64,000 nucleotides of DNA from Pollutibacter soli (GTDB lineage Bacteria > Bacteroidota > Bacteroidia > Chitinophagales > Chitinophagaceae): NCBI GenBank assembly GCA_029269725.1, contig JARJHS010000002.1, positions 186,001 to 250,000 on the forward strand, read 5' to 3'. The translations under genes were made by a program, and so were the position numbers. Position 1 is the stretch's first letter; the number at the start of each line of letters is the position of its first letter. Below are positions 1 to 64,000 of the stretch, one piece after another. The notes below the pieces were generated by a model. That model saw only the letters and a program-made list of their open reading frames with translations. It made no database searches and was not told the origin of the DNA.

Positions 1-611
1 ATCTCGGTGCTTCTGCTGCAATGCACCATGCCGCCCCCGCAACACGTGCAAAAAATCTTGATGAAGCAAAAAGACTCACTGATCTTGCGGAACAATTAAG
101 CTGTCCCTATATCCGCGTATTTCCCGATCATTTTCCAAAGGACCAGGATCGGGAGAAAACCATCGAACTGATGGTGAGCGGTTTAAAAGAGTTGGGTGAC
201 TATGCTAACAATACGTCAGTCACTGTTTTGATGGAAACCCATGGCGATCTTGTTTATGCAGATGATATTGTGAATGTGATGCAGTTAGCGAATCATAAAA
301 AAGTAGCCCTGGTTTATGATATGGTGAACATGTGGCGGATCACCCGCGAGGCTCCCGGTGTGGTTTACCCGAAATTGAAGTCCTGGATACGCCACGCCCA
401 TATCAAGGATTTAAATATTGTCGAGGGAAATAAACCCTCATATGTTTTATTGGGCAAAGGTGAAGCACCTGTTAAGGAAACAATTGAATTGCTGAAAAAA
501 GGCGGATATAAGGGGTTCTACAGTTTTGAATGGGAGAAACTTTGGCACCCGGAGATTGCAGATCCGGAAATTGCGATTGCAGATTACGTTAGGGTAATGA
601 AGACACTTTAG
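1..611 (+). CDS. Sugar phosphate isomerase/epimerase (TIM barrel), 5' end missing
   Basis: The reading frame is open from base 3, so the gene starts before the window and only its C-terminal ~200 residues are visible. The protein is an AP-endonuclease-2/xylose-isomerase-like TIM barrel. METHGD, followed by YDMVN and then HAHIKD, gives the usual order of metal-binding Glu, Asp and His. The C-terminal FYSFEWEKLWHPE supplies the final acidic ligand. Such enzymes isomerise or epimerise sugars or sugar derivatives. The substrate cannot be told from sequence. The next gene on this strand is over 1 kb away, so this is probably the last gene of a transcript. Confidence 0.85.
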   Translation, partial: LGASAAMHHAAPATRAKNLDEAKRLTDLAEQLSCPYIRVFPDHFPKDQDREKTIELMVSGLKELGDYANNTSVTVLMETHGDLVYADDIVNVMQLANHKKVALVYDMVNMWRITREAPGVVYPKLKSWIRHAHIKDLNIVEGNKPSYVLLGKGEAPVKETIELLKKGGYKGFYSFEWEKLWHPEIADPEIAIADYVRVMKTL

Positions 612-961
612 GGAGAATACAGAATACGGGATACTGGGGCGGAGGGCATTGGTGAAAACATGCCTAAAATATAAATCTCTTCGTTATAGAAGTTCTTGCA
701 ATTCTTATTTCGCCATTTGTCCTTCGGACTTGGTATAAAAAGTCCTTCGGCCTGGTCAACAACCTTTACGGGGAGGAGAAATACACGCGGAGACCGCGGA
801 AGGAAGGCTGAAAACCATCTACAAATCAATTGCTCTCCTTAATTTTTAAAAAGCCAACCACAGAAACTACCTTAAAATAAAAAAGCAATCAGCGATGATT
901 GCTATACATTGATATTTTGCACTGAAGCATTCTGCCTCCTGACTCCTGCCTGCTTACTCTT
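612..961. other. Intergenic gap without a supported gene
   Basis: This 350-base gap begins with a short AGAATAC heptamer array at 613-635. The rest holds no convincing gene. A 73-codon minus-strand frame is present but has no domain-like pattern. No clear promoter or terminator was seen. Confidence 0.5.
613..635. repeat. Heptamer array, AGAATAC word
   Basis: Three consecutive 7-base units read AGAATAC, AGAATAC, GGGATAC just after the stop codon of the isomerase. The same word recurs near 17.6 kb and 28.9 kb. Confidence 0.6.
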
Positions 962-1291
962 CTACGACATCAGCTTTTCCTTCATGAAAGCATAAGGGTC
1001 AATAGAGAAATAATTGTCCTTTACTTCCGGAAGCTCCTCGCTGAGATCAAGTTCGAGAAAACTGTTGGATTCCCTGATCTGCCAGAGATATAGAGGTTTG
1101 TCGGTGTCCGGGTGTTCATATACTTCTGGAATGAGTTCCTGTATCAATCCGTTCCAGCACGCTTCTTCCAGTTGTTCTTCGGGTGAAAGATTGTCTGGTT
1201 TTCCGTTTTCATTCCGGTTGTGATACTGCCTTGCTGTGAAACTGTTTCCTTTCAACAGCAGGATTTCCTGTTGTGCCTGCCTGTTTCCCAT
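962..1291 (-). CDS. Small conserved-looking protein of unknown function
   Basis: The product is 109 residues, acidic and cytoplasmic, with no signal peptide or membrane segment. It is rich in Glu and Asp, with an SPEEQLEEACWNGL helix in the middle and a C-terminal IDPYAFMKEKL. I do not recognise a named domain. Codon use is ordinary, the ATG is well placed and the frame ends cleanly in TAG. It stands alone between two gaps and points away from the gene at 1740. Function is unknown. Confidence 0.6.
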   Translation of the reverse strand: MGNRQAQQEILLLKGNSFTARQYHNRNENGKPDNLSPEEQLEEACWNGLIQELIPEVYEHPDTDKPLYLWQIRESNSFLELDLSEELPEVKDNYFSIDPYAFMKEKLMS

Positions 1292-1739
1292 CTTGTGTAA
1301 ATTTTCAGTTCATTATTATTGTTAAGACATCATTTCCTATACGAAAGTGACACCTGTGATCTGAAAAAATTTGTTAAACCATGAACCGAAAAATGGGTGT
1401 TGAATCCTGCTTCAGTCAGTTTTACAAATCTTCATGTAAATATGGATCAATTGTAATGCCCGCTCCATAACCAATCTTGTGGAGAATGAGAACCCCGGAA
1501 TTGTTTATTTTTTTTCCAATTCCGTAGTTATTCAGCCACAGTTGGCTGGTTGACAGTAAGAACTACAGTGGAAACGTATATGGGAAAATAAATATTGCAA
1601 ACAAATCTATTTATTAACCCCGCTGAACTCATATCGGGAAAACTAGCCAATGATTTATTTGCCCGTACAGATAAATGGCTGAAACTTTGCAGGTTGGAAA
1701 TATCTGAATCTATTATTCATCAATATATAAATTAATGTT
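1292..1739. other. Intergenic region ahead of the isoamylase-like gene
   Basis: This 448-base gap separates two divergent genes and has no supported ORF. It holds an 8-bp hairpin (1496-1503 with 1517-1524, CGGAATTG/CAATTCCG) around a T-rich loop, and a possible Bacteroidota-type promoter at 1658-1689. Confidence 0.5.
1658..1689 (+). promoter_or_regulatory. Possible TTTG / TAnnTTTG-like promoter
   Basis: TTTG at 1658-1661 is followed after 20 bases by AAACTTTG at 1682-1689. That is one mismatch from the Bacteroidota -7 consensus TAnnTTTG and lies 50 bases before the ATG at 1740. This is a consensus match only. Confidence 0.35.
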
Positions 1740-2357
1740 ATGAGTAAGAAAGTAAAATTTATTCTGGCGGCAGAAATTGTTGCCAATGCTACTGAGTGTT
1801 TGTTACTGGGAGAATTCAATAATTGGGATAAAGAGAATGGCTTTACACTGAAAAAAGGCAAAGACGGTTCTTTCCAGACAACCGTTGATCTGGAAGAAGG
1901 TCGCACTTATGAATATCGATACCTGCTGAATGATGGTCGCTGGGTAAATGATGGTAACGCGCAATACTACAGCCCCGTCCCAGGTCTATATGTAGATAAT
2001 TGTGTCATTTCTGTTCCTGCGGAAGCTCCAAAACTGGCTAAAACCAAGGCCAGATCCAATGGTACCAATGGTTCCAATGCAGTTGAAAAAACTACAGAGG
2101 ACGACTTCACGAAAATAGAAGGGATTGGCAAAAAGATCGCTGGTATTCTGAAAGAGCAGCAGATCTTAAGCTTTGCTGACCTGGCTAAGGCTACTCCGAA
2201 GAAACTGAAAACTATCCTGGACAATAGCGGCACAAATCTGAAACTCGCTGATCCTGCAAGTTGGCCAAAACAGTCAAAACTGGCTGCTGCCGGTAAATGG
2301 GAAGAGTTAAAAGAACTGCAGGCCGAATTAAAAGGCGGTAAGGCAGTTTCAAAATAA
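1740..2357 (+). CDS. Isoamylase early-set (glycogen-binding fold) protein with C-terminal helix-hairpin-helix
   Basis: The protein has 205 residues and no signal peptide. Residues ~1-90 form an early-set/CBM48-like beta domain of the kind found in AMPK-beta and branching enzymes: LLLGEFNNWD, then YEYRYLLNDGRW. A Ser/Asn/Thr-rich linker (~95-115) follows. Residues ~118-200 resemble a helix-hairpin-helix module, with KIEGIGKKIAGIL and the closing WPKQSKLAAAGKWEEL. The first domain suggests glycan or glycogen binding. The second is the type usually used for nucleic-acid or protein contacts. No catalytic domain is attached. The combination recurs in Bacteroidota, but I know of no tested role. Confidence 0.8.
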   Translation: MSKKVKFILAAEIVANATECLLLGEFNNWDKENGFTLKKGKDGSFQTTVDLEEGRTYEYRYLLNDGRWVNDGNAQYYSPVPGLYVDNCVISVPAEAPKLAKTKARSNGTNGSNAVEKTTEDDFTKIEGIGKKIAGILKEQQILSFADLAKATPKKLKTILDNSGTNLKLADPASWPKQSKLAAAGKWEELKELQAELKGGKAVSK

Positions 2358-2402
2358 CTCGCTTTTTCGGATTTTTTAGGGTAGAGTGTAAAACTGCCTT
2401 AC
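2338..2402. repeat. 12-bp inverted repeat spanning a stop codon
   Basis: GTAAGGCAGTTT at 2338-2349 is the exact reverse complement of AAACTGCCTTAC at 2391-2402. The left arm lies inside the last codons of the upstream gene and the stop is in the loop. There is no T-tract after the right arm, so it is not a typical terminator. Confidence 0.6.
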
Positions 2403-2482
2403 AGCCATGTTTCATTTTTGAAACAATGCTGTAAATTGAGCGGATAAGTAATCTTTTCTCTCAATCTAAAAAATACGATAGC

Positions 2483-3883
2483 ATGTCAAATGATTCCTAC
2501 AAATCCCGGAGGAAGTTTTTACAGCAGCTGAGCACCACGGGAGTTTTTCTCGCATCCGGAAAACTGGCTTTAGCGGCTGAGGAAAAAGCTGAAGAACGCA
2601 TTATTCGTTACGACCGCAAATTTTCATCAAACGATAAAGTTCGCGTTGGTGTGATTGGTTTTGGTATCCAGGGTCATATGGATCTGGCCACCGCTTTAAA
2701 AGTTCCCGGTGTTGAACTGGCCGGGGTTTGTGATCTGTACACCGGCCGTTTGGAAAATGCCAAAGAACTGTACGGAAAGGATTTGTTTACCACCAGGAAC
2801 TATCTCGAACTTCTCGACAGAAAAGATATAGATGCCATAATACTTGCCACCAGTGATCACTGGCACGCACGTATCACGAAGGATGCTTTGAAGAAAGGCA
2901 AGCACGTGTATTGCGAAAAGCCGATGGTTCACAAAATCAGTGAGGGCCTTGGCGTAGTTGAAGCAGCAAAAGCATCAGGAAAGATTGTGCAGGTGGGAAG
3001 CCAGCGCGTGAGTAGCATCGTTTCATTGAAAGCGCAGGAACTCCTCAAATCGGGGGAGATCGGCAAACTCAATATGGTGAATTCAGTGAACGACCGCCAG
3101 AGTGCGATCGGTGCATGGGAATACACCATGCCTTCTGATGCTTCACCCGAAACAACTCTCTGGAATAAGTACGTGGAGGGAATGAATAAAATCCCTTTTG
3201 ATCCTAAGAAGTTTTTCTGGTGGCGTAATTACCGGGATTTCGGAACAGGAGTAGCGGGGGATCTTTTTGTGCACCTGATTTCAGGTACACATGTAATTAC
3301 AGGATCTAAAGGACCTTCAAGGATCTTTTCTTCAGGCCAGTTGTCCTACTGGAAGGATGGTCGCGATGTACCGGATGTAATGACGGGGATCATGGAGTAT
3401 CCACAGACAGATGGTCATCCGCCGTTCCAGCTTACGCTCCAGGTTAATTTCATCAGCGGAACCGGCGGCAGTGATGTTACCCGTTTTGTTGGTGATGAGG
3501 GTATAATGGAAATACGTGGTGGCGGTCTTACTGTAAAACACAGCATTCTTCCTAAAGCACCCGGTTTTGGAGGTTACGACGCTGTATTTACTTATCCGAA
3601 ATCCATGCAGGAGTCACTCAAAGCTTCTTATGATCAAAAATGGCCGGAGGAAGACAGAAAAAGACCGACAAAACCAGATATTGATTTCAAAGTGCCGCAA
3701 GGTTATAGCGATCACCTGGATCATTTTACCAATTTCTTCGATGGAATCCGCTCAGGTAAGCTGGTAGTGGAAGATGCAGCATTTGGTTTCCGCGCTGCGG
3801 CTCCATCGCTGGCATGTAATGAAAGTTATTTTTCGAGGAAGATTGTCAATTGGGATGCGGAGAATATGAAGCTGAAAGCGTAA
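2483..3883 (+). CDS. Tat-exported Gfo/Idh/MocA-family oxidoreductase
   Basis: The product has 466 residues. It begins with a twin-arginine signal (SRRKFLQQLSTTG) and a short hydrophobic stretch ending near residue 32, so it is probably folded with cofactor and exported to the periplasm. A Rossmann fold starts at VRVGVIGFGIQGH (~residue 53). The family EKP motif is in KHVYCEKPMVHK (~residue 145), whose Lys normally contacts substrate and cofactor. Relatives oxidise or reduce sugars, inositols or glycosides with NAD(P), and exported members can act on glycosides using tightly bound cofactor. It appears to be a single-gene unit with a clear terminator downstream. The substrate is not determinable here. 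Confidence 0.88.
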   Translation: MSNDSYKSRRKFLQQLSTTGVFLASGKLALAAEEKAEERIIRYDRKFSSNDKVRVGVIGFGIQGHMDLATALKVPGVELAGVCDLYTGRLENAKELYGKDLFTTRNYLELLDRKDIDAIILATSDHWHARITKDALKKGKHVYCEKPMVHKISEGLGVVEAAKASGKIVQVGSQRVSSIVSLKAQELLKSGEIGKLNMVNSVNDRQSAIGAWEYTMPSDASPETTLWNKYVEGMNKIPFDPKKFFWWRNYRDFGTGVAGDLFVHLISGTHVITGSKGPSRIFSSGQLSYWKDGRDVPDVMTGIMEYPQTDGHPPFQLTLQVNFISGTGGSDVTRFVGDEGIMEIRGGGLTVKHSILPKAPGFGGYDAVFTYPKSMQESLKASYDQKWPEEDRKRPTKPDIDFKVPQGYSDHLDHFTNFFDGIRSGKLVVEDAAFGFRAAAPSLACNESYFSRKIVNWDAENMKLKA

Positions 3884-4002
3884 CATAGTACATATTGGTG
3901 TTCCCGGAATACTTCGTCGACAAATCAAAAACTTTTGGGAACACTTACAAATGTGCTTAATAGAAGACAGATAATTTAACGTCCGAATAGCGATCCGAAG
4001 AT

Positions 4003-4036
4003 AAAAAAGCGCATCCTAAAAAGATGCGCTTTTTTG
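4003..4036 (+). terminator. Rho-independent terminator after the Gfo/Idh gene
   Basis: AAAAAAGCGCATC (4003-4015) pairs with GATGCGCTTTTTT (4023-4035) across a 7-base loop, giving a strong stem with an A-tract before and a T-tract after. It could work on both strands, also ending minus-strand transcripts from the AraC gene. Confidence 0.9.
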
Positions 4037-4257
4037 TTTTGAACTTAGCTGGTATTCCAATACTTGGACATGGTCGAATTTGCAGATTCGGAAAATCTCC
4101 GATTAGGAAACAAATGCAGTTTTCGGATGCCCGCTTAGCTGCAATAAGATGTGAAACTTTCCAGGTAAAAGTCGAAACACCTGTGCAGGATTTCTGTTTA
4201 TTCGTTGCATACTGGGGGCAGGAAAAAGATGATGAAAGGCCAAGCTAAAAATTGATT

Positions 4258-5139
4258 TCAAATCAACTCCTCCCGAATACATTTATTTCTAAATTCCTGT
4301 GGGGTAGATCCGACAATTTCCTTAAAATGACGGAAAAAATTTGAACGGTTATTGAATCCGCTCTCAAAACAAATAGCTTCTGTTGTTATAAAATTGTCCT
4401 CCATCAACAATCTTTTCGCATGACTGATGCGGAGTTCGATCAGAAATTCATGGAATGTTTTCTTAGTCATCATCTTAAAATATCGGCAGAAAGAGGTCAC
4501 ACTCAGGTTAGCAACACCTGCAATCTCTTCAAGGGTTAATTCGCGGCAATAGTTCTGTAGTGTGAATTGATAAACTTTATTGAGCCTGGCCGTTTCTTCT
4601 TTATTGGAGCGATAGGCGTTATGTCCGATAGTGATCGGAATCAGATCTTTACTATCGCTTAGAATTTCCAGCATCAGTAATATTGTCAAAATGCGATTGA
4701 AACCTTCAACTTCAGATGAGCGATGCATCAATCCAACCAGTTTTTTTTTAGTTTCACCCGTTATCATCAGACCGGCTCTGGCTTTTTCATAAAGGGTAAT
4801 GATCGGGTTGTTTTCTTTCATTTCAAGAAATGTCTTTCCTATAAAATCAGGTAACCATTGAACGACGATAGCTTCCGCTGAAATTTCTGGATCATTCTGA
4901 AAATAGTGATCATCACATCGCCACATATGGGGGAGATTCTCTCCGAGAAGAAGCATTTCCCCGGAATCGAAATTGCTGATATTGTCGCCAACAAATCTGA
5001 CACCCTCACCCCGGATGATATAATGCAGTTCGATTTCCGGGTGATAATGCCATACAGTGCCAAAATTGGGAAGGATATGATGTCTTGATAAATAACTCTG
5101 TTCGATGGCCCTGGGCACCAGATGAAAATGCGCTTTCAT
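4258..5139 (-). CDS. AraC-family transcription regulator with cupin sensor domain
   Basis: The 293-residue protein has an N-terminal cupin (~15-120, with HYHPEIELHYIIRGEG and GDN-type turns) that would bind a sugar-like ligand. The C-terminal ~100 residues form a double helix-turn-helix of the AraC type: LTLEEIAGVANLS, then FCRYFKMMTKKTF, and the signature ICFESGFNNRSNFFRHFKE. The length is normal for the family. It is divergent from the SusC operon across a 340-base gap and is the obvious candidate to control it, probably by sensing the released sugar or sugar acid. The operon link is inferred from position. Confidence 0.92.
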   Translation of the reverse strand: MKAHFHLVPRAIEQSYLSRHHILPNFGTVWHYHPEIELHYIIRGEGVRFVGDNISNFDSGEMLLLGENLPHMWRCDDHYFQNDPEISAEAIVVQWLPDFIGKTFLEMKENNPIITLYEKARAGLMITGETKKKLVGLMHRSSEVEGFNRILTILLMLEILSDSKDLIPITIGHNAYRSNKEETARLNKVYQFTLQNYCRELTLEEIAGVANLSVTSFCRYFKMMTKKTFHEFLIELRISHAKRLLMEDNFITTEAICFESGFNNRSNFFRHFKEIVGSTPQEFRNKCIREELI

Positions 5140-5479
5140 TATTCTAATCTAGTAAAAAAGTTCAGCCTTGTATATTTAATTATCTGATGTGATTTCACTC
5201 ACACATTCTTCCGATTTTATTTAAGATATGGTATACTACTGAATTTCAAATAGATATAGCTAATGACTGAGAGTGTTGTCCATTGTTTCAAAAATGGGTG
5301 ATGATAAGTTTATGTATTAATCCGATAAGAAAGTATACAAACCGGGACATGCCGGTTATAAATTGATAAGATCATATACAACTCAGAAAATAAAGAGGAT
5401 GCGATTCCTGAGGCATCAGAATAATTTCACATCATGATTGCCTGGCAATCGATCAACGCACTACCAATTCAACTTGCAT
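5140..5479. promoter_or_regulatory. Divergent control region between AraC gene and SusC operon
   Basis: This 340-base AT-rich gap must carry the promoters for both directions and probably the AraC binding sites. I could not pick out a convincing TAnnTTTG box or a clear repeated operator. Confidence 0.5.
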
Positions 5480-8455
5480 ATGAAAAAAAATTGCAGCGCC
5501 TTCATGGAGCACATGGTGTTACTTGTGATTTTACTACTTGGATTATTGTTGCCATCTGACGGTTTCTCTCAAACCAAGAAAACAATTCAGGGTACGGTTT
5601 CCAGCGCTTCCGGTCCGGTGATAGGGGCAACAGTTAGAGTAAAGAACAGCGCCGAAGCGACAGTAACTGATTCCACCGGATTTTATATCATCCAAGCGAC
5701 GGCCGGAGAGTTTCTTGTTTTCAGCAGCACGGAATACAGTGATCTCGAAATTCAGGTGAAAGAAAATAATACTATAAATGTGGATCTGGTTGCGCGCACA
5801 ATTGCACTGGATGATGTGGTGGTCGTTGGTTATGGTACACAAACTACACGACGGGTTACAGGTGCTATTGCAAAAGTCAGAATGAAAGAGACCCAGGATA
5901 TCCCGAATACCAATGTGTTTCAGTCCTTACGGGGTCGGGTAGCCGGAGTTCAGTTTACAGACAACGGGCGGCCTGGCCAGAGTGGGAACATTCTGATCCG
6001 TGGTGTACGTTCGTTGAGCGGAAGTAATGCTCCTCTTATCATTGTCGATGGTATTTTCTTTAATGCAGGTATTCAGAACATCAATCCCAACGATATTGAA
6101 AGTATGGAAGTGCTGAAGGATGCGAGTGCTTCCGCCATTTATGGATCCAGAGCTGCAAACGGAGTGATCCTTATTACCTCGAAAAAAGGCAAATCTGAAA
6201 AACCACAATTGCAAGTCAACTTTTTTGGTGGATTTGCAGAACGGGCACACAAAGTAAAATTGCTGACTCCCGAACGGTATATCGAAAGGATGCGCGATTA
6301 TAATATCCAGGCTGGTTTGCCCGCAACCGAGTTGTCTGACTTTTTATATCCTTCCGAGATAGCCAATAAGGAAGCGGGTAGAGTGAATGATCATTGGGAT
6401 AAGGTTTCCCAGAATGCGCCTTTATATTCTCTGGATGTAAGTATTTCCGGTAAGTCAAAAAAGACGAACTATTATTTGTCGGGCTCCTATACAGATGAAA
6501 AAGGCTTGATGTTAAACGACCAGATGAAGCGATTGACATTAAGATCGAATATAGAAAACCAGATCGCAGACTGGTTGACTATAGGGATGAATGCCACCTT
6601 TATTACCCGAGATGAGTCCGGTGTATTACCGGCACCAAGCAGTAATATTCATCCTTATTCCACATTGTACTATGATGATGGAGAACCACAGCAGTTTATG
6701 TTGCCGGAAGACCAGGTGAGTCAGAATAACCCGATTTATAGTGCGCTGCTCACGAAAAATGAAACGATCATCAATAACATCTTCGCAAATTTTTATGGAA
6801 TCGTAAAAATTCCCTGGGTAAGTGGTCTTCAATACAGGATTAACTATTCTCCAAACTATCGCTGGGATCACAACTACAATTTTTTCCGTCAGGATAAGCA
6901 TCTTACAACCAATACCACCAGCGCGAGTAAATTTCACAGAGAGGATTTTGATTGGGTGATGGAGAATATCCTCAGCTATTCCAAGCTGATCGGCCGCAAT
7001 CACAGGATCGATGCAACGGCATTATATGGTATGGACGGACGAAATTCATCTTCTACAACAGCCAGTGCGTCGCAATTCGGATCTGATATTCTGGGCTGGA
7101 ATAACCTGGGTCTGGCAACTTTATTTAATCTTACATCTAACGCAACAGAGCAACGCGGTGTTTCTTCCATGATCCGATTAAACTATGGATTTAAAGACCG
7201 CTATCTCTTCACCTTTACGATGCGGCGCGATGCCAGTTCGGTATTTTCTGCAAACCATAAATATGCACTGTTTCCCTCAGGCGCCATCTCCTGGGTATTG
7301 ACAGAAGAAAAGTTCCTGGAAAACAGCCCGGTGCTCAAATACCTTAAACTTCGTTTATCCTATGGTGCAGTAGGTAACCAGGCCATCAGTCCTTATCAAT
7401 CATTGAGTGCATCGTCAATAACCCGATACGTATTCAGCGATGGAGGTACATCTTCGCTTGGTGTATTCCCAAACCGGATGCCCAATGATGATCTGAAATG
7501 GGAAACGACTTATACGGGAAATATTGGTGTTGATTTCGAAATCCTGAAAGGACGTGTAGGCGGTTCGGTGGAATTGTATCATATGAATACAGAAAATCTC
7601 CTTGTACAACGTTCACTTCCGGCAATGACAGGCTATCCTTCGGTATGGACAAATCTCGGGTCAACCACCAATAAGGGTATCGAGCTCACGCTGAATACTA
7701 TCAACATCAAAAGCGCAGCATTTGAATGGTCTTCCAATTTTGTCTTTTCCAGAAACAAAAATGCCATTCGGAGTTTGTACGGTTCTGATGTTGACGGTGA
7801 TGGAAATGAAGATAATGATTTATCCAACCGATGGTTTATCGGACAGCCAGTGAATGTTGCCTACGATTATGTTATTGACGGGATCTATCAGAAAGGCGAT
7901 GCTTTCCCAACAGGATATAAAGCTGGAGATGTACGTGTAAAAGATGTAAATGGAGATGGTATTATCAATGCTGCCGACCGCACCATTATCGGGCAAAACG
8001 CTGAACCAAAAATCCGATGGGGTTTTGGAAACACTTTAGAATACAAAAATCTCAGTCTGAGTTTCTTTATCAACGGCATGCATGGATGGGTATCACAAAT
8101 TGATCTGGTGGGCAACGGATTGCAGAACGACCGGAATGTGAATCGAATCGACTATGGCTGGTGGACGGAACAAAACGTTTCGAATAGTATGCCTTCCCTG
8201 ATATATACCAATCCGCTTGGACATGGTTATTATGTAACCCGCGATTTTGTGCGGCTTCAGGATCTTTCGCTTTCATTTAATTTTCCTCATAACTGGTTGC
8301 GCAGTTTAAAACTTTCCAACGCAAGAATATTTCTCAGCGGTAAAAATCTGCTCACGTTTACAGACTGGCCCGGAGCGGATCCTGAAAGCGGCGCAACGCA
8401 GGATGGTATTCCGGTACGAAGAATTTACTCCCTCGGATTTAATCTCTCATTCTAA
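5480..8455 (+). CDS. susC: SusC/RagA-family TonB-dependent outer membrane transporter
   Basis: I place the start at the ATG at 5480, giving 991 residues. An in-frame TTG at 5438 would add 14 residues before the signal peptide and is less likely. Residues ~1-31 are a signal peptide ending GFSQ. A carboxypeptidase-regulatory-like domain follows (IQGTVSSASGPVIGATV). The SusC plug signature is VVVGYGTQTTRRVTGAI, then LRGRVAGVQ, VDGIFF and the classic LKDASASAIYGSRAANGVI. The rest is a TonB-dependent barrel ending in an aromatic residue (LGFNLSF). It would import an oligosaccharide across the outer membrane with TonB energy. SusD follows after 28 bases. Confidence 0.96.
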   Translation: MKKNCSAFMEHMVLLVILLLGLLLPSDGFSQTKKTIQGTVSSASGPVIGATVRVKNSAEATVTDSTGFYIIQATAGEFLVFSSTEYSDLEIQVKENNTINVDLVARTIALDDVVVVGYGTQTTRRVTGAIAKVRMKETQDIPNTNVFQSLRGRVAGVQFTDNGRPGQSGNILIRGVRSLSGSNAPLIIVDGIFFNAGIQNINPNDIESMEVLKDASASAIYGSRAANGVILITSKKGKSEKPQLQVNFFGGFAERAHKVKLLTPERYIERMRDYNIQAGLPATELSDFLYPSEIANKEAGRVNDHWDKVSQNAPLYSLDVSISGKSKKTNYYLSGSYTDEKGLMLNDQMKRLTLRSNIENQIADWLTIGMNATFITRDESGVLPAPSSNIHPYSTLYYDDGEPQQFMLPEDQVSQNNPIYSALLTKNETIINNIFANFYGIVKIPWVSGLQYRINYSPNYRWDHNYNFFRQDKHLTTNTTSASKFHREDFDWVMENILSYSKLIGRNHRIDATALYGMDGRNSSSTTASASQFGSDILGWNNLGLATLFNLTSNATEQRGVSSMIRLNYGFKDRYLFTFTMRRDASSVFSANHKYALFPSGAISWVLTEEKFLENSPVLKYLKLRLSYGAVGNQAISPYQSLSASSITRYVFSDGGTSSLGVFPNRMPNDDLKWETTYTGNIGVDFEILKGRVGGSVELYHMNTENLLVQRSLPAMTGYPSVWTNLGSTTNKGIELTLNTINIKSAAFEWSSNFVFSRNKNAIRSLYGSDVDGDGNEDNDLSNRWFIGQPVNVAYDYVIDGIYQKGDAFPTGYKAGDVRVKDVNGDGIINAADRTIIGQNAEPKIRWGFGNTLEYKNLSLSFFINGMHGWVSQIDLVGNGLQNDRNVNRIDYGWWTEQNVSNSMPSLIYTNPLGHGYYVTRDFVRLQDLSLSFNFPHNWLRSLKLSNARIFLSGKNLLTFTDWPGADPESGATQDGIPVRRIYSLGFNLSF

Positions 8456-8483
8456 AATATTCTTTCAATTATAAACCTGGTTT

Positions 8484-10160
8484 ATGATTAAACAATTTCT
8501 AAACGAAACACAGCGGAGAATTTTTTTACTGCTGCATATCGCGGTTTCAATTTTTGCACTGGCATCCTGTACTAAAAAAGAGGACCTTAATGAAGTACCG
8601 CTGAGTTTTCTTTCTTCAGACAATGTGCTGACAAGTAAAAAAGGCTTCGAACAGTATATTGTTGCCCTGCATGCATCAGCGCGCAATCAACTGAACATGA
8701 TTGACTACAATCATGGGTTTATCAACCTGTTACAAGGTACTGACATCGCCTGCAATGGTGAGCTGGCATTGATCAATTACGGCAATTGGGTCACCTATCT
8801 TACACCGACAAGACCGGTGGTGGAAAACTATTGGAACTGGGCATATCGTGAAATGCTGGTGCGTGCAAATACCATAATTGTATATGCTTCAAAGCCTGAA
8901 CTCGCAGGTATCTGGGCAAATGATGCTGAAAAAAATGCCATCATTGCGGAAGCGCGTTTCTTTCGGGCCTATACACTTAATTTTCTGGCAAATCTCTACG
9001 GGGATGTACCCATCGTTGATACAATTTTCAGTGGGCCCAAGACCGATTTTGTAAGGAGTGCGAGAAAAGATGTTTACCAGTTTGCTGCAGCCGATCTGGA
9101 GTTTGCGAGCCAATGGTTACCGCCAACAGTAATTAGGCAGCAGGAAGGCAGGATTGTAAAAGCAGCCGCTGATCATTTGTTGTCAGAAGTCTATATCAGT
9201 CTCGGAGAATATGATAAAGCAATCGCCAGTTCATCCAATGTGATCAATTCTGGTTTGTACCAGTTAATGACGAGCCGGTTTGGCTTACATAAGGATAAGC
9301 CGGGAGATGTGTATGGTGATTTGTTCAGGCCGGGCAATCAGAACAGAAGTTCAGGTAATCTCGAAACCATTTATGTCTGGCAATTTGAGGATCAGACCCT
9401 CGGTGGCCAGGGTGGTCAGAATGAAGCGGGCAATCCTTCTCTGCGTTACTGGGGACCATTTTATGTAAATGTAAAAGACCCTGCCGGATTTAATATGCTG
9501 GTTGCGGATAGCCTTGGTCGTAGTGTTGGAGGTATCAGGCCCAACAATTATTTTCTTTATACGATCTGGAACGGTGATTTTAATAATGATATCCGGAACT
9601 CCGAATATAATATTCAACGTACACACTATTATAACAATCCTGCTTCTGTCTGGGTAAACACTCCGGTACTGGAATCGCACAAACCAAAAATTGATACATT
9701 CCGGATGCTGTTTCCGAGGTTAAGGAAAGTGCTTGGAAATATCAGCTGGAAAGGAGCAACAAGTGCGGTAAACAGGGGGTATACTTCAAGTGATTTTATA
9801 GTTTATCGCTTAGCCGAAACTTATCTGCTCAGAGCAGAAGCGTATATGCGTAAGGGTGACCTCACGAGTGCTGCCGCTGATATAAATGTTGTTCGAGCAA
9901 GATCCAATGCGAGCCCTGTTGATCCTTCAAATGTTAACCTTGATTATATTCTCGATGAACGTGCACGGGAACTGGTTACAGAGGAGATCCGCCACGTAAC
10001 ACTCGTACGTACAGGAACACTTGTGGAGCGCGTCCGGAAATACAATATGCGTGAAGATACCCGAACCACCATACAGGATTTTCATAAGTTCTGGCCTATT
10101 CCGCAATCTGCAATCGACGCAAATTTCAGTGCTGAATTAACGCAAAATCCCGGTTACTGA
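8484..10160 (+). CDS. susD: SusD/RagB-family outer membrane glycan-binding lipoprotein
   Basis: The product has 558 residues with a lipoprotein signal: hydrophobic [16 protein letters not shown] followed by Cys, then TKKEDL. SusD proteins sit on the cell surface as a lid on the SusC barrel and bind the glycan before import. The family pattern is visible in the TPR-like helical parts ([52 protein letters not shown]) and the C-terminal [17 protein letters not shown]. It is the second gene of the operon. The glycan specificity cannot be read from sequence, but the next gene is a sialidase-like hydrolase. Confidence 0.96.
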
Positions 10161-10189
10161 TCACCGTTATAATACTATTGAAATTGAAA

Positions 10190-11758
10190 ATGAAGATGAA
10201 AGCCGGATCAAGAGCTGCAATATTTAAAAATGCATTTCGTATTGTTTTTATAATCTCAGGGTTGCTGTTTTTATATGCCCGCATTTTCGCTCAGGAAAAC
10301 ACCTCGGGATCGGTTGTCGCCCGTGACGGAGCACGTATGTTTATCGCCACCGCAGGTGAGAAAGTTTTCAGTGACACCGGATTTTATTTTAATTCAATCC
10401 CGGTATTTCTGAACGGCAGCAATTTCATTGCCGGTTCTTTCTATAAAGGCTCAAAAATTGAAGCAGCAGCAGCGGGTAAAATTTATGCCATAACTCCTGC
10501 TTCTGGCAGTCCGTTTTCGCAGGAAGCGAGATTGCAGCAGGAAGGTTTCAGCAAACGGAGTGAAAGTATTGATGGTTTATTCAAAGAGTTTGATGGCCAG
10601 TTGGTCCTATTGGAAAAAACACTGACCGATGCAGATCTCGCAGAACCACCTGCAGCCTATGGCAGCTGGGTTATTTTTTTCTTTTCCGGGTACCATCTCC
10701 CTTCCATACATGAACCGGCAAAAGTAATCTGGAATCCAGGCAAAGAGTATCTGCCACAAACCAGACTCTGGCAAGGTTGCCCCACAATAGCAAAAACAGG
10801 TAAGCGGTATTGGTTTGGATGGTTTACCGGTGGAACAAAGGAACCCGATAAAGGAAACTACGCAGTGATCAGTTACTCTGGTGAGCCGGGAAAAACATTG
10901 ACCGATCCGGCATTGATCGTCACTCACCCGAATGAGAAAGTGCGTGTGATGGACACGCAATTGTGGACCGATCCGTCCGGGAAACTCTGGTTGATGTGGA
11001 CACAGAACACCGGGATAAATGGATTTGATGGACTCTGGGGAACATGGGCATCTGTTTGTGATAACCCCGAAGCGGCTGTTCCGGAATTCAGTAAGCCCAG
11101 GCGGCTCTGCGATGGACTAACGCGCAATAAACCAGTGGTGCTGTCCACCGGGGAATGGTTGTTACCATCCTACACCTGGGTGGACCGCCGGAGCACAGTG
11201 TATATTTCCGGCGATCAGGGTAGGACATGGACTTTACAGGGTGGACCCTACAATAACAACATTACTTTTTATGAGCATATGCTCACAGAGAAAAAAGATG
11301 GTACCGTTTGGATGATGCAACGAAGTATCAAGGAAAGTTTTTCCACTGACAAAGGCAAAACCTGGACTGAATTAAAGGAACGTGCAGACTTCCCCTCTCC
11401 TTCTTCCAGATTATATTTCGGAAGACTGAAGTCGGGAGCACTCATACTGATCTACAATCGCGATGAAGAAAGAAAAGACCGGAAAAATATGACCGTTGCC
11501 TTGTCGCAGGATGACGGAAAAACATGGCCGTATTCTCTGCTGCTGGATGAACGTTCCGGAATTTCTTACCCTGATCTGGTTCAGGATGATAAAGGAAGAA
11601 TATTATTGGTATACGACAGGTCAAGAACAGGTGAAAAAGAAATTCTGATGGCTAGATTTTCTGAAAAAGAAGTACGAAAAGGAAAGATTTTTCTGAAAGA
11701 TTCAGGATCAAAGATATTGTTATCACGACCGGAGATTGTCAATACTGTTTCTAAATGA
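10190..11758 (+). CDS. Exo-sialidase-like BNR-repeat hydrolase, exported
   Basis: I favour the ATG at 10190 (522 residues) over an upstream in-frame TTG at 10178. The N-terminus is a signal peptide (hydrophobic IVFIISGLLFLYARIFAQ). A ~170-residue N-terminal region of unknown fold follows, then a six-bladed propeller with at least three Asp-box repeats: SGDQGRTWT, STDKGKTWT and SQDDGKTWP. Asp-boxes are typical of sialidases (GH33) and related glycosidases. The classical FRIP arginine motif is not obvious, so the true substrate may be another acidic sugar. It lies 29 bases after SusD and probably acts in the periplasm on glycan brought in by SusC/SusD. Confidence 0.82.
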   Translation: MKMKAGSRAAIFKNAFRIVFIISGLLFLYARIFAQENTSGSVVARDGARMFIATAGEKVFSDTGFYFNSIPVFLNGSNFIAGSFYKGSKIEAAAAGKIYAITPASGSPFSQEARLQQEGFSKRSESIDGLFKEFDGQLVLLEKTLTDADLAEPPAAYGSWVIFFFSGYHLPSIHEPAKVIWNPGKEYLPQTRLWQGCPTIAKTGKRYWFGWFTGGTKEPDKGNYAVISYSGEPGKTLTDPALIVTHPNEKVRVMDTQLWTDPSGKLWLMWTQNTGINGFDGLWGTWASVCDNPEAAVPEFSKPRRLCDGLTRNKPVVLSTGEWLLPSYTWVDRRSTVYISGDQGRTWTLQGGPYNNNITFYEHMLTEKKDGTVWMMQRSIKESFSTDKGKTWTELKERADFPSPSSRLYFGRLKSGALILIYNRDEERKDRKNMTVALSQDDGKTWPYSLLLDERSGISYPDLVQDDKGRILLVYDRSRTGEKEILMARFSEKEVRKGKIFLKDSGSKILLSRPEIVNTVSK

Positions 11759-11803
11759 ATAACCGGAAAGATGATGTGATCTGTCCCGGAGTAAAAAATC
11801 TGT

Positions 11804-12967
11804 ATGTCTAAAAATCGGTTGTTCCTATCCGTTACAGTATTTTTACTGATATCAATGATTATAGCAGGTCTGTCTGGCAGATTTGCCGATTCAGGACTAT
11901 TGATAATTGGATTCTTTATCAGTCTTGCTCTGTTTTTTTCAACCAGGGATTCGCTGCGGAGTTACATCTATACTATTTCCATTTTTGCGTCCGTAAGTGC
12001 AGCCATGTTTTACCCGGGATTATTTGTACGATGGGGAAATTTTAATGTGGCTTTGCTGATTACACCATTGATTCAACTCATCATGTTCGGGATGGGTACT
12101 TCAATGAGTCTCGGAGATTTTGGCGGCGTCATAAAAAATCCAAAGGGAGTGCTTGTAGGAGTGGTGAGTCATTTTATCATTATGCCCCTGCTGGGTTTTC
12201 TGCTTGCCAAATCAAGCGGACTTGAAGCGGAGATCGCTGCAGGTATCATTCTTCTCGGATGTTCACCCAACGGAATGGCTTCAAATGTAATTTCCTACCT
12301 GGCCAAAGCAAACCTGGCACTCTCTGTAACGATTACCGCAGTGTCGACCATGCTCGCACCTTTCCTGACACCACTCTTAATGAAATGGCTTGCGAATTCA
12401 TTTATCGAGATCAATATGTTGCACATGATGTGGGACATTTCGAAAATGGTGATTTTACCCATTGCTGCAGGATTGTTATTCAATCATTTTTTAAGGGGGA
12501 AAGTCAGATGGCTGGATAAGGCTATGCCTCTTGTATCCATGGCCGGAGTTGCATTTTCAATCGTTGTAATAGTAGCGGCCGGTCGCGATAGTTTACTAAC
12601 GATCGGCCCACTATTGTTAGGCCTCCTGGTCATTCATAATCTCGCTGGATATTTTCTGGGCTATTCGTTTGCACGTTTTTTTAGGATGTCGGAGCGCGAC
12701 TGCCGGACAGTGGCCATTGAGGTGGGAATGCAGAATGCCGGGCTGGCTACAGGTATAGCAAAGGAAATGGGAAAACTGGCAACTACCGGGCTGGCTCCTG
12801 CTATATTCGGATCGCTTATGAATATCACTGGTTCTGTACTTGCCTCCTGGTGGCATAAACGCGAACCATTAGAAAATCCCGAAGTACCCATTCTGCAGCC
12901 TGAGGAAAAGAACCTGCAGCAATCTACCCTGCTTACCGCGAACACCAAAAACACTTCTGATGTTTGA
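11804..12967 (+). CDS. Bile acid:sodium symporter (BASS) family transporter
   Basis: The 387-residue protein has about ten hydrophobic segments and the family patterns IMFGMGTSMSLGDF, LGCSPNGMASNVIS and VGMQNAGLATGIA, which form the sodium and substrate sites. BASS proteins bring organic anions across the inner membrane with sodium. Known substrates include bile acids, pantothenate, pyruvate and other 2-oxo or hydroxy acids. Here it follows a periplasmic glycosidase by 45 bases and precedes a kinase and an aldolase. The likely job is uptake of an acidic sugar or sugar-derived acid (inference). Its last codons overlap the next gene by 8 bases. Confidence 0.92.
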   Translation: MSKNRLFLSVTVFLLISMIIAGLSGRFADSGLLIIGFFISLALFFSTRDSLRSYIYTISIFASVSAAMFYPGLFVRWGNFNVALLITPLIQLIMFGMGTSMSLGDFGGVIKNPKGVLVGVVSHFIIMPLLGFLLAKSSGLEAEIAAGIILLGCSPNGMASNVISYLAKANLALSVTITAVSTMLAPFLTPLLMKWLANSFIEINMLHMMWDISKMVILPIAAGLLFNHFLRGKVRWLDKAMPLVSMAGVAFSIVVIVAAGRDSLLTIGPLLLGLLVIHNLAGYFLGYSFARFFRMSERDCRTVAIEVGMQNAGLATGIAKEMGKLATTGLAPAIFGSLMNITGSVLASWWHKREPLENPEVPILQPEEKNLQQSTLLTANTKNTSDV

Positions 12968-14054
12968 CAGACGTGAAATTTATTACTGGAAATGTGACAG
13001 GCCTTCTGCTTTTGAAATCCGTCATGTGTCGGATATTCAGAAACGTAAAGTATTCATCGAATCGTTACTGCAGGAGTATCTGGATACTTATTTTTCCGGA
13101 GCACCATTTACTTTGACACCAGCCGGAAGCCAGGGCAACCATATCACTTATATTGTTGACAGTCAGGAAAAGCAATTTTTTATCCGGCTGGAAGATGGAC
13201 AGGAAAGGGATAATTATATGGAAGTGGAGAGCAGGATTGCCACGATGCTTCAAACTAAACAAATCCCTGTTCCGGCAATGTTTCATCTTAACACGAACAG
13301 GGAGAAATTGCCGTTTGCCATTCAGATAATGGAATATCTTCCCTATTCCGATCTAAATAAGTTATATAAGAACGGTGATATAAAACTCAGAACAATTGCC
13401 AATAGAATCGGGAGGTATATCGGCAGGTGGCAACAAATACCCACACGAAATTTTGGATTGTTTGATGTCCGGCATCTGCAAAAAACCGGAGAGTTGCAGG
13501 GGTTTCATCAATTGTATAAAGATTATTTTTTCCTGAATTGGGATAAGCATCTCAACTTTCTAGCCAAAAGCGGTCTGATGAATTCAGAAAGGATCAGCGC
13601 AATTGATGCCATTGTCAAAGACCACGAATCAGTAATGAATATAAATGATAGTTGCCTTGTTCATAAGGATATTGCTCTCTGGAACATTCTCGGAACAAGC
13701 ACAGATATTAAAGCCATAATTGATTGGGATGATGCGATTGCTGGTGATCCTACAGATGATTTGTCCCTGCTTGCCTGTTTTCATTCAGGACCGGATGTGT
13801 GCGCTGCAATCGAGGGCTACCAGGAGGTAAGAAACCTGCCCTCAGACTTCGAAGAAAGATTTTGGTTGCACTTGCTACGAAACATCATTTTCAAAGCGGT
13901 TATCAGAGTTGGAGCCGGATATTTTGAAGAATCCGGCGATTTTTTTCTTGTAAATTCTGGGAATAAAAAAAACGATCTGAGAAGAATGACGCTCAACAAA
14001 ATTAACCTGGCGTATAATGGCTTGAATGGTAAAATTAAAATTGAGGAATTATGA
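12960..14054 (+). CDS. Aminoglycoside-phosphotransferase-fold small-molecule kinase
   Basis: The 364-residue cytoplasmic protein has a protein-kinase-like APH fold. The catalytic loop reads CLVHKDIALWNIL (Brenner-type HxDxxxxN) and the metal-binding IDWDDAIAGDP follows about 30 residues later, as in APH, choline/homoserine and methylthioribose kinases. It begins inside the transporter gene (8-base overlap) and its stop overlaps the aldolase start (ATGA). Tight coupling to a transporter and an aldolase suggests it phosphorylates the imported sugar acid or a product of it, rather than an antibiotic. The substrate is unknown. Confidence 0.85.
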   Translation: MFDRREIYYWKCDRPSAFEIRHVSDIQKRKVFIESLLQEYLDTYFSGAPFTLTPAGSQGNHITYIVDSQEKQFFIRLEDGQERDNYMEVESRIATMLQTKQIPVPAMFHLNTNREKLPFAIQIMEYLPYSDLNKLYKNGDIKLRTIANRIGRYIGRWQQIPTRNFGLFDVRHLQKTGELQGFHQLYKDYFFLNWDKHLNFLAKSGLMNSERISAIDAIVKDHESVMNINDSCLVHKDIALWNILGTSTDIKAIIDWDDAIAGDPTDDLSLLACFHSGPDVCAAIEGYQEVRNLPSDFEERFWLHLLRNIIFKAVIRVGAGYFEESGDFFLVNSGNKKNDLRRMTLNKINLAYNGLNGKIKIEEL

Positions 14055-14827
14055 ATTCGAAAAAAAGGCAACCGGAATCTGCTGCTCCTTTGTCGCTTGG
14101 AACCTGGATGTCGATCGGTTCCCCGGTTATCTCCGAATTGGCCTCCCTCATTGGTTTTGATTGGCTGTTGTTTGATTTGGAGCATGGTAATTTGACTGAG
14201 GCAGCTTTACAATCAAACCTGCAAGCGGTAGCGCCCGGCCCTGTGCAATCAATCGTACGAGTACCAGGTGTGAATCCTTATATCATTTCCCGGGCGTTGG
14301 ATTGGGGAGCTGCCGGAATAATGCTTCCGCATGTATCCGGCGCTGAAGAAATCAATGAATGCCTGAAAGCGATGCAATATCCGCCCTTTGGCAATCGTGG
14401 ATATTCCAGTTCCGCCCGTCAATATCAGTATGGAATGAAAGCTACAGAAGCCATTACTTCATTAAAGCCGTTACTATTTGCACAAATTGAAGATGTGAAA
14501 GCAATTCAAAATATAGATGCGATCGCATCGGTCAGCGGTATTGACGTATTGTTTGTTGGCCCGGCAGACCTTCAACTCTCCATCAGTTCTTCAACCGACT
14601 TCGACATCACCTACCGTGAAGCTTTAGCTAAAGTATGCCAGACCGCTAAATCACATCATATTACGGCCGGAATTCTGGCTAAAGACAAAAATGAATTTAG
14701 CCAGCACATCGAAATGGGATTTACATGTATTGCAGTTTTATCTGACCTTGCTATACTTCGTTCTGGTTACCAGCAGATATTAAACGCCTTTGACAAAGAA
14801 AGATGTGCAGGTAAAACAAATAACTGA
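14051..14827 (+). CDS. HpcH/HpaI-family aldolase (2-dehydro-3-deoxyglucarate aldolase-like)
   Basis: The 258-residue protein is a class II pyruvate aldolase of the HpcH/HpaI/GarL type. Visible motifs are LFDLEHG (catalytic His), QSIVRVPG (substrate Arg), AQIEDVKAIQN (metal Glu) and FVGPADLQLS (metal Asp). Such enzymes cleave 2-oxo-3-deoxy sugar acids to pyruvate and an aldehyde. The start overlaps the preceding kinase stop by four bases (ATGA), so the two are translationally coupled. As the last gene of the operon it probably performs the carbon-splitting step of the acid-sugar pathway. Confidence 0.9.
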   Translation: MNSKKRQPESAAPLSLGTWMSIGSPVISELASLIGFDWLLFDLEHGNLTEAALQSNLQAVAPGPVQSIVRVPGVNPYIISRALDWGAAGIMLPHVSGAEEINECLKAMQYPPFGNRGYSSSARQYQYGMKATEAITSLKPLLFAQIEDVKAIQNIDAIASVSGIDVLFVGPADLQLSISSSTDFDITYREALAKVCQTAKSHHITAGILAKDKNEFSQHIEMGFTCIAVLSDLAILRSGYQQILNAFDKERCAGKTNN

Positions 14828-14949
14828 CCTTAACCTGTATAAATCTCGAACCCGTTATAACTAAATGATGACGGGAACTGTTGGCTGCCTGGGCTTATCC
14901 CGTAGCAGATGTAAATTCAGTTATTGTTCCATGTAAAAGTCGACGCAAT

Positions 14950-15483
14950 TTAATAATCCAGGTTCTGCGGTTTTTTATTATCATAAATCTCTTTCGCTGT
15001 TTTCATTGTCACCAGCAATTGCCCCATATGGCGCATGATATGTTCCGCGGAATGAAATAAAAGTCCGATAACGGTGGTGGGTAACTGTTTTCTGCCGAGG
15101 CCACGAAATTCAGTCAGTTTGTCTTCCGGTGTAGACCGCAATTGTTCGATTGCTTTTCTTACGGTATCAGAAAATTGAGCTACCAGATGATTGGTGTCAA
15201 GATCTTTATTTGCAAGTGTTTCATGCTGCAGATAAAGCATTTGAGTTTCATTTAATTTTTCATTCCTGGCATAAGTAAAAAGTCTGTCAATAACGCCACT
15301 CATGTGCAGAAGATGAAAACCCGGCGAAGCTGAATGATATAGTTTGTTCCATAACATCTCCGCCGGAAAATGTTGCATCAGTTCTTCTACTTCTTCGGCC
15401 GCCTGCAGCAATGCGTGAGCTACAGGTTGCAATAAAGCGGGAATTCCTTCGATTGGCCCGCGTTGCCATACTTCTGTTTTCAT
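14950..15483 (-). CDS. DinB-family metal-binding four-helix protein
   Basis: The 177-residue protein is a DinB/YfiT-like four-helix bundle. Candidate metal-binding histidines are H57 or H60 in PGFHLLHMSG, with H144 and H148 in FHSAEHIMRHMGQLL, the standard spacing. DinB relatives include thiol-dependent S-transferases and many members without known function. It is a single-gene unit facing away from the upstream operon. Its own upstream region (15484-15690) is filled by 7-bp-period repeats. Confidence 0.85.
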   Translation of the reverse strand: MKTEVWQRGPIEGIPALLQPVAHALLQAAEEVEELMQHFPAEMLWNKLYHSASPGFHLLHMSGVIDRLFTYARNEKLNETQMLYLQHETLANKDLDTNHLVAQFSDTVRKAIEQLRSTPEDKLTEFRGLGRKQLPTTVIGLLFHSAEHIMRHMGQLLVTMKTAKEIYDNKKPQNLDY

Positions 15484-15510
15484 TGAATGAAATTAGTTGA
15501 TTGTTGATAG

Positions 15511-15553
15511 TTTATCGTTATTCATTGTTCGTTATTAGTTCATCGTTCATCGC
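15511..15553. repeat. Heptamer array, TTCATCG/TTATTCG type
   Basis: About six 7-base units (TTATCGT, TATTCAT, TGTTCGT, TATTAGT, TCATCGT, TCATCGC) form a degenerate tandem run in front of the DinB gene. It is roughly the reverse complement of the array at 15622-15670, so the two could pair in single-stranded DNA or RNA. Confidence 0.7.
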
Positions 15554-15621
15554 GCATACTACAGTCCTGATGTTCCCTTTTCCCGGCCCACAGTTTCAAC
15601 TGGATTATTAGCCGGCTGTTT

Positions 15622-15670
15622 AACGAACAACGAATAACGAACAACGAATAACGAACAACGAATAACGAAC
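15622..15670. repeat. Heptamer array, CGAACAA/CGAATAA, near perfect
   Basis: The 14-base unit AACGAACAACGAAT is repeated three times exactly with a seven-base partial fourth copy. It is itself two heptamers, CGAACAA and CGAATAA. It ends 20 bases before the aldo/keto reductase start. Confidence 0.92.
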
Positions 15671-15690
15671 TCCCCGGCTTAACTTTAATT

Positions 15691-16593
15691 ATGGAATATC
15701 AACTCCTGGGTAATTCTGATCTGAACATTTCCCGAATTGGTTTCGGTGGGATGTCACTTAAATCGGTACAGCACGATGAAGCAATTACTTTGTTGCAATC
15801 TGCATTCCAACAGGGTATTAATTTTTTTGACACCGCAGATATGTACGAACATGGGCGGAATGAAGAAATCATTGGAAAAGCATTCAGAGATATTCGTGAT
15901 AAAGTTATCATCGCTACAAAGGTCGGCAATCAGTGGCGTGCAGATGGTTCCGGATGGGACTGGAACCCGCGGAAAGACTACATCCTGAAATGCGTTGATG
16001 ATAGTTTGAAAAGATTGCAGACTGACTATATCGACCTCTACCAATTGCATGGCGGGATGATCACTGATTCGCGGGACGAAGTTGTTGATGCTTTTGAACA
16101 GTTGAGAAAGGAAGGGAAGATCAGGTATTACGGTATTTCATCGATTCGACCGAATGTAATTCGTGCATATATGCAGGAGAATAGAAATATAAAGTCGGTG
16201 ATGTTGCAATACAGTCTCGCAGATCGTCGACCCGAAGAGGAAGTACTCGATACACTCCTGCAGCACAATATCGGAGTGTTGGTTCGCGGAGCATTGGCAC
16301 AAGGTCTTCTTGCAGGCAAGCCTGCGAAGGAGTATCTGGATCATAGTACAGAAAGCATACGAATTGCTTTTGAAGCAATTTCTTCCATATCAGGTCCACA
16401 TCGTTCAACTGCGCAGACGGCAATCAGGTTTGTACTTCGTCATCCCGCGGTTGCTTCTTCGGTTATTGGTGTGCGCAACACTGTACAGTTAAAGGATGCT
16501 ATAGAAGTATTTGATACACCCGAGCTTGCGGAAGAGGATTATTCATATTTGAAACAATCCATCCGGCAAAATACATACTCTGATCATCGTTAG
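15691..16593 (+). CDS. Aldo/keto reductase
   Basis: The 300-residue protein has the complete AKR catalytic tetrad: D47 and Y52 (FFDTADMY), K77 (IIATK) and H120 (LYQLHGG). The C-terminal SSVIGVRN motif is part of the NADP-binding site. It would reduce aldehydes or ketones in the cytoplasm using NADPH. The start is the ATG at 15691, close behind the heptamer array. There is no co-transcribed neighbour: the DinB gene is divergent and the next feature downstream is a separate promoter at 16711. The natural substrate is unknown. Confidence 0.92.
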   Translation: MEYQLLGNSDLNISRIGFGGMSLKSVQHDEAITLLQSAFQQGINFFDTADMYEHGRNEEIIGKAFRDIRDKVIIATKVGNQWRADGSGWDWNPRKDYILKCVDDSLKRLQTDYIDLYQLHGGMITDSRDEVVDAFEQLRKEGKIRYYGISSIRPNVIRAYMQENRNIKSVMLQYSLADRRPEEEVLDTLLQHNIGVLVRGALAQGLLAGKPAKEYLDHSTESIRIAFEAISSISGPHRSTAQTAIRFVLRHPAVASSVIGVRNTVQLKDAIEVFDTPELAEEDYSYLKQSIRQNTYSDHR

Positions 16594-16710
16594 TTTTTGG
16601 CGATAGTAATTTCCGAAAAAATTCCTTTGTAAGGCGATAACGGAACCACTGTAAAATTTCAATTCAAAAATCTGCACTCAAAAATATTTCTGAAAATATT
16701 TTCTAAAAAA

Positions 16711-16742
16711 TTGGCAGCATCAAAAAATTGTTTACATCTTTG
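16711..16742 (+). promoter_or_regulatory. Bacteroidota-type promoter for the 30-codon gene
   Basis: TTGG at 16711-16714 and CATCTTTG at 16735-16742 are 20 bases apart and resemble TTTG / TAnnTTTG. The -7 box has one mismatch. The box ends 18 bases before the ATG at 16761, giving a short leader. Confidence 0.55.
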
Positions 16743-16760
16743 CACTCACAAAATAAAAAA

Positions 16761-16853
16761 ATGCAACGCACGCAGATACATATTAAACCGGTAAATCGCT
16801 TTGGTCTGAACACAGGCTATTGCAATTGCGGGGCATTTAATTTATCAGAATAA
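16761..16853 (+). CDS. Putative 30-residue leader or regulatory peptide
   Basis: An ATG at 16761 opens 30 codons ending in TAA. The peptide contains HIKPVNRFGL in the middle and TGYCNCGAFN near the end (two Cys). It sits between a credible promoter and a strong intrinsic terminator at 16882-16908, so the whole transcript would be only about 160 bases. That is the architecture of an attenuator leader peptide or a stand-alone small protein, but no controlled gene directly follows. I do not recognise the peptide, and it may instead be a chance frame inside a small RNA. Confidence 0.4.
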   Translation: MQRTQIHIKPVNRFGLNTGYCNCGAFNLSE

Positions 16854-16881
16854 GTAAAAAACGAATTCGATACAATGCAGG

Positions 16882-16908
16882 CCCCGCAAGAGATTGCGGG
16901 GTTTTTTA
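16882..16908 (+). terminator. Intrinsic terminator 1 of the small-peptide pair
   Basis: CCCCGC (16882-16887) pairs with GCGGGG (16896-16901) across an 8-base loop, followed directly by a T-rich tail. Confidence 0.88.
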
Positions 16909-16913
16909 TTTAT

Positions 16914-16943
16914 GTTAAACGTACAACGTTTAACGTAGAACGC
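16914..16943. repeat. Heptamer array, ACGT word
   Basis: ACGT recurs every seven bases with three variable bases between (aca, tta, aga), directly after terminator 1. Confidence 0.75.
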
Positions 16944-17026
16944 GGGAGCCTGAGCAGGCAAAGAATCGTAATTAAATGAAATAATTTTGAAACGGAATTT
17001 GATGATAAAAGAAAACGAAAGGAAAT

Positions 17027-17140
17027 ATGCGATTTAAAATAGAAGTAATGAATTGGGATTCATGTGCTGGCAATAAAACTATGCCCGGCGCTGAACACTA
17101 TCTAAATAGTCATCAGCGACCTGATTACGTGTACATATAG
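17027..17140 (+). CDS. Putative 37-residue peptide followed by a terminator
   Basis: An ATG at 17027, preceded by the purine-rich AAAGGAAAT, opens 37 codons ending in TAG. The peptide holds MNWDSCAGNKTMPGAEHYL in its centre. A perfect 11-bp-stem terminator follows 20 bases later. Together with the 30-codon unit upstream it forms two consecutive peptide-plus-terminator units immediately before a tRNA cluster. I do not recognise the product. It could also be part of a non-coding RNA. Confidence 0.4.
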   Translation: MRFKIEVMNWDSCAGNKTMPGAEHYLNSHQRPDYVYI

Positions 17141-17160
17141 GCGAAATCTATTGTGTATGT

Positions 17161-17192
17161 AAACCCGGTCGCAGTAAACGACCGGGTTTTTT
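17161..17192 (+). terminator. Intrinsic terminator 2 of the small-peptide pair
   Basis: AAACCCGGTCG (17161-17171) pairs perfectly with CGACCGGGTTT (17179-17189), loop CAGTAAA, with a T-tract. Confidence 0.92.
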
Positions 17193-17195
17193 ATT

Positions 17196-17225
17196 GAGAA
17201 ACAGAAAATAGAAACAGGAAAAAAA
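17196..17225. repeat. Heptamer array, AGAAACA-like
   Basis: Units GAGAAAC, AGAAAAT, AGAAACA, GGAAAAA run in 7-base phase between terminator 2 and the first tRNA. Confidence 0.55.
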
Positions 17226-17298
17226 TGGCTTGTAGTTAAAAGGATGAGAATACTTCACTACGAATGAAGAGATACAGGTTCGAATCCTGTCATGCCAA
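17226..17298 (+). tRNA. tRNA-Arg(ACG)-like, divergent
   Basis: The acceptor TGGCTTG/CATGCCA has one mismatch. The anticodon stem CTTCA/TGAAG encloses loop CTACGAA with anticodon ACG. The T-arm ACAGG-TTCGAAT-CCTGT is perfect. The D-arm is weak (GTTA/GAAT), though its loop keeps GG. There is no encoded CCA. The sequence is unlike a housekeeping tRNA and may be a phage-type or decaying copy. Confidence 0.6.
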
Positions 17299-17350
17299 CC
17301 GATTTTTTTAAACGTCCCTGGAAAACCTATGAAAAATTAAGAAGCTCAAC

Positions 17351-17424
17351 TGGCTCGTAGCTCAACAGGTAGATGTTCCCGGCTTTTAACCGGGAGGTTG
17401 TGAGTTCGAATCTCACCGGGCCAA
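17351..17424 (+). tRNA. tRNA-Lys(TTT), divergent D-arm
   Basis: The acceptor TGGCTCG/CGGGCCA is fully paired with one wobble. The anticodon stem CCCGG/CCGGG encloses CTTTTAA (anticodon TTT). The T-arm GTGAG-TTCGAAT-CTCAC is perfect. The D-arm keeps TAGCTCAACAGGTAG, but its 3' strand pairs poorly. It is followed after three bases by the Asn tRNA. Confidence 0.72.
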
Positions 17425-17427
17425 CAA

Positions 17428-17499
17428 GGATGAATAGCTCAATGGCAGAGCAGCGGTTTGTTAAGCCGCCGGTTGAAAGTTCGAGTCTTTTTTCATCCG
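17428..17499 (+). tRNA. tRNA-Asn(GTT)
   Basis: A complete cloverleaf: acceptor GGATGAA/TTCATCC, D-arm GCTC-AATGGCA-GAGC, anticodon stem GCGGT/GCCGC with loop TTGTTAA (anticodon GTT), and T-loop TTCGAGT on a weak A/T-rich stem (GAAAG/CTTTT). It is the best-folded of the four, though the T-stem is unusually weak. Confidence 0.82.
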
Positions 17500-17513
17500 C
17501 ATTTATTAAACAG

Positions 17514-17586
17514 GGTGCTTTGGCAGAGTTGGTCTATGCACCGGATTGAAAATCTGGCAAAGAAGGTTCGATTCCCTCGGGCGCCA
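17514..17586 (+). tRNA. tRNA-Phe(GAA)
   Basis: The acceptor GGTGCTT/GGGCGCC pairs throughout using three G-U pairs. The anticodon stem CCGGA/TCTGG encloses TTGAAAA (anticodon GAA). The T-arm GAAGG-TTCGATT-CCCTC has one A-C mismatch. The D-stem is three pairs (GCA/TGC). The wobble-rich acceptor is atypical for a housekeeping gene. Confidence 0.72.
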
Positions 17587-17591
17587 CTGGA

Positions 17592-17627
17592 AGAGAAAGC
17601 AGAATACAGAAACAGAAAACTGATACA
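17592..17627. repeat. Heptamer array, AGAATAC/AGAAACA
   Basis: Units AGAAAGC, AGAATAC, AGAAACA, GAAAACT fill the space between tRNA-Phe and the YkuK-like gene and overlap its ribosome-binding region. Confidence 0.6.
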
Positions 17628-18116
17628 ATGGAACATTTAAAACTCCAATGGCGGAAATTAAATGGAGAGAAAATTCTCATTCCGATAGCAGATGAAGTAG
17701 TAAACATACTGGCAAAGGAGCGCGAATCCGGTCACGAATTGAAGGTATGTATCGGTACTGACAGCCAGGTGAAAGGAACTGTAACTGAATTTGCCACTGT
17801 TATTGTTTTCATCCGGAAAGGTAAAGGAGGATTCATGTACATATGCAATGAAGTTTCTCATCAGAAGATGAGTATCAAACAGCGGATGCTCGTAGAAGCA
17901 GCAAAAAGCGTCGATGTGGCTTTTGCGCTTTGCAATATTTTTTCACGCTTCAGTGTGAGTATGGAAGTACATGCAGACATCAATACCAATCCCGGTTTCA
18001 AAAGCAATGATGCACTGAAAGAGGCGATGGGATATATCGTCGGGATGGGATTTGATTTCAAGGCAAAACCCCAGGCGTTTGCCAGCTCAAGCTGCGCTAA
18101 CAAAGTAGTGCAATGA
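17628..18116 (+). CDS. YkuK/DUF458-type ribonuclease H-like protein
   Basis: The 162-residue protein carries the RNase H-like core of the YkuK family: VCIGTDSQVKG (first acidic residue), EVHADINTNPGFKSNDALKEA (second acidic strand and helix) and the C-terminal KPQAFASSSCANKVVQ. The fold is shared with nucleases and transposases, but catalysis has not been shown for this family as far as I know. The ATG at 17628 follows the tRNA cluster by ~40 bases and the AAA+ ATPase gene follows after 98 bases. The context suggests a role with RNA or tRNA (inference). Confidence 0.85.
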   Translation: MEHLKLQWRKLNGEKILIPIADEVVNILAKERESGHELKVCIGTDSQVKGTVTEFATVIVFIRKGKGGFMYICNEVSHQKMSIKQRMLVEAAKSVDVAFALCNIFSRFSVSMEVHADINTNPGFKSNDALKEAMGYIVGMGFDFKAKPQAFASSSCANKVVQ

Positions 18117-18150
18117 TGAGGCAAGAGGCAAAAGGTACTGGCGGCTATTG

Positions 18151-18200
18151 CGAACAGCGAACAGTGGACAACGATGAACAATGAACGAACAACGAACAAT
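18151..18200. repeat. Heptamer array, CGAACAG/CGAACAA
   Basis: Seven units in strict 7-base phase (CGAACAG, CGAACAG, TGGACAA, CGATGAA, CAATGAA, CGAACAA, CGAACAA) fill the gap before the ATPase gene. Confidence 0.8.
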
Positions 18201-18214
18201 TAAAAAATCAACTT

Positions 18215-19375
18215 ATGTCGTTATATATTTTTTTAATCATCATCATGATTCGGATTCTGATCGTGATCTTCCCTTCACTCTTCTCAGAACTGAGAGGTCT
18301 GTTGAGGACACTTATCAGTAAAAGATCGTTACCGGTTTTCGAGAATCACTATATCGATGCTAAATCACTATACAGGTATAGGTTCGGGTCTATTCCGAAC
18401 ATCAGCATCATTCAAGGTGTTGATGTCGGAAAGGTTTTCGAATATGTAACAGGTATACATAGCGGAATGGTTTCAAGGATATATCAGTCCTGCGAGTACA
18501 ATTTTGAGGCAGGTAAGCAGGAGTTCGACAAAACCTTATTCGTAATGAAGAATAAAGTGATTATCGAACTGGCTTACAGGTATGCACGAATTCTTTACCA
18601 GTCTGAAGCTTTTCAACACGCCTCAGAATTGCTTGCTGCTTTTAGTGAATTCAAAGTGCTGGAGAAACAGGAGGATTTCGAGATCAATATCATCACATAC
18701 TCTAATTCGGGACTTGATCTGAAACGGCTGGATATAAAACCTGCGAATCTCGATCTGCATTTGTTTTACAATGATGATTTTATTGAAGTGGATAAACTGA
18801 TTAAAAGCCGGTTGAATATGCAGAACGATAAAGGGATTGTTTTGCTTCATGGACTACCAGGTACAGGAAAAACATCTTACCTGCGTCACCTGGTTGGTGA
18901 ACTTAAAAAGAAAGTACTTTTTGTTTCACCTTCTGTAGCAGGCAACCTGATGAATCCTGAATTTGTGGATCTGCTGATCGAAAATCCCAATTCAGTTTTG
19001 GTGATTGAGGATGCAGAAAATATCCTCATGAACAGAAAATATAACAGCGATTCTTCAGTATCCAACCTGCTGAACCTGAGTGATGGTTTGTTGAGTGATT
19101 GTGTGAGCGTACAGGTGATCTGCACTTTCAATAGTGATCTCAACCTGATTGACGATGCGTTGATGCGAAAAGGTCGGCTTATCGCCAGGTATGAATTCGG
19201 AAAATTGAGTGTCGAAAAATCACAGCGGCTCTCAGATCATCTTGGATTCGAAACAGTAATTAAAATGCCAATGACTGTTGCTGAAATAACCAATCAACAT
19301 GATATGCAGTTTGAAATAAAAAGGATTGAAATAATCGGTTTCAAACGTCATTCTGATTTGGCACAGCGCTGTTAG
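18215..19375 (+). CDS. AAA+ family ATPase
   Basis: The 386-residue protein starts with a hydrophobic segment (IFLIIIMIRILIVIFPSLF) that could anchor it in the membrane. A ~180-residue N-terminal region of unknown fold follows, then an AAA+ domain: Walker A HGLPGTGKTSY (~residue 210), Walker B NSVLVIEDAEN, a sensor-like ICTFNSDLNLID and an arginine-finger-like ALMRKGRLIARYEF. The ATPase core resembles BCS1/FtsH-like AAA modules. It lies 98 bases after the YkuK-like gene on the same strand and is followed by tRNA-like remnants. Its job is unknown; remodelling of an RNA-protein or membrane substrate is possible. Confidence 0.85.
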   Translation: MSLYIFLIIIMIRILIVIFPSLFSELRGLLRTLISKRSLPVFENHYIDAKSLYRYRFGSIPNISIIQGVDVGKVFEYVTGIHSGMVSRIYQSCEYNFEAGKQEFDKTLFVMKNKVIIELAYRYARILYQSEAFQHASELLAAFSEFKVLEKQEDFEINIITYSNSGLDLKRLDIKPANLDLHLFYNDDFIEVDKLIKSRLNMQNDKGIVLLHGLPGTGKTSYLRHLVGELKKKVLFVSPSVAGNLMNPEFVDLLIENPNSVLVIEDAENILMNRKYNSDSSVSNLLNLSDGLLSDCVSVQVICTFNSDLNLIDDALMRKGRLIARYEFGKLSVEKSQRLSDHLGFETVIKMPMTVAEITNQHDMQFEIKRIEIIGFKRHSDLAQRC

Positions 19376-19472
19376 TGCTACGGGACCTGACATGTCGTAT
19401 AAAAGCCTGCCCACCGGCAAGATGGTATATGACTATTGAATACAGACCAGGTCTATGCGTGATTTCATGACC

Positions 19473-19561
19473 GTGCGGAAGCAGTAGCTGGCCGTATGCT
19501 TTTGCAGCGATAGTTTATATCATTACTCTGTAAGTCAGAGGTCCGACTCCTCTTCCGCTCT
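19473..19561 (+). tRNA. tRNA-like sequence, probably degenerate (class II size)
   Basis: GTGCGGA and TCCGCTC at the ends pair in six of seven positions. The T-arm AGAGG-TCCGACT-CCTCT is perfect. A CTGTAAG stretch resembles a Tyr(GTA) anticodon loop, but its flanking stem does not pair. The ~89-base length would fit a class II tRNA. I read it as a pseudo-tRNA. Confidence 0.35.
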
Positions 19562-19563
19562 TA

Positions 19564-19608
19564 CGGGGATAACTCAACGGTAGAGCAACAGGATGCGCAG
19601 GTTCCCCG
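19564..19608 (+). pseudogene. Truncated tRNA-like fragment
   Basis: CGGGGA (19564-19569) and TCCCCG (19603-19608) pair around a D-arm-like AACTCAACGGTAGAGC. There is no anticodon or T-arm, so it looks like an internally deleted tRNA three bases after the preceding tRNA-like element. Confidence 0.3.
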
Positions 19609-19656
19609 CCCGGCTGGTGCATTATTGGAACAGTTGAAGGGAATTTTTGGTTCGTC

Positions 19657-19689
19657 AAACCTGTGAGGTCGTGAAGACCTTACAGGTTT
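19657..19689. repeat. 33-bp palindromic hairpin (AAACCTGTGAGGTC type)
   Basis: Fourteen base pairs (one G-T) close a GTGAA loop. The element lies two bases beyond the stop codon of the minus-strand reductase gene. There is no T-tract on either side, so it resembles a dispersed REP-like element more than a terminator, though it may stabilise the mRNA end. Confidence 0.8.
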
Positions 19690-19691
19690 CC

Positions 19692-20630
19692 TTACACACT
19701 GCCAGATGTTAATTCAGATTTGATTTGTATCAGCTCACCCAGCAAACGGGTCTCCGTTACCAGTTCTTTTTTTTGAAGCAGATCTGCAATACCGGTTATC
19801 GCGAAATTAAACGATTCAATTTCGGTTTTTCGCTTGTTGATGATGTCCTGGTATGTAGAAATAAGTTGTCCATCAGAAGATCTGCTGATGAGGAGAAGTT
19901 TTTCCAATATCTCTTCGCTATTCAGATGAATATTTTTTAATGAGGCAATTATCACACATTCATCTATAATACGCTTTGCTATGGTTAAGGCATTTCTGTT
20001 GCTGTGAAAAATCCCATTGTCGGTTTCCAGTAAAGGGCATATTGAATTAAAAACGCAATTGATTATTGTTTTTGTCCAGGCGACTGAATGAATATTTAAC
20101 GTAGAAATAAACTGCAAATTCGGATTGTTTAATTGATCGACGATAGCATGTAAAGTTTTTTCATTGCCTGAGATAATACCAATGGGAGACGCCGTCACAG
20201 GCCTGAACTTTACCGAGTTTTCTGCCAATGACTGACAGGTAGTAAACAGAACACCGCGGTATACGTGTGAAAATTTATGATCTGTAAAAGGCAGCTCCAC
20301 ATTCAGGCCGTTTTGCAGAATGACCAAAGGTGAATTCCTGACTTTATTTCTGAGTCGTTCTGCAATTGACAGATTTCCGTATGCCTTATTTGCAAGAACA
20401 ACGATGCCATCAAAAGCTGGGTAATTGCTGATACAGCTCAAAGTGATTTCTTCTCTGATGATTTCATCCTTGCTTAACTGGACTTCGATGTTTTCAACAC
20501 AGGCGGGTTTATTATCAATATGACCACGAAGGAGAACAATATCTTTACCCTGCTGTTTTAAAAAAACAGCCAACGTCTTCCCGATTGCACCAGCGCCAAT
20601 GATGTAAATCGTGGGTTTAGTTTTCTGCAT
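19692..20630 (-). CDS. Ketopantoate reductase (PanE/ApbA)-family protein
   Basis: The 312-residue protein has a Rossmann motif IIGAGAIGKTL (residues 10-20), the LQNG motif at 105-108, the catalytic Lys in VAWTKTIINCVFN (K187) and the C-terminal TYQDIINKRKTEIESFN, which binds the substrate carboxylate. The family reduces 2-oxo acids with NADPH. 2-Dehydropantoate is the classic substrate, but many paralogues act on others. It is the last gene of a five-gene minus-strand run and lies 19 bases after the methyltransferase, so a specialised oxo- or imino-acid substrate is as likely as pantothenate synthesis. Confidence 0.85.
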   Translation of the reverse strand: MQKTKPTIYIIGAGAIGKTLAVFLKQQGKDIVLLRGHIDNKPACVENIEVQLSKDEIIREEITLSCISNYPAFDGIVVLANKAYGNLSIAERLRNKVRNSPLVILQNGLNVELPFTDHKFSHVYRGVLFTTCQSLAENSVKFRPVTASPIGIISGNEKTLHAIVDQLNNPNLQFISTLNIHSVAWTKTIINCVFNSICPLLETDNGIFHSNRNALTIAKRIIDECVIIASLKNIHLNSEEILEKLLLISRSSDGQLISTYQDIINKRKTEIESFNFAITGIADLLQKKELVTETRLLGELIQIKSELTSGSV

Positions 20631-20649
20631 AATGATTTTTATTTTCAGA

Positions 20650-21402
20650 TTACACTTTTATTGCAACAAATCTCAATCGTACATAATCGGCATACCAGTT
20701 CCCGTTTTTAAAATTTGTTGCCCGGAGCTGGTTCTCTACTCTGTTGATGATCTCCTCAGCAACGTTCAATTCCAGTTTCTCTAAGTATGATTTTCCAAAC
20801 ATGATCAACCAGTTCTTCATGCCATCATCGCCTTTCAATAATGTTTCCCTATCGAAGTGGGCGGCAAATGTTACCCGGAAACCCTTTTGTTCCAATAAAG
20901 TTGTGTATTCAGATAACGACGGAAAATACCAAAGCGGACTTTCAGCTACTGCTGTATAACCTTTGCTAATTAACTGAAACTTCAGTGCATCGGTTATGTT
21001 GGATACGTTGCCCTTTCCGCCGAATTCCGCAACAAATCTTCCCCCCGTCTTTAAAGCATTGCCTATGCACGTGATTGCCTTTTCATAATCGGGTACCCAA
21101 TGCAGCGTGGCATTGGAAAATACTGCATCAAACTTTATATCGTAAGAAAAATTACTCGCTGAACCGATGTCAAATTGTATATGGGGATACTTATTTCTTG
21201 CGGCCTCGACCATTTCCCTGGAATTATCGATCCCAATGACTTTGACATTGCGTTTAACAATCAGATCCGCCAGGTCGCCTGAACCACTGCCGATATCCAG
21301 AATGATTTCTCCTGGTGCAGGTCCTAAAACATTGATAAGATCCTCTCCATATTTTGAAACAAAAGAATGGTTATTGTCGTAAAGGTTTGCGTCCCATTTC
21401 AT
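20650..21402 (-). CDS. Class I SAM-dependent methyltransferase (trans-aconitate methyltransferase-like)
   Basis: The 250-residue cytoplasmic protein has motif I ILDIGSGSGDLAD (~35-47), the acidic SAM-ribose contact VIGIDNSREMVEAA, and motif IV-like DAVFSNATLHWVPD, which is typical of Tam-type methyltransferases. These methylate small carboxylates, but close relatives have many substrates. It lies 50 bases after the acetyltransferase and 19 bases before the reductase on the minus strand. That fits a shared transcript modifying an amino-acid-like compound. No membrane segment is present. Confidence 0.88.
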   Translation of the reverse strand: MKWDANLYDNNHSFVSKYGEDLINVLGPAPGEIILDIGSGSGDLADLIVKRNVKVIGIDNSREMVEAARNKYPHIQFDIGSASNFSYDIKFDAVFSNATLHWVPDYEKAITCIGNALKTGGRFVAEFGGKGNVSNITDALKFQLISKGYTAVAESPLWYFPSLSEYTTLLEQKGFRVTFAAHFDRETLLKGDDGMKNWLIMFGKSYLEKLELNVAEEIINRVENQLRATNFKNGNWYADYVRLRFVAIKV

Positions 21403-21452
21403 CTATAGTCGTTTTGTTCATTAAAGAAATCAAATGCTGTGAAACTTCAAAT

Positions 21453-21977
21453 TTACCCGATCTGCAGAATTGTTTTTTCCAGCAATGCAACATGAAGGTT
21501 TCTGTGCTGTTCCGGCAGGTTCTCCGTTTCCGGAGTCGTGTAGTTCTCAACAAATGAAAAACCAAAACTTTTATAATAGGAAATGATCTTCTCATTCTCC
21601 GCCCAGGTGTCCATGCGGATATATTTCAGATTTTTTTCTTTTGCCAGCTGAATGGTGTTGTCAAGTACTTTTTTGAACAATTGCTGACCAGCAAAGTTTC
21701 TGTTGATGACAATACGATGCAAGTATGCTGCATCACCGGATTCTTTTTCGCGCCATATCAATGCATCGCTATAGTAAACACTGAAGATGCAGACAATATC
21801 ATTCCCGGTAATCATCTTAAACAAATGTCCCTGTTCTATATCCGTTTCTATAAATGCTTTGTCATAGCTGACCCATCCTTTATAATTATTCAATTGTTGA
21901 AAACGTATTGCTTCCTCAAAAAGATGATAAATGACCGGCAGATCATCCCGCACAGCTTTTGTTATCATATTACTCAT
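21453..21977 (-). CDS. GNAT-family N-acetyltransferase
   Basis: The 174-residue protein has the GNAT core. AYLHRIVINRNFAGQQLFKKVLD carries the acetyl-CoA pyrophosphate-binding loop in a divergent form (N-F-A-G-Q-Q). YIRMDTWAENEKIISYYKSFGFSFV is the classic C-terminal motif. It would transfer an acyl group to an amine; the acceptor is unknown. It starts only 8 bases downstream of the amino-acid permease stop, so the two are probably co-transcribed. Confidence 0.88.
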   Translation of the reverse strand: MSNMITKAVRDDLPVIYHLFEEAIRFQQLNNYKGWVSYDKAFIETDIEQGHLFKMITGNDIVCIFSVYYSDALIWREKESGDAAYLHRIVINRNFAGQQLFKKVLDNTIQLAKEKNLKYIRMDTWAENEKIISYYKSFGFSFVENYTTPETENLPEQHRNLHVALLEKTILQIG

Positions 21978-21985
21978 GTAGATTA

Positions 21986-23455
21986 TTATTCAATCTTGTT
22001 TAACCCGCTGTTTTTTACACCATAGAGAAAGTATATCAGGATGCCTGCGACGCTCCATACAATCAGCCTCAGCCAGGTGGAGGAATCAAGACTGAACATC
22101 AGCAATAAATTGAATGCAAAGCCCAAGCCTGCTATAAGGGGCAGGTTTTTTACTTTAAATGGTCTGTGAAGTGTCGGTTGATTTTTTCGGAGCACCAGCA
22201 CAGCAATGCAGATCATCGAAAAGGCAAATAAGGTTCCGATGCTTGTCATTTTGGTTGCTTTTTCAATGGGAGTAAATGCAGCAATAAAAGAAGAAATGAA
22301 GCCCAGTAAAATCGTACTCTTCCATGGTGTTCTATATCGGGGATGGATAGTCGCGAAAATTTTTGGTGGCAGAAGACCGTCTTTAGCCATGTTCAGGAAT
22401 ATCCTGGTTTGCGAAAGCAGCATCACCAGCATTACAGATATCAAACCAATAACTGCTGCGATTGTGATTAATAGCGAGGCCCAATGGAGGCCGACCGCAC
22501 TGAATGCAGATGCTACCGGCGCTCCAGGGTCAAGTTCGGTGTAACTTGCCATCCCCGTTAGTGTTAAGGAAACCAGTATATATAAGATGGTACAGATAAC
22601 CAATGAAGCGATGATAGCGAATGGAATGTCTTTTACAGGATTCAACGACTCCTGCGATTGAGTGGATACGGCATCAAAACCAATGAATGCAAAGAATACA
22701 AGTCCGGCAGCAGTAACAACTCCGTAAATTCCGTAATGACCTGTGCCGGAGGTATCGACTATTCTTTCGGGAATAAATGGTTGCCAGTTGGCAGGATTAA
22801 TATATGCAACACCTGCTATGATCACAAACAGCACTGCAGCTACTTTTATGGATACGATGATATTATTGGTTCTTGCAGATTCTTTTATACCTCGTACAAG
22901 AATGTATGTGACAACCCAAACAATCAAGGCAGCAGGGAGATTGATCGAAAATACAGGTGGATCGATTCCCAGTCTCAAAGCTTCTTCCTTTGCTGTCACA
23001 GGATCATTTATTAACCATGGCGGGGTATTGTGGATGCCTGAAAGATGCAATAGTTTGATAAAATATTTTGACCAGCTGACGGCTACCGTTGTGGCGCCCA
23101 TCATGTATTCGAGGATAAGGTTCCAGCCTATGAACCATGCAAAAAATTCACCGATCGTGCCATAAGAATAAGAGTACGCTGATCCTGACACGGGCAGTAT
23201 GCTGGCGAATTCCGCGTAACAAAATGCGGCAAACAGACAACCCGCTCCTGCAAGCACAAAGGATAAAGCCAACGCAGGTCCTGCATATTGATTAGCTGCC
23301 ACCCCGGTCAGTACGAAAATACCGCCCCCGATAACCGCGCCAACTCCAATGGCAGTAAGTTCCCATTTACCAAGAGTTCTTGTTAACTGACTCGTTTTAA
23401 TGTCCTCATGATATGCTTCCAGAGGTTTCTTTCGGAGTAAATTTTTCAGGTTCAT
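21986..23455 (-). CDS. APC-superfamily amino acid permease
   Basis: The 489-residue protein has about twelve to thirteen hydrophobic segments. It shows the APC signature in TM1 (IGGGIFVLTGVAA), the TM3 region EFASILPVSGSAYSYSYGTIGEFFAW, and FFAFIGFDAVSTQSQESLNP in TM6, typical of cationic amino acid transporter (CAT) subfamily proteins. It would take up amino acids by proton coupling at the inner membrane. It sits 18 bases after the racemase gene. The group racemase-permease-acetyltransferase suggests use of a particular amino acid or its D-form. Confidence 0.94.
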   Translation of the reverse strand: MNLKNLLRKKPLEAYHEDIKTSQLTRTLGKWELTAIGVGAVIGGGIFVLTGVAANQYAGPALALSFVLAGAGCLFAAFCYAEFASILPVSGSAYSYSYGTIGEFFAWFIGWNLILEYMMGATTVAVSWSKYFIKLLHLSGIHNTPPWLINDPVTAKEEALRLGIDPPVFSINLPAALIVWVVTYILVRGIKESARTNNIIVSIKVAAVLFVIIAGVAYINPANWQPFIPERIVDTSGTGHYGIYGVVTAAGLVFFAFIGFDAVSTQSQESLNPVKDIPFAIIASLVICTILYILVSLTLTGMASYTELDPGAPVASAFSAVGLHWASLLITIAAVIGLISVMLVMLLSQTRIFLNMAKDGLLPPKIFATIHPRYRTPWKSTILLGFISSFIAAFTPIEKATKMTSIGTLFAFSMICIAVLVLRKNQPTLHRPFKVKNLPLIAGLGFAFNLLLMFSLDSSTWLRLIVWSVAGILIYFLYGVKNSGLNKIE

Positions 23456-23473
23456 GTTAGGGTGGGTTTGGTT

Positions 23474-24166
23474 TTACTTTAATGCAAAATCAACAGCGGC
23501 CTGCGCATGAATCAAAGTGGTATTGAACACAGGCACGTGAATATCTCCCTGGCCGATGATCAGCGGAATTTCCGTGCAACCGAGGATAATACCTTCTGCA
23601 CCGCGCTTGATCAGCCTGTTGATAATGGCTGCATATTCCTTTTTGGTTTCGGAGCGAATAATGCCTTTACCTAATTCGTGCACGAGCGTCTGTTCAATAA
23701 AGTCAATTTCAGTTTTGGTTTCCGGCGTTATGATGGTTAAGCCGGTTGCTGAAAGCTTGTCTTTATAGAAATCCAGCTCCATTGTAAAAACAGTTCCAAG
23801 CAGTCCGACCTTCGTCAGTTGTTTTTGATGGATCGCGTTTGCAGTGGCTATCCGGATGTCAATGAGAGGTATGTCAATTGCTGCACTAATTCGTTCTGCT
23901 ACTATATGCGCAGTATTTGCGCCTAGCATGAGGAGATCTGCTCCGGCATCCTTCAGCTTCATTGCTGCCTGTGATAGTAATTTGAAATTCGCGTCCCAAT
24001 CATGTGCTGCATTGAACTTTCTGAAATGTTCAAAGTTGACAGAGTAGATAATGCATTCGGCGAAATTCAAGGCACCTAATTGTTTGTTGGTTTCTTCATT
24101 GATAAACCTATAGTAGTCAATGGTGGACGTCCAACTGGTACCACCGACCAGTCCGATTTTTTTCAT
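23474..24166 (-). CDS. Aspartate/glutamate racemase-family protein with one catalytic Cys replaced
   Basis: The 230-residue protein has the family pattern: GLVGGTSWTST at the N-terminus, GANTAHIVAERI in the middle and LGCTEIPLII near the end. Canonical two-base racemases use a Cys in each of the last two motifs. Here C197 is present but the first position is Ala83. In E. coli YgeA the equivalent position is Thr, so single-thiol variants exist. The enzyme may have a narrowed specificity or act as a non-racemase. It heads the minus-strand group with a permease 18 bases downstream. Confidence 0.88.
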   Translation of the reverse strand: MKKIGLVGGTSWTSTIDYYRFINEETNKQLGALNFAECIIYSVNFEHFRKFNAAHDWDANFKLLSQAAMKLKDAGADLLMLGANTAHIVAERISAAIDIPLIDIRIATANAIHQKQLTKVGLLGTVFTMELDFYKDKLSATGLTIITPETKTEIDFIEQTLVHELGKGIIRSETKKEYAAIINRLIKRGAEGIILGCTEIPLIIGQGDIHVPVFNTTLIHAQAAVDFALK

Positions 24167-24280
24167 CTAGTATATATGTTGTTTAAGAAATGGAGTTGCG
24201 TCCTGCAATGATTTCATGTCATGATCGTATTGTTTGTTAACTGCGCTTAGATTATCTGAAATAGAGTTATTTGGTCTAAC

Positions 24281-24802
24281 TCAGGAATGGTCTTTTGCAG
24301 TTCGGAATGTCATCGGTTCATCTACAGGCCTGAGGTTTTTTACTCTTGTTTCGAAATCGACTTGAGAGACAAGGGGGTTAACAATCTGTTGAAAGAGTTG
24401 GATCAGCTCTGCTGAATGGTTGTGGCTTTTTTGATGCGTGAGACTGAAGTGCACGAGTTTGGTCCACATTACTGCTTTGAGTTGAGTTGTATCGTTGTTC
24501 CACATCAGGCCTTCAAACACCAGGCTTTTGTCAGAAAAAGAAATCAATTGCGTTTGGATGGTTACCTCTTCCATCACCATGGCAGGCACGAGGTAGGAAA
24601 TTTGTGTCTGGGCCGATACCCAGCCTATAGCTTTCTCTCTTGCCAGTCTGTAAATGTCAAGATCGTAATTGTCCAGCAGCTGGTCGCCTCTGGCGGTAAC
24701 GATATAATCGATATACCTGGCGTTGTTCAGGTGATTAAAGGGGTCGCAATCGTGAAAGCGTATTTTCATTTTGCTTTCAAGAACTTTTTTATACTCATGC
24801 AT
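24281..24802 (-). CDS. Acyl-CoA thioesterase, hotdog (4HBT) fold
   Basis: The 173-residue protein has the 4HBT motif MKIRFHDCDPFNHLNNARYIDYI near the N-terminus, in which the DxxxHxN-type residues form the active site, and the WVSAQTQISYLVPAMVMEE beta sheet. It hydrolyses acyl-CoA or related thioesters in the cytoplasm. A palindromic site (24819-24838) matching that of the TetR gene lies 17 bases before its ATG, so the TetR protein probably represses it. It is 51 bases downstream of that gene. Confidence 0.9.
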   Translation of the reverse strand: MHEYKKVLESKMKIRFHDCDPFNHLNNARYIDYIVTARGDQLLDNYDLDIYRLAREKAIGWVSAQTQISYLVPAMVMEEVTIQTQLISFSDKSLVFEGLMWNNDTTQLKAVMWTKLVHFSLTHQKSHNHSAELIQLFQQIVNPLVSQVDFETRVKNLRPVDEPMTFRTAKDHS

Positions 24803-24818
24803 ACAATCACGATTAAAT

Positions 24819-24838
24819 AATATACCGATTGGTATATT
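24819..24838. promoter_or_regulatory. TetR-type operator before the thioesterase
   Basis: AATATACC-GATT-GGTATATT is a perfect 8-bp inverted repeat with a 4-base spacer. It shares the same half-site and spacer length with the site in front of the TetR gene. Confidence 0.85.
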
Positions 24839-24853
24839 TCAGGTTAAAAAAAA

Positions 24854-25456
24854 TCAGCATTCCAGATCGCGTATCATTTTTGCCAGGTAATCCATGGCGA
24901 TTTTAAGCTCAGTTGTTTTGCCAGTTACCTTGGCCTGCATAAATGCTCCTTCAATCAGTGAAATGAGAATAACAGCAATCTCTGCAGGGTTGGTATCCGC
25001 TTTTATTTCATTTCTGCTTATCCCTCTCTTTACCTGATTTTCCACTGCTTTTTTCCAGATAGCAAGTGCATTGGCTGCTTTTTCTTTCAAAAGCGGGTGA
25101 GTGTCGTCGGCCTCTGTAGCAGTATTTAGAATAGGACAGCCAGGTTGTAAAAAAGGCGTTTTTAAATAATTGCGATACACTTCCGGGTAAACCAGTAAGC
25201 GCTCAACTGCATTTTCAGTGGCCAGTAACTTTGCCTTTATAAATTCGGTGACCTTATTGTGATTATAATCAAATACAGCCAGCGCGACTTCGTCTTTATT
25301 CTCAAAATTTCCGTAGATGCTTCCTTTCGTAAGACCAGTTGCCTGAGTAAGGTCATTAATTGAAGTACCCGCATACCCTTTTTCATTGAAAACAGATGCG
25401 GTTTTTTCAATGATGAATTGTCTGGTCCTTTCTGCTTTTGATAGAGAATTGCTCAT
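24854..25456 (-). CDS. TetR/AcrR-family transcription regulator
   Basis: I start at the ATG at 25456 (200 residues). An upstream in-frame ATG at 25519 would read through the operator and add 21 non-conserved residues. The N-terminal helix-turn-helix is TRQFIIEKTASVFNEKGYAGTSINDLTQATGLTKGSIYGNFENKDE, a strong TetR signature. The C-terminal part is an all-helical ligand domain resembling the TetR_C_6/_C_16 group, whose ligands are often acyl or aromatic compounds. Matching operators lie before this gene and before the thioesterase, indicating autoregulation plus control of the neighbour. Confidence 0.94.
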   Translation of the reverse strand: MSNSLSKAERTRQFIIEKTASVFNEKGYAGTSINDLTQATGLTKGSIYGNFENKDEVALAVFDYNHNKVTEFIKAKLLATENAVERLLVYPEVYRNYLKTPFLQPGCPILNTATEADDTHPLLKEKAANALAIWKKAVENQVKRGISRNEIKADTNPAEIAVILISLIEGAFMQAKVTGKTTELKIAMDYLAKMIRDLEC

Positions 25457-25476
25457 TGCTTCAGTGAAGGTAATTA

Positions 25477-25500
25477 AAAATATACCAATAGGTATATTTT
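25477..25500. promoter_or_regulatory. TetR-type operator before the regulator gene
   Basis: AAAATATACC-AATA-GGTATATTTT is a perfect 10-bp inverted repeat with a 4-base spacer, 20 bases before the chosen TetR start. Confidence 0.88.
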
Positions 25501-25810
25501 CGGAAAATTTATTTTGCACAAACTCTTAGGCAATTGTTCGATTGAAATTTCATTTTTCCGCTTTTACGAAAGTCATACACAGGCTACACGAGGCAACAAC
25601 TACAGAAGAGATAACTCTTTTTTCTCGCCTGTTACCCAGCTGTTGCCACTTATATTACTCTGTGGTTTGCTTTTATGCTCTTTTAAATTCAACGACTATC
25701 AATTCGTAGCTCAAAACCTGCCCTGTTATCGTAAAGAATAGAAACACAGGTGAAGTTAATGCTCAATGCTCCGGCCTTGCCCTCTGGTAATCGTAACCTC
25801 AATTAAAAGA

Positions 25811-26580
25811 CTAACGAAACTGCATTGGAGAAAACATCGTTTTCGTTTTAAATGATTTACTGAACGATTGCAGGTGTTCAAACCCTGACTCTTAGGCAAT
25901 TCACTAACGGAAAGATCTGTTGTGGACAGTTTTTCTTTCGCTTTCTCAATAAGTATAGTATGGATATGTTTGCTGAGTGTTTTGCCCGGTAAGCGATTTC
26001 AACAGGCTACGCAAATAGGTCGGTGAGATATTTGAATGATCGGAAATGTATTGTACTGCAATACCCTTAACCGCCAGATCATCCTCTCGAAAATAATCGG
26101 AAGGTAATTCTTCCAGTCTGTCAAGAATTTTTCCCGGGTGATAAACCGGCGATTGTAAAACGGTTCTGCATAACTCAGCAAATTTTCGAGGTGTGAAATA
26201 ATGATTTGTTTGCTGAAGTTATTCATGTTGGAATGATATTCATGCTGAATAGTTCCATTGACAATTTATTCTTCTTTTTCGGAAAGAAACAATACTTCAT
26301 TTACGGCATAATCAATACTGGTATATACGAATATTTTTTCCCAGCGATGTGTTCCATAGAAAATCCGGATGAATGAATATCCTCGCCTTCCAGTTTCGGC
26401 GGAACACCACCTTCTTCACCACGCAGTATTTGCCGGGTGACATAAACGCCTTCAAATCTTCATTAAAATCATATTTCTGCGGGCCGTATAGAAGTTTGCT
26501 ACAACCTCTCTTTAGCGAAATAACATACAGGTCAAAGACCACGGCATTAACGTCCGAATTACTGTTTTTAATTCCAGGTA
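25811..26580 (-). pseudogene. Decayed AraC-family regulator gene
   Basis: Pieces of one AraC-type protein lie in order across several minus-strand frames: VVFDLYVISLKRGC, then IFIHPDFLWNTSLGKNI (sensor half); SIDYAVNEVLFLSEKEE, a TAA stop, then IISHLENLLSYAEPFYNRRF; ILDRLEELPSDYFREDDLAVKGI with SPTYLRSLLKSLTGQ; IEKAKEKLSTTDLSVSE; and finally EHLQSFSKSFKTKTMF. Joining them needs at least four frameshifts and one nonsense codon (near 26275). The order and spacing match an intact ~290-residue AraC protein, so this is a recent but clear pseudogene. Its former target is unknown. Confidence 0.82.
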
Positions 26581-26726
26581 GCAGCTTGCATTTTTGACTC
26601 CTTCGGATTCATTATTGGATTTGAATCAAACTGTTGTATGGTGATGAAGAGCGATATCCGGCAGGTGAAAAAATGAAGACTGGAAATGAATCAGATTTGC
26701 TGGTAAAACAACAAGTTGTTAATGCT

Positions 26727-27155
26727 TCACTTCACCAGCAGCTTAAAAAACCTTTCCAACTCTGTCTGTTCCAGTGGCGATAACTGTACATTATTCTGGT
26801 ACTGAGCCTGAAAAAATTTTACTCTTTTGTGTTCCGGATATTTGGCAAGTATGGCATCGATTTTATCACCTGTTGCTGTATCCTTTTCGTACAAAGGTTT
26901 TGGCGGTGGCGGAGCTGCTTTGGATTTGAATGCCTTCTTTTTGATTACAGCTTCCAATGTCGCAAGTTTGGAAGGAGTGATCTTTTGTATGTCGACAGCC
27001 TTAAGAAACAACCCTTCTAACTGACGTTTGCTCAGACTTCCTCTTTCCCGGTACTGACTCAATAAACTTTTTACAAAAGGCGAATCGGGGTATATCGCCA
27101 GGAATTCATTCAGCACATCCAGGATCACATCAACGTCGGGTTTTTTGCGAAGCAT
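26727..27155 (-). CDS. Protein of unknown function (142 residues)
   Basis: I choose the ATG at 27155. The frame extends upstream to 27206, but those 17 codons lie entirely in an ACGT heptamer array and look artefactual. The product is basic and helical, with KPDVDVILDVLNEFL and LSKRQLEGLFLKA near the start. A Lys/Ala/Pro-rich linker (KSKAAPPPPKPLYEK) follows, then a second helical segment that partly echoes the first (GDKIDAILAKYPEHKRVKFF). The two halves both contain IL..YP, suggesting an internal duplication. I do not recognise a family. The M15 peptidase gene is ~120 bases away on the same strand in the opposite order of transcription start. Confidence 0.65.
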   Translation of the reverse strand: MLRKKPDVDVILDVLNEFLAIYPDSPFVKSLLSQYRERGSLSKRQLEGLFLKAVDIQKITPSKLATLEAVIKKKAFKSKAAPPPPKPLYEKDTATGDKIDAILAKYPEHKRVKFFQAQYQNNVQLSPLEQTELERFFKLLVK

Positions 27156-27159
27156 CTGC

Positions 27160-27224
27160 AAAGTTAAACGTAAAAGATGGAACGTATTACGTTTAACGTT
27201 TAACATAAAACGTATAACGTTAGC
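27160..27224. repeat. Heptamer array, ACGT word, long
   Basis: ACGT (once ACAT) recurs at exact 7-base spacing through att, tta, tta, aaa, ata, immediately upstream of the unknown gene. Confidence 0.8.
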
Positions 27225-27303
27225 TCTTGCAATTGAAATATTCCTTACAAATGGAACATGATATAAGAGTGGATGGAAATGCAGCTATCCTCGTCCCAGG
27301 CCA

Positions 27304-27345
27304 GCGTTCTACGTACTACATTCACGTTTAACTTTCTACGCTATA
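27304..27345. repeat. Heptamer array, ACGT/ACGC word
   Basis: CGTTCT, ACGTACT, ACAT, ACGTTTA, ACTTTCT, ACGCTAT follow one another with one single-base phase slip. It overlaps the last codons of the M15 peptidase gene. Confidence 0.55.
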
Positions 27346-28114
27346 CCACTTTCGCTACTTCAAAATGCATCCCGTCCAGTCTCGTAAAATGTCCACCCCA
27401 GAAAAATCCATTCAGGTTGGCAATTTCCACGAGTTCACGTACACTTCCCTTTCTTCCTGCAAGGGCAGGTAATGCGCCTAGTCCGTTCCATTCAACATTA
27501 ATATCAAAAGCGGTACCGAAGGCATGATTGCTTAATATGGTTCTGCTTCCACGGATATACCTTGGATTATATGATCCCGCCCAGGTTAGTACAAGAAACA
27601 GCAAGCCCGCTGATTCCCAATCTTTCCAGAGTTTCTCCAACTGACTTTTTGATTTTTTATGAAACGCGACTTTATCCGAACCCTTTATGCCGACGAGCTG
27701 AGGCACTTTTGCAATAACAATATTGTCTCTTGCCCAGTTATCCGTCACTTCTATATTTTCGGGATTGCCCGGAACGGGTTTTGATCTGAAACTGAATTTC
27801 CCAAAGACCGAGGCTCGATCAGCGTTGGTAATGAGCGGTTGAAATCTTGGTTTTTTTGGCCAGTTTGCGCTATCCTTTCCAACTTCATCATCTGTAAGAA
27901 TACTGAAGCCAAGCATCATTGCTGCACCGGTTGTTTTGTCACCGACTTTTCCGTCTGGTTCAAGTGAATGACGCTTCTGGAATTCCTGTGAAGCCAGTTT
28001 TGTTGGTCCGTCAAAAATGCCGTTCACAAGTCCGTGATACAATCCCTGGCCCGTTAAAAACAGTTGCCATTTTTTTACCACCGCACCTGACGATCCTAAT
28101 TTTAGTACGCGCAT
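27341..28114 (-). CDS. Peptidoglycan-binding domain plus M15-type peptidase (endolysin-like)
   Basis: The 257-residue protein has an N-terminal PG_binding_1 domain (~1-70: VLKLGSSGAVVKKWQLFLTGQG and FQKRHSLEPDGKVGDKTTG). The C-terminal M15C-like metallopeptidase has SNHAFGTAFDIN supplying the first His/Asp ligands and GGHFTRLDGMHFEV the last His. No signal peptide is visible, so release would need a holin-like route, lysis or a contractile device. M15 enzymes cut peptide cross-bridges in peptidoglycan. The neighbouring DUF4255 gene, 44 bases upstream on the same strand, belongs to contractile-injection-type clusters, which also carry such lysins. Confidence 0.88.
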   Translation of the reverse strand: MRVLKLGSSGAVVKKWQLFLTGQGLYHGLVNGIFDGPTKLASQEFQKRHSLEPDGKVGDKTTGAAMMLGFSILTDDEVGKDSANWPKKPRFQPLITNADRASVFGKFSFRSKPVPGNPENIEVTDNWARDNIVIAKVPQLVGIKGSDKVAFHKKSKSQLEKLWKDWESAGLLFLVLTWAGSYNPRYIRGSRTILSNHAFGTAFDINVEWNGLGALPALAGRKGSVRELVEIANLNGFFWGGHFTRLDGMHFEVAKVV

Positions 28115-28158
28115 CGTTTAATAGGTTTTAGCCAAGTAAAATCAAGAGTCGGAAACCA

Positions 28159-28731
28159 TCAGAGCAGGTAGGGAAATCCGGATGTTTTTGCTTCCAGCTG
28201 TTTTGATTCAACCGCGTGCATTTGTAATGCGGCCCGGAACATTACCGAGGGTAGCAGATTACCGCCGAGCATACTCCATAATTGCTGGTTTTCCTCGAAA
28301 TTCAGTACCACCTGTTCCATGGCTATTTTATTTTTTTCACCATCGCGTTGCTCAAATTCAAAAACAGGATGAAGATGAAAATAGTCCGTGATCAGCCCGA
28401 GAAACTGAAGTGCCCTGTTATAAGGTTCTACCGTTATGGAAAAAAGACAATGCAGGTGAATACGGTAGGAATTACTGTTGGAAGCATTTGCACCGGAATT
28501 CAGCAGATGATGCGGACTGGAATGATGCAAAGACGATTTTTCCAGGTTCACGACAGTCAATACAACATTATCAGAATGATGAATATGGGCATTATTATGG
28601 GCGGCTTGCCTGTACTTTGCGACGTTGTCAAGTATCACATATGGAGTTGGATCAGGATGTTCAAGACCCATGCGTTGAGCGAAATAATCGTTCAGGGAAT
28701 CCACCACCGTTTGTAATGCGACATCGATCAT
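28159..28731 (-). CDS. DUF4255 (Pvc16 N-terminal-like) protein
   Basis: The 190-residue protein begins IDVALQTVVDSLNDYF, continues with VVLTVVNLEKSS and later YRIHLHCLFSITVEPYNRALQFLGLITDYF, matching the DUF4255/Pvc16_N pattern. In extracellular contractile injection systems (PVC, Afp, MAC) this protein caps the tail and ends the sheath. Here no sheath, tube or baseplate gene is in reach, only a peptidoglycan hydrolase on the same strand. The middle is rich in His and Asn (HHSSPHHLLNSGANASNSNS). It is an orphan or the edge of a lost cluster. Confidence 0.82.
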   Translation of the reverse strand: MIDVALQTVVDSLNDYFAQRMGLEHPDPTPYVILDNVAKYRQAAHNNAHIHHSDNVVLTVVNLEKSSLHHSSPHHLLNSGANASNSNSYRIHLHCLFSITVEPYNRALQFLGLITDYFHLHPVFEFEQRDGEKNKIAMEQVVLNFEENQQLWSMLGGNLLPSVMFRAALQMHAVESKQLEAKTSGFPYLL

Positions 28732-28853
28732 CTGAAAGATTTTTAATTACTGACACGCCTTCCAGTGAAATCAGGTGTTGTATGCAACTGAAATAAGCTT
28801 CATAAATTAGGTGATTTCAGCGAAAAAAGGAAATTTTTCTACTCACCCGAAGG

Positions 28854-28889
28854 AGGAAACAGAATACTAAATACAGAAAGATACAGGGT
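28854..28889. repeat. Heptamer array, AGAATAC/TAAATAC
   Basis: Units AGGAAAC, AGAATAC, TAAATAC, AGAAAGA, TACAGGG lie in 7-base phase. Confidence 0.55.
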
Positions 28890-28962
28890 AGCAACAATAG
28901 TAGGCTTGTTGCTATGCTTTTTACTGACTAAATCTGCTGACTACTTTCTCCCGCCTCTTGCT

Positions 28963-28993
28963 TATAAAACAAAAGCCGATGAAACCATCGGCT
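28963..28993 (-). terminator. Terminator for the sigma factor gene
   Basis: AGCCGATG/CATCGGCT (8 bp, 4-base loop) is followed on the minus strand by TTTGTTTT. It lies 130 bases after the sigma factor stop. Confidence 0.8.
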
Positions 28994-29124
28994 CTGCATT
29001 CAATAAAAACCATCCTGAAATATTGTTTAGACAGAAACAGGAACAACAACCTCATTGCGCAATATCTGTTGCGTGTTGCCTTTTCCCCTCTCTAAGCGAA
29101 GCGTAGAGACCAGCGAGGGGTGAG

Positions 29125-29802
29125 TCACGCTCTTAATCCCTCCATCCTGCCATTGCCCAATCCGATAACCATACCCTTTGCTGCTTTCGATTTCGGTTCT
29201 TTGCTTACTTTCAGATATTTCTTTCCTAAATCCTGTCTGAGAATATTAATCAATTCATCCATGCTCCCATTACGTGAAGCTTTAAAAAAAGCATCAATAA
29301 AGGCAGCTTCATTTTTCCCGGGCCTGAAATATGGCTTACCCGGCTCCTGCATTTTAGCTTTAGCCCTGCACATTAACTGTCGGCAGTTTTCATTGGTAAT
29401 CCGGAACAACTCACAGATCTGTTCGAAATCATAGTCAAAAGCCCTCCTGAGAATAAATACCGCTCTTTCTCCCGGTGTCAGCATCTTGTACATTTTGCTC
29501 AGCTGATGCTTTACCTCATTTCCATTTTCGAGAGTTGAATCCTGTTCAGCAAGGGCGGACGCGTTCCGTACCTGCTGTTTCGAATATTCGTTCCTGATCT
29601 TTTCCTTCCTGATCTGGTTGATGTAGAGATGATAAATGGTTTTCGCGACATAGGCTTTTATGTTTTTAACTTCAGCGTTTTCAGACTGCAGGTATCTTAC
29701 CAATGCATCCTGAACCAATTCCTCGCTGGTGTGAACATCTCCGCTGTATTTTTTCGCTATCGAAAACCAAAGTGGCTGGTACTGACTGATAATCTCTTTC
29801 AT
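29125..29802 (-). CDS. ECF-type RNA polymerase sigma factor with C-terminal extension
   Basis: The 225-residue protein has sigma-70 region 2 (~1-75: TSEELVQDALVRYLQ, IKAYVAKTIYHLYINQIRKEK) and region 4 (~105-150: MLTPGERAVFILRRAFDYDFEQICELFRITNENCRQLMCRAK). A C-terminal ~60-residue extension (AAFIDAFFKASRNGSMDELINIL) resembles the start of the SnoaL-like domain of the ECF41 group, where the extension controls activity. No anti-sigma gene is adjacent, which fits that group. Its targets are unknown. A terminator lies 130 bases downstream. Confidence 0.9.
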   Translation of the reverse strand: MKEIISQYQPLWFSIAKKYSGDVHTSEELVQDALVRYLQSENAEVKNIKAYVAKTIYHLYINQIRKEKIRNEYSKQQVRNASALAEQDSTLENGNEVKHQLSKMYKMLTPGERAVFILRRAFDYDFEQICELFRITNENCRQLMCRAKAKMQEPGKPYFRPGKNEAAFIDAFFKASRNGSMDELINILRQDLGKKYLKVSKEPKSKAAKGMVIGLGNGRMEGLRA

Positions 29803-30147
29803 AAAACAGTTTTTTGATAATTTCCTTTCCTGAACAATTAATTTCCTTTCGTTGTCACAAATTTGCTCCGCTTACTGTTCTGATAAAAGTGTATTGTGTA
29901 CGGGATGTAAAAAAGCCTGCATGAATTACAGAATCCTGAGATCAGATGTGAAGACAATGAAAAATGATAAATAATTACAGGTTAGCGTCAATTCCTGCAA
30001 TTCATACACGGTTTTACTCAACTCATCCGGATGGCCGGGCAATTTATCTCCAGCGCTGTGAGGTTACCCTGAAAAGAATGTAATTTGTACAACAACCCTT
30101 CGTCGCCCGAATCGAGTGCGGCCAGATGGTTCACGGCTCTAAATTTT

Positions 30148-31206
30148 ATGATGGTTAAACTGCCACAATATACCCGTAGAGATATGCTGATCCTATCAGT
30201 GACCATGCCACTGGTGGTTGCGCTGATAAACTCTCTTCTGTTTGGCGGGCGATATTTTACTGAACCAAAACTCTTGTTACTGAGCAGTTTGGTCGTAGCA
30301 GGCGTGATGACGCTTGCGTGGTTTCTTTTCACCTGGGTTGCTGTAACTGTAAGAAACCGCTTACCAAAGGATGAGGACCTGATCAAAAGATTGATCATTA
30401 CAATCGTCGTAATCGGGACTATTCAGGCGCTGGTTATCGCTTTGTTTTTTAAAGGATACGATTACCTGCATCTGTTTGGATATGAACTGAACAAAAGAAG
30501 GTTTTACTGGACGCTCAGCATTTCCTTCATCTTAAATATTCTGATCACGCTTGTTCATGAAGGGTTTGAAAGTTTTGAAAAATGGAAATCCACTTTCACT
30601 CAGACCGAGCAACTGAAAAAAGCATACACACAAAGCAGGTTGATGGGATTAAAAAGCCAGGTGAACCCGCACTTTCTTTTCAATAGTTTGAATTCTTTAT
30701 CAAGCCTGATTTCTGAAGATGAAGAAAAAGCAGAGACCTTTTTAAATGAACTCACCAAAGTATACCGATATCTGCTCCGGGGAAGTGACGATAAACTGGT
30801 GAGTCTCGAAACAGAACTGAAATTCATCAATTCCTATTTCTACCTGCTGAAAGCGCGTTATGGTGACGCCGTAAATTTGTCTGTCGACTTTGATGATGAC
30901 CAGCGACAACTGATGATTCCGCCGCTTGCACTTCTGACACTTTTCGAAAACGCATTCAATCAGAATGCTACGCATAAAGACAGCCCGTTGAATATTTCCA
31001 TTAGTGTTTCAGAAGATCACTGGCTGGAACTTTCCCATAATATCCAACGCAGAATTGCGACGATCCCGGCGGATGAATCTGGTATCGATAACCTGGCGGA
31101 GAAAATTCGCTTACTGACGCATCAACAAATCAATGTTTCGAAAACGGAAAACAGTTATACAGTGAAATTGCCTTTGATCCAGGATAAAACAATGGAGCTT
31201 TCATGA
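30148..31206 (+). CDS. LytS-type sensor histidine kinase, ATPase motifs eroded
   Basis: I choose the ATG at 30148, just ahead of the basic stretch before TM1. A frame from 30085 would add 21 unremarkable residues. Four transmembrane segments (~10-150) precede the His_kinase domain SQVNPHFLFNSLNSLSSLI, with the phospho-accepting His. The ATP-binding N-box, usually LVENAVKHN, reads LFENAFNQN here, and the G-box is weak (SGIDNLAEKI). The second kinase of the operon keeps both motifs. This copy may be inactive in ATP binding and act as a partner subunit. Its stop overlaps the next start (ATGA). Confidence 0.86.
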   Translation: MMVKLPQYTRRDMLILSVTMPLVVALINSLLFGGRYFTEPKLLLLSSLVVAGVMTLAWFLFTWVAVTVRNRLPKDEDLIKRLIITIVVIGTIQALVIALFFKGYDYLHLFGYELNKRRFYWTLSISFILNILITLVHEGFESFEKWKSTFTQTEQLKKAYTQSRLMGLKSQVNPHFLFNSLNSLSSLISEDEEKAETFLNELTKVYRYLLRGSDDKLVSLETELKFINSYFYLLKARYGDAVNLSVDFDDDQRQLMIPPLALLTLFENAFNQNATHKDSPLNISISVSEDHWLELSHNIQRRIATIPADESGIDNLAEKIRLLTHQQINVSKTENSYTVKLPLIQDKTMELS

Positions 31207-32282
31207 GGCTGCCAAAACCATATGCGGTTGAATGGGCCAGCTTTTTTATGCTGATGCCTGCGATAGCAACGGTTAAGTGCTATATAGTACTTGATACGGC
31301 GTGGTGGAAATATCCACAACTCTGGCTCACTGCATTTTTGCCATTAATCACGGTTGCACTGTTTCCATGGTACCTGGATGTGTTATGTACAAGATATATA
31401 CATGAAAAACTATCCGGACTACATAATACCGGTAAACGGATACTCATTATTTTCATTAAGCAGTTTTTCATCATTCTGCTCTCAGTGATAGTCATATTTT
31501 TTGTCGTAGGATACCTGAATCCCGGATTATATCATCCAACCGTTGAGAAGTTCGTCATGTGTATGGTAGTAGGTCTGACCTTTACCTACATTGCAATTAT
31601 TCTTTGGGAAGGAAATTATTTTTTCCGCCAGTGGAAAGAGAGTTTGCGCGAAAGAGAGAAGTATGAGTTCCTGAGTTTGCAGGGAGAATTCGAAGGGCTG
31701 AAAAGCCAGGTAAATCCGCATTTTCTTTTCAATTGTTTCAATACGCTTTCTTCGCTGATAACGGAGGACAAAGCACAGGCGGAAGTATTCCTGAATGAAC
31801 TCAGCAAAGTATACCGTTACCTGTTGCGCAATAACGAAGATGGAATGAGTACGCTTAAAAATGAGATTCAATTTATTCATTCCTATTTTAACCTGCTGAA
31901 AACAAGACATGGCGATGCGATAGAATTACAACTGGATATAGATAAGCGCTATGAAAGTTATCTTCTTCCGTCACTGAGTCTGCAGTTGCTGGTGGAAAAT
32001 GCGGTAAAACACAACTCGCTTTCAAAAAATTATCCGTTGACAATTGAAATATTTACGACAGTAGGAAATAAATTGCTGGTGAATAACAATATCCGGCAGC
32101 GAAACCTGAAGGCGCCGTCAGGCAAAGTGGGATTGAAAAATATCAGATCGAAATATGAATTGCTGCGACAACCCGGGTTCCAGGTGATTGAAGATGAAAA
32201 AAGTTTTACCGTGGTCTTGCCATTGATCTGGTTGAATACTGCAGATCCCAAGCTGCCACAATACGCACAAACTATAAACTAA
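31203..32282 (+). CDS. LytS-type sensor histidine kinase, intact motifs
   Basis: The 359-residue protein has four transmembrane segments (~15-150), then LKSQVNPHFLFNCFNTLSSLI with the conserved His. The ATPase part shows LQLLVENAVKHNSLS (N-box) and KVGLKNIRSKYELL (G-box), both canonical. It overlaps the upstream kinase by four bases and is followed after 15 bases by a LytTR response regulator, which it presumably phosphorylates. The two kinases are recognisably homologous (SQVNPHFLFN, VYRYLLR, FYLL/FNLLK), so this is a tandem duplication, possibly forming a heterodimer. Confidence 0.92.
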   Translation: MRLPKPYAVEWASFFMLMPAIATVKCYIVLDTAWWKYPQLWLTAFLPLITVALFPWYLDVLCTRYIHEKLSGLHNTGKRILIIFIKQFFIILLSVIVIFFVVGYLNPGLYHPTVEKFVMCMVVGLTFTYIAIILWEGNYFFRQWKESLREREKYEFLSLQGEFEGLKSQVNPHFLFNCFNTLSSLITEDKAQAEVFLNELSKVYRYLLRNNEDGMSTLKNEIQFIHSYFNLLKTRHGDAIELQLDIDKRYESYLLPSLSLQLLVENAVKHNSLSKNYPLTIEIFTTVGNKLLVNNNIRQRNLKAPSGKVGLKNIRSKYELLRQPGFQVIEDEKSFTVVLPLIWLNTADPKLPQYAQTIN

Positions 32283-32297
32283 ACCGAGTTCTGAAAA

Positions 32298-33068
32298 ATG
32301 AAAATTTTTATTGTTGAAGATGAAGAACTGGCAGTGAAGAAACTGCACAAAACGTTGCTCACCATTGATAAGGATATAGAAGTAATTGGAACTGCGGACA
32401 GTATTGCAACTTCAGTGGAGTGGTTGGAAAATAATCCTTCTCCCGATCTGATACTGATGGACATTGAATTACTTGATGGCCAGAGCTTCGAGATTTTCAA
32501 CCAGTTCGAAGTGAAGAGCCCGGTGATTTTTACAACTTCTTATGATGAATACGCATTGAAAGCATTCAAGGTAAACAGCATCGACTACCTGTTGAAACCT
32601 GTACAAAAGGAAGACCTGAGAAATGCACTTGAAAAATATAAAAAAATGGTACAGAAGCCGGCAGATGCTTCAGTACTGAATATGGATAATCTCATCCGGG
32701 AACTCCAGCAGAAACTTCAGCCGAAAGAGTTCAGGAAAAGATTTCTTGTAAAAAACGCTCAGAAACTGGTTTCAGTTGAAGTAGAGGATATTGCTTTTTT
32801 TTATAGCGATGGTCGTCTTAATTTTTTCAAAACAAACGATAACAAAAAATTTGTTGTTGACTATACCATGGATGAACTGGAGGAGATGCTCAATCCCGAT
32901 AGTTTTTTCAGGATCAGTCGATCATTCTATGTATCGATCGGTTGCGTTGAACAGATTCACGATTATTTCGGTAACCGGTTAATGCTGAATCTGAAGCCAC
33001 CGGTGGAAAAAGAGGCCCTGGTAAGCAGGGAAAAAGTGACTGATTTTAAAAGATGGCTAGGGAAATAG
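32298..33068 (+). CDS. LytTR-family response regulator
   Basis: The 256-residue protein has a receiver domain (~1-115): acidic pocket IVEDEE, phospho-acceptor Asp in DLILMDIELLDGQSF, and IFTTSYDEYALKAFKVNSIDYLLKPV with the conserved Lys. A LytTR DNA-binding domain follows (~145-256: VEVEDIAFFYSDGRLNFF, FFRISRSFYVSIGCVEQI). It completes a kinase-kinase-regulator operon. Bacteroidota LytTR systems often control surface or membrane functions. No binding site was identifiable near its own operon. Confidence 0.94.
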   Translation: MKIFIVEDEELAVKKLHKTLLTIDKDIEVIGTADSIATSVEWLENNPSPDLILMDIELLDGQSFEIFNQFEVKSPVIFTTSYDEYALKAFKVNSIDYLLKPVQKEDLRNALEKYKKMVQKPADASVLNMDNLIRELQQKLQPKEFRKRFLVKNAQKLVSVEVEDIAFFYSDGRLNFFKTNDNKKFVVDYTMDELEEMLNPDSFFRISRSFYVSIGCVEQIHDYFGNRLMLNLKPPVEKEALVSREKVTDFKRWLGK

Positions 33069-33091
33069 GTTTAACGTAGAACGTGCAACTT
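33068..33091. repeat. Heptamer array, ACGT word, with AAGTCGATGCG flank
   Basis: TTAACGT-AGAACGT-GCAAC begins within the response regulator's last codon. AAGTCGATGCG follows 12 bases later, and the same word also follows the array at 33697. Confidence 0.6.
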
Positions 33092-33173
33092 AAAACCTAA
33101 GTCGATGCGGTTGATATTTACTTTTTAGGATTTAGCTACTAACACTATTAAAAGTAAAACTATGCATCCTCAG

Positions 33174-33211
33174 GTCAACGTTCAACGTTTTACGTTATAC
33201 ATTTTACATTC
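33174..33211. repeat. Heptamer array, ACGT/ACAT word
   Basis: ACGT-tca-ACGT-ttt-ACGT-tat-ACAT-ttt-ACAT keeps strict 7-base phase up to 15 bases before the DUF1648 gene. Confidence 0.72.
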
Positions 33212-33225
33212 CACCTCAAACGCTG

Positions 33226-33696
33226 ATGAATCGCGAGACAAATTCGCCCACACAACCTGAAAAAATCCTGAAAAGGCTGACCTGGATAATCGTCTTCGCT
33301 AACTGGGTTCTGGCCATTAGCAAATATTCTTCCCTGCCTGAACAGGTTCCGATTCATTTTGATTGGAGTGGGACGCCCGACAATTACGGCAATCGCGCTA
33401 CTATTTTTCTTCTTCCCATAATCAGCACGGTATTTATCGGATGGATAGCCGGATTAAAAGCTGGTATCAGCTATTTTCGGTTGCCCGTTAACGGTGATCC
33501 GAAAGAAGCATCGCTGATGATGCAGGCACTTTGCCTGGCGATGTCGATTTTATTTCTCACCATTACCTGGAAAACAATTGAAGTAGCAACCGGAAAGGCG
33601 GAAGTTCTTGGCGGATGGCTTCTTCCTTTTGTCATCCTGCTCATTTGCATCCCAACGATTTTTTTTCTCATCAGGAATTTCAGAAAATCCAAATAA
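33226..33696 (+). CDS. DUF1648 membrane protein
   Basis: The 156-residue protein has four predicted membrane segments and the DUF1648 signature SSLPEQVPIHFDWSGTPDNYGNR near residue 35. DUF1648 is found alone or in SdpI-like immunity proteins and in some regulators. This is a short stand-alone version. It lies between two heptamer arrays and follows the LytTR operon by 158 bases, and could be one of its targets (inference from position only). Confidence 0.85.
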   Translation: MNRETNSPTQPEKILKRLTWIIVFANWVLAISKYSSLPEQVPIHFDWSGTPDNYGNRATIFLLPIISTVFIGWIAGLKAGISYFRLPVNGDPKEASLMMQALCLAMSILFLTITWKTIEVATGKAEVLGGWLLPFVILLICIPTIFFLIRNFRKSK

Positions 33697-33722
33697 TGTA
33701 TAACGTTAAATGTAGAATGTAA
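33697..33722. repeat. Heptamer array, ACGT/ATGT word
   Basis: ACGT-taa-ATGT-aga-ATGT-aag starts directly after the DUF1648 stop codon and is followed by AAGTCGATGCG. Confidence 0.6.
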
Positions 33723-33789
33723 GTCGATGCGAGGGATAAATATATCAATAGGTTTACTCACCCGCCGGATAAACACCAGCTCTCGCTTA

Positions 33790-33817
33790 GGCTCACCGTT
33801 TAACATGTAACATTATG
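33790..33817. repeat. Heptamer array, CCGT/ACAT word
   Basis: CCGTTTA-ACATGTA-ACATTAT, three degenerate units directly before the stop of the minus-strand sensor gene. Confidence 0.5.
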
Positions 33818-33819
33818 CC

Positions 33820-36800
33820 TCAACTGAGGGGTGCATTCAGAACAATCCTGGTAGAGTCCTTGTCAGTCTGAATATCCACGTCAGCCTTAATCTGGTCAGC
33901 ATGGACGCGTATGTTTTCGAGATATTTGGTGACGTTAAGGTCCGCGAGGTTTAATTTAACCTTGTCCGCCATATCAATCATCAACTTGTTTTTATCAAGA
34001 TTAAGATTGATAATACTATCTCTCCCACCTCCCAGCTGACAAATCAATCTCAATCCATCTTTAAAGATGGTGAATATGCCATGCCTGATCTTCATATCAG
34101 GTTTTAACTGGACAACATCGGGGTCAATATTCAAAGTGATCTTTGCATCGTGTCTTGCCTTCAGCGCATCAATAAATTCATTCATACGCAACAGCGTTTT
34201 ATCCATGGAATCGTTCTCCGGGTCGATGCTCCAAAGCATATCATCCATTGCAATAATCAGGTCATTGCTCTGCTGCCTGATTTGTACAATTAACTCTTTC
34301 GATCTTTCCGTGTGGGTATCTGCTTTTCTCAAAGCCATTTCACTCAGGAGGTTGATATTGTTCAACGAACTATTTACCTCATCATGAAGATTAAGCGCGA
34401 TATCTGTCCTTAGCTGCTGATTGCTCCTGAGTTTGTTCATACGCTCCAGGTCCAGCAGATATAAAATAGTGATGCCTACCAGGATCAGTAAAAAATAAAA
34501 CCACCAGGTACGCCAGAAAGGAGGTTCGATCTCAATCCACATTTCAAAATATCTATCAGACTCTTTGCCTGAGGCGACGATCGATTTGGCTTTCAGAAGA
34601 TAATTTCCCGGAGCGAGGTAACTGTAAGAAACTTCATTCTGAATCGCCTGTTTCCATGTCTTGTCAACTCCTTCCATCATATACATCACTACCGGATTAT
34701 TCGAATAGGTATATGTGGTAAAATCGATCGTCAGCGAGTTTTCATTATACGCAAGTACGATCCGTTCGTTATTTAAAATAGAATCAACTGATCTGCGTTT
34801 ATCAAAAACTTTGAAATCAGAAAGCTGTGGAACAGGAGCGAAGTCAGGCAGTTTTATTTTATCCGGATGTACAATCAGCAAATCACTGCTTGTACCAAAC
34901 ACGATTCTTCCATCTTTTAGTGTGGTTACTTCGGCAATCTTGCGACGGCCAAAAACAATACCATCTTCTGCCCCGAAAGTGTAATACATTTTACTTCCGA
35001 GTCGCATACGGTAAGGACCGCTCTGCGAACCCAACCATATATTTCCGAGGTGGTCTGTTGTAATACAAACGATATCATTGGATGGAAGTCCGTCTGCAAC
35101 AGAGATCCGATCCATCTTTCTTCTCTCAAGATTCAGTACACATAATCCACTTGATGCAATAAGAAAAAGACTATCCTGGTATTGGAGTATATCACTTACA
35201 TATATGCCGGGCAAACGAAGATTTCCCGGCTCCAGATCTGTAAAGTGTTCGATTACTTTGTCTGTTTGTGAATCGATAACATACAAACCATCCCTATCCG
35301 TACCAACCCATATCCTTCCCTTGCTGTCCGTATATAATTTAATGACATGCGCATTCATGCGCATAATGAGTTTGAATGAATTTGTGCTATCCCGCCAGTC
35401 GGAGTTTACACATTTCACCAGTAATCCACTTTGCGTTCCGAACCACATGCTTCCGGATGAATCTTCACAGACCTGGCGAATGGTATGATCTTCAACTGCC
35501 CTGGGTTTAAACTGGTGCAGTTTATTAATTTTCTTTTCAAAAATATAAATACTGCCACCCTGTATTCCCATCCAGAAATCCCCGTTTTTTCGCTCAACCA
35601 TATCCCATACCGAAAGTGCAATATTTGCTTTGTCAGGAAGAATGGGACTTTCAATGGGTTTAAACTTATTGTCATAAGTAAACAAACCAAGCCCCCAGAT
35701 GCTGGTAAAAATATTGCCGGATTTTGTTTCAAGAATAAAGTCAACGGGAAAATGCTGTTCTACGCCATCCTTTCTTTTGTTACTAAAAGTGGAGATGAAT
35801 TGTTTTTCGGGATTAAAAATATAGAGGCCGTTATTCGCACTGGCCCAGATGTTTTCATCCTTATCCTCGTACATGTGGTAAATCATTTCGAAGGGGACAC
35901 TTAATGACTGAAGAGCCTCATTTCTTACATCTTCGAATGCATTGGTTTCATTGTTCAGTTTCGCGAAAAGATTAGTTCCATAAATCCAGATGTCTCCGTT
36001 TTTCTGAATGAGTATCCCCCTGAATTCATGATATCCTTTTGCACTGGCAGACACGCTGTTGGCGTAGGAGTGCCATTTTTTTACTGCGGTGTCGTAACAA
36101 AGAAGGTCTGGTCCGCTCCTTTTATTAGACCAGATGTTCAGCCATATCCTTCCCTTGTGATCCTGTGTAATATTAACCGGGCCAAACGCATTTTCGTTAC
36201 GAAGTATACTATTGATCTCTGAAAGAAATGAATTGCCTTCCCGGGTAATGAGGCTATCGCTTTTTTTATTGAAAACATCAAAACCCTCAACAGAAGTAAC
36301 AAAATAGTCTCCGGTAGTATTATCTCTTGATATGAACTGCGGAAAATTTTTTCCGAGCATCGGGATGGGATTGGCTTCGCGGGTAAACTGCAGATTTTTT
36401 TCGTCAAGACTTACCAGTCCGTATTTATGGACAAGCAAAAATATCTGTCCGTCAGGTTCTTCCTTGAAAGTCAATATCTGGTTATTTCTGAATTCGGGTT
36501 CGATATTGATATTGACTCTTCTGAAAACAAAATGCTTTGTATCAAAAATGCCAATCTTATTTGCGGAAGTAAGAACCCATAACCTGAATTTGCGGTCATA
36601 AATAATCTGGCCGATACCTTCCGGCGGCAAAGTTGAGGAATCGTCAGGATTATGCTGAAAAGTGCGGAATCGCTTCCCGTCATATCGTTGCAATCCGTTG
36701 CTGGTGCTGATCCAGATAAAACCGCTGCTGTCCTGTGCGACAGCAGTTACGTCATCAGATACAAGCCCATTTGCACGGCTGATGCGGTTAAAAGAATAAC

Positions 36801-36894
36801 GATGGAAGGATTGTGAAGTCGCTTCGCTACTGATCAATGCTGCTAAAAAGAAAAGAATAAAATATCGCAAGGTGAAGACTGGATAATATTTCAA
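33820..36894 (-). CDS. Reg_prop/Y_Y_Y periplasmic propeller sensor with NarL-type kinase core
   Basis: The 1024-residue protein has a signal peptide (YFILFFLAALISSEATSQ). About 14 Reg_prop repeats follow (e.g. AQDSSGFIWISTSNGLQRYDG, DHLGNIWLGSQSG), forming two propellers. A Y_Y_Y domain is at ~700-760. One membrane helix (WWFYFLLILVGITILYLL) precedes a cytoplasmic kinase core with LRTDIALNLHDEVNSSLNN, the HisKA_3-like His. The ATPase domain seems eroded: the usual N-box is replaced by IFKDGLRLICQLGG and no glycine-rich lid is visible. Such sensors detect glycans or other periplasmic ligands. No receiver gene is adjacent. Confidence 0.88.
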   Translation of the reverse strand: MKYYPVFTLRYFILFFLAALISSEATSQSFHRYSFNRISRANGLVSDDVTAVAQDSSGFIWISTSNGLQRYDGKRFRTFQHNPDDSSTLPPEGIGQIIYDRKFRLWVLTSANKIGIFDTKHFVFRRVNINIEPEFRNNQILTFKEEPDGQIFLLVHKYGLVSLDEKNLQFTREANPIPMLGKNFPQFISRDNTTGDYFVTSVEGFDVFNKKSDSLITREGNSFLSEINSILRNENAFGPVNITQDHKGRIWLNIWSNKRSGPDLLCYDTAVKKWHSYANSVSASAKGYHEFRGILIQKNGDIWIYGTNLFAKLNNETNAFEDVRNEALQSLSVPFEMIYHMYEDKDENIWASANNGLYIFNPEKQFISTFSNKRKDGVEQHFPVDFILETKSGNIFTSIWGLGLFTYDNKFKPIESPILPDKANIALSVWDMVERKNGDFWMGIQGGSIYIFEKKINKLHQFKPRAVEDHTIRQVCEDSSGSMWFGTQSGLLVKCVNSDWRDSTNSFKLIMRMNAHVIKLYTDSKGRIWVGTDRDGLYVIDSQTDKVIEHFTDLEPGNLRLPGIYVSDILQYQDSLFLIASSGLCVLNLERRKMDRISVADGLPSNDIVCITTDHLGNIWLGSQSGPYRMRLGSKMYYTFGAEDGIVFGRRKIAEVTTLKDGRIVFGTSSDLLIVHPDKIKLPDFAPVPQLSDFKVFDKRRSVDSILNNERIVLAYNENSLTIDFTTYTYSNNPVVMYMMEGVDKTWKQAIQNEVSYSYLAPGNYLLKAKSIVASGKESDRYFEMWIEIEPPFWRTWWFYFLLILVGITILYLLDLERMNKLRSNQQLRTDIALNLHDEVNSSLNNINLLSEMALRKADTHTERSKELIVQIRQQSNDLIIAMDDMLWSIDPENDSMDKTLLRMNEFIDALKARHDAKITLNIDPDVVQLKPDMKIRHGIFTIFKDGLRLICQLGGGRDSIINLNLDKNKLMIDMADKVKLNLADLNVTKYLENIRVHADQIKADVDIQTDKDSTRIVLNAPLS

Positions 36895-37360
36895 ATATAA
36901 AACAGAATTGAATGTTTTAGGTGATAGGTTGTTAAGTTATACATTAATCTATTACACACAACGTTACAGCCTATAACAGCAGCCTGCTGCTACTCGCAAC
37001 CACTTAAATCTCTATATCACTTTCTTTGCCGGAAAATCTCCAGGGCTCAACGATTGCTAAAAGATCAGCTTCGAGCAACCGTCCCGTCTTTGAGTCTTAG
37101 AGGCTATTTTCCACTATGATCCAGGCTATTTTTTTAAACAAACATTAGCGATGTGCTGATAATGGGACTGCCTCCTTACTGTTGCCTGCTCACTTCTTAA
37201 ACCACATTACCTAACAGGAATTTGCTTACTACTTACAACTTAATAACCTGCAACTTCCTTAACAATTCATATCAACAAATCTTCATTTGATGCTGAATGC
37301 GCTGGCACGCTTCTGACTTGATTTTTATTCTTGTATTGAAAATTCAAAAGACAGGATATC
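36895..37360. other. Intergenic gap, nothing clear
   Basis: This 466-base gap between divergent genes must hold both promoters. It is AT-rich with no supported ORF, repeat array or terminator. Confidence 0.5.
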
Positions 37361-38758
37361 ATGGAATCGTTTAGTAATGTTTCAACCCCTGAAATAAGGT
37401 ACACGACTGAAAGAAAGAGAATTTTATTTGCAACTGTTCCCGCAGACGGCCATTTCAATCCTTTGACGGCTCTTGCGAAACACCTGGTCAATGAAGGATA
37501 TGAAGTTGCCTGGTATGCGCATGATATGTACAGGAAAAATATTACTGCACTGGGCGTAAAACATTTCCCGTTTATCAGGCCTCCTAAATTCAACCAGGAA
37601 AATTTTGAATTTTATTACCCGGAGAGAAAAAAGATCAAAGGAGCTATTTCAAAATTAAGGTTCGATTTTCAACATGCTTACCTGGATACGGCCAGGAATT
37701 ATTTCGATGATATCAGGGAGATCTTTACTGCTTTCCCTTTCGACCTGGTGATCGCGGACATCATGTTTTCAGGTATCCCATATGTTAAAGATAAAATGCA
37801 GATACCTGTAATAGCAGTGGGAATAATGCCGATCATGGAATCATCTCCGGAGCTGGCTCCGCCTGGAATTGGACTGACCCCTGCAAAGAACATTTTTGAA
37901 AAACTACGGAATAGAGTACTTCAGTTTTTTGCAAAAAAAATTATTTATTCAAAGCTGGATAAAATCTGTACAGCGCAGTTCCAGGAGGATGGAATTGAAA
38001 TACCAAAGACTTCTGTGATAGATATGCTGTACAGCAAGCCGGACCTGGTGCTCCAAAGCGGAAGTCTGGCATTTGAGTATCATCGAAAAAAATTTCGACC
38101 AACGCTTCATTTTGCAGGGCAGCTCCATCCCATTTCCAAAAAGGCACCGACAATAGATGTTCTGAAAAAATTGAAATCATCCTACGATAAACTGATACTT
38201 GTTACACAGGGAACGATTGAAAAAGATCCGGAGAAAATTCTTGTTCCTGTTTTAAAAGCTTTTGCTACCAGTAGAATTCTGGTGGTTGCTACAACAGGGT
38301 GCTCAAAAACCGCCGGGCTGAAAGCGCGATTTCCGCAAACCAATTTTTATATCACCGATTTTATTCCATTTGCGCAGGTAATGCCACTTGCAGATCTGTA
38401 CATCAGCAATGGCGGATTTGGTGGAGTGATGATGAGTATAAAGTATAGAGTTCCGATGATTGTGGCAGGTATATATGAAGGTAAAAACGAGATCTGCAGC
38501 AGGGTCGGTTATTTTGGTGCCGGCATCAATCTGCGCACGGAAAGACCTTCCGCACATGATATATTGCGGGCAGCGAATCAGATTTTTGCAAATAACAGTT
38601 TTGCAGAAAATCTGGAAAAGATAGCTAGGGACTTTGAATCTTTTGATGCTTTGCAGATCTGTAGTAGCCAGGTAAGTAAGTTAATAGGCGCACCTTCTAT
38701 TATCGCCAGCATCGTTTCGATTAAAGGAAAGGAGGACTATCATATTAAGACCGCGTAA
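37361..38758 (+). CDS. UGT/MGT-like glycosyltransferase (GT1-type fold)
   Basis: The 465-residue protein has a GT-B fold. The N-terminal ILFATVPADGHFNPLTALAKHL is the UGT-type acceptor domain. The C-terminal half has LVTQGTIEKDPEKIL and the sugar-nucleotide region FIPFAQVMPLADLYISNGGFGGVMMSIKYRVPMIV, a variant of the UGT signature in which the usual HGG reads NGG. Members attach sugars to lipids, macrolides or flavonoid-type acceptors in the cytoplasm. A GTG-started lipoprotein gene begins 15 bases after its stop, so it may head the oxidative sugar operon that follows. Confidence 0.85.
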   Translation: MESFSNVSTPEIRYTTERKRILFATVPADGHFNPLTALAKHLVNEGYEVAWYAHDMYRKNITALGVKHFPFIRPPKFNQENFEFYYPERKKIKGAISKLRFDFQHAYLDTARNYFDDIREIFTAFPFDLVIADIMFSGIPYVKDKMQIPVIAVGIMPIMESSPELAPPGIGLTPAKNIFEKLRNRVLQFFAKKIIYSKLDKICTAQFQEDGIEIPKTSVIDMLYSKPDLVLQSGSLAFEYHRKKFRPTLHFAGQLHPISKKAPTIDVLKKLKSSYDKLILVTQGTIEKDPEKILVPVLKAFATSRILVVATTGCSKTAGLKARFPQTNFYITDFIPFAQVMPLADLYISNGGFGGVMMSIKYRVPMIVAGIYEGKNEICSRVGYFGAGINLRTERPSAHDILRAANQIFANNSFAENLEKIARDFESFDALQICSSQVSKLIGAPSIIASIVSIKGKEDYHIKTA

Positions 38759-38773
38759 CAGTTTTTTCGATCG

Positions 38774-41371
38774 GTGTCAGGAGCGAAAAAAATTTTAACT
38801 TACTCAACTAATCACGATGCTTTGCTGATACGGCTGCTTATACCCGCTGCATATGTATGTATTATATTTCTTTTCCCACACTGTTCGGGTGCGCCTGAAC
38901 GTAAGTTGGACGAAACCGCCCCTGCATATAGTCCGGAAGAATCTCAGCAACTTTTCAGGCTTGAGCCCCGATTGAAGATTGAACTGGTGGCATCGGAACC
39001 AATGATTGAAGATCCGGTAGTTGCTCACTTTGATGGTGAAGGCAGGCTTTGGGTCGTCGAAATGAGAGGCTTTATGCCTGATATCAACGGAAAAGGAGAA
39101 AAAAATCCGGTTGGCCGAATCTCCATACTTACAGATACAAATGCAGATGGAAAAATGGATTATGCTGTTGTATGGCTTGATAGTTTGGTTTTACCAAGAG
39201 CGATTGCTATTGTTCCGCAAGGCGCATTGATTGCAGAAGAGCGAAAACTTTGGCTGACGAAAGATCTCGATGGTGATCTGAGAGCGGATGAAAAAATCGT
39301 ACTGGATTCTGTTTATGCTGATGGACCAAGCCCCGAGCATTCAGCTAATGGACTTATGTGGAACATCGATAACTGGTATTATAATGCAAGATCAAAAATC
39401 AGGTATCGGTTGCGTGACGGAAAATGGGAACGCGACAGTACAGAATTCAGGGGACAATGGGGAATTACGCATGATGATTTTGGCCACCTGATGTACAATT
39501 ATAATTGGTCGCAGCTGCACGGCGATCTTGTACCACCGAATGAACTTTCTGCAAATAAAAATCACAGTCCGACAACCGGTATCGATCATGGTCTCACACT
39601 TGACCGCCGGGTATATCCCATCAGGTCAAATCCAGCGGTAAATCGTGGATACGTTAGCGGTACCCTTGATAAAAACGGCCGTTTGCTTGAATTTACAGCA
39701 GCAAGTGCGCCTTATTGTTATCGTAGTCATTCAATGGGTGAAGAATACTATGGAAATGTGTTTGTTTGCGAACCCGCAGGAAACCTGGTAAAACGCAATG
39801 TGATCAGCACCGACGGGGTAATTCTTTCTGCTGTTGACCCGAAGCCTGGTACAGAATTTCTCGCATCAACCGATGAGAGGTTCAGACCCGTGTATATCAC
39901 CGGAGGTCCCGACGGCGCACTTTATGTTGTTGACATGTACCGTGGACAGGTGCAACATGGATCTTATGTTACGCCATATCTCCGCGACCAAACGCTTAAA
40001 AGGAAGCTGGATCAACCCATTCACAAGGGCCGGATCTGGAGGATTGTTTCAAAAGACAGAAAAACACAGCGTACAATAAAATTTTCGGAGCTGGATGATC
40101 AGGTATTAATCAGCCTGTTATCAAATGATGATGGATGGGTGCGGGACCAGGCCCAGAAAAAACTTGTGGAAAGAAATAATAAGAATAATGCTGACGCTTT
40201 GTACCAGGTTCTACGGACGGGAGGACAGCTTGCGAGGTTTCATGCCCTATGGACGCTTGAAGGTTTACAATTATTGAGCAGCGACACATTGGTGAAATTG
40301 CTGAAAGAACAAGACCCTTATATCAGCAGCGCAGCGCTTCGGTTACTGGAACCTGTGATAAAAAACGATCCATCGCTGAGAAAGGAGGTATCAAAGAAAA
40401 TCATCGAAATCGCAAATACCTCAAAGCCGTTAATGGCATTGCAGATGGCTCTTTCTGCAGAATCAATCGAGAGACAAGAAGCGATTCAACTGGAAGAAAT
40501 CATCGCTAAGACTTATGATAGTTCTGCTTTATTCCGCGATGCGTTAATGAGTAGTTTGCAGGGCTGGGAAATGGATGTACTTCATCAACTCTGGCGATCG
40601 GTAAAAACGGAACATCCAGGGACTGGTCGCGTAATTTTTTTTGAAATGCTTTCGGCCGCAATTCTGCAAACACGCAATCCTGATCAACTTAACAGGCTGT
40701 TCAATCTGATGGCTGAACAAAACTCCACGAATTGGAAAGTTGCAGCAGTTATTTCTGCTGTTTCTGTCCAGGGCAGAAACACCGGTATGCGACCTGTAAA
40801 GCTTGACCAGGAACCTGCCTTGATGAAATCTGCATTAGTGAAGAAGGATAGTAGTTTCAGACAAGCCATGCTCAGACTTTTCGAGTGGCCCGGACATCGT
40901 GTTGACACAGGAAATGCAAAAGTAAGAAATCAACTTTCACCTGCTGATCAACAATCATTTATTACTGGCCGGCAGCTCTATCTTAGTTCCTGTGTTGCCT
41001 GTCATGGCATGGATGGAAATGGAATGAACAGGTTGGGACCACCATTACGAGGATCAGATTGGGTTTTGGGTGATCAGAGGAGATTGGTAATGATACTGCT
41101 ACATGGAATTGAGGGTCCGATTATGGTCAACGAAAAAAAATATGATGTACCGGCGATTTTGCCTGTCATGCCGGCCCATTCCATTCTTGATGATGAAGCA
41201 ATTGCATCTGTGATCACATATATCAGGAATGAATGGGGAAATAATGCAGGCGCAATGGGTCGCGGGATGGTAAGTAAAACGCGGCACCTCAGCCAGGGAA
41301 GAGTGATGCCATGGACAGCTTCGGAATTAAACACATATATCAAACAAACAGATACTTCTAAAATCAAATAA
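38774..41371 (+). CDS. PVC-type heme-binding dehydrogenase (propeller, HEAT, cytochrome c), lipoprotein-like
   Basis: The GTG at 38774 gives 865 residues. A hydrophobic stretch ending FLFPHC suggests a lipoprotein at C37. Residues ~55-420 are a beta-propeller of the sorbosone/glucose-dehydrogenase-like class (DPVVAHFDGEGRLWVVEMRGF, PDGALYVVDMYRGQVQHG). Residues ~430-700 are HEAT-like helices. The C-terminal ~720-830 is a cytochrome c domain with LSSCVACHGMDGNG (CxxCH heme site) and PVMPAHS, whose Met is the likely distal ligand. It would oxidise a sugar or alcohol in the periplasm and pass electrons through heme. The isomerase gene starts 9 bases after its stop. Confidence 0.87.
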   Translation: MSGAKKILTYSTNHDALLIRLLIPAAYVCIIFLFPHCSGAPERKLDETAPAYSPEESQQLFRLEPRLKIELVASEPMIEDPVVAHFDGEGRLWVVEMRGFMPDINGKGEKNPVGRISILTDTNADGKMDYAVVWLDSLVLPRAIAIVPQGALIAEERKLWLTKDLDGDLRADEKIVLDSVYADGPSPEHSANGLMWNIDNWYYNARSKIRYRLRDGKWERDSTEFRGQWGITHDDFGHLMYNYNWSQLHGDLVPPNELSANKNHSPTTGIDHGLTLDRRVYPIRSNPAVNRGYVSGTLDKNGRLLEFTAASAPYCYRSHSMGEEYYGNVFVCEPAGNLVKRNVISTDGVILSAVDPKPGTEFLASTDERFRPVYITGGPDGALYVVDMYRGQVQHGSYVTPYLRDQTLKRKLDQPIHKGRIWRIVSKDRKTQRTIKFSELDDQVLISLLSNDDGWVRDQAQKKLVERNNKNNADALYQVLRTGGQLARFHALWTLEGLQLLSSDTLVKLLKEQDPYISSAALRLLEPVIKNDPSLRKEVSKKIIEIANTSKPLMALQMALSAESIERQEAIQLEEIIAKTYDSSALFRDALMSSLQGWEMDVLHQLWRSVKTEHPGTGRVIFFEMLSAAILQTRNPDQLNRLFNLMAEQNSTNWKVAAVISAVSVQGRNTGMRPVKLDQEPALMKSALVKKDSSFRQAMLRLFEWPGHRVDTGNAKVRNQLSPADQQSFITGRQLYLSSCVACHGMDGNGMNRLGPPLRGSDWVLGDQRRLVMILLHGIEGPIMVNEKKYDVPAILPVMPAHSILDDEAIASVITYIRNEWGNNAGAMGRGMVSKTRHLSQGRVMPWTASELNTYIKQTDTSKIK

Positions 41372-41380
41372 ATTTATCAG

Positions 41381-42442
41381 ATGGACCGAAGGGCATTCAT
41401 TCATACTTCAGGAACTGCTGCACTTGGGTTGGCCGTATTCCGTGGTGAAAGTTTCGCGCCAGGTGCTGCCAATGTTCCAATGGGAATTGTGGTGCATTCC
41501 TATGGTATACGCTGGCAATCCAAATTTCCGTCTGCAAAATATCCCGGCTTTGCAGATGCCGTTGACATGATGAATCACTGCAGGCAAATCGGCGCGGCCG
41601 GAGTTCAGGTAGTGGTTAAAGGCTGGAGTTCGGATTTTGCAAAAAAAGTGCGGGCCACAAGAGAGAACCTGGGATTATACCTTGAAGGATCAATTGCTAT
41701 TCCGGCAAGCACCAGTGACGTACCAAGGTTCGAGCAGGAGTTGATTGCTGCGAAAGAAGCTGGCGCGCAGGTACTGAGAACCGTTAGTTCTTCCGGCAGA
41801 AGGTATGAAGCTTATCATAACAGTGCGGAAGTGGAAGATTTTAAGTTGAGAGCAATTCAATCTCTCCAGTTAACAACGCCTGTTTTAGCAAAACATAAGG
41901 TCAGGCTTGCAGTAGAAAATCATAAAGACTGGCTCGCTGATGAATTGGTATACGCATTAAAAAAAATAAACAGCGAATGGATCGGTGTGACGCTGGATTT
42001 TGGAAACAGCATTTCATTGATTGAAGATCCCATGGATGTGGTGGAAAAACTTGCTCCTTATGCATTTAGCACTCATGTAAAAGATATGGGTGTTGATGAA
42101 TATGCTGATGGATTTCTTTTATCTGAAGTGCCTATGGGCAAAGGTATACTTGATCTGCAACGTATTTATTCAGTTTGCCTGAAACATAATCCGGGTATCA
42201 CATTCAATCTTGAAATGATCACGCGCGATCCGTTGCAGGTTCCTTGCCTGAAACAGGAATACTGGAACGTGCTGAGCTCGAGAACAGGCGAAGACCTCGC
42301 AAATACCTTACGAATGGTGCGCTCGCGTAAATATCCGGAATCTTTACCGCGAACCAGCCAGCTGAGTGCTGAAGAAAAGCTGGCCCTCGAAGAAAATAAT
42401 ATTCTCGAATGTTTAAAATACAATAAAACGATTGCAGCCTGA
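41381..42442 (+). CDS. Exported sugar isomerase/epimerase-like TIM barrel
   Basis: The 353-residue protein starts MDRRAFIHTSGTAALGLAVF, a twin-arginine-type signal. The AP-endonuclease-2 barrel shows LAVENHKDW (Glu ligand), GVTLDFGNS (Asp) and FSTHVKDMGV (His), with GITFNLEMITRDP late. The C-terminal ~60 residues form an extra helical tail. It lies 9 bases after the cytochrome dehydrogenase gene, so both probably act on the same periplasmic sugar. The reaction may be an isomerisation or a keto-sugar hydration or elimination; sequence alone does not say. Confidence 0.85.
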   Translation: MDRRAFIHTSGTAALGLAVFRGESFAPGAANVPMGIVVHSYGIRWQSKFPSAKYPGFADAVDMMNHCRQIGAAGVQVVVKGWSSDFAKKVRATRENLGLYLEGSIAIPASTSDVPRFEQELIAAKEAGAQVLRTVSSSGRRYEAYHNSAEVEDFKLRAIQSLQLTTPVLAKHKVRLAVENHKDWLADELVYALKKINSEWIGVTLDFGNSISLIEDPMDVVEKLAPYAFSTHVKDMGVDEYADGFLLSEVPMGKGILDLQRIYSVCLKHNPGITFNLEMITRDPLQVPCLKQEYWNVLSSRTGEDLANTLRMVRSRKYPESLPRTSQLSAEEKLALEENNILECLKYNKTIAA

Positions 42443-42467
42443 CGGTGAGCGATTATAGATAAACGTT

Positions 42468-43256
42468 ATGGATGAACTAAATCAACTGCCTGGTATAGGG
42501 CTTTTCAGTTTAAATGGCCGGTCAGCAATAATTACAGGAGGATCAAAAGGTCTTGGCTTTGCGATGGCTGCAGCATTAGCATCAGCCGGAGCTGAAATTA
42601 TGCTCGTAAACAGGAAGGCGGATGAAGGGGAAGAGGCCGCAAGCGTATTGAGCGCGCAATATGGGACGCGGATTATTTCATTCCCTGCAGATATCACCGA
42701 TCAGCAACAGACGGAATCCATGGCTGCACATGCGATGGAGGTTTTTGGAAAGATCGATATCCTGGTGAACAGCGCAGGTATTAATATCCGCGGGCCTATT
42801 GATGAACTTAGTCTTGCTGATTTTTCAAGCGTGATGCAGGTGAACGTGACGGGAACATGGCTTTGTTCAAAAGCTGTAGTTCCTTACATGAAAAAAAACA
42901 ACAGTGGAAAGATTGTCAATATGGCAAGTACGCTAGGGCTGGTGGGATTGTCGAACCGAACACCTTACACTTCAAGTAAAGGTGCCGTTGTACAAATGAC
43001 ACGAGCTTTGGGAATTGAACTGGCCGGGTTTAACATCAACGTTAATGCTATCTGTCCCGGACCGTTCCTTACCGATATGAACAAATCCATTGCTGAAACC
43101 GAAGAAGGAAAGAAGTTTATCGTGGGAGCAACGGCGATGGGTCGCTGGGGCGAACTGAAAGAAATCCAGGGCGCCGCAATATTGTTGGCAAGTGATGCAT
43201 CTGCTTATATGGTAGGATCAATGGTGACGGTGGACGGAGGGTGGACCGCGAGGTGA
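42468..43256 (+). CDS. Short-chain dehydrogenase/reductase (gluconate-5-dehydrogenase-like)
   Basis: The 262-residue protein is a classical SDR: cofactor motif TGGSKGLG (23-30), NSAG (101-104), catalytic S154, Y167 and K171 (PYTSSKGAV), and CPGPFLTDM after the catalytic site. It is cytoplasmic with no signal peptide. The overall pattern resembles gluconate 5-dehydrogenase and 2-deoxy-gluconate dehydrogenase. It follows the isomerase by 25 bases and precedes a sugar-acid-type MFS transporter, so it probably oxidises or reduces the imported sugar acid. Confidence 0.93.
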   Translation: MDELNQLPGIGLFSLNGRSAIITGGSKGLGFAMAAALASAGAEIMLVNRKADEGEEAASVLSAQYGTRIISFPADITDQQQTESMAAHAMEVFGKIDILVNSAGINIRGPIDELSLADFSSVMQVNVTGTWLCSKAVVPYMKKNNSGKIVNMASTLGLVGLSNRTPYTSSKGAVVQMTRALGIELAGFNINVNAICPGPFLTDMNKSIAETEEGKKFIVGATAMGRWGELKEIQGAAILLASDASAYMVGSMVTVDGGWTAR

Positions 43257-43299
43257 CGTAAAACGTAATACGTTCAACGTTTAACGTAAAACGTTAGCC
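43255..43299. repeat. Heptamer array, ACGT word
   Basis: gACGTaa-aACGTaa-tACGTtc-aACGTtt-aACGTaa-aACGTta: six ACGT cores in exact 7-base phase, beginning in the SDR stop codon. Confidence 0.85.
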
Positions 43300-43368
43300 T
43301 ATGTGTTTTCAAACCTGTTTTGAAATGGCATACAGGTGCTATAGATGATGTTGTTTCAATAGCGGGAT

Positions 43369-43412
43369 CTACGTTTAACGTTCTACGATAAACGTTCGAC
43401 CACGTTCAACAA
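43369..43412. repeat. Heptamer array, ACGT word
   Basis: ACGTtta-ACGTtct-ACGAtaa-ACGTtcg, then ACCACGTtca, ending 16 bases before the MFS gene. Confidence 0.7.
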
Positions 43413-43427
43413 GTTAAAATATTTTGC

Positions 43428-44711
43428 ATGCACGTAAAATCGTCTGGCCGTATCCGTTATTACATGATTGCTCTTGTTTTTATGAACGTCGTGATCAATT
43501 ACCTGGACAGGAGTAATCTTTCTGTAGCGGCAACATCTCTTGGTAAAGAATTGAATCTGAGCTCAGTGGAACTTGGATTGATTTTTTCTGCATTCGGGTG
43601 GAGTTATGCGGCATTACAGATCCCGGGTGGTATGCTCGCAGACCGGATTGCTCCGAGACTTTTGTATACGCTTTGTCTTGTTACCTGGTCATTAGCAACA
43701 GTTGCACAGGGAATTGCAAAGGGGTTTGCCAGTTTGTTCGCATTCAGACTGGCAACGGGTGCATTTGAGGCCCCGTCTTATCCTGTCAATAACCGCATTG
43801 TAACCAGCTGGTTTCCCGATCATGAACGTGCATCGGCAACGGCCATGTATGTGGCGGGTCAATTCATCGGTCTTGCATTTTTAACGCCTGTACTTGTTGC
43901 ATTGCAACATTATGCAGGCTGGCGCGGTTTATTTTTTGTAACCGGTCTGGCGGGGCTTTTATGGGCGATCATTTGGTGGACGCTTTACCGCGATCCCTTG
44001 CAACACGCTAAGGTGAGTAAAGAAGAGTTGGATTATATTGAGAAAGGCGGTGGTATTTTCAGACAAAAAGATAAATCTGTTGTCAAAAAAAGTGGCTGGA
44101 GTAAACAAGACTGGGCATTGATTTTCAGGAGTCGTACACTTTGGGGAATTTTTATTTCTCAGTTTTGTATTAATTCCTCGCTTTGGTTTTTCCTGACCTG
44201 GTTTCCAACATATTTAGTACAATACCGCGGACTTGGTTTTATTAAGACAGGGTTTCTCGCTTCCATACCTTTTTTATCCGCATGTGCCGGATTATTACTA
44301 TCGGGTTTCATTTCTGACAGGTTGGTGACGCGCGGAAAATCGGTTGCGGTTGCCCGTAAGATCCCGATAATTATTGGTTTGATAATTTCCGGAGTTATTG
44401 TAGGAGCAAATTATACAGACAATACCTCACTGGTAATTTTTTTTATGTCGCTTGCTTTTTTCGGTGCGGGCATGGCAATGATTTCCTGGGTCTTCGTTTC
44501 GCTTATTTCACCAAGACATCTAATCGGCCTGACCGGAGGCATATTCAACTTTATGGGAAACCTGGCTTCAGTCATTGTACCCATAATCATCGGGTTTCTT
44601 GTACGCGGAGGTGACTTCAGCCCGGCCCTTGTTTTCGTTGGCGCGTTGGGACTGGCAGGTGCGCTTTCCTATATTTTTATAGTAAAAAACCTGGACAGGA
44701 TCGGCGAGTAA
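43428..44711 (+). CDS. MFS transporter, anion:cation symporter (hexuronate/sugar-acid) type
   Basis: The 427-residue protein has twelve hydrophobic segments. The opening NYLDRSNLSVAATSLGKEL and GWSYAALQIPGGMLADRIAPR are signatures of the ACS subfamily (ExuT, GudP, glucarate and hexuronate carriers). RLATGAFEAPSYPVNNRIV is the matching TM4 motif. It probably imports the oxidised product of the periplasmic enzymes encoded upstream. A 171-base gap with two heptamer arrays separates it from the SDR, so it may have its own promoter. Confidence 0.92.
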   Translation: MHVKSSGRIRYYMIALVFMNVVINYLDRSNLSVAATSLGKELNLSSVELGLIFSAFGWSYAALQIPGGMLADRIAPRLLYTLCLVTWSLATVAQGIAKGFASLFAFRLATGAFEAPSYPVNNRIVTSWFPDHERASATAMYVAGQFIGLAFLTPVLVALQHYAGWRGLFFVTGLAGLLWAIIWWTLYRDPLQHAKVSKEELDYIEKGGGIFRQKDKSVVKKSGWSKQDWALIFRSRTLWGIFISQFCINSSLWFFLTWFPTYLVQYRGLGFIKTGFLASIPFLSACAGLLLSGFISDRLVTRGKSVAVARKIPIIIGLIISGVIVGANYTDNTSLVIFFMSLAFFGAGMAMISWVFVSLISPRHLIGLTGGIFNFMGNLASVIVPIIIGFLVRGGDFSPALVFVGALGLAGALSYIFIVKNLDRIGE

Positions 44712-44717
44712 AATTCG

Positions 44718-45068
44718 CTACTGCTTTTTTAATTCAACAATCGAATGCTTACTGCCAGTTGTATACGTTGCAGTAATCAGGCTGTCATTGACCCACTTCC
44801 CAACAATCTTATCTGTGTCGTTAAGGTTTATTTCGACATTTTGCTCTTCCGTATGTACTGAAATGAGTTTCTGATCATATTTCTTCAATGCCGGAAAATC
44901 GATAGTTCCTTTCAATATGCCCTGTTGCGTCTGGAATCGAAGCACTTTTGAACTGCATTCAGCCTGCGCAGATTCTATCAGCCAGGTTCCCTTCAGATCC
45001 TTCCTTGCAGGAGAAAAAAATAATCCCCCGGTTATCAGCATAGCTGTTATGATCGCAATTAGTTTCAT
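44718..45068 (-). CDS. Small exported protein of unknown function
   Basis: The 116-residue protein begins with a signal peptide or anchor (KLIAIITAMLITGGLFFSP). The mature part starts KDLKGTWLIESAQ and looks like an all-beta lipocalin-like small domain (IVGKWVNDSLITATYTTG). Its ATG overlaps the stop of a 39-codon reading frame upstream (TAATG), implying translational coupling. It is convergent with the MFS gene, ending 6 bases from that stop. I do not recognise a named family. Confidence 0.65.
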   Translation of the reverse strand: MKLIAIITAMLITGGLFFSPARKDLKGTWLIESAQAECSSKVLRFQTQQGILKGTIDFPALKKYDQKLISVHTEEQNVEINLNDTDKIVGKWVNDSLITATYTTGSKHSIVELKKQ

Positions 45069-45187
45069 TATTCAAAATATTGGCGTCCGGTTATGGACAA
45101 TGAGATACTCAGCAACCCCAGTAAAAGTGTCAATACCAGGAGAAGAAGAGCCTTCTGCCTTTTGCTATATGATGTCTGCACTTTCAC
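45068..45187 (-). CDS. Small single-span membrane peptide, 39 residues, coupled to next gene
   Basis: A GTG at 45187 opens 39 codons. The peptide has a basic N-terminus (KVQTSYSKRQK) and one hydrophobic span (ALLLLVLTLLLGLLSISL). Its TAA stop shares one base with the ATG of the next gene (TAATG). Positive-inside charge, a clean membrane span and the overlapping stop-start all argue that it is real. The next gene also has a membrane-directed N-terminus. An alternative is that this is a leader frame controlling the downstream gene. Function is unknown. Confidence 0.5.
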   Translation of the reverse strand: MKVQTSYSKRQKALLLLVLTLLLGLLSISLSITGRQYFE

Positions 45188-45328
45188 AGTTGATGTTTTT
45201 TACGATGTAAATTTCATCAATGATAAAGTCAGCAGCAACGATCAGATGTATAAACTGCGGTAATTTCCGGATGAAATGATCCAGGGGTTGTCGGTTTTCA
45301 GTTGGCAGTTATCAGGAACAGCCGGTAC

Positions 45329-45352
45329 ATCGTTATACGTTTTTCGTTTGAA
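45329..45352. repeat. Heptamer array, short
   Basis: TCGTTAT-ACGTTTT-TCGTTTG, three units just upstream of the 40-bp palindrome. Confidence 0.45.
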
Positions 45353-45377
45353 CAGCCAGTATTTAGTTTTCTGTTCG

Positions 45378-45417
45378 TTTATCGTAGATACGCGATGCAT
45401 CGCGTATCTACGATAAA
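45378..45417. repeat. Perfect 40-bp palindrome containing GCGATGCATCGC
   Basis: The left half TTTATCGTAGATACGCGATG is the exact reverse complement of the right half, with no spacer. The arms could extrude as a cruciform or form a long RNA hairpin. Similar GATGCATC-centred palindromes are dispersed in other Bacteroidota genomes as far as I recall. Confidence 0.93.
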
Positions 45418-45435
45418 CCAGCGGCTTTTTACAGT

Positions 45436-45503
45436 TTTCGATTTTCTGTTTTCAGTATCCGTCTTCTCCTGTATACTGTAATCCGTTTTCTGTATCCTGT
45501 TAA
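45436..45503. repeat. Heptamer array, CTGTA/CTGTTTT word
   Basis: Seven to nine degenerate units (CTGTTTT, CAGTATC, CGTCTTC, TCCTGTA, TACTGTA, ATCCGTT, TTCTGTA, TCCTGTT), which are the reverse complement of the AGAATAC/ACAG type. The run abuts the stop of the four-helix sensor gene. Confidence 0.65.
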
Positions 45504-46138
45504 TTTAATAACGCTCTGTCGCCGCCTAAACCATGATGCCTTTCGTTAAACCCTGAAAGACGCAGCAACGCAATACAAATTACAAATAGCAACGCCATTT
45601 CAAGTAAAGCATTCAAACGGGTATCATCAATAATGCGCGCAGAATCGGAACGAAGTTTTTTGCCTTCCAGAGCCTGTATTTCATTCAGCTCCTGAAGTTG
45701 AAATTCCAGTTTGTTTAAGGTACTGGTAAGCTCAGCTGAAGAAACTAAAGACGCATCAGTGGCCAAACTGTTTTCCATTTGATTATAACTGACCAAGGTA
45801 GATTTGAAACTGTTCCATGTTTTTTTCTCATCCGGAGTGAGATATGTTTTCTCGTAACTGGCCATCAGTTTTTTCAATTCGAAGTTGTTGTCACGCAGCG
45901 TATTCTGCGCAGCAAACGAGTTGTCTTTGAGTTGTTCAAGTACATTGTTCTTCACATACAGATGATGCGCGATTCGGAAAAGGTAACCCGATGGAATAAG
46001 CCTGTCGTTATAAATTGAACTGACAGTTTTGTCCAGGTGATCATATTCTTTCCTGTCGGAAAAATTTGTCAGTAACACCATTACGATCATGAGGAATATG
46101 GCTACCAATAGCGGAGGTTTATGTTTATCGGCAATCAT
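45500..46138 (-). CDS. Orphan MCP-type four-helix-bundle sensor, no signalling domain
   Basis: I take the ATG at 46138 (212 residues). An upstream ATG at 46174 adds 12 residues. TM1 (LLVAIFLMIVMVLLTNF) is followed by a ~150-residue helical periplasmic domain in the style of the MCP four-helix bundle (YDHLDKTVSSIYNDRLIPSGYLFRIAHHLY, LNKLEFQLQELNEIQ). TM2 (LLEMALLFVICIALLRL) is followed by a short tail of about 20 residues. Chemoreceptors and kinases with this sensor normally have a large cytoplasmic output domain. None is present here, so it may act through a partner protein. Confidence 0.8.
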   Translation of the reverse strand: MIADKHKPPLLVAIFLMIVMVLLTNFSDRKEYDHLDKTVSSIYNDRLIPSGYLFRIAHHLYVKNNVLEQLKDNSFAAQNTLRDNNFELKKLMASYEKTYLTPDEKKTWNSFKSTLVSYNQMENSLATDASLVSSAELTSTLNKLEFQLQELNEIQALEGKKLRSDSARIIDDTRLNALLEMALLFVICIALLRLSGFNERHHGLGGDRALLN

Positions 46139-46272
46139 TGTGGATCTGTTTGACCTGTAAATTACCAAAAGCAACGATGCGGAATTGTTAACGCCTGCGA
46201 TCGCTGTACTATAACCATTTAGCTTTCACTTTACCGATAAAGTTTGTATTTTGTACGCCTTAAATCGTTTGC

Positions 46273-46812
46273 ATGCCAGTAACACGCAGAACTGTTATTA
46301 AACAGTTTTTATATGCATCAGCAGGAATTGTACTGATACCTTCCTGCGTACAGGAAAATAAAAGCAAGGCGTCGATTCTGCTAAAAAACTTTAGCATCAC
46401 GGGTTCCGAAGAAGCCATGCTGGCCGAAATTTCCGAGACCATCATTCCTAAAACGAATACACCCGGAGCAAAAGACATTTCTGCTCATCTTTTTTTATTG
46501 AAGATGATGGACGATTGTCGCAGTAAAGAGGACCAGGAAAAATTCCTTGATGGACTCAAAGCTTTTGAACAGGCATCAAAAGATAAAAACGGTAAATCAT
46601 TTAGCGAAAGCAATACTGAACAAAGAGCAGCTTTGCTTGCAGCACTTGCCGCAGTAAAAGATAAAGGCAACGCTGCCGCTGAATTTTTTTCCACCGTGAA
46701 GAGGTATACTGTCCAGGCATATACCTCATCCGAATATTTTCTTACAAAAGTTCAGGTATATGAACTCGTTCCCGGCCGTTATCACGGTTGCGTTCCGGTG
46801 AAGGCTGCATAA
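46273..46812 (+). CDS. Gluconate 2-dehydrogenase subunit 3-family protein
   Basis: The 179-residue protein starts MPVTRRTVIKQFLYASAG, a twin-arginine signal, followed by a hydrophobic stretch and a possible lipobox IPSC. The remainder has the family pattern: EEAMLAEISETIIPKTNTPGAKD, and the C-terminal SSEYFLTKVQVYELVPGRYHGC. These small subunits escort an FAD-containing GMC partner through the Tat pathway and to the membrane. The GMC gene follows 25 bases later, completing the pair. Confidence 0.9.
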   Translation: MPVTRRTVIKQFLYASAGIVLIPSCVQENKSKASILLKNFSITGSEEAMLAEISETIIPKTNTPGAKDISAHLFLLKMMDDCRSKEDQEKFLDGLKAFEQASKDKNGKSFSESNTEQRAALLAALAAVKDKGNAAAEFFSTVKRYTVQAYTSSEYFLTKVQVYELVPGRYHGCVPVKAA

Positions 46813-46837
46813 TTTTTAAGCGTTTATTAGATCAGAT

Positions 46838-48532
46838 ATGGGCGACAATAACAGGAATTTTGATGTGATCGTGATTGGTTCCGGCATCAGTGGTGGCTGG
46901 GCAGCGAAAGAATTTTGTGAAAAAGGGCTGAAGACCCTTGTACTTGAAAGAGGACGGGATGTACGTCACGGTAAGGACTACCCGACAACGAACATGTTGC
47001 CATGGGAATTTGAACACCGCGGGCAGCCACCGTATGAAATTCAGAAAGACAATCCGGTGGTAAGCCGTTGCTATGCTTTTCGTGAAGATGCAATGCATTT
47101 TTTCGTGAAAGACAAAGAGCATCCCTATGTACAGGATAAGCCATTCGACTGGATCCGCGGATACCAGGTGGGTGGAAAATCATTGCTTTGGGCAAGACAG
47201 ACGCAACGGTGGAGTGACTATGACTTTGAAGGTCCTGCAAGGGATGGTTTTGCAACCGACTGGCCGATCAGGTACAAGGATATCGCACCCTGGTATAGTT
47301 ATGTAGAAAAATTTGCCGGCATTTCCGGAAACAAGGATGGTATCGACACACTACCTGATGGTGAGTTTTTACCAGCGCTGGATCTGAATTGTGTTGAAAA
47401 CCATTTCAAAGATGTTGTTTCTAAAAACTATCCGGGCAGGCATGTGATCTATGGTCGTTGCGCTCACTTAACGCAGCCTCAACAGATTCATCTTGACCAG
47501 GGAAGAGCACAATGCCAGAAAAGAACCTTGTGCCAGCGCGGTTGTCCATTTGGTGGATATTTCAGTAGTAACTCATCGACGATTCCCTGGGCAGAAAAAA
47601 CAGGCAACATGACTTTGCGTACAAATGCAGTTGTACAGTCTGTAATTTATGATGATAAAAAAGGGAAAGTCACGGGCGTAAGAATATTTGATTCAAATAC
47701 AAAAGAGACCATTGAATTTTATGCGCGTGTGATTTTTGTAAATGCCGCTGCGCTGAATACTAACCTTATATTGTTGAATTCAACATCATCACGTTTCGAA
47801 AATGGTTTAGGAAACGACAGCGGTGTTCTTGGAAAATATGTAGCATTTCATAATTATCGCGCCCGTGTTTCCGGTGTATATGAAGGATTTTTGGATAAGA
47901 AAACAGATGGTCGTTCCCATACCAGCGCGTATCTTCCACGGTTCAGAAATGTAAAGAAACAGGAAACTGATTTTCTCCGCGGATATGCTGCGGGATTTGG
48001 CGGAGGGAGATCTAACGAAGGTGTCAACGCGCAGTTTGGTGTTGATTTAAAAAATGGAATTGATAACCCGACGTTGGGTCCATGGCGGGTGGGTTCACAT
48101 ATGATGGGTGAAACAATACCAAAAGAGTCAAACACATTAACTCTCGATCCTGTGCAGAAAGATGAATGGGGAATGCCACTGCTGAAGATCAATATCGATT
48201 ATGATGATAACGATGAAAAGATGGTAAAGGATTATCTCGAACAATTATCAGAGATGTTTGCGAAGGCCGGCTTTACTGATATCAAAACCAGCGATTCAAA
48301 ACAGGCCCCCGGACTTGACATACATGAAATGGGAGGCGTACGTATGGGAAATGATCCAAAAACTTCCGTTCTCAATAAGTGGAACCAGATGCATGCATGT
48401 AAGAATGTTTTTGTGACTGATGGTGCATGCATGACTTCCACATCAACACAAAATCCTTCATTGACGTATATGGCTTTCACTGCGAGAGCCGCCGATTATG
48501 CGATACAGCAGATGAAAAAAGGAGAAATTTAG
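46838..48532 (+). CDS. GMC-family FAD oxidoreductase (sugar dehydrogenase-like)
   Basis: The 564-residue protein opens with the FAD motif VIGSGISGGWAAKEFCEKGLKTLVLERG (~residues 12-40). It also has VGGKSLLWARQTQRW, a Cys-rich CQKRTLCQRGCPFGGYFSSN, and the C-terminal HEMGGVRMGND and QNPSLTYMAFTARAADYAIQ, containing the likely catalytic His and Asn. It has no signal of its own and would be exported with its Tat-signal partner, encoded 25 bases upstream. Relatives oxidise sugars or glycosides, including at C3, and pass electrons to a cytochrome. The substrate is unproven. Confidence 0.92.
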   Translation: MGDNNRNFDVIVIGSGISGGWAAKEFCEKGLKTLVLERGRDVRHGKDYPTTNMLPWEFEHRGQPPYEIQKDNPVVSRCYAFREDAMHFFVKDKEHPYVQDKPFDWIRGYQVGGKSLLWARQTQRWSDYDFEGPARDGFATDWPIRYKDIAPWYSYVEKFAGISGNKDGIDTLPDGEFLPALDLNCVENHFKDVVSKNYPGRHVIYGRCAHLTQPQQIHLDQGRAQCQKRTLCQRGCPFGGYFSSNSSTIPWAEKTGNMTLRTNAVVQSVIYDDKKGKVTGVRIFDSNTKETIEFYARVIFVNAAALNTNLILLNSTSSRFENGLGNDSGVLGKYVAFHNYRARVSGVYEGFLDKKTDGRSHTSAYLPRFRNVKKQETDFLRGYAAGFGGGRSNEGVNAQFGVDLKNGIDNPTLGPWRVGSHMMGETIPKESNTLTLDPVQKDEWGMPLLKINIDYDDNDEKMVKDYLEQLSEMFAKAGFTDIKTSDSKQAPGLDIHEMGGVRMGNDPKTSVLNKWNQMHACKNVFVTDGACMTSTSTQNPSLTYMAFTARAADYAIQQMKKGEI

Positions 48533-48980
48533 TAAGGAGTAAAGAGGCAGCACACCTGGTGGGAACTCTTTAGTAACAGGCAGATAACTGATATACTGCT
48601 TTGCATCTTTTTGCGAAATTAATTAACGGACTGACACTAACTTTTTGAAATTATTTCGATGTGACAGTATCTTTAAAAATGGTGCTGATGCTATTCCCTA
48701 TTAGCCAGATCTCCTGCCCTGCCTGCCGGCAGGCTGGCTCCCTACTCCTGCCTTTGATGACATTTCACTCTCCATAACGATGGACCATACATCAAAACCG
48801 GTATAAAGAGAAAATGGAGCTTAATCCACTTGCCATGCATGCTGCCTGGTGGAAGTATAATTGTTTTATCTCCGGAAGTTTATTAACTTATACGACTCTG
48901 GTCCTCGTGAAAATTTCCGCCAGGCTCACTTTTGAAATCAGGATCTGTTAGTTGCGCCTGCTTCCAAATTAAAAATTAGC
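48533..48980. other. Intergenic gap before the repeat protein
   Basis: There is no supported gene in these 448 bases. The only distinct feature is the 14-bp palindrome at 48721-48734. Confidence 0.5.
48721..48734. repeat. 14-bp palindrome GCCTGCCGGCAGGC
   Basis: A perfect GC-rich palindrome in an otherwise AT-rich gap. The sequence around it (CCTGCCTGCCGGCAGG) recalls a repeat dispersed in several Bacteroidota genomes. Confidence 0.7.
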
Positions 48981-51425
48981 GTGATGAAATCAAGAATACT
49001 ATTTTCAGTAGTGGGGATCCTGCTATCGTTTTATTCAACAGCACAAAACAACTACTTCTCAGGGACAGGTGCTGGCATTCAGAATACCGGGAACAACAAC
49101 TCATTTGTTGGCTCGTATGCCGGTTGGTATAATATTGCAGGCAGCAAAAATAGTTTCTATGGATCGAGTGCCGGCCAGCGAAATACCTCTGGTAATTTCA
49201 ATTCTTTTTTTGGAGCTCTTACCGGATATTATACTACGTCCGGTTCCGGCAATAGTTTTTTCGGGCACATAGCTGGTCAAAACAATACGACAGGTTCCAA
49301 TAATAGTTTTTATGGGTTTAATACAGGCTTTTTCAATGGTTCAGCGAACTATAATAGCTTTTTTGGTTTTCAGGCCGGTTACAGGAATACGGCGGAAGCA
49401 AACACGTTTATTGGTGCTTATGCGGGACAGGCAAATACCACTGCGTCCGGAAACAGTTTTATCGGGTACGCCGCGGGCTTTTCAAATACCTTAGGCAGCT
49501 CCAATAGCTTTGTTGGGTATGGAGCAGGCTACGCGAATGTTACCGGCATCAACAATACGTTTTCAGGCTTTGCAAGCGGTAACTCAAACACCACCGGTTC
49601 AAGAAATAGTTTTTTTGGTAACAATTCAGGCAGGTATAACGCGACCGGCGGCTTTAATAGCTTTTTTGGTAACGATGCCGGGATTTCAAATAAAGGCTCT
49701 TACAATACTTATATCGGAGAAAGCGCAGGTTACCGTGGTGCCACGTCAAGTTATAACAGCATTGTCGGAGCTTCGGCCGGATATGGTATGACAACCGGCG
49801 TAAACAATGTGTTTGTCGGCTCCTTTGCCGGCTATGCTAATGCAGCCGGTAGCAGTAATGTTATTATTGGAGCCAGTGCAGGAGTAAATAATACCGGAAG
49901 CGCAAATAATTTTTTCGGATATGCCTCGGGGTATAGCAATACCACCGGATATAATAACAGCTTTTTTGGACACCGGTCTGGCACGAACACGACAATTTCC
50001 GGCAACAATACTTTTATGGGATACGAAGTGGGGCTGGCTAATACATCAGGCGGCAACAATAGTTTCTTCGGCAGTGCTGCTGGTGGAAAGAACACTACGG
50101 GCAACTACAATAGTCTTTTTGGTTATGCGGCGGGGTATACCAATTCAACTGGCAGCGGTAATTCCATGTTTGGGTACCGCTCCGGTTATAATACCAGTAC
50201 CGGTGCCAATAACAGCTTTTTTGGTTTTTCAACCGGAGAAGACAATTCGATAGGTGCCGGTAATTCATTTTTCGGATACAACGCGGGTGCAGACAATAGC
50301 CTCGGAAACGGAAATAGTTTTTTTGGTGACCAGGCCGGTTTGATAAATACCACCGGAAGCTATAACACCGTTGTCGGAGGATATACAGCATACAATTCCA
50401 AGACCGCATCTTATAATTCAATTTTCGGTTATGCTTCCGGGTTTGCCAACACCACCGGGAAAAACAATACGTTTATTGGTTATGCATCCGGTGGTGCAAA
50501 TACAACGGGAAGCAATAATACCGTACTCGGGTATTTCGCTAATTTCTCATCAGGCATTCTTACAAATGCGACTGCGATTGGTAATGCTGCTTATGTTTCA
50601 GCATCCAATTGCCTTGTGTTGGGATCGATCAAAGGAGTAAACGGAGGTTTGATTGATGCAAAAGTGGGCATCGGTACGAGTGCGCCTGCGTACCAGTTAC
50701 AGTTATCAACAGCCAGCGCAGCCAAGGCCGGAAGCTCGGCATGGATCGTAGCATCAGACAAAAATCTTAAAAAAGATACCCGAGAATTTAAAGACGGTCT
50801 GGAGGTTTTAAAACAATTCAAACCGGTTCGGTTTCATTACAACGGACAGGCAGGCCTGGCCACAGATAAAGAATTTATCGGTGTGATTGCACAGGAGGTA
50901 CAGGAGTTTGCACCTTATATGATCGGTCAGTTTATTTACGAGGATACGACAGGAAAAAAGCAACAATTCCTGGATTACGATGCCACAGCATTGCTTTATA
51001 TCCTTGTGAATTCAGTGAAGGAACAACAGAAAAATATTGATGAAAAACAGGAACAGATAGATGCCCTGGAAACTAAAATCGACGACCTGGAGAAAAAAAT
51101 GGAGATGCTTGAATTGATGATCAGAAATGGTGGAAACAGTGGCGGATTGAGTTTGTCTCCTGCTGATGCAAAACTCTGGCAGAACGCGCCAAATCCTTAT
51201 AATCAGACCACTATCATCCGGTATGAAGTGCCATCAAATGTGAGAAAGGCATTCATCAGATTATATTCCCTCACCGGCCAGGAGTTGTACAGTGCAGATA
51301 TTTCCGGAAAACAAAAGGGTGAAATTAGTCTTTCAGCGCACCAGTTTCCCGCAGGAACATATGTTTACAAATTAACCGTTGACGGAAGGATTGCTGATAG
51401 CAAAAGACTGGTCCTGGTAAAGTGA
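48981..51425 (+). CDS. Repeat adhesin-like protein with S74 chaperone domain and T9SS sorting signal
   Basis: The 814-residue protein has a signal peptide (~1-21, ending STAQ). Residues ~38-540 are about 29 tandem copies of a 17-residue unit of the form NSFFGYxAGxxNTTGxx, reminiscent of the YadA-type trimeric beta-roll. Residues ~585-670 form a Peptidase S74 intramolecular chaperone: ASDKNLKKDTREFKDGL, with Ser592 at the expected autocleavage point, and IGVIAQEVQEFAPYM. A coiled coil follows (~675-715), then a T9SS type A C-terminal domain (NAPNPYNQTTIIRYEVPS). It is probably a trimeric surface fibre. The gene is preceded by 450 bases without genes. Confidence 0.88.
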   Translation: MMKSRILFSVVGILLSFYSTAQNNYFSGTGAGIQNTGNNNSFVGSYAGWYNIAGSKNSFYGSSAGQRNTSGNFNSFFGALTGYYTTSGSGNSFFGHIAGQNNTTGSNNSFYGFNTGFFNGSANYNSFFGFQAGYRNTAEANTFIGAYAGQANTTASGNSFIGYAAGFSNTLGSSNSFVGYGAGYANVTGINNTFSGFASGNSNTTGSRNSFFGNNSGRYNATGGFNSFFGNDAGISNKGSYNTYIGESAGYRGATSSYNSIVGASAGYGMTTGVNNVFVGSFAGYANAAGSSNVIIGASAGVNNTGSANNFFGYASGYSNTTGYNNSFFGHRSGTNTTISGNNTFMGYEVGLANTSGGNNSFFGSAAGGKNTTGNYNSLFGYAAGYTNSTGSGNSMFGYRSGYNTSTGANNSFFGFSTGEDNSIGAGNSFFGYNAGADNSLGNGNSFFGDQAGLINTTGSYNTVVGGYTAYNSKTASYNSIFGYASGFANTTGKNNTFIGYASGGANTTGSNNTVLGYFANFSSGILTNATAIGNAAYVSASNCLVLGSIKGVNGGLIDAKVGIGTSAPAYQLQLSTASAAKAGSSAWIVASDKNLKKDTREFKDGLEVLKQFKPVRFHYNGQAGLATDKEFIGVIAQEVQEFAPYMIGQFIYEDTTGKKQQFLDYDATALLYILVNSVKEQQKNIDEKQEQIDALETKIDDLEKKMEMLELMIRNGGNSGGLSLSPADAKLWQNAPNPYNQTTIIRYEVPSNVRKAFIRLYSLTGQELYSADISGKQKGEISLSAHQFPAGTYVYKLTVDGRIADSKRLVLVK
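49096..50570 (+). repeat. Tandem ~51-bp coding repeats (17-residue beta-roll units)
   Basis: About 29 units, mostly 17 codons long with a few of 16, share AATAGYTTTTTTGG-like DNA at each start. The array could expand or contract by recombination. Confidence 0.9.
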
Positions 51426-51490
51426 TAACATTTGTTAAAGCAGCCATACAAAATTTAGATTTCGTAATTTAGGCCCGCAAATCTGAAGCT

Positions 51491-52399
51491 ATGGCAATTG
51501 ATGTTAGTACGCAGATACCTATCGTGGACGGATCCAAAATCACAAAAGAGGAGTTTTACCGTGATTATTACAGGCCTCAGAAACCCGTCGTCCTCCGTGG
51601 TTTATGGAAACAGTATCCTGCGTACACCAAGTGGACCATGGACTATTTTAAAAAGTCCATGGGGAGTATTGAGGTTGGCCTGTTTGGTAACCGTAAAGAG
51701 GACATTGCCAAAACTTTGCAGGTTCCCAATGCGGTAATGCGCTTCGATGATTACCTTAACCTGATCGAAAGAGAGCCTACCGATCTAAGGCTGTTTTTGT
51801 TCCCGGTATTCAAGCATAAGCCTGAACTTTTAAAAGATTTCGGATATCCTAATATTGCAGGTCCATATATCAAAATTCCTTTCATGTTTTTCGGACCGGC
51901 GAAATCTGTTGTGCGTATGCACCAGGATATTGACATGAGCAACGTTTTCCTCACACAGTTCCATGGTCAGAAACGTGTGGTACTTTTTCCTCCGAGTCAG
52001 TCAGATTTGTTATATCGTCTGCCGTTTAACGTCCATTCCATAGTTGACATCGATCATCCGGATTATGAAGAGTTTCCGGGCTTGAATTATGCGAAAGGCA
52101 TGAGTGCTTTACTGGAACACGGCGATACGATCTTTATGCCGAGCGGTTACTGGCATCATATCGAATATGTCACGGGCGGATTTGGTCTTGCCATCAGGAC
52201 AGTGGCGAACAAACTTCCGCGCCTCACCCGTGGTATCTGGGGCTTATCGGTGCTCAGGATTACTGATAATATCGCGAGGAAGATCAATGAGAAAAAATGG
52301 TTCGAGTATAAAAAACGCGTGGCACATAAGCGTGCACTTCGTGCGATTGAAAAGATCCGCGAAAAACAGCCGCCATTAAAACTTGAGCCGGCACATTAA
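51491..52399 (+). CDS. Cupin_8/JmjC-like oxygenase
   Basis: The 302-residue protein has the JmjC-type cupin: KPVVLRGLWKQYPAYTKWT at the start, then SVVRMHQDIDMSNVFLTQFHGQKRVVLFPP with the HxD iron ligands, and FMPSGYWHHIEYV with the distal His. It would be an iron(II)/2-oxoglutarate-dependent hydroxylase of protein side chains or small molecules. The C-terminal ~60 residues are basic and helical. It lies 65 bases after the repeat protein and 25 before the GH5 gene, so hydroxylation of a surface protein is conceivable but unproven. Confidence 0.88.
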   Translation: MAIDVSTQIPIVDGSKITKEEFYRDYYRPQKPVVLRGLWKQYPAYTKWTMDYFKKSMGSIEVGLFGNRKEDIAKTLQVPNAVMRFDDYLNLIEREPTDLRLFLFPVFKHKPELLKDFGYPNIAGPYIKIPFMFFGPAKSVVRMHQDIDMSNVFLTQFHGQKRVVLFPPSQSDLLYRLPFNVHSIVDIDHPDYEEFPGLNYAKGMSALLEHGDTIFMPSGYWHHIEYVTGGFGLAIRTVANKLPRLTRGIWGLSVLRITDNIARKINEKKWFEYKKRVAHKRALRAIEKIREKQPPLKLEPAH

Positions 52400-52424
52400 T
52401 TTTTTTACATAACTAATTCTGCTT

Positions 52425-53561
52425 TTGGAAAGAAGGGATTTTATCCGGAACTCCGGTCTGCTCGCTGCTGGTTTGGCAATGGGGTCAACAGATCTGCCAT
52501 CATTTCCAACAACCAATCCCGCTCCGGAATGGAAAGGCTTTAACCTTCTTGACTTTTTTCAACCGGAACCTTCCAGCAGCAGCAGGGGAAAAACGACAGC
52601 CGAACACCTGAAATGGATGCGCGACTGGGGTTTTGATTTTATCCGCATCCCCATTGCATATCCATATTATCTCGATATCGACCGAAAGCAGAATATTACA
52701 CCGGATGACGTGTATAGGATTAACCATGCACGCCTGGAAGAAATTTTTAAACTCACCGAACTCGCTCAACAGCATGGGCTACACGTAAGTCTGAATCTTC
52801 ATCGCGCACCTGGATATTGTATAAACGCCGGGTTTCACGAGCCCTTCAATCTTTGGAAAGACAATGCGGCTCAGGAAGCATTTTACTGGCATTGGGCGCT
52901 TTTTGCAAAACAGTTCAGTTCCACATCAAACAAAAAACTAAGTTTTGATCTGCTGAATGAACCCGCCATGCGCGAGGACATGAATGATCAGTTCAGTAAG
53001 TCCGGTCCTGTTCCCGGAGAACTTTACAGGAAAGTGGCGAAAAAAGCAGCTGAAACTATTCGTAGTTATAACAAAGACCATCTCGTGATTGCTGATGGTA
53101 ACAGCGTTGGCAACCAGGTAATACCTGAAATCAAAGATCTCAATATCATTCAAAGTTGTCGCGGTTATGTTCCGGGAAGTATTTCTCACTATAAAGCTCC
53201 GTGGACGACAAAAGAACCTGATAAAGCACCCCTTCCGAAATGGCCTGGCCAGGTTGGTAACCAATACCTCAGCAAAGAAATGCTGGAAAAATATTACGCA
53301 CCGTGGATTGAACTTTCAAAATCCGGCGTGGGTGTTCACTGCGGAGAATGTGGCGCGTGGAGAATGACCCCTCATGATGTTTTCATAGCCTGGTTTACTG
53401 ACCTCACTGATATACTCAAGGCAAATAAAATCGGTTATGCGCTCTGGAATTTTGTCGGTGATTTCGGTATTCTGAATTCCGGAAGAACTGATGTTAATTA
53501 CCAGGATTGGTATGGTTATAAACTTGACAAAAAACTTCTGGATGTAATTCGTCCCGCCTGA
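52425..53561 (+). CDS. Glycoside hydrolase family 5-like (cellulase-type) enzyme, Tat-exported
   Basis: The start is a TTG at 52425, giving 378 residues. It begins ERRDFIRNSGLLAAGLAMG, a twin-arginine-type signal, which fits this start. The TIM-barrel GH5 features are FIRIPIAYPYYL, SLNLHRAPGYC, the acid/base Glu in FDLLNEPAM (E179) and the nucleophile in GVGVHCGECGAW (E308), then YALWNFVGDFG near the end. It would cut beta-glycosidic bonds of a glucan or mannan-type substrate in the periplasm. It follows the cupin gene by 25 bases. Confidence 0.9.
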   Translation: MERRDFIRNSGLLAAGLAMGSTDLPSFPTTNPAPEWKGFNLLDFFQPEPSSSSRGKTTAEHLKWMRDWGFDFIRIPIAYPYYLDIDRKQNITPDDVYRINHARLEEIFKLTELAQQHGLHVSLNLHRAPGYCINAGFHEPFNLWKDNAAQEAFYWHWALFAKQFSSTSNKKLSFDLLNEPAMREDMNDQFSKSGPVPGELYRKVAKKAAETIRSYNKDHLVIADGNSVGNQVIPEIKDLNIIQSCRGYVPGSISHYKAPWTTKEPDKAPLPKWPGQVGNQYLSKEMLEKYYAPWIELSKSGVGVHCGECGAWRMTPHDVFIAWFTDLTDILKANKIGYALWNFVGDFGILNSGRTDVNYQDWYGYKLDKKLLDVIRPA

Positions 53562-53807
53562 AACTTTATAAGTCCGGGTTCCTGAAAACCCATTTCCATC
53601 TTAGCATTGAAACCAGACTTGCCTCTGCATCGAATGATCATTTTTTACAATTATTGAAAAAAATGCCATTTTTCAGAAAAATCAAAAAAAGGGGATAAAA
53701 TTTCATCCTTGTACATCATGTTGACTTAGCATGTATTTTTAATATCGTTATTTGATCTACTGAGGAGAGGAAATATTCTAAAAACAGGCGTTGTAAAAAC
53801 CAGTCAC

Positions 53808-54617
53808 ATGAAAGTTCAGATCAGATTTTTACTGATTATGTTTTCAGGGATCATTCATTCCAACCTGTTTGCCCAGGAAAAGCCGTCTGCAGATGCACAG
53901 GCTTTGGCCGACAAATTAGCCAACCCCGTCGCCAGCATGATCAGTGTGCCTTTTCAAAACAATACCGATTGGGGGATAGGTACATACAATGGTTCAAAAA
54001 ACACCCTGAACATTCAGCCGGTAATTCCAATAAAGCTCAGTTCAAATCTTAATCTTATCACACGATACATTTTACCCGTGGTTGATCAGCGCGATATCAC
54101 GGGTAATGATACTCACCAGTTTGGTCTGAGTGATATGACTGTCAGTGCATGGGCGTCGCCTGCGCAACCGAAGAACGGATTGATCTGGGGATTTGGACCG
54201 GCATTGCTGGTGCCCACAGCTACCGATAAATACCTCGGAACAGAAAAATTCGGTGCAGGTCCTACAGCATTGGTGTTAAAACAGGGGAAGGGAATGACCA
54301 TTGGTTTTCTTGTTAATCAGCTCTGGAGTGTGGCTGGTAATGGCAGCCGGCAGCCGGTGAACCAAATGTTCCTTCAGCCTTTCTTCGCCAGGAGTTTTGC
54401 CAGTGGCGCCAGCCTGGGAGGAAACTTTGAACTCACACAGAACTGGCAGGCAAGTACAACAACATTGTTTTTCAACCCTACGATTTCAGGGATCACAAAA
54501 ATCGGCAAACAACCCATCCAGATGGCTATCGGTCCCAGGATCCCGCTTGCCGGACCAGAAGCCAGTAAGCCGAAATTCGGTATCCGTGCAGTCTTGATTT
54601 TTGTTTTTGCCGGATGA
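53808..54617 (+). CDS. Outer-membrane beta-barrel-like protein (neuromedin U/transporter-like family)
   Basis: The 269-residue protein has a signal peptide (FLLIMFSGIIHSNLFAQ) and beta-rich sequence: NIQPVIPIKLSSNLNLITRYILPVV, GLIWGFGPALLVPTATD, GMTIGFLVNQLWSVAGNG. The C-terminus is hydrophobic with an aromatic (LIFVFAG). The pattern matches a family sometimes labelled neuromedin U or putative transporter, thought to be outer-membrane barrels. It stands alone with 246 bases before it. No substrate can be assigned. Confidence 0.75.
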   Translation: MKVQIRFLLIMFSGIIHSNLFAQEKPSADAQALADKLANPVASMISVPFQNNTDWGIGTYNGSKNTLNIQPVIPIKLSSNLNLITRYILPVVDQRDITGNDTHQFGLSDMTVSAWASPAQPKNGLIWGFGPALLVPTATDKYLGTEKFGAGPTALVLKQGKGMTIGFLVNQLWSVAGNGSRQPVNQMFLQPFFARSFASGASLGGNFELTQNWQASTTTLFFNPTISGITKIGKQPIQMAIGPRIPLAGPEASKPKFGIRAVLIFVFAG

Positions 54618-54704
54618 TTCCGGGGGATTGCCATTTGATATTCATACTAATTAATTTATACCATGGCTGGATTATTGCAGCGCCTGGAGCATTGAAATTT
54701 CGCT

Positions 54705-55499
54705 ATGAAAAAATTCGCAATCATTTTAATTTCCTGGCTGTGCTTTCTTTCGATGATCACGGCAAACATTCTTGCGAATGCAGTGCCTTTAAATGACCTG
54801 AGCACGAAAGCCGTTTCTGATTTGTATCCAAACTATTTTGTACCGGCTGGCTTTACCTTCAGCATCTGGTCATTGATCTATTTTTTGCTTTGCGGCTTTA
54901 TGATTGTCGCAACCAATGCCGTTATTAAAGAGAAGCGGGGAGTGATGATGGATGCAATACAATCCGTGTTACCGCTTTTCTGGCTATCGTGCATTTTAAA
55001 CGCATCCTGGATTTTTGCATGGCATTATCTACAGGTGACCCTGTCAGTAATGATCATGATTTGTTTCCTTGCCACGTTGATTTCAATATATGCGCGACTG
55101 CAAAACTATCGTCACGCATTGTCACCCAGTGACAAACTCTGGGTATATCATCCTTTTATTGTTTATCTCGGCTGGATTTCCGTCGCCACGATCGCAAATA
55201 TTACAGCATTTCTCGTATCAAAAAACTGGAGTGGCTTTGGTCTTGAGCCAACTGCCTGGACATATATTATGATTACAGCCGCGGGTCTGATTGGTGCATA
55301 TATGGTTTGGATCCAGCGGGAATGGGCGTTTTCTCTTGTTGTGGTTTGGGCTTTTTTCGGAATTTTCAAATCAGAACTTCGCAAAACAGAAATCAATAGC
55401 AATTATGTTTTATATGCACTGATTTTTCTTGCTGGTATTACAATACTAAGATTTCTGTTTCGCACAACTGATCACCGCAACAAAAAACTATCTCGTTAA
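54705..55499 (+). CDS. Tryptophan-rich multi-span membrane protein
   Basis: The 264-residue protein has seven hydrophobic segments. The early part PAGFTFSIWSLIYFLLCGFMIV and SCILNASWIFAWHYLQVTLSVMIMI resemble the TspO-like or tryptophan-rich sensory protein group, with Trp and Tyr at segment ends (VYHPFIVYLGWISVATIAN). Function is unclear; TspO relatives bind porphyrins, but this protein is longer. It lies ~90 bases after the beta-barrel gene on the same strand. Confidence 0.7.
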   Translation: MKKFAIILISWLCFLSMITANILANAVPLNDLSTKAVSDLYPNYFVPAGFTFSIWSLIYFLLCGFMIVATNAVIKEKRGVMMDAIQSVLPLFWLSCILNASWIFAWHYLQVTLSVMIMICFLATLISIYARLQNYRHALSPSDKLWVYHPFIVYLGWISVATIANITAFLVSKNWSGFGLEPTAWTYIMITAAGLIGAYMVWIQREWAFSLVVVWAFFGIFKSELRKTEINSNYVLYALIFLAGITILRFLFRTTDHRNKKLSR

Positions 55500-55885
55500 G
55501 TCTTGAACAAGAACTTTACATCGCGAAAAATTAGAAACCAATTAGTATCAAGTGTAAACGTCCCTAAAAAGTATCAATTTGTAAAAACGAAAAAATTTCT
55601 TCTCGGCTAAAATTCTATTGCACACTGGATTACAATCAGAACCGGAAGATGCCCAATTGCCTGTATTGCATAAACAGAATTTGTTAACTAATTTTACTCT
55701 TCTCTGAAATCAGATTCTATTAAAAACTGGCCTTAATCATTACAATTACCTTGTAAAACCAGTTGCTGTCGCCTTTCAGTCGGACAGTTTTTCACGTAGT
55801 AGCAATAGTAGTTTGAATATCCTGATGACCGGAAGGAATTCCTGTTGTCATACCTTTTTGAATACTTAAAGAATAGTCTGAACCC
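55500..55885. other. Intergenic gap before the first giant protein
   Basis: This 386-base AT-rich gap has no supported gene. A weak TAnnTTTG-like TCAATTTG is present near 55575 but lacks a good partner box. Confidence 0.45.
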
Positions 55886-58800
55886 ATGTGCAATTTTTTC
55901 CGACCCACCACTAAAAAAATTCTGTACAGCATTGCATTGCTGTTCACTGGTTTGATCATATCAGTTGCTGATTATGCGCAGGTGAATTTCTCTATGAGTA
56001 CACTGACCGGCGCTTCCCTTGAATCTTCATCCTCATTGCAATTTGGTCCTGACGGACGATTGTATGTGAGTAATACTGCAGGTCAATTCCGTGTATTTAC
56101 AATCAGTAAATCAGGTACGAATACCTATACGGTAACAAATACTGAAATCATCAACGCTGTTTTGGAAATTCCGAATCACAACGATGATCTCACTCCCTAC
56201 ACTTATTATAACGTCAGGCAGGTTACAGGCTTCATTGTAACAGGAACGGCAGCTAATCCGGTAATTTATGTTTCTTCCAGTGATCCGAGAGTCGGTGGCG
56301 GTGGCGAAGCGGGAGACGTAAACCTGGATACAAATTCTGGTATGGTTTCAAGATTAACCTGGAACGGCAGTTCATGGGAAAGAGTTGATCTAGTGCGAGG
56401 TCTTCCGCGTTCAGAAGAAAACCATGCAACAAATGGTTTGCAACTTGATCCCGCAACCAACACACTTTACCTGGCTGTCGGAGGTCACACAAATGCCGGG
56501 GGACCCTCCACCAATTTTGCTTTTATCAATGAATATGCTTTATCTGCAGCTATCCTTAAAATCGATTTGAATGTAATCAACAGTTTACCTGTTCGCGGAT
56601 CGGCGCCTGATAAATATGTTTATGATCTTCCAACATTAAACGATCCTTCACGTACTGATATCGTTAATCCGGATTATAATCCTTCACTGCCTGGTTCACC
56701 GCAGATGATTGACCAGGGTGATCCCTTTGGTGGTCACGATGGCTTGAATATGGCGAAGCTGGTACCGGGCGGACCAGTGCAGATCTATGCCGCGGGTTAC
56801 CGGAATGCCTATGATATCGTAATTACAAAAACGCCTGGCCGCGAAGGCAGGATGTACACTATTGATAATGGAGCGAATGGGGGCTGGGGTGGTTATCCGA
56901 AAAATGTAAACACTCCAAGCGTTAACAACGAGTATATGGTCGGTGAACCCGGATCAACATCTTCCTACCAGGGAATCCCGATGGTCAATAACCTTGATAA
57001 CCTTCATCTCGTTTCCAAACCTGGAATGTCTCCTGTTTATGGAGGTCATCCAAACCCTATACGTGCGAATCCGGCCGGTGCTGGTCTTTCATGGAAAGAT
57101 GATGCAACAGGTGTCGCTAATTTCAGCTTGAATCCTACGAGTGACTGGCCACCGGTTCCTCTTTCAATGGCTGATCCTGCGGAAGCAAACTTCCTGATGC
57201 CAGGTGCCGGTGATAATGCACTTACAACATGGACGGCGTCAACAAATGGTATTGCAGAGTATAGCTCAAACTCTTTCTTCAACGGGGAACTGGTGGGTGA
57301 TTTGTTTGCGGTTGATTTCGTTGGTACACTCTGGCGCCTTAAGCTCAATGCAGAAGGTACACAGGTAGTTACTAAAGAAGTATTTGCAACAGGATTTAGT
57401 CCATCACCTCTGGATGTTACAACACAAGGTGCCGGCGAAATATTTGACGGTACAATCTGGGTTTGTGATTATACATCCAACCAGATTTTTGTGTTCACGC
57501 CAAACGGAGAATCAAATGTCGTATGTACCGGACAAAATACAAGTTACACTTTGGATGATGATGACGATGGGTTCAGCAACGCTGATGAAACAGATAATGG
57601 AACAAATCCGTGTAATGCGTTAAGCTTCCCGCCTGATTTTGACGGTGATAAAATTTCAGATAAGAATGATCCTGATGATGATAATGATGGTATTCCGGAT
57701 ATAACCGATGTGTTTCATCGCGATGCCACCAACGGAATGAATACGAGCAGTACAATACTGTATCCTTTCCTCAATGGAAATCCGGGTACTGGTTTATTTG
57801 GATTAGGATTTACGGGATTGATGTCTAATGGTGTTACTGATCCTGATCTTTCTTACAATCCTCAGGATCCGGGTCTCATCATGGGAGGCGCAGTAGGACT
57901 CGCAAGTTTCCCGGCAAACCAGGGAAGTGCTGCCAGCAATAATCAGAAAAATGGATTTCATTTTGGATATAAAATTCCATCTGCTACAACCAAATTCAAT
58001 ATTGAATCAAGCCTGATCGGACCTTATTTCAACAGCCTTCCAAGCGCTGTTTTAAATAGCAATTTCAGGCAGGGCATTTACATAGGAACGGGTACACAAT
58101 CCGATTATGTGATGGTGGGTATCAGTGGTGTTGATGGTGGTGAAACTCCAGGTCTTCGGATAATGAGAGAGACAAACAACACTGTTGATTTTAATACGCT
58201 GTATCCTGTTGCAAATATTCTTTCTTCCAGCAACATCTATTTGTACATGCAGGTTGATCCGGCCGCTGGAACGATCACAATTAAATACAGTACGAATCAG
58301 AATACAACACCTGTTGCATTGGGTTCACCGATTTCAGTAAGCGGTGCTCTTCTTGCAAAATTCACAGGTGCGCAGGCAATAGCAGTAGGGTTGATCGCGC
58401 AATCCGGTGATGTTGACACATACGCCGCACAGTACGATTACATGAACATTGTGCCGGAAGGTGTTGTACCCACAGCCATACGCATCAATGCAGGCGGACC
58501 AGCGTTTACCTATGCCGGTGAAAGCTGGATGGCTGATCAGTATGCTACTGGTGGAAGTACATATGATGATGCTACTCCAATCGCCAATACTGTAAATGAT
58601 CAGTTGTATCAGTCAGAACGTTTCGGAGAAATGAGTTATGCGATTCCTGTGAACAGTGGAAATTATACTGTGAGGCTTCATTTTGCCGAAATATTTTATA
58701 CTACACCAGGTTCGCGTGTGTTTAATGTGAATGTTGAAAACGGGCAAGGTATACTGAATAATCTCGACATCGTGGCTGATGCGGGCGGTGGATTTACAGC

Positions 58801-61744
58801 TACTGTAAAACAACTTGCAAACATCAATGTAACTGATGGTTTCCTGAATATCAGTTTTACAAATGTCCTTGACAATGCTAAGCTTTCAGGCATAGAAATC
58901 TTCAGCACGGGTGCTGCAACAAATCATGCGCCTGTACTTGTAAATCCTGTTTCTGATCAGGGCTTTACTGCAGGTACAACCAGTGCAAGCATTAATCTTG
59001 CAAATGCATTCACGGATGATGGTGGCGTGGCCAACCTGGTGTATAGTGTCGTGCAGAACAGCAACCCTGCACTGGTTACTTCATCTGTAGTCAGCGGTAC
59101 ACAACTTAATCTTTCATTACAACCAGGTCTTGTTGATTCAGCAATGATCACAATCAGGGCTACCGATGCACAGGGTCTGTTTGCAGAAGATCAATTTAAA
59201 GTTGTGATTACAAATACTCCTCCTCCGGCTGTATCACTGCATATCAATAGCGGAGGATCGGGATACACTTTCGAAGGAACTACATGGCTGGCGGACCAGT
59301 ACTTCACTGGTGGTTCTACATATTCAGATAATCCGCCGATTGCAAATACTACAAATGATGCGCTGCATCAGGATGAGCGATATGGAACTTTTGGTTATGC
59401 TGTGCCGGTACCCAATGGCAACTACACTGTTAAGCTTCATTTTGCTGAAATATTTTACACGGCCCCAGGTTCTCGCGTGTTCAATGTGAATGTTGAAAAC
59501 GGACAAGGCGCATTGACTAATTATGATATCTATGCAGATGCCGGTGCAGCAAATACTGCTGTTGTAAAACAGTTTGTTGTCGCTGTGGCTGATGGAGTAT
59601 TGAACATCAGTTTTTCCAAGGTTCTTGACAACGCAAAACTTTCAGGTTTTGAAATTATCAGCAGTACCGGAACACCGCCAAATACAGCTCCGGTGGTAGT
59701 TGCACCGATTGTTGATCAGCAGTTAGCATCAGGTACAACATCAGCAGACATCAATCTGAATAACGTATTTAACGATGATGGCGGTGCAGCAAACCTTGTA
59801 TTTAGTGTGAGCGGAAATACAAAACCTGCATTGGTAACTTCAGCAACCATCACCAACGGACAGTTGCATTTGATACTTGCATCAGGAATGATTGATTCAT
59901 CAAAAATCAAAATCAGGGCAACAGATGCAGCCGGATTGTTTGTAGAAGACGAATTCCTGGTGAATGTGTACAGTGGCACCACACCTCCGTTGCATATACG
60001 CATAAATGCAGGTGGTCCGGCATTTACGTTTGAAGGAACTACCTGGAACGCGGATCAGTATTTCACCGGTGGTTCAACTTATAGTGATAACGCACCAATT
60101 GCCGGTACAACAAATGATCAGCTATATCAATCTGAGCGTTTCGGAAATATAACTTATACGATCCCTGTACCGACCGGGGGATATACTGTGAAACTTCATT
60201 TTGCAGAAATATTCTACACCGTTCCGGGATCGAGGATATTTAATGTGAACGTGGAGAATGGCCAGGGTGTGCTGAATAATTATGATATCGTTGCCGCTGA
60301 TGCAGGAAATGGATTCACTGCGCACGTTGAAGAATTTAGTAATGTCAATGTAATTGATGGATTCCTGAATATCAGCCTGGTTAATGTACAGGACAATGCC
60401 AAAATATCCGGAATTGAGGTAATCGCTACCGGCGGAAGTGGAAACGCTGCACCGATAGTGGTCAGTCCGATAACGGATAAGCAATATGTACTCGGAACAA
60501 CTTCAGCTCCGGTGAGTCTTTCCGGTGTATTTAATGATGATGGCGGAGCTGCAGATCTGACATATACACTTTCATCAAATTCAAATACTGCATTAGTAAC
60601 AGCAATAAACATTTCAGGTACAAATGCAGTCCTTTCGCTGGCATCGAACATGACGGGTTCTGCACTGATAAAAATAAAAGCAACTGATGCACAGGGATTA
60701 TTTATCGAGGATGAGTTTATGGTGACTGTTGCAGAACAGGTGGCAACACATATCAGGATTGCTAGTGGCGGTGCAGGTCATACATTCAATGGTGAGGTGT
60801 GGAGTGCTGATCAGTATTTTACCGGTGGAAATCCATACAGCGAGTCGATTGCAATTGCGAATACCACCAATGATCTTTTGTATCAGAATGAACGTTGGGG
60901 CAATGTGGTGTACAACGTACCAGTAACGGCTGGATCATATACTGTAAAACTGCATTTCGCGGAAATTTACTGGACGACCCCAGGTAACAGGATATTCAAT
61001 ATTAATGTTGAAAACGGACAGGGAACACTCACTAATTATGACATCGTTGCAGTAGCAGGCGCCGGCGCAACTGCGGTTATTCAGCAGTTCAATGGTGTAA
61101 ATGTTACTGACGGTTTTGTAACCATCACACTTACTTCAGTTTCTGACAACGCAAAAATTTCAGGAATAGAAATTATCTCTTCGAACAATACACGAAAATT
61201 AAATAGCGGACTTGACGCACGCACAACGGACTACCAGGTAGATCTCAACTGGAATACTTCTATCACTGAAGGAAAAGTTGAAATTGAAAGATCTGCCGAT
61301 GGTAAGCATTTCGAATCCATACATAGTATAATTGTACATGCAAAGTCTAATAAAACAACAGAAGGAAGAATTGCTGATATGTATCCTGTCAGCGGCACTT
61401 CATGGTACAGATTGAAAACGGTAAATGCCTCGGGATCAGAAATCAATTACAGTGATGCTAAAAAAGTCGTATTCAATAAAGCCGTACAAAGCTTTATGGT
61501 TTATCCGAATCCGACTACAGGTACGTTGTTTATTGAGCTGGCAAAACAGCCTGGTGAACAGGAGAATGTGAAGATCAGGGTGATCAATATGCAGGGGGCT
61601 GTTGTATATCAGCAATCACAGCATCAACGGAGTGGATTATTGCTGAGAGTGTCCCTGCCTTCCGGTTTAAGTAATGGAACTTATATTGTTGAAGTGGAGA
61701 AGAACGGAAAAAAATATCCTTCGAGATTTATATTGAACAGATAA
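55886..61744 (+). CDS. Giant secreted sugar-dehydrogenase-like protein with four malectin domains and T9SS signal
   Basis: The 1952-residue protein has a signal peptide (~1-31). Residues ~35-545 form a PQQ-type glucose/sorbosone dehydrogenase-like propeller (LQFGPDGRLYVSNTAGQ, EIPNHNDD, GRMYTIDNGANGGWGGYP). Thrombospondin-type-3 calcium repeats follow (~560-625: DDDDDGFSNADETDNG, DPDDDNDGIPD), then a LamG-like beta domain (~630-855). Four malectin-like carbohydrate-binding domains start near 862, 1115, 1368 and 1620, with the first three followed by cadherin/dystroglycan-like linkers (DDGGVANLVYSV). A T9SS sorting domain (~1865-1952, MVYPNPTTGTLFIE) closes it. It is probably anchored on the surface to bind and oxidise glycans. 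Confidence 0.92.
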   Translation: MCNFFRPTTKKILYSIALLFTGLIISVADYAQVNFSMSTLTGASLESSSSLQFGPDGRLYVSNTAGQFRVFTISKSGTNTYTVTNTEIINAVLEIPNHNDDLTPYTYYNVRQVTGFIVTGTAANPVIYVSSSDPRVGGGGEAGDVNLDTNSGMVSRLTWNGSSWERVDLVRGLPRSEENHATNGLQLDPATNTLYLAVGGHTNAGGPSTNFAFINEYALSAAILKIDLNVINSLPVRGSAPDKYVYDLPTLNDPSRTDIVNPDYNPSLPGSPQMIDQGDPFGGHDGLNMAKLVPGGPVQIYAAGYRNAYDIVITKTPGREGRMYTIDNGANGGWGGYPKNVNTPSVNNEYMVGEPGSTSSYQGIPMVNNLDNLHLVSKPGMSPVYGGHPNPIRANPAGAGLSWKDDATGVANFSLNPTSDWPPVPLSMADPAEANFLMPGAGDNALTTWTASTNGIAEYSSNSFFNGELVGDLFAVDFVGTLWRLKLNAEGTQVVTKEVFATGFSPSPLDVTTQGAGEIFDGTIWVCDYTSNQIFVFTPNGESNVVCTGQNTSYTLDDDDDGFSNADETDNGTNPCNALSFPPDFDGDKISDKNDPDDDNDGIPDITDVFHRDATNGMNTSSTILYPFLNGNPGTGLFGLGFTGLMSNGVTDPDLSYNPQDPGLIMGGAVGLASFPANQGSAASNNQKNGFHFGYKIPSATTKFNIESSLIGPYFNSLPSAVLNSNFRQGIYIGTGTQSDYVMVGISGVDGGETPGLRIMRETNNTVDFNTLYPVANILSSSNIYLYMQVDPAAGTITIKYSTNQNTTPVALGSPISVSGALLAKFTGAQAIAVGLIAQSGDVDTYAAQYDYMNIVPEGVVPTAIRINAGGPAFTYAGESWMADQYATGGSTYDDATPIANTVNDQLYQSERFGEMSYAIPVNSGNYTVRLHFAEIFYTTPGSRVFNVNVENGQGILNNLDIVADAGGGFTATVKQLANINVTDGFLNISFTNVLDNAKLSGIEIFSTGAATNHAPVLVNPVSDQGFTAGTTSASINLANAFTDDGGVANLVYSVVQNSNPALVTSSVVSGTQLNLSLQPGLVDSAMITIRATDAQGLFAEDQFKVVITNTPPPAVSLHINSGGSGYTFEGTTWLADQYFTGGSTYSDNPPIANTTNDALHQDERYGTFGYAVPVPNGNYTVKLHFAEIFYTAPGSRVFNVNVENGQGALTNYDIYADAGAANTAVVKQFVVAVADGVLNISFSKVLDNAKLSGFEIISSTGTPPNTAPVVVAPIVDQQLASGTTSADINLNNVFNDDGGAANLVFSVSGNTKPALVTSATITNGQLHLILASGMIDSSKIKIRATDAAGLFVEDEFLVNVYSGTTPPLHIRINAGGPAFTFEGTTWNADQYFTGGSTYSDNAPIAGTTNDQLYQSERFGNITYTIPVPTGGYTVKLHFAEIFYTVPGSRIFNVNVENGQGVLNNYDIVAADAGNGFTAHVEEFSNVNVIDGFLNISLVNVQDNAKISGIEVIATGGSGNAAPIVVSPITDKQYVLGTTSAPVSLSGVFNDDGGAADLTYTLSSNSNTALVTAINISGTNAVLSLASNMTGSALIKIKATDAQGLFIEDEFMVTVAEQVATHIRIASGGAGHTFNGEVWSADQYFTGGNPYSESIAIANTTNDLLYQNERWGNVVYNVPVTAGSYTVKLHFAEIYWTTPGNRIFNINVENGQGTLTNYDIVAVAGAGATAVIQQFNGVNVTDGFVTITLTSVSDNAKISGIEIISSNNTRKLNSGLDARTTDYQVDLNWNTSITEGKVEIERSADGKHFESIHSIIVHAKSNKTTEGRIADMYPVSGTSWYRLKTVNASGSEINYSDAKKVVFNKAVQSFMVYPNPTTGTLFIELAKQPGEQENVKIRVINMQGAVVYQQSQHQRSGLLLRVSLPSGLSNGTYIVEVEKNGKKYPSRFILNR
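58470..61180 (+). repeat. Four coding repeats of about 755 bp (malectin-cadherin units)
   Basis: Malectin units begin near 58470, 59232, 59991 and 60747. They share long identical stretches at DNA level, such as the AATGTGAATGTTGAAAACGG-like segment in the first two. The last unit lacks its following linker. Confidence 0.88.
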
Positions 61745-62139
61745 AACATAAAAGATAAAACGGTGCAGTCGGTTTCTACATTAAGATTCAGGGAGATATA
61801 ACTTCCTGGATCTTATGGAAACCGTAACTGGCCTGGGTTTTAAAGAAATTAGAAAAGGAATGAGTTGCAACAGATTGTGGAAAAATAAAATTTATTTTTC
61901 CATTTGTTTCGAAATTAGAAGGCTCTAATATATCTTTAAACTCTTATCTCTAAACCTATCCTACTATAAAAGCTAACTGGCTGGTATCCCCACCAAGAAC
62001 AGCCATTTTCAATCCACATTTTTCTTGTGATATCCATTTATTGAGTCAATTCCTGTGAATTAATTTTTTCTGGGTTGCGTCCGCAGAACCAGGTCTGCAT
62101 ACCCTAAACAAATTAAACGGAAACAAAATTTTGTACCAG
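61745..62139. other. Intergenic gap between the tandem giant genes
   Basis: Apart from the hairpin, a TATCTTTA near 61933 resembles the -7 element with one mismatch. There is no supported gene in the 395 bases. Confidence 0.45.
61770..61824. repeat. Imperfect 55-base hairpin between the two giant genes
   Basis: CGGTTTC...CAT...AAGAT...CAGG on the left pairs with CCTGGATCTTATGGAAACCG on the right across an 8-base loop, with small bulges. It lies 26 bases after the stop. No T-tract follows, so it is more likely an mRNA-end stem than a standard terminator. Confidence 0.65.
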
Positions 62140-64000
62140 ATGTTTACCACCAACCTAAAGGGAAGGAACCTTCACCGGGTCATCCTTGCAATTCTTATTT
62201 TCATTTTCGGGTTTGCTCTACAGCCCGCCGCACAGGTCAACTTTTCATTTAGTACACTGGCAGGAACAAGTGGATTGGATGGACCAACTACTATGCAATT
62301 CGGTCCTGATGGGAAATTGTATGTCGGTACTGAAACCGGTAAAATTTTAGTTTACACGGTAAGTCAGACGGGTCCCACCAGTTATACGGTCGCCAGTACA
62401 CAAACGATTACACTGGTGGCACAGATTCCCAACCATAACGACGACGGTTCGCTCTATACCGGTGCCTCTAATGTGCGCCAGGTTACGGGAATATTTGTGA
62501 CGGGAACTTCTTCCAATCCAATTATATATGTGTCTTCGAGCGATCCCCGTGTAGGAGGTGGCGGTTCAGCAGGTGATGTAAACCTGGATACAAACTCAGG
62601 CATGATTTCAAAACTCAGCTGGAATGGTAATACCTGGGAAAAAGTTGACCTCGTAAGAGGTTTGCCGCGTTCTGAAGAAAACCATGCGGTGAATGGTATG
62701 ACCATCGACAAAAACACAGGTCAGATGTTTCTTGCAGTTGGGGGAAATACAAATGGTGGTGCTCCCTCCAACAATTTCGCATACCTGAATGAAACAGCAT
62801 TATCAGGAGCGATACTCAAAATTGATTTAAACTATATCAGCACCCTTACTGTAAAAGGTGCCGGTAATAATAAATATGTTTACGATATACCAACGCTGAA
62901 TGATCCGACAAGACCGGACATTGCTAACCCTGATTATGATCCTGCGGTAATTGGTTCTCCGCAGACAATCGATCAGGGTGATCCATTCGGCGGTAATGAC
63001 GGCCGTAACCAGGCAAAACTGATTCCTAATGGTCCGGTGCAGGTTTATTCGCCCGGTTACCGTAACCCTTATGACCTTGTAATTTCTAAGCTTCCAGGCA
63101 GAGAAGGTCGTATGTACACCATTGATAATGGCGCCAACTTCGGTTGGGGTGGTTATCCGAAGAACGTAAACACAACGAATATCAGCAACGAATATGTTGC
63201 TGGTGAACCCGGTTCCACTTCTGCTGCCGGGCCGGGATTGCCGGTCGTAAACAACCTGGATAATATGCACCTGGTATCAATGCCTGGTATGGCTCCGATA
63301 TATGGTGGTCAGCCAAATCCGATCAGGGCAAATCCTGCGGGTGCCGGTCTTTCCTGGAATGACGGTTCTATTGCAAATTTCAGTTTAACTCCCACTTCCG
63401 ACTGGCCGCCGGTCCCTCTCTCTATGGCGGACCCCAGGGAAAAGGACCTGCTGGTTCCAGGTGCCGGCGATGGAGCTCTGACAACTTTTGCAACTTCTAC
63501 AAATGGTATTACAGAATACACTTCCAGTAACTATTTCGGAGGTCAGATGGCTGGTGATATTCTCGCCGCAGACTTTTCAGGTATCATCTGGAGGATGAAA
63601 ATGAATGATGATGGTACAACGGTGGTAAGTAAAGAAATTTTCGCCAGCGGTTTCGGTGAAATCACGCTGGATGTGGTTGCGCAGGGAACCGGCGAAGTTT
63701 TTGAAGGAACGATCTGGACCTGCGATTACACCGCGGGTAAAATTTATGTATTTACTCCCCAGGGAAGTGTAAACTGTTCAGGCAATAATACAAGTACAAC
63801 ACTGGATGATGATGAAGATGGTTTCAGTAATAAAGATGAAGCAGACAATGGTACAAATCCATGTAATGCTTCCAGTTTCCCTTCTGATTTTGATGGTGAC
63901 GGTATCTCTAACCTGAACGATCCTGATGATGATAATGATGGTATTCTCGATATAAATGATTTCTTCCACAGGGACGCGCAGAACGGACAGGGTTCAGCAA
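62140..64000 (+). CDS. Second giant sugar-dehydrogenase-like secreted protein (3' end beyond window)
   Basis: An ATG at 62140 opens a frame that stays open to base 64000 (620 codons). The signal peptide is VILAILIFIFGFALQPAAQ. The same propeller as the preceding gene follows (MQFGPDGKLYVGTETGK, RMYTIDNGANFGWGGYP, LSMADPREKDLLVPGAGDG), then the calcium repeats (DDDEDGFSNKDEADNG, DPDDDNDGILDINDFF). It is a clear tandem paralogue; many blocks are identical or nearly so, including the DPRVGGGG-type motif and RGLPRSEENHA. Whether it also carries malectin domains and a T9SS signal cannot be seen. Confidence 0.93.
   Translation, partial: MFTTNLKGRNLHRVILAILIFIFGFALQPAAQVNFSFSTLAGTSGLDGPTTMQFGPDGKLYVGTETGKILVYTVSQTGPTSYTVASTQTITLVAQIPNHNDDGSLYTGASNVRQVTGIFVTGTSSNPIIYVSSSDPRVGGGGSAGDVNLDTNSGMISKLSWNGNTWEKVDLVRGLPRSEENHAVNGMTIDKNTGQMFLAVGGNTNGGAPSNNFAYLNETALSGAILKIDLNYISTLTVKGAGNNKYVYDIPTLNDPTRPDIANPDYDPAVIGSPQTIDQGDPFGGNDGRNQAKLIPNGPVQVYSPGYRNPYDLVISKLPGREGRMYTIDNGANFGWGGYPKNVNTTNISNEYVAGEPGSTSAAGPGLPVVNNLDNMHLVSMPGMAPIYGGQPNPIRANPAGAGLSWNDGSIANFSLTPTSDWPPVPLSMADPREKDLLVPGAGDGALTTFATSTNGITEYTSSNYFGGQMAGDILAADFSGIIWRMKMNDDGTTVVSKEIFASGFGEITLDVVAQGTGEVFEGTIWTCDYTAGKIYVFTPQGSVNCSGNNTSTTLDDDEDGFSNKDEADNGTNPCNASSFPSDFDGDGISNLNDPDDDNDGILDINDFFHRDAQNGQGSA

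Follow-up and report, generated by a model that had tools for sequence, protein, structure and literature searches.

A putative inducible spare-tRNA and RNA-care operon behind two tandem pan-codon attenuators in Pollutibacter soli

In the window analyzed here, a 64-kb stretch of Pollutibacter soli DNA, positions 16711..19689 hold a compact island in which a promoter-like element is followed by two short leader ORFs with their intrinsic terminators, four tRNA genes, genes for a YkuK-type protein and an AAA+ ATPase, a permuted tRNA-like RNA and a closing hairpin that possibly marks the end of an operon (Table 1). All of these parts are present within the window.

Table 1. Features of the island, in window coordinates
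Feature	Position	Strand	Basis
Promoter-like TTG...TTTGC (Bacteroidota type)	16711..16743	+	TTTGC position relative to leader ATGs
Leader peptide 1, 30 codons, 18 of 20 amino acids	16761..16853	+	
Antiterminator strand 1 (TTGCGGGGC), within leader 1	16826..16834	+	covaries with terminator 5' arm
Intrinsic terminator 1	16882..16907	+	fold, covariation
Leader peptide 2, 37 codons, 20 of 20 amino acids, all inside the first 30 codons	17027..17140	+	
Antiterminator strand 2 (GCGACC), within leader 2	17116..17121	+	covariation in relatives
Intrinsic terminator 2	17164..17192	+	fold
tRNA-Arg(acg), divergent second copy	17226..17300	+	ARAGORN, Rfam, comparison with housekeeping copy
tRNA-Lys(ttt), divergent second copy	17351..17425	+	ARAGORN, Rfam, comparison with housekeeping copy
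tRNA-Asn(gtt), divergent second copy	17428..17500	+	ARAGORN, Rfam, comparison with housekeeping copy
tRNA-Phe(gaa), divergent second copy	17514..17587	+	ARAGORN, Rfam, comparison with housekeeping copy
YkuK, RNase H-like, PF04308, the genome's second paralogue	17628..18116	+	profile match
AAA+ ATPase, core nearest Bcs1/YjoB	18215..19375	+	Pfam, structure comparison
Permuted tRNA-like RNA, relative of bacterial Y RNAs	19503..19618	+	RNA model match, covariation
Closing hairpin, near-perfect 14-bp palindrome	19657..19689	+	read from sequence

The four tRNAs are the only ones that ARAGORN detected in the 64 kb, and the Rfam tRNA model agreed at 46-67 bits. Genome-wide there are 46 Rfam tRNA matches, 45 distinct tRNA sequences were extracted, and each of the four array anticodons has a further copy elsewhere. 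Array and housekeeping copies are identical at 46-53 of 74-75 positions, which bears out the claim of the first-pass annotation that the island tRNAs are not housekeeping ones. The order of the tRNAs is conserved across relatives in 1204 of 1264 pair observations; therefore, the array is ancestral, and a chance cluster is ruled out.

Both proteins named in the first pass were recovered by profile search. YkuK matched PF04308 with an E-value of 4.9e-36 (124 bits against a cut-off of 25), a family found in 363 of 394 family genomes, and the AAA+ protein matched PF00004 with an E-value of 8e-12. Residues D45, E113 and D117 of YkuK are invariant in 15 aligned copies spanning both paralogues. No solved relative of YkuK was found by sequence; its model (mean pLDDT 77.9) gave SecB as the best PDB fold match at a non-confident E-value of 1.1e-3, with RNase H and EndoV weaker still (E about 0.05-0.1). 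For the AAA+ model, Foldseek returned E-values of 3e-14 to Bcs1 and 1.4e-12 to YjoB, with whole-chain TM-scores of only about 0.33-0.42, and the modeled core is nearest to these two proteins. At an E-value of 0.001, Pfam gave no match to the Bcs1-specific N-terminal domain and NCBIfam none to either protein, while PADLOC gave only a marginal match to the AAA+ protein (E 0.001). The membrane anchor suggested for the ATPase is doubtful: there is a hydrophobic N-terminus, modeled as one helix (residues 3-35), but the segment is absent in 10 of 12 aligned relatives.

The 3' part of the island had been described as tRNA-like remnants. The tRNA-like sequence is present, but it forms one conserved structured RNA (19503-19618) with both-side changes in 15 of 17 pairs among 33 sequences, which rules out tRNA debris at 19380-19620. 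As in the Rfam family YrlA (RF02553), the T-arm precedes the D-arm in a permuted tRNA-like fold, and relatives carry the RNA beside Ro60. It departs from YrlA in that its scores (21 bits in the window and at most 40.8 in relatives) stay below the 69-bit Rfam gathering cut-off, in that a second T-arm closes many of the YkuK-linked examples, and in being present in a genome without detected Ro60: the Pollutibacter soli genome has no match to Ro60 (TROVE), and the RNA gene there is thus not next to one. Our Y-like RNA model, R1, has a match near TROVE in all 10 TROVE genomes among 107, two of which helped to build the model and one of which has a match of only 41.4 bits. R1 also matches T-arm/D-arm junctions of neighboring tRNAs (the window junction 17368-17477 scores 36.8), and 8 of 64 matches of at least 40 bits were removed for overlap with ARAGORN tRNAs. 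A free R1 match of at least 43 bits is missing from 21 of 66 YkuK-bearing sources, and none of 29 other YkuK copies used as controls (L031-L060 without L050, flanks of 1.5 kb; L099 is the place of L054 with longer flanks) matched at an E-value of 0.01. Folded in isolation, the 265-nt 3' region shows no unusual stability (z -0.74).

Upstream of the tRNAs, the first pass had noted two micro-transcripts. Both units exist (16761-16907 and 17027-17192), but their sequences identify them as tandem transcription attenuators arranged in series: each has a short ORF whose last codons contain an antiterminator strand, and a terminator behind it. Across the window and its relatives, 66 of 75 first leaders versus 2 of 41 second leaders have TTTGC, which we take to be the Bacteroidota -7 box, within 60 nt 5' of their ATG, and independent micro-transcripts were rejected because the box is nearly confined to first leaders. 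Each ORF stands directly 5' of its intrinsic terminator and upstream of the genes that would be regulated. Codons near the end of each leader form a strand able to base-pair with the 5' arm of its terminator, so that terminator and antiterminator are mutually exclusive. A fold containing the pairing was obtained for unit 1 (-26.8 kcal/mol), whereas strand 2 spans only 6 nt in the window and the isolated fold of unit 2 favors the terminator. Both antiterminator strands lie 5' of the leader stop, with about 16 nt between the end of strand 1 and the stop. A ribosome halted there may therefore leave them partly exposed, which sets the arrangement apart from the textbook trp case.

Covariation among relatives argues for both alternative structures, in alignments whose loci were entered because the complementary strand had already been found there. 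Terminator 1 shows both-side changes in eight of nine pairs, with 0 of 500 shuffles equaling it on all five measures; antiterminator 1 shows them in seven of nine and antiterminator 2 in four of seven, again reached by 0 of 500 shuffles. Other measures for antiterminator 1 are weaker: 82.4% of cells paired versus 80.3% (reached by 7 of 500 shuffles), pair types and the score were reached by 97 and by 2 of 500 shuffles, respectively, and sliding by one column gave a score of 0.100 versus 0.126. In its two extension helices 65.7% of cells are paired, and their doubly changed pairs were matched by 159 of 500 shuffles. When terminators were sorted by arm sequence alone, an upstream complementary strand was present in 75 of 129 common-arm terminators versus 31 of 159 others, a contrast weakened because both groups are mixed.

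We then consider what the leaders encode. A scan of both strands of 116 sources (the window and relatives, some overlapping, 1.84 Mb in total) gave 136 detections, 120 of them unique, compared with none on reversed sequence or on two Markov shuffles. After removal of one detection inside a 454-codon frame (L197) and three second ORFs of the same terminator, 116 leaders were kept (75 first and 41 second), those of L081 and L178 being trimmed to the start used by relatives. Two L151 leaders proved too different for alignment A7 and were excluded from it. The mean number of different amino acids in first leaders is 17.84; length-matched protein windows have 14.19, shuffled DNA 14.66 and the other frames, which are slightly shorter (28.0 versus 29.8), 14.55. 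The corresponding mean for second leaders is 18.88, versus 16.61 in protein windows, 17.01 in shuffled DNA and 17.06 in other frames (46.1 versus 49.7 long). Column shuffles of the leader alignments, which keep homology, gave a diversity z of 11.0 for first leaders and 8.3 below 50% identity (0 of 2000 shuffles each), and of 4.4 for second leaders and 3.2 below 50% identity (1 of 2000 in the latter). The identical test on 75 control windows of YkuK, AAA+ and RtcB gave z of at most 1.8. Judged by these comparisons, the amino-acid make-up of the leaders is selected. Where both leaders are present (30 loci), their union comprises 20 amino acids in 22 loci, 19 in six and 18 in two; first leaders often miss Trp, which only 25 of 57 contain, or Asp, contained in 39 of 57.

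Behind the attenuators, the same gene set recurs in 83 of 86 regions, namely an ordered divergent tRNA array, the second YkuK, a Bcs1-like AAA+ protein, Band_7, the RtcB ligase, Ro60 and R2K. Linkage of YkuK, the ATPase and tRNAs in other genomes had been set in advance as the test that could refute the island as a unit, and it held: in these 86 regions, largely chosen by YkuK or AAA+, YkuK occurs in 61, tRNAs in 58, AAA+ in 52, Band_7 in 45, RtcB in 34, Ro60 in four, R2K in one and none of these in three. A search with the attenuator motif only placed 24 of 30 genome-wide matches before the same genes, and locus L076 combines the attenuator, Ro60, tRNAs, Y-like RNAs, YkuK, AAA+ and RtcB in one run. 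This recurrence, together with the kept tRNA order, supports the earlier proposals of one functional unit and of a tRNA-supply module. The RtcB gene of Pollutibacter soli (G000:C32) lies outside the island operon and has no attenuator; when loci were sampled by RtcB, only 2 of 20 (L306 and L313; both strands) had an attenuator within about 4 kb upstream, and most RtcB copies are therefore not under attenuator control. In relatives, the presence of RtcB, Ro60 and Band_7 suggests that the system responds to RNA damage.

From sequence comparison, we consider it probable that the island constitutes an inducible operon for spare tRNAs and RNA care, controlled by two tandem pan-codon attenuators. 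With all charged tRNAs present, the ribosome would trail RNA polymerase through the leader and cover the antiterminator strand, and the terminator would form. Because a leader uses nearly all twenty amino acids, lack of any tRNA kind should stall the ribosome; a stall before the antiterminator strand would let the antiterminator form and transcription continue. The second leader would have to stall too, an AND gate that would otherwise keep the operon silent. Read-through would yield divergent spare tRNAs in place of the lost ones. YkuK and the AAA+ protein, we guess, would probably trim or remodel damaged tRNA or tRNA-like RNA; processing of tRNA-like RNA is a possible role for the pair. The natural trigger, suggested by the RtcB and Ro60 cargo of relatives, would be damage to tRNAs, such as that inflicted by anticodon nucleases from phages, rivals or toxin systems. 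With somewhat less assurance, though as more likely than not, we propose a cis-acting alarm over the whole tRNA pool, in which tandem leaders selected for one of each amino acid detect any tRNA loss and free replacement tRNAs and RNA-repair genes, an anticodon-nuclease stress response with YkuK and the Y-like tRNA mimic as new RNA-care components.

A general sensor of slowed translation, in which any ribosome trouble (such as ribosome-targeting drugs) causes read-through and leader make-up is irrelevant, is an unlikely though not negligible alternative. It has a precedent in leader PA5471.1 of Pseudomonas aeruginosa armZ (PMC12057347), and antibiotics that target translation induce the Anabaena tRNA operon (PMC10272220), but it is opposed by the selected make-up, with a z of 11 versus at most 1.8 in control windows. 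Somewhat less likely still is a general amino-acid starvation switch, the same sensor responding naturally to uncharged rather than damaged tRNA. A missing tRNA and a missing amino acid would look alike to such a leader, but tRNA genes, RtcB and Ro60 would not relieve starvation, and a Pfam scan found no proteins for amino-acid synthesis or uptake among 27 downstream proteins. That the micro-ORFs are working small proteins (toxin, antimicrobial or antitoxin) merely preceding terminators is very improbable: first leaders of relatives do have a weak common motif, but their mean pairwise identity is 0.32 with composition kept, the codons at their C-terminal end track the RNA pairing, and the pairing strand is read in another frame in 5 of the 59 first leaders that have the core motif. 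A decaying phage-derived tRNA array beside unrelated genes is the least credible account of function, since the shared tRNA order, the conserved attenuators and tRNA-like RNA and the recurring cargo contradict it. In its favor, a 334-kb viral contig encodes an AAA+ relative with tRNA-Lys nearby, and tRNA genes occur together with RNA ligases in jumbo phages (PMC7824862). YkuK and the AAA+ protein each have one weak relative in viral contigs, and an ancient phage origin of the array is possible.

Ribosome-mediated transcription attenuation is known from the trp, his and leu leaders, which share with the tRNA-pool alarm proposed here a leader ORF, a terminator and a competing antiterminator. There, one amino acid is repeated; here, repeats are avoided, with no codon run for the amino acid of a regulated pathway, and nearly all 20 are spanned. 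The island units are, moreover, often tandem and control tRNA and RNA-repair genes, a cargo that is not biosynthetic. The PA5471.1 leader and terminators of armZ/mexXY are likewise proposed to sense impaired ribosomes, and ArmZ is called RtcB-like, but the target is a drug-efflux regulator and the available text describes no all-amino-acid make-up (PMC12057347). The rsr-yrlBA-rtcBA RNA repair operon, induced by tRNA damage, shares RtcB, Ro60 and Y RNAs; there, RtcR binds tRNA 5' fragments with a cyclic phosphate (PMC7790460), whereas the island type has a cis-acting attenuator with a tRNA array, YkuK and AAA+. The Anabaena trn operon is also a silent second tRNA set induced by translational stress, but it is controlled by the TrcR repressor, and 'leader', 'attenuation' and 'YkuK' are absent from its main text (PMC10272220). 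A literature search over journal articles, with only some subscription titles included, listed neither an all-amino-acid leader nor a link between YkuK and tRNA arrays.

In textbook attenuation, the leader tests for a single amino acid; one that tests for all of them would follow a different sensing logic, directly checkable by codon recoding. If true, it would give the cell a cis-acting notice of tRNA loss with no need of a receptor for tRNA fragments, would suggest how a spare tRNA array stays silent and would give YkuK a role. The pan-codon leader may also serve as a search handle for other anticodon-nuclease responses in phage-host and toxin conflicts.

The island (see the table) opens with two short leader ORFs, each followed by a terminator. 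The first-pass annotation had seen two micro-transcripts here; both units are indeed present, but they are better read as attenuators in series on one transcript, because a TTTGC promoter box lies upstream of 66 of 75 first leaders in the window and its relatives and only 2 of 41 second leaders. The codons around TGC GGG GCA, late in leader 1, form the complement of the terminator's 5' arm (from 16882), and a strand of leader 2 is likewise complementary to the terminator that follows it. In each unit, therefore, this arm can pair forward to form the terminator or backward to form an antiterminator. Folded in isolation, unit 1 (84 nt) adopts the antiterminator at -26.8 kcal/mol, with none of 200 shuffles equally stable; unit 2 prefers the terminator, and a helper hairpin sits between both strands. 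A strict-geometry detector applied to both strands of 116 partly overlapping sources (1.84 Mb) found 136 attenuator units (120 unique), with none on reversed sequence or on two Markov shuffles. Two further families of the same order, represented by loci L150 and L151, also have attenuators. The L151 pair (family f8) has leaders of 44 and 52 aa, each containing all 20 amino acids, and terminator sequences quite unlike the usual ones.

Features of the island (window positions) and of loci in related genomes
Feature	Position	Strand
Promoter-like element		+
Leader 1	16761-16853	+
Leader 1, strand complementary to terminator	16826-16834	+
Terminator 1	16882-16907	+
Leader 2	17027-17140	+
Leader 2, strand complementary to terminator	17116-17121	+
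Terminator 2	17164-17192	+
tRNAs Arg-Lys-Asn-Phe	17226-17587	+
YkuK	17628-18116	+
AAA+ ATPase	18215-19375	+
tRNA-like RNA	19503-19618	+
Closing hairpin	19657-19689	+
Two attenuators, family f8	L151:11345-11852	
Two attenuators, unusual downstream genes	L254:5052-6544	
Attenuator, R2K-clade ATP-grasp protein, then AAA+	L253:357-2938	
Band_7/SPFH protein	L255:3824-4924	
Band_7/SPFH protein	L217:5483-6583	
Band_7/SPFH protein	L259:1637-2731	
Short ORF, AAA+ N-terminus-like	L143:5666-6301	
Short ORF, AAA+ N-terminus-like	L313:1263-1700	
Short ORF, AAA+ N-terminus-like	L251:886-1407	
Short ORF, AAA+ N-terminus-like	L306	

Covariation was examined in sequence-only MAFFT alignments with 500 shuffles as controls. 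Doubly changed pairs were found at 7 of 9 positions of antiterminator 1, 8 of 9 of terminator 1 and 4 of 7 of antiterminator 2, values reached by 0/500 shuffles in each case, in alignments that favour pairing in general because loci were admitted on a complementary strand of at least 6 nt already found. Other measures for antiterminator 1 were weaker: the share of cells paired was reached by 7/500 shuffles, the covariation score by 2/500 and the number of pair types by 97/500, and a one-column slide scored 0.100 vs 0.126 in register. For antiterminator 2, such a slide gave 7 doubly changed cells vs 5, but only 29% pairing vs 84%. Two helices extending antiterminator 1 had 65.7% of cells paired (0/500 shuffles), with a doubly changed pair count reached by 159/500.

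The amino-acid make-up of the leaders is unusual. Leader 2 of the window holds all 20 amino acids, complete within its first 30 codons, a result obtained in 15 of 200,000 random protein windows of 30 residues and 288 of 200,000 equal-frequency draws; leader 1 holds 18. Among 116 leaders, the 75 first leaders have on average 17.84 different amino acids in 29.8 codons (14.2 in equal-length protein windows) and the 41 second leaders 18.88 in 49.7 codons (16.6). Shuffled DNA gave 14.66 and 17.01, respectively, and other reading frames 14.55 and 17.06 in slightly shorter peptides (28.0 and 46.1 residues). Since the leaders are related to one another, letters were also shuffled within alignment columns. 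The excess persisted for first leaders (17.84 observed vs 16.37, z 11.0, 0/2000; z 8.3, 0/2000 below 50% identity) and for second leaders (z 4.4, 0/2000; z 3.2, 1/2000 below 50% identity), whereas 75 control windows from YkuK, AAA+ and RtcB (RNA ligase) alignments of the same loci gave z from -4.7 to 1.8. Thus, individual leaders keep a near-complete amino-acid set even though the letters shift position. A sensor that responds to the loss of any charged tRNA would require such a set, and we know of no alternative reason for retaining it.

Cargo was counted in 86 distinct attenuated regions as same-strand downstream features chained by gaps of 1.5 kb. YkuK was present in 61 and AAA+ in 52, counts that are biased because most loci were chosen by one of these genes; tRNAs (58) and Band_7 (45) were not selection criteria. 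RtcB occurred in 34 regions, two of which (L306 and L313) had entered via an RtcB search, the TROVE protein Ro60 in four and an R2K ATP-grasp protein in one; three had no recognised cargo. A less biased route is the attenuator motif alone, which gave 30 matches in 27 of 394 genomes (reversed pattern, 0). Twenty-four led to the same genes, one lay at a contig end (L203) and one had leaders without recognised cargo (L193/L254); the remaining four were not such leaders (L179, L192 and L204 without attenuator, L197 within a long frame). Starting from RtcB, an attenuator was found at only 2 of 20 sampled loci. The fullest single run, in L076, comprises an attenuator, Ro60, tRNAs with two Y-like RNAs, YkuK, AAA+ and RtcB. 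In L254, leaders of 31 and 41 aa stand upstream of a low-molecular-weight phosphatase gene and further genes that depart from the typical cargo. The recurrent Band_7/SPFH protein is 364-366 aa long. Several short post-attenuator ORFs resemble only the N-terminal part of AAA+ (approximately residues 31-155) and may encode a distinct small protein belonging to the system.

Every tRNA of the array is a divergent second copy whose anticodon is also present elsewhere in the 6.1-Mb genome (G000). In 55 arrays of at least two tRNAs, 1204 of 1264 pairwise orders match the majority (62% when shuffled); there was thus a single ancestral array, of which the window carries a reduced form. The commonest tRNAs in attenuated regions are Phe, Lys, Gln, Asn, His and Arg(acg), and ARAGORN called no tRNA-Thr in the 58 regions with tRNAs, a skew that may stem from nucleases attacking particular tRNAs. 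Colicin D targets tRNA-Arg, colicin E5 tRNA-Asn/His/Asp/Tyr and PrrC tRNA-Lys. The overlap between these targets and the most frequent array tRNAs is only loose.

The tRNA-like RNA scores 21 bits against Rfam YrlA (bacterial Y RNA), below the cut-off of 69, and matches in relatives reach 33-41 bits. A Y-like RNA model, R1, was built from seven examples. Free matches, those outside ARAGORN tRNAs, of at least 43 bits occur in 45 of 66 YkuK-bearing sources, and 40 of 56 free matches of at least 40 bits begin 113-330 nt past YkuK or AAA+; none was found at 29 other YkuK copies. All 10 Ro60-bearing genomes among 107 have R1 matches, although two of the 10 were used in the model and one match reaches only 41.4 bits. 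Across 33 sequences, 15 of 17 pairs covary, in a T-arm, an acceptor-like stem and a D-arm in permuted order, and a second T-arm is present in many of the examples linked to YkuK. We regard this RNA as related to Y RNAs but do not class it as a certified member of that family.

The closest folds to that of the AAA+ protein (structure model with mean pLDDT 80.6) are Bcs1 and B. subtilis YjoB, with low whole-chain TM-scores; by sequence, AFG2 and Bcs1 are closest. The same acidic residues are invariant in the array and housekeeping copies of YkuK and, going by the family name, would form an RNase H-like site; sequence search found no solved YkuK relative, and its structure model had no confident match. 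Two viral contigs carry relatives: L266 (334 kb) an AAA+ protein 43% identical with tRNA-Lys nearby, and L265 (142 kb) a YkuK 37% identical. Within the window (G000:C12:186001-250000), the island lies between an aldo/keto reductase gene and a ketopantoate-reductase-like gene; another YkuK gene is located at C12:825156 of the genome. Named relatives of the ATPase are in Taibaiella lutea and Flavihumibacter petaseus (51% and 44% identity), which makes Chitinophagaceae the most probable family for this genome. The island is patchy, since the ATPase was absent from the three other same-genus members sampled and each of nine sampled had at most one YkuK match.

At the level of sequence, the anatomy of the units, the selection on leader composition, the competing pairings and the recurring cargo are established. 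In the mechanism we propose, ribosomes would stall at the leaders, stalling would permit read-through into the operon, and the two tandem units would act as an AND gate. The trigger would be tRNA damage, as RtcB and Ro60 in relatives suggest: tRNA fragments activate the Salmonella rsr-yrlBA-rtcBA operon (PMC7790460). In the window's own genome, RtcB is not under an attenuator and no Ro60 was found. The ermC leader senses global slowdown without amino-acid specificity (PMC2965389). Our literature search turned up neither a leader that contains every amino acid nor any association between YkuK and tRNAs. Relative to PMC10272220, PMC7824862, PMC7790460, PMC12057347 and PMC2965389, the advance would be a leader selected to hold each amino acid.
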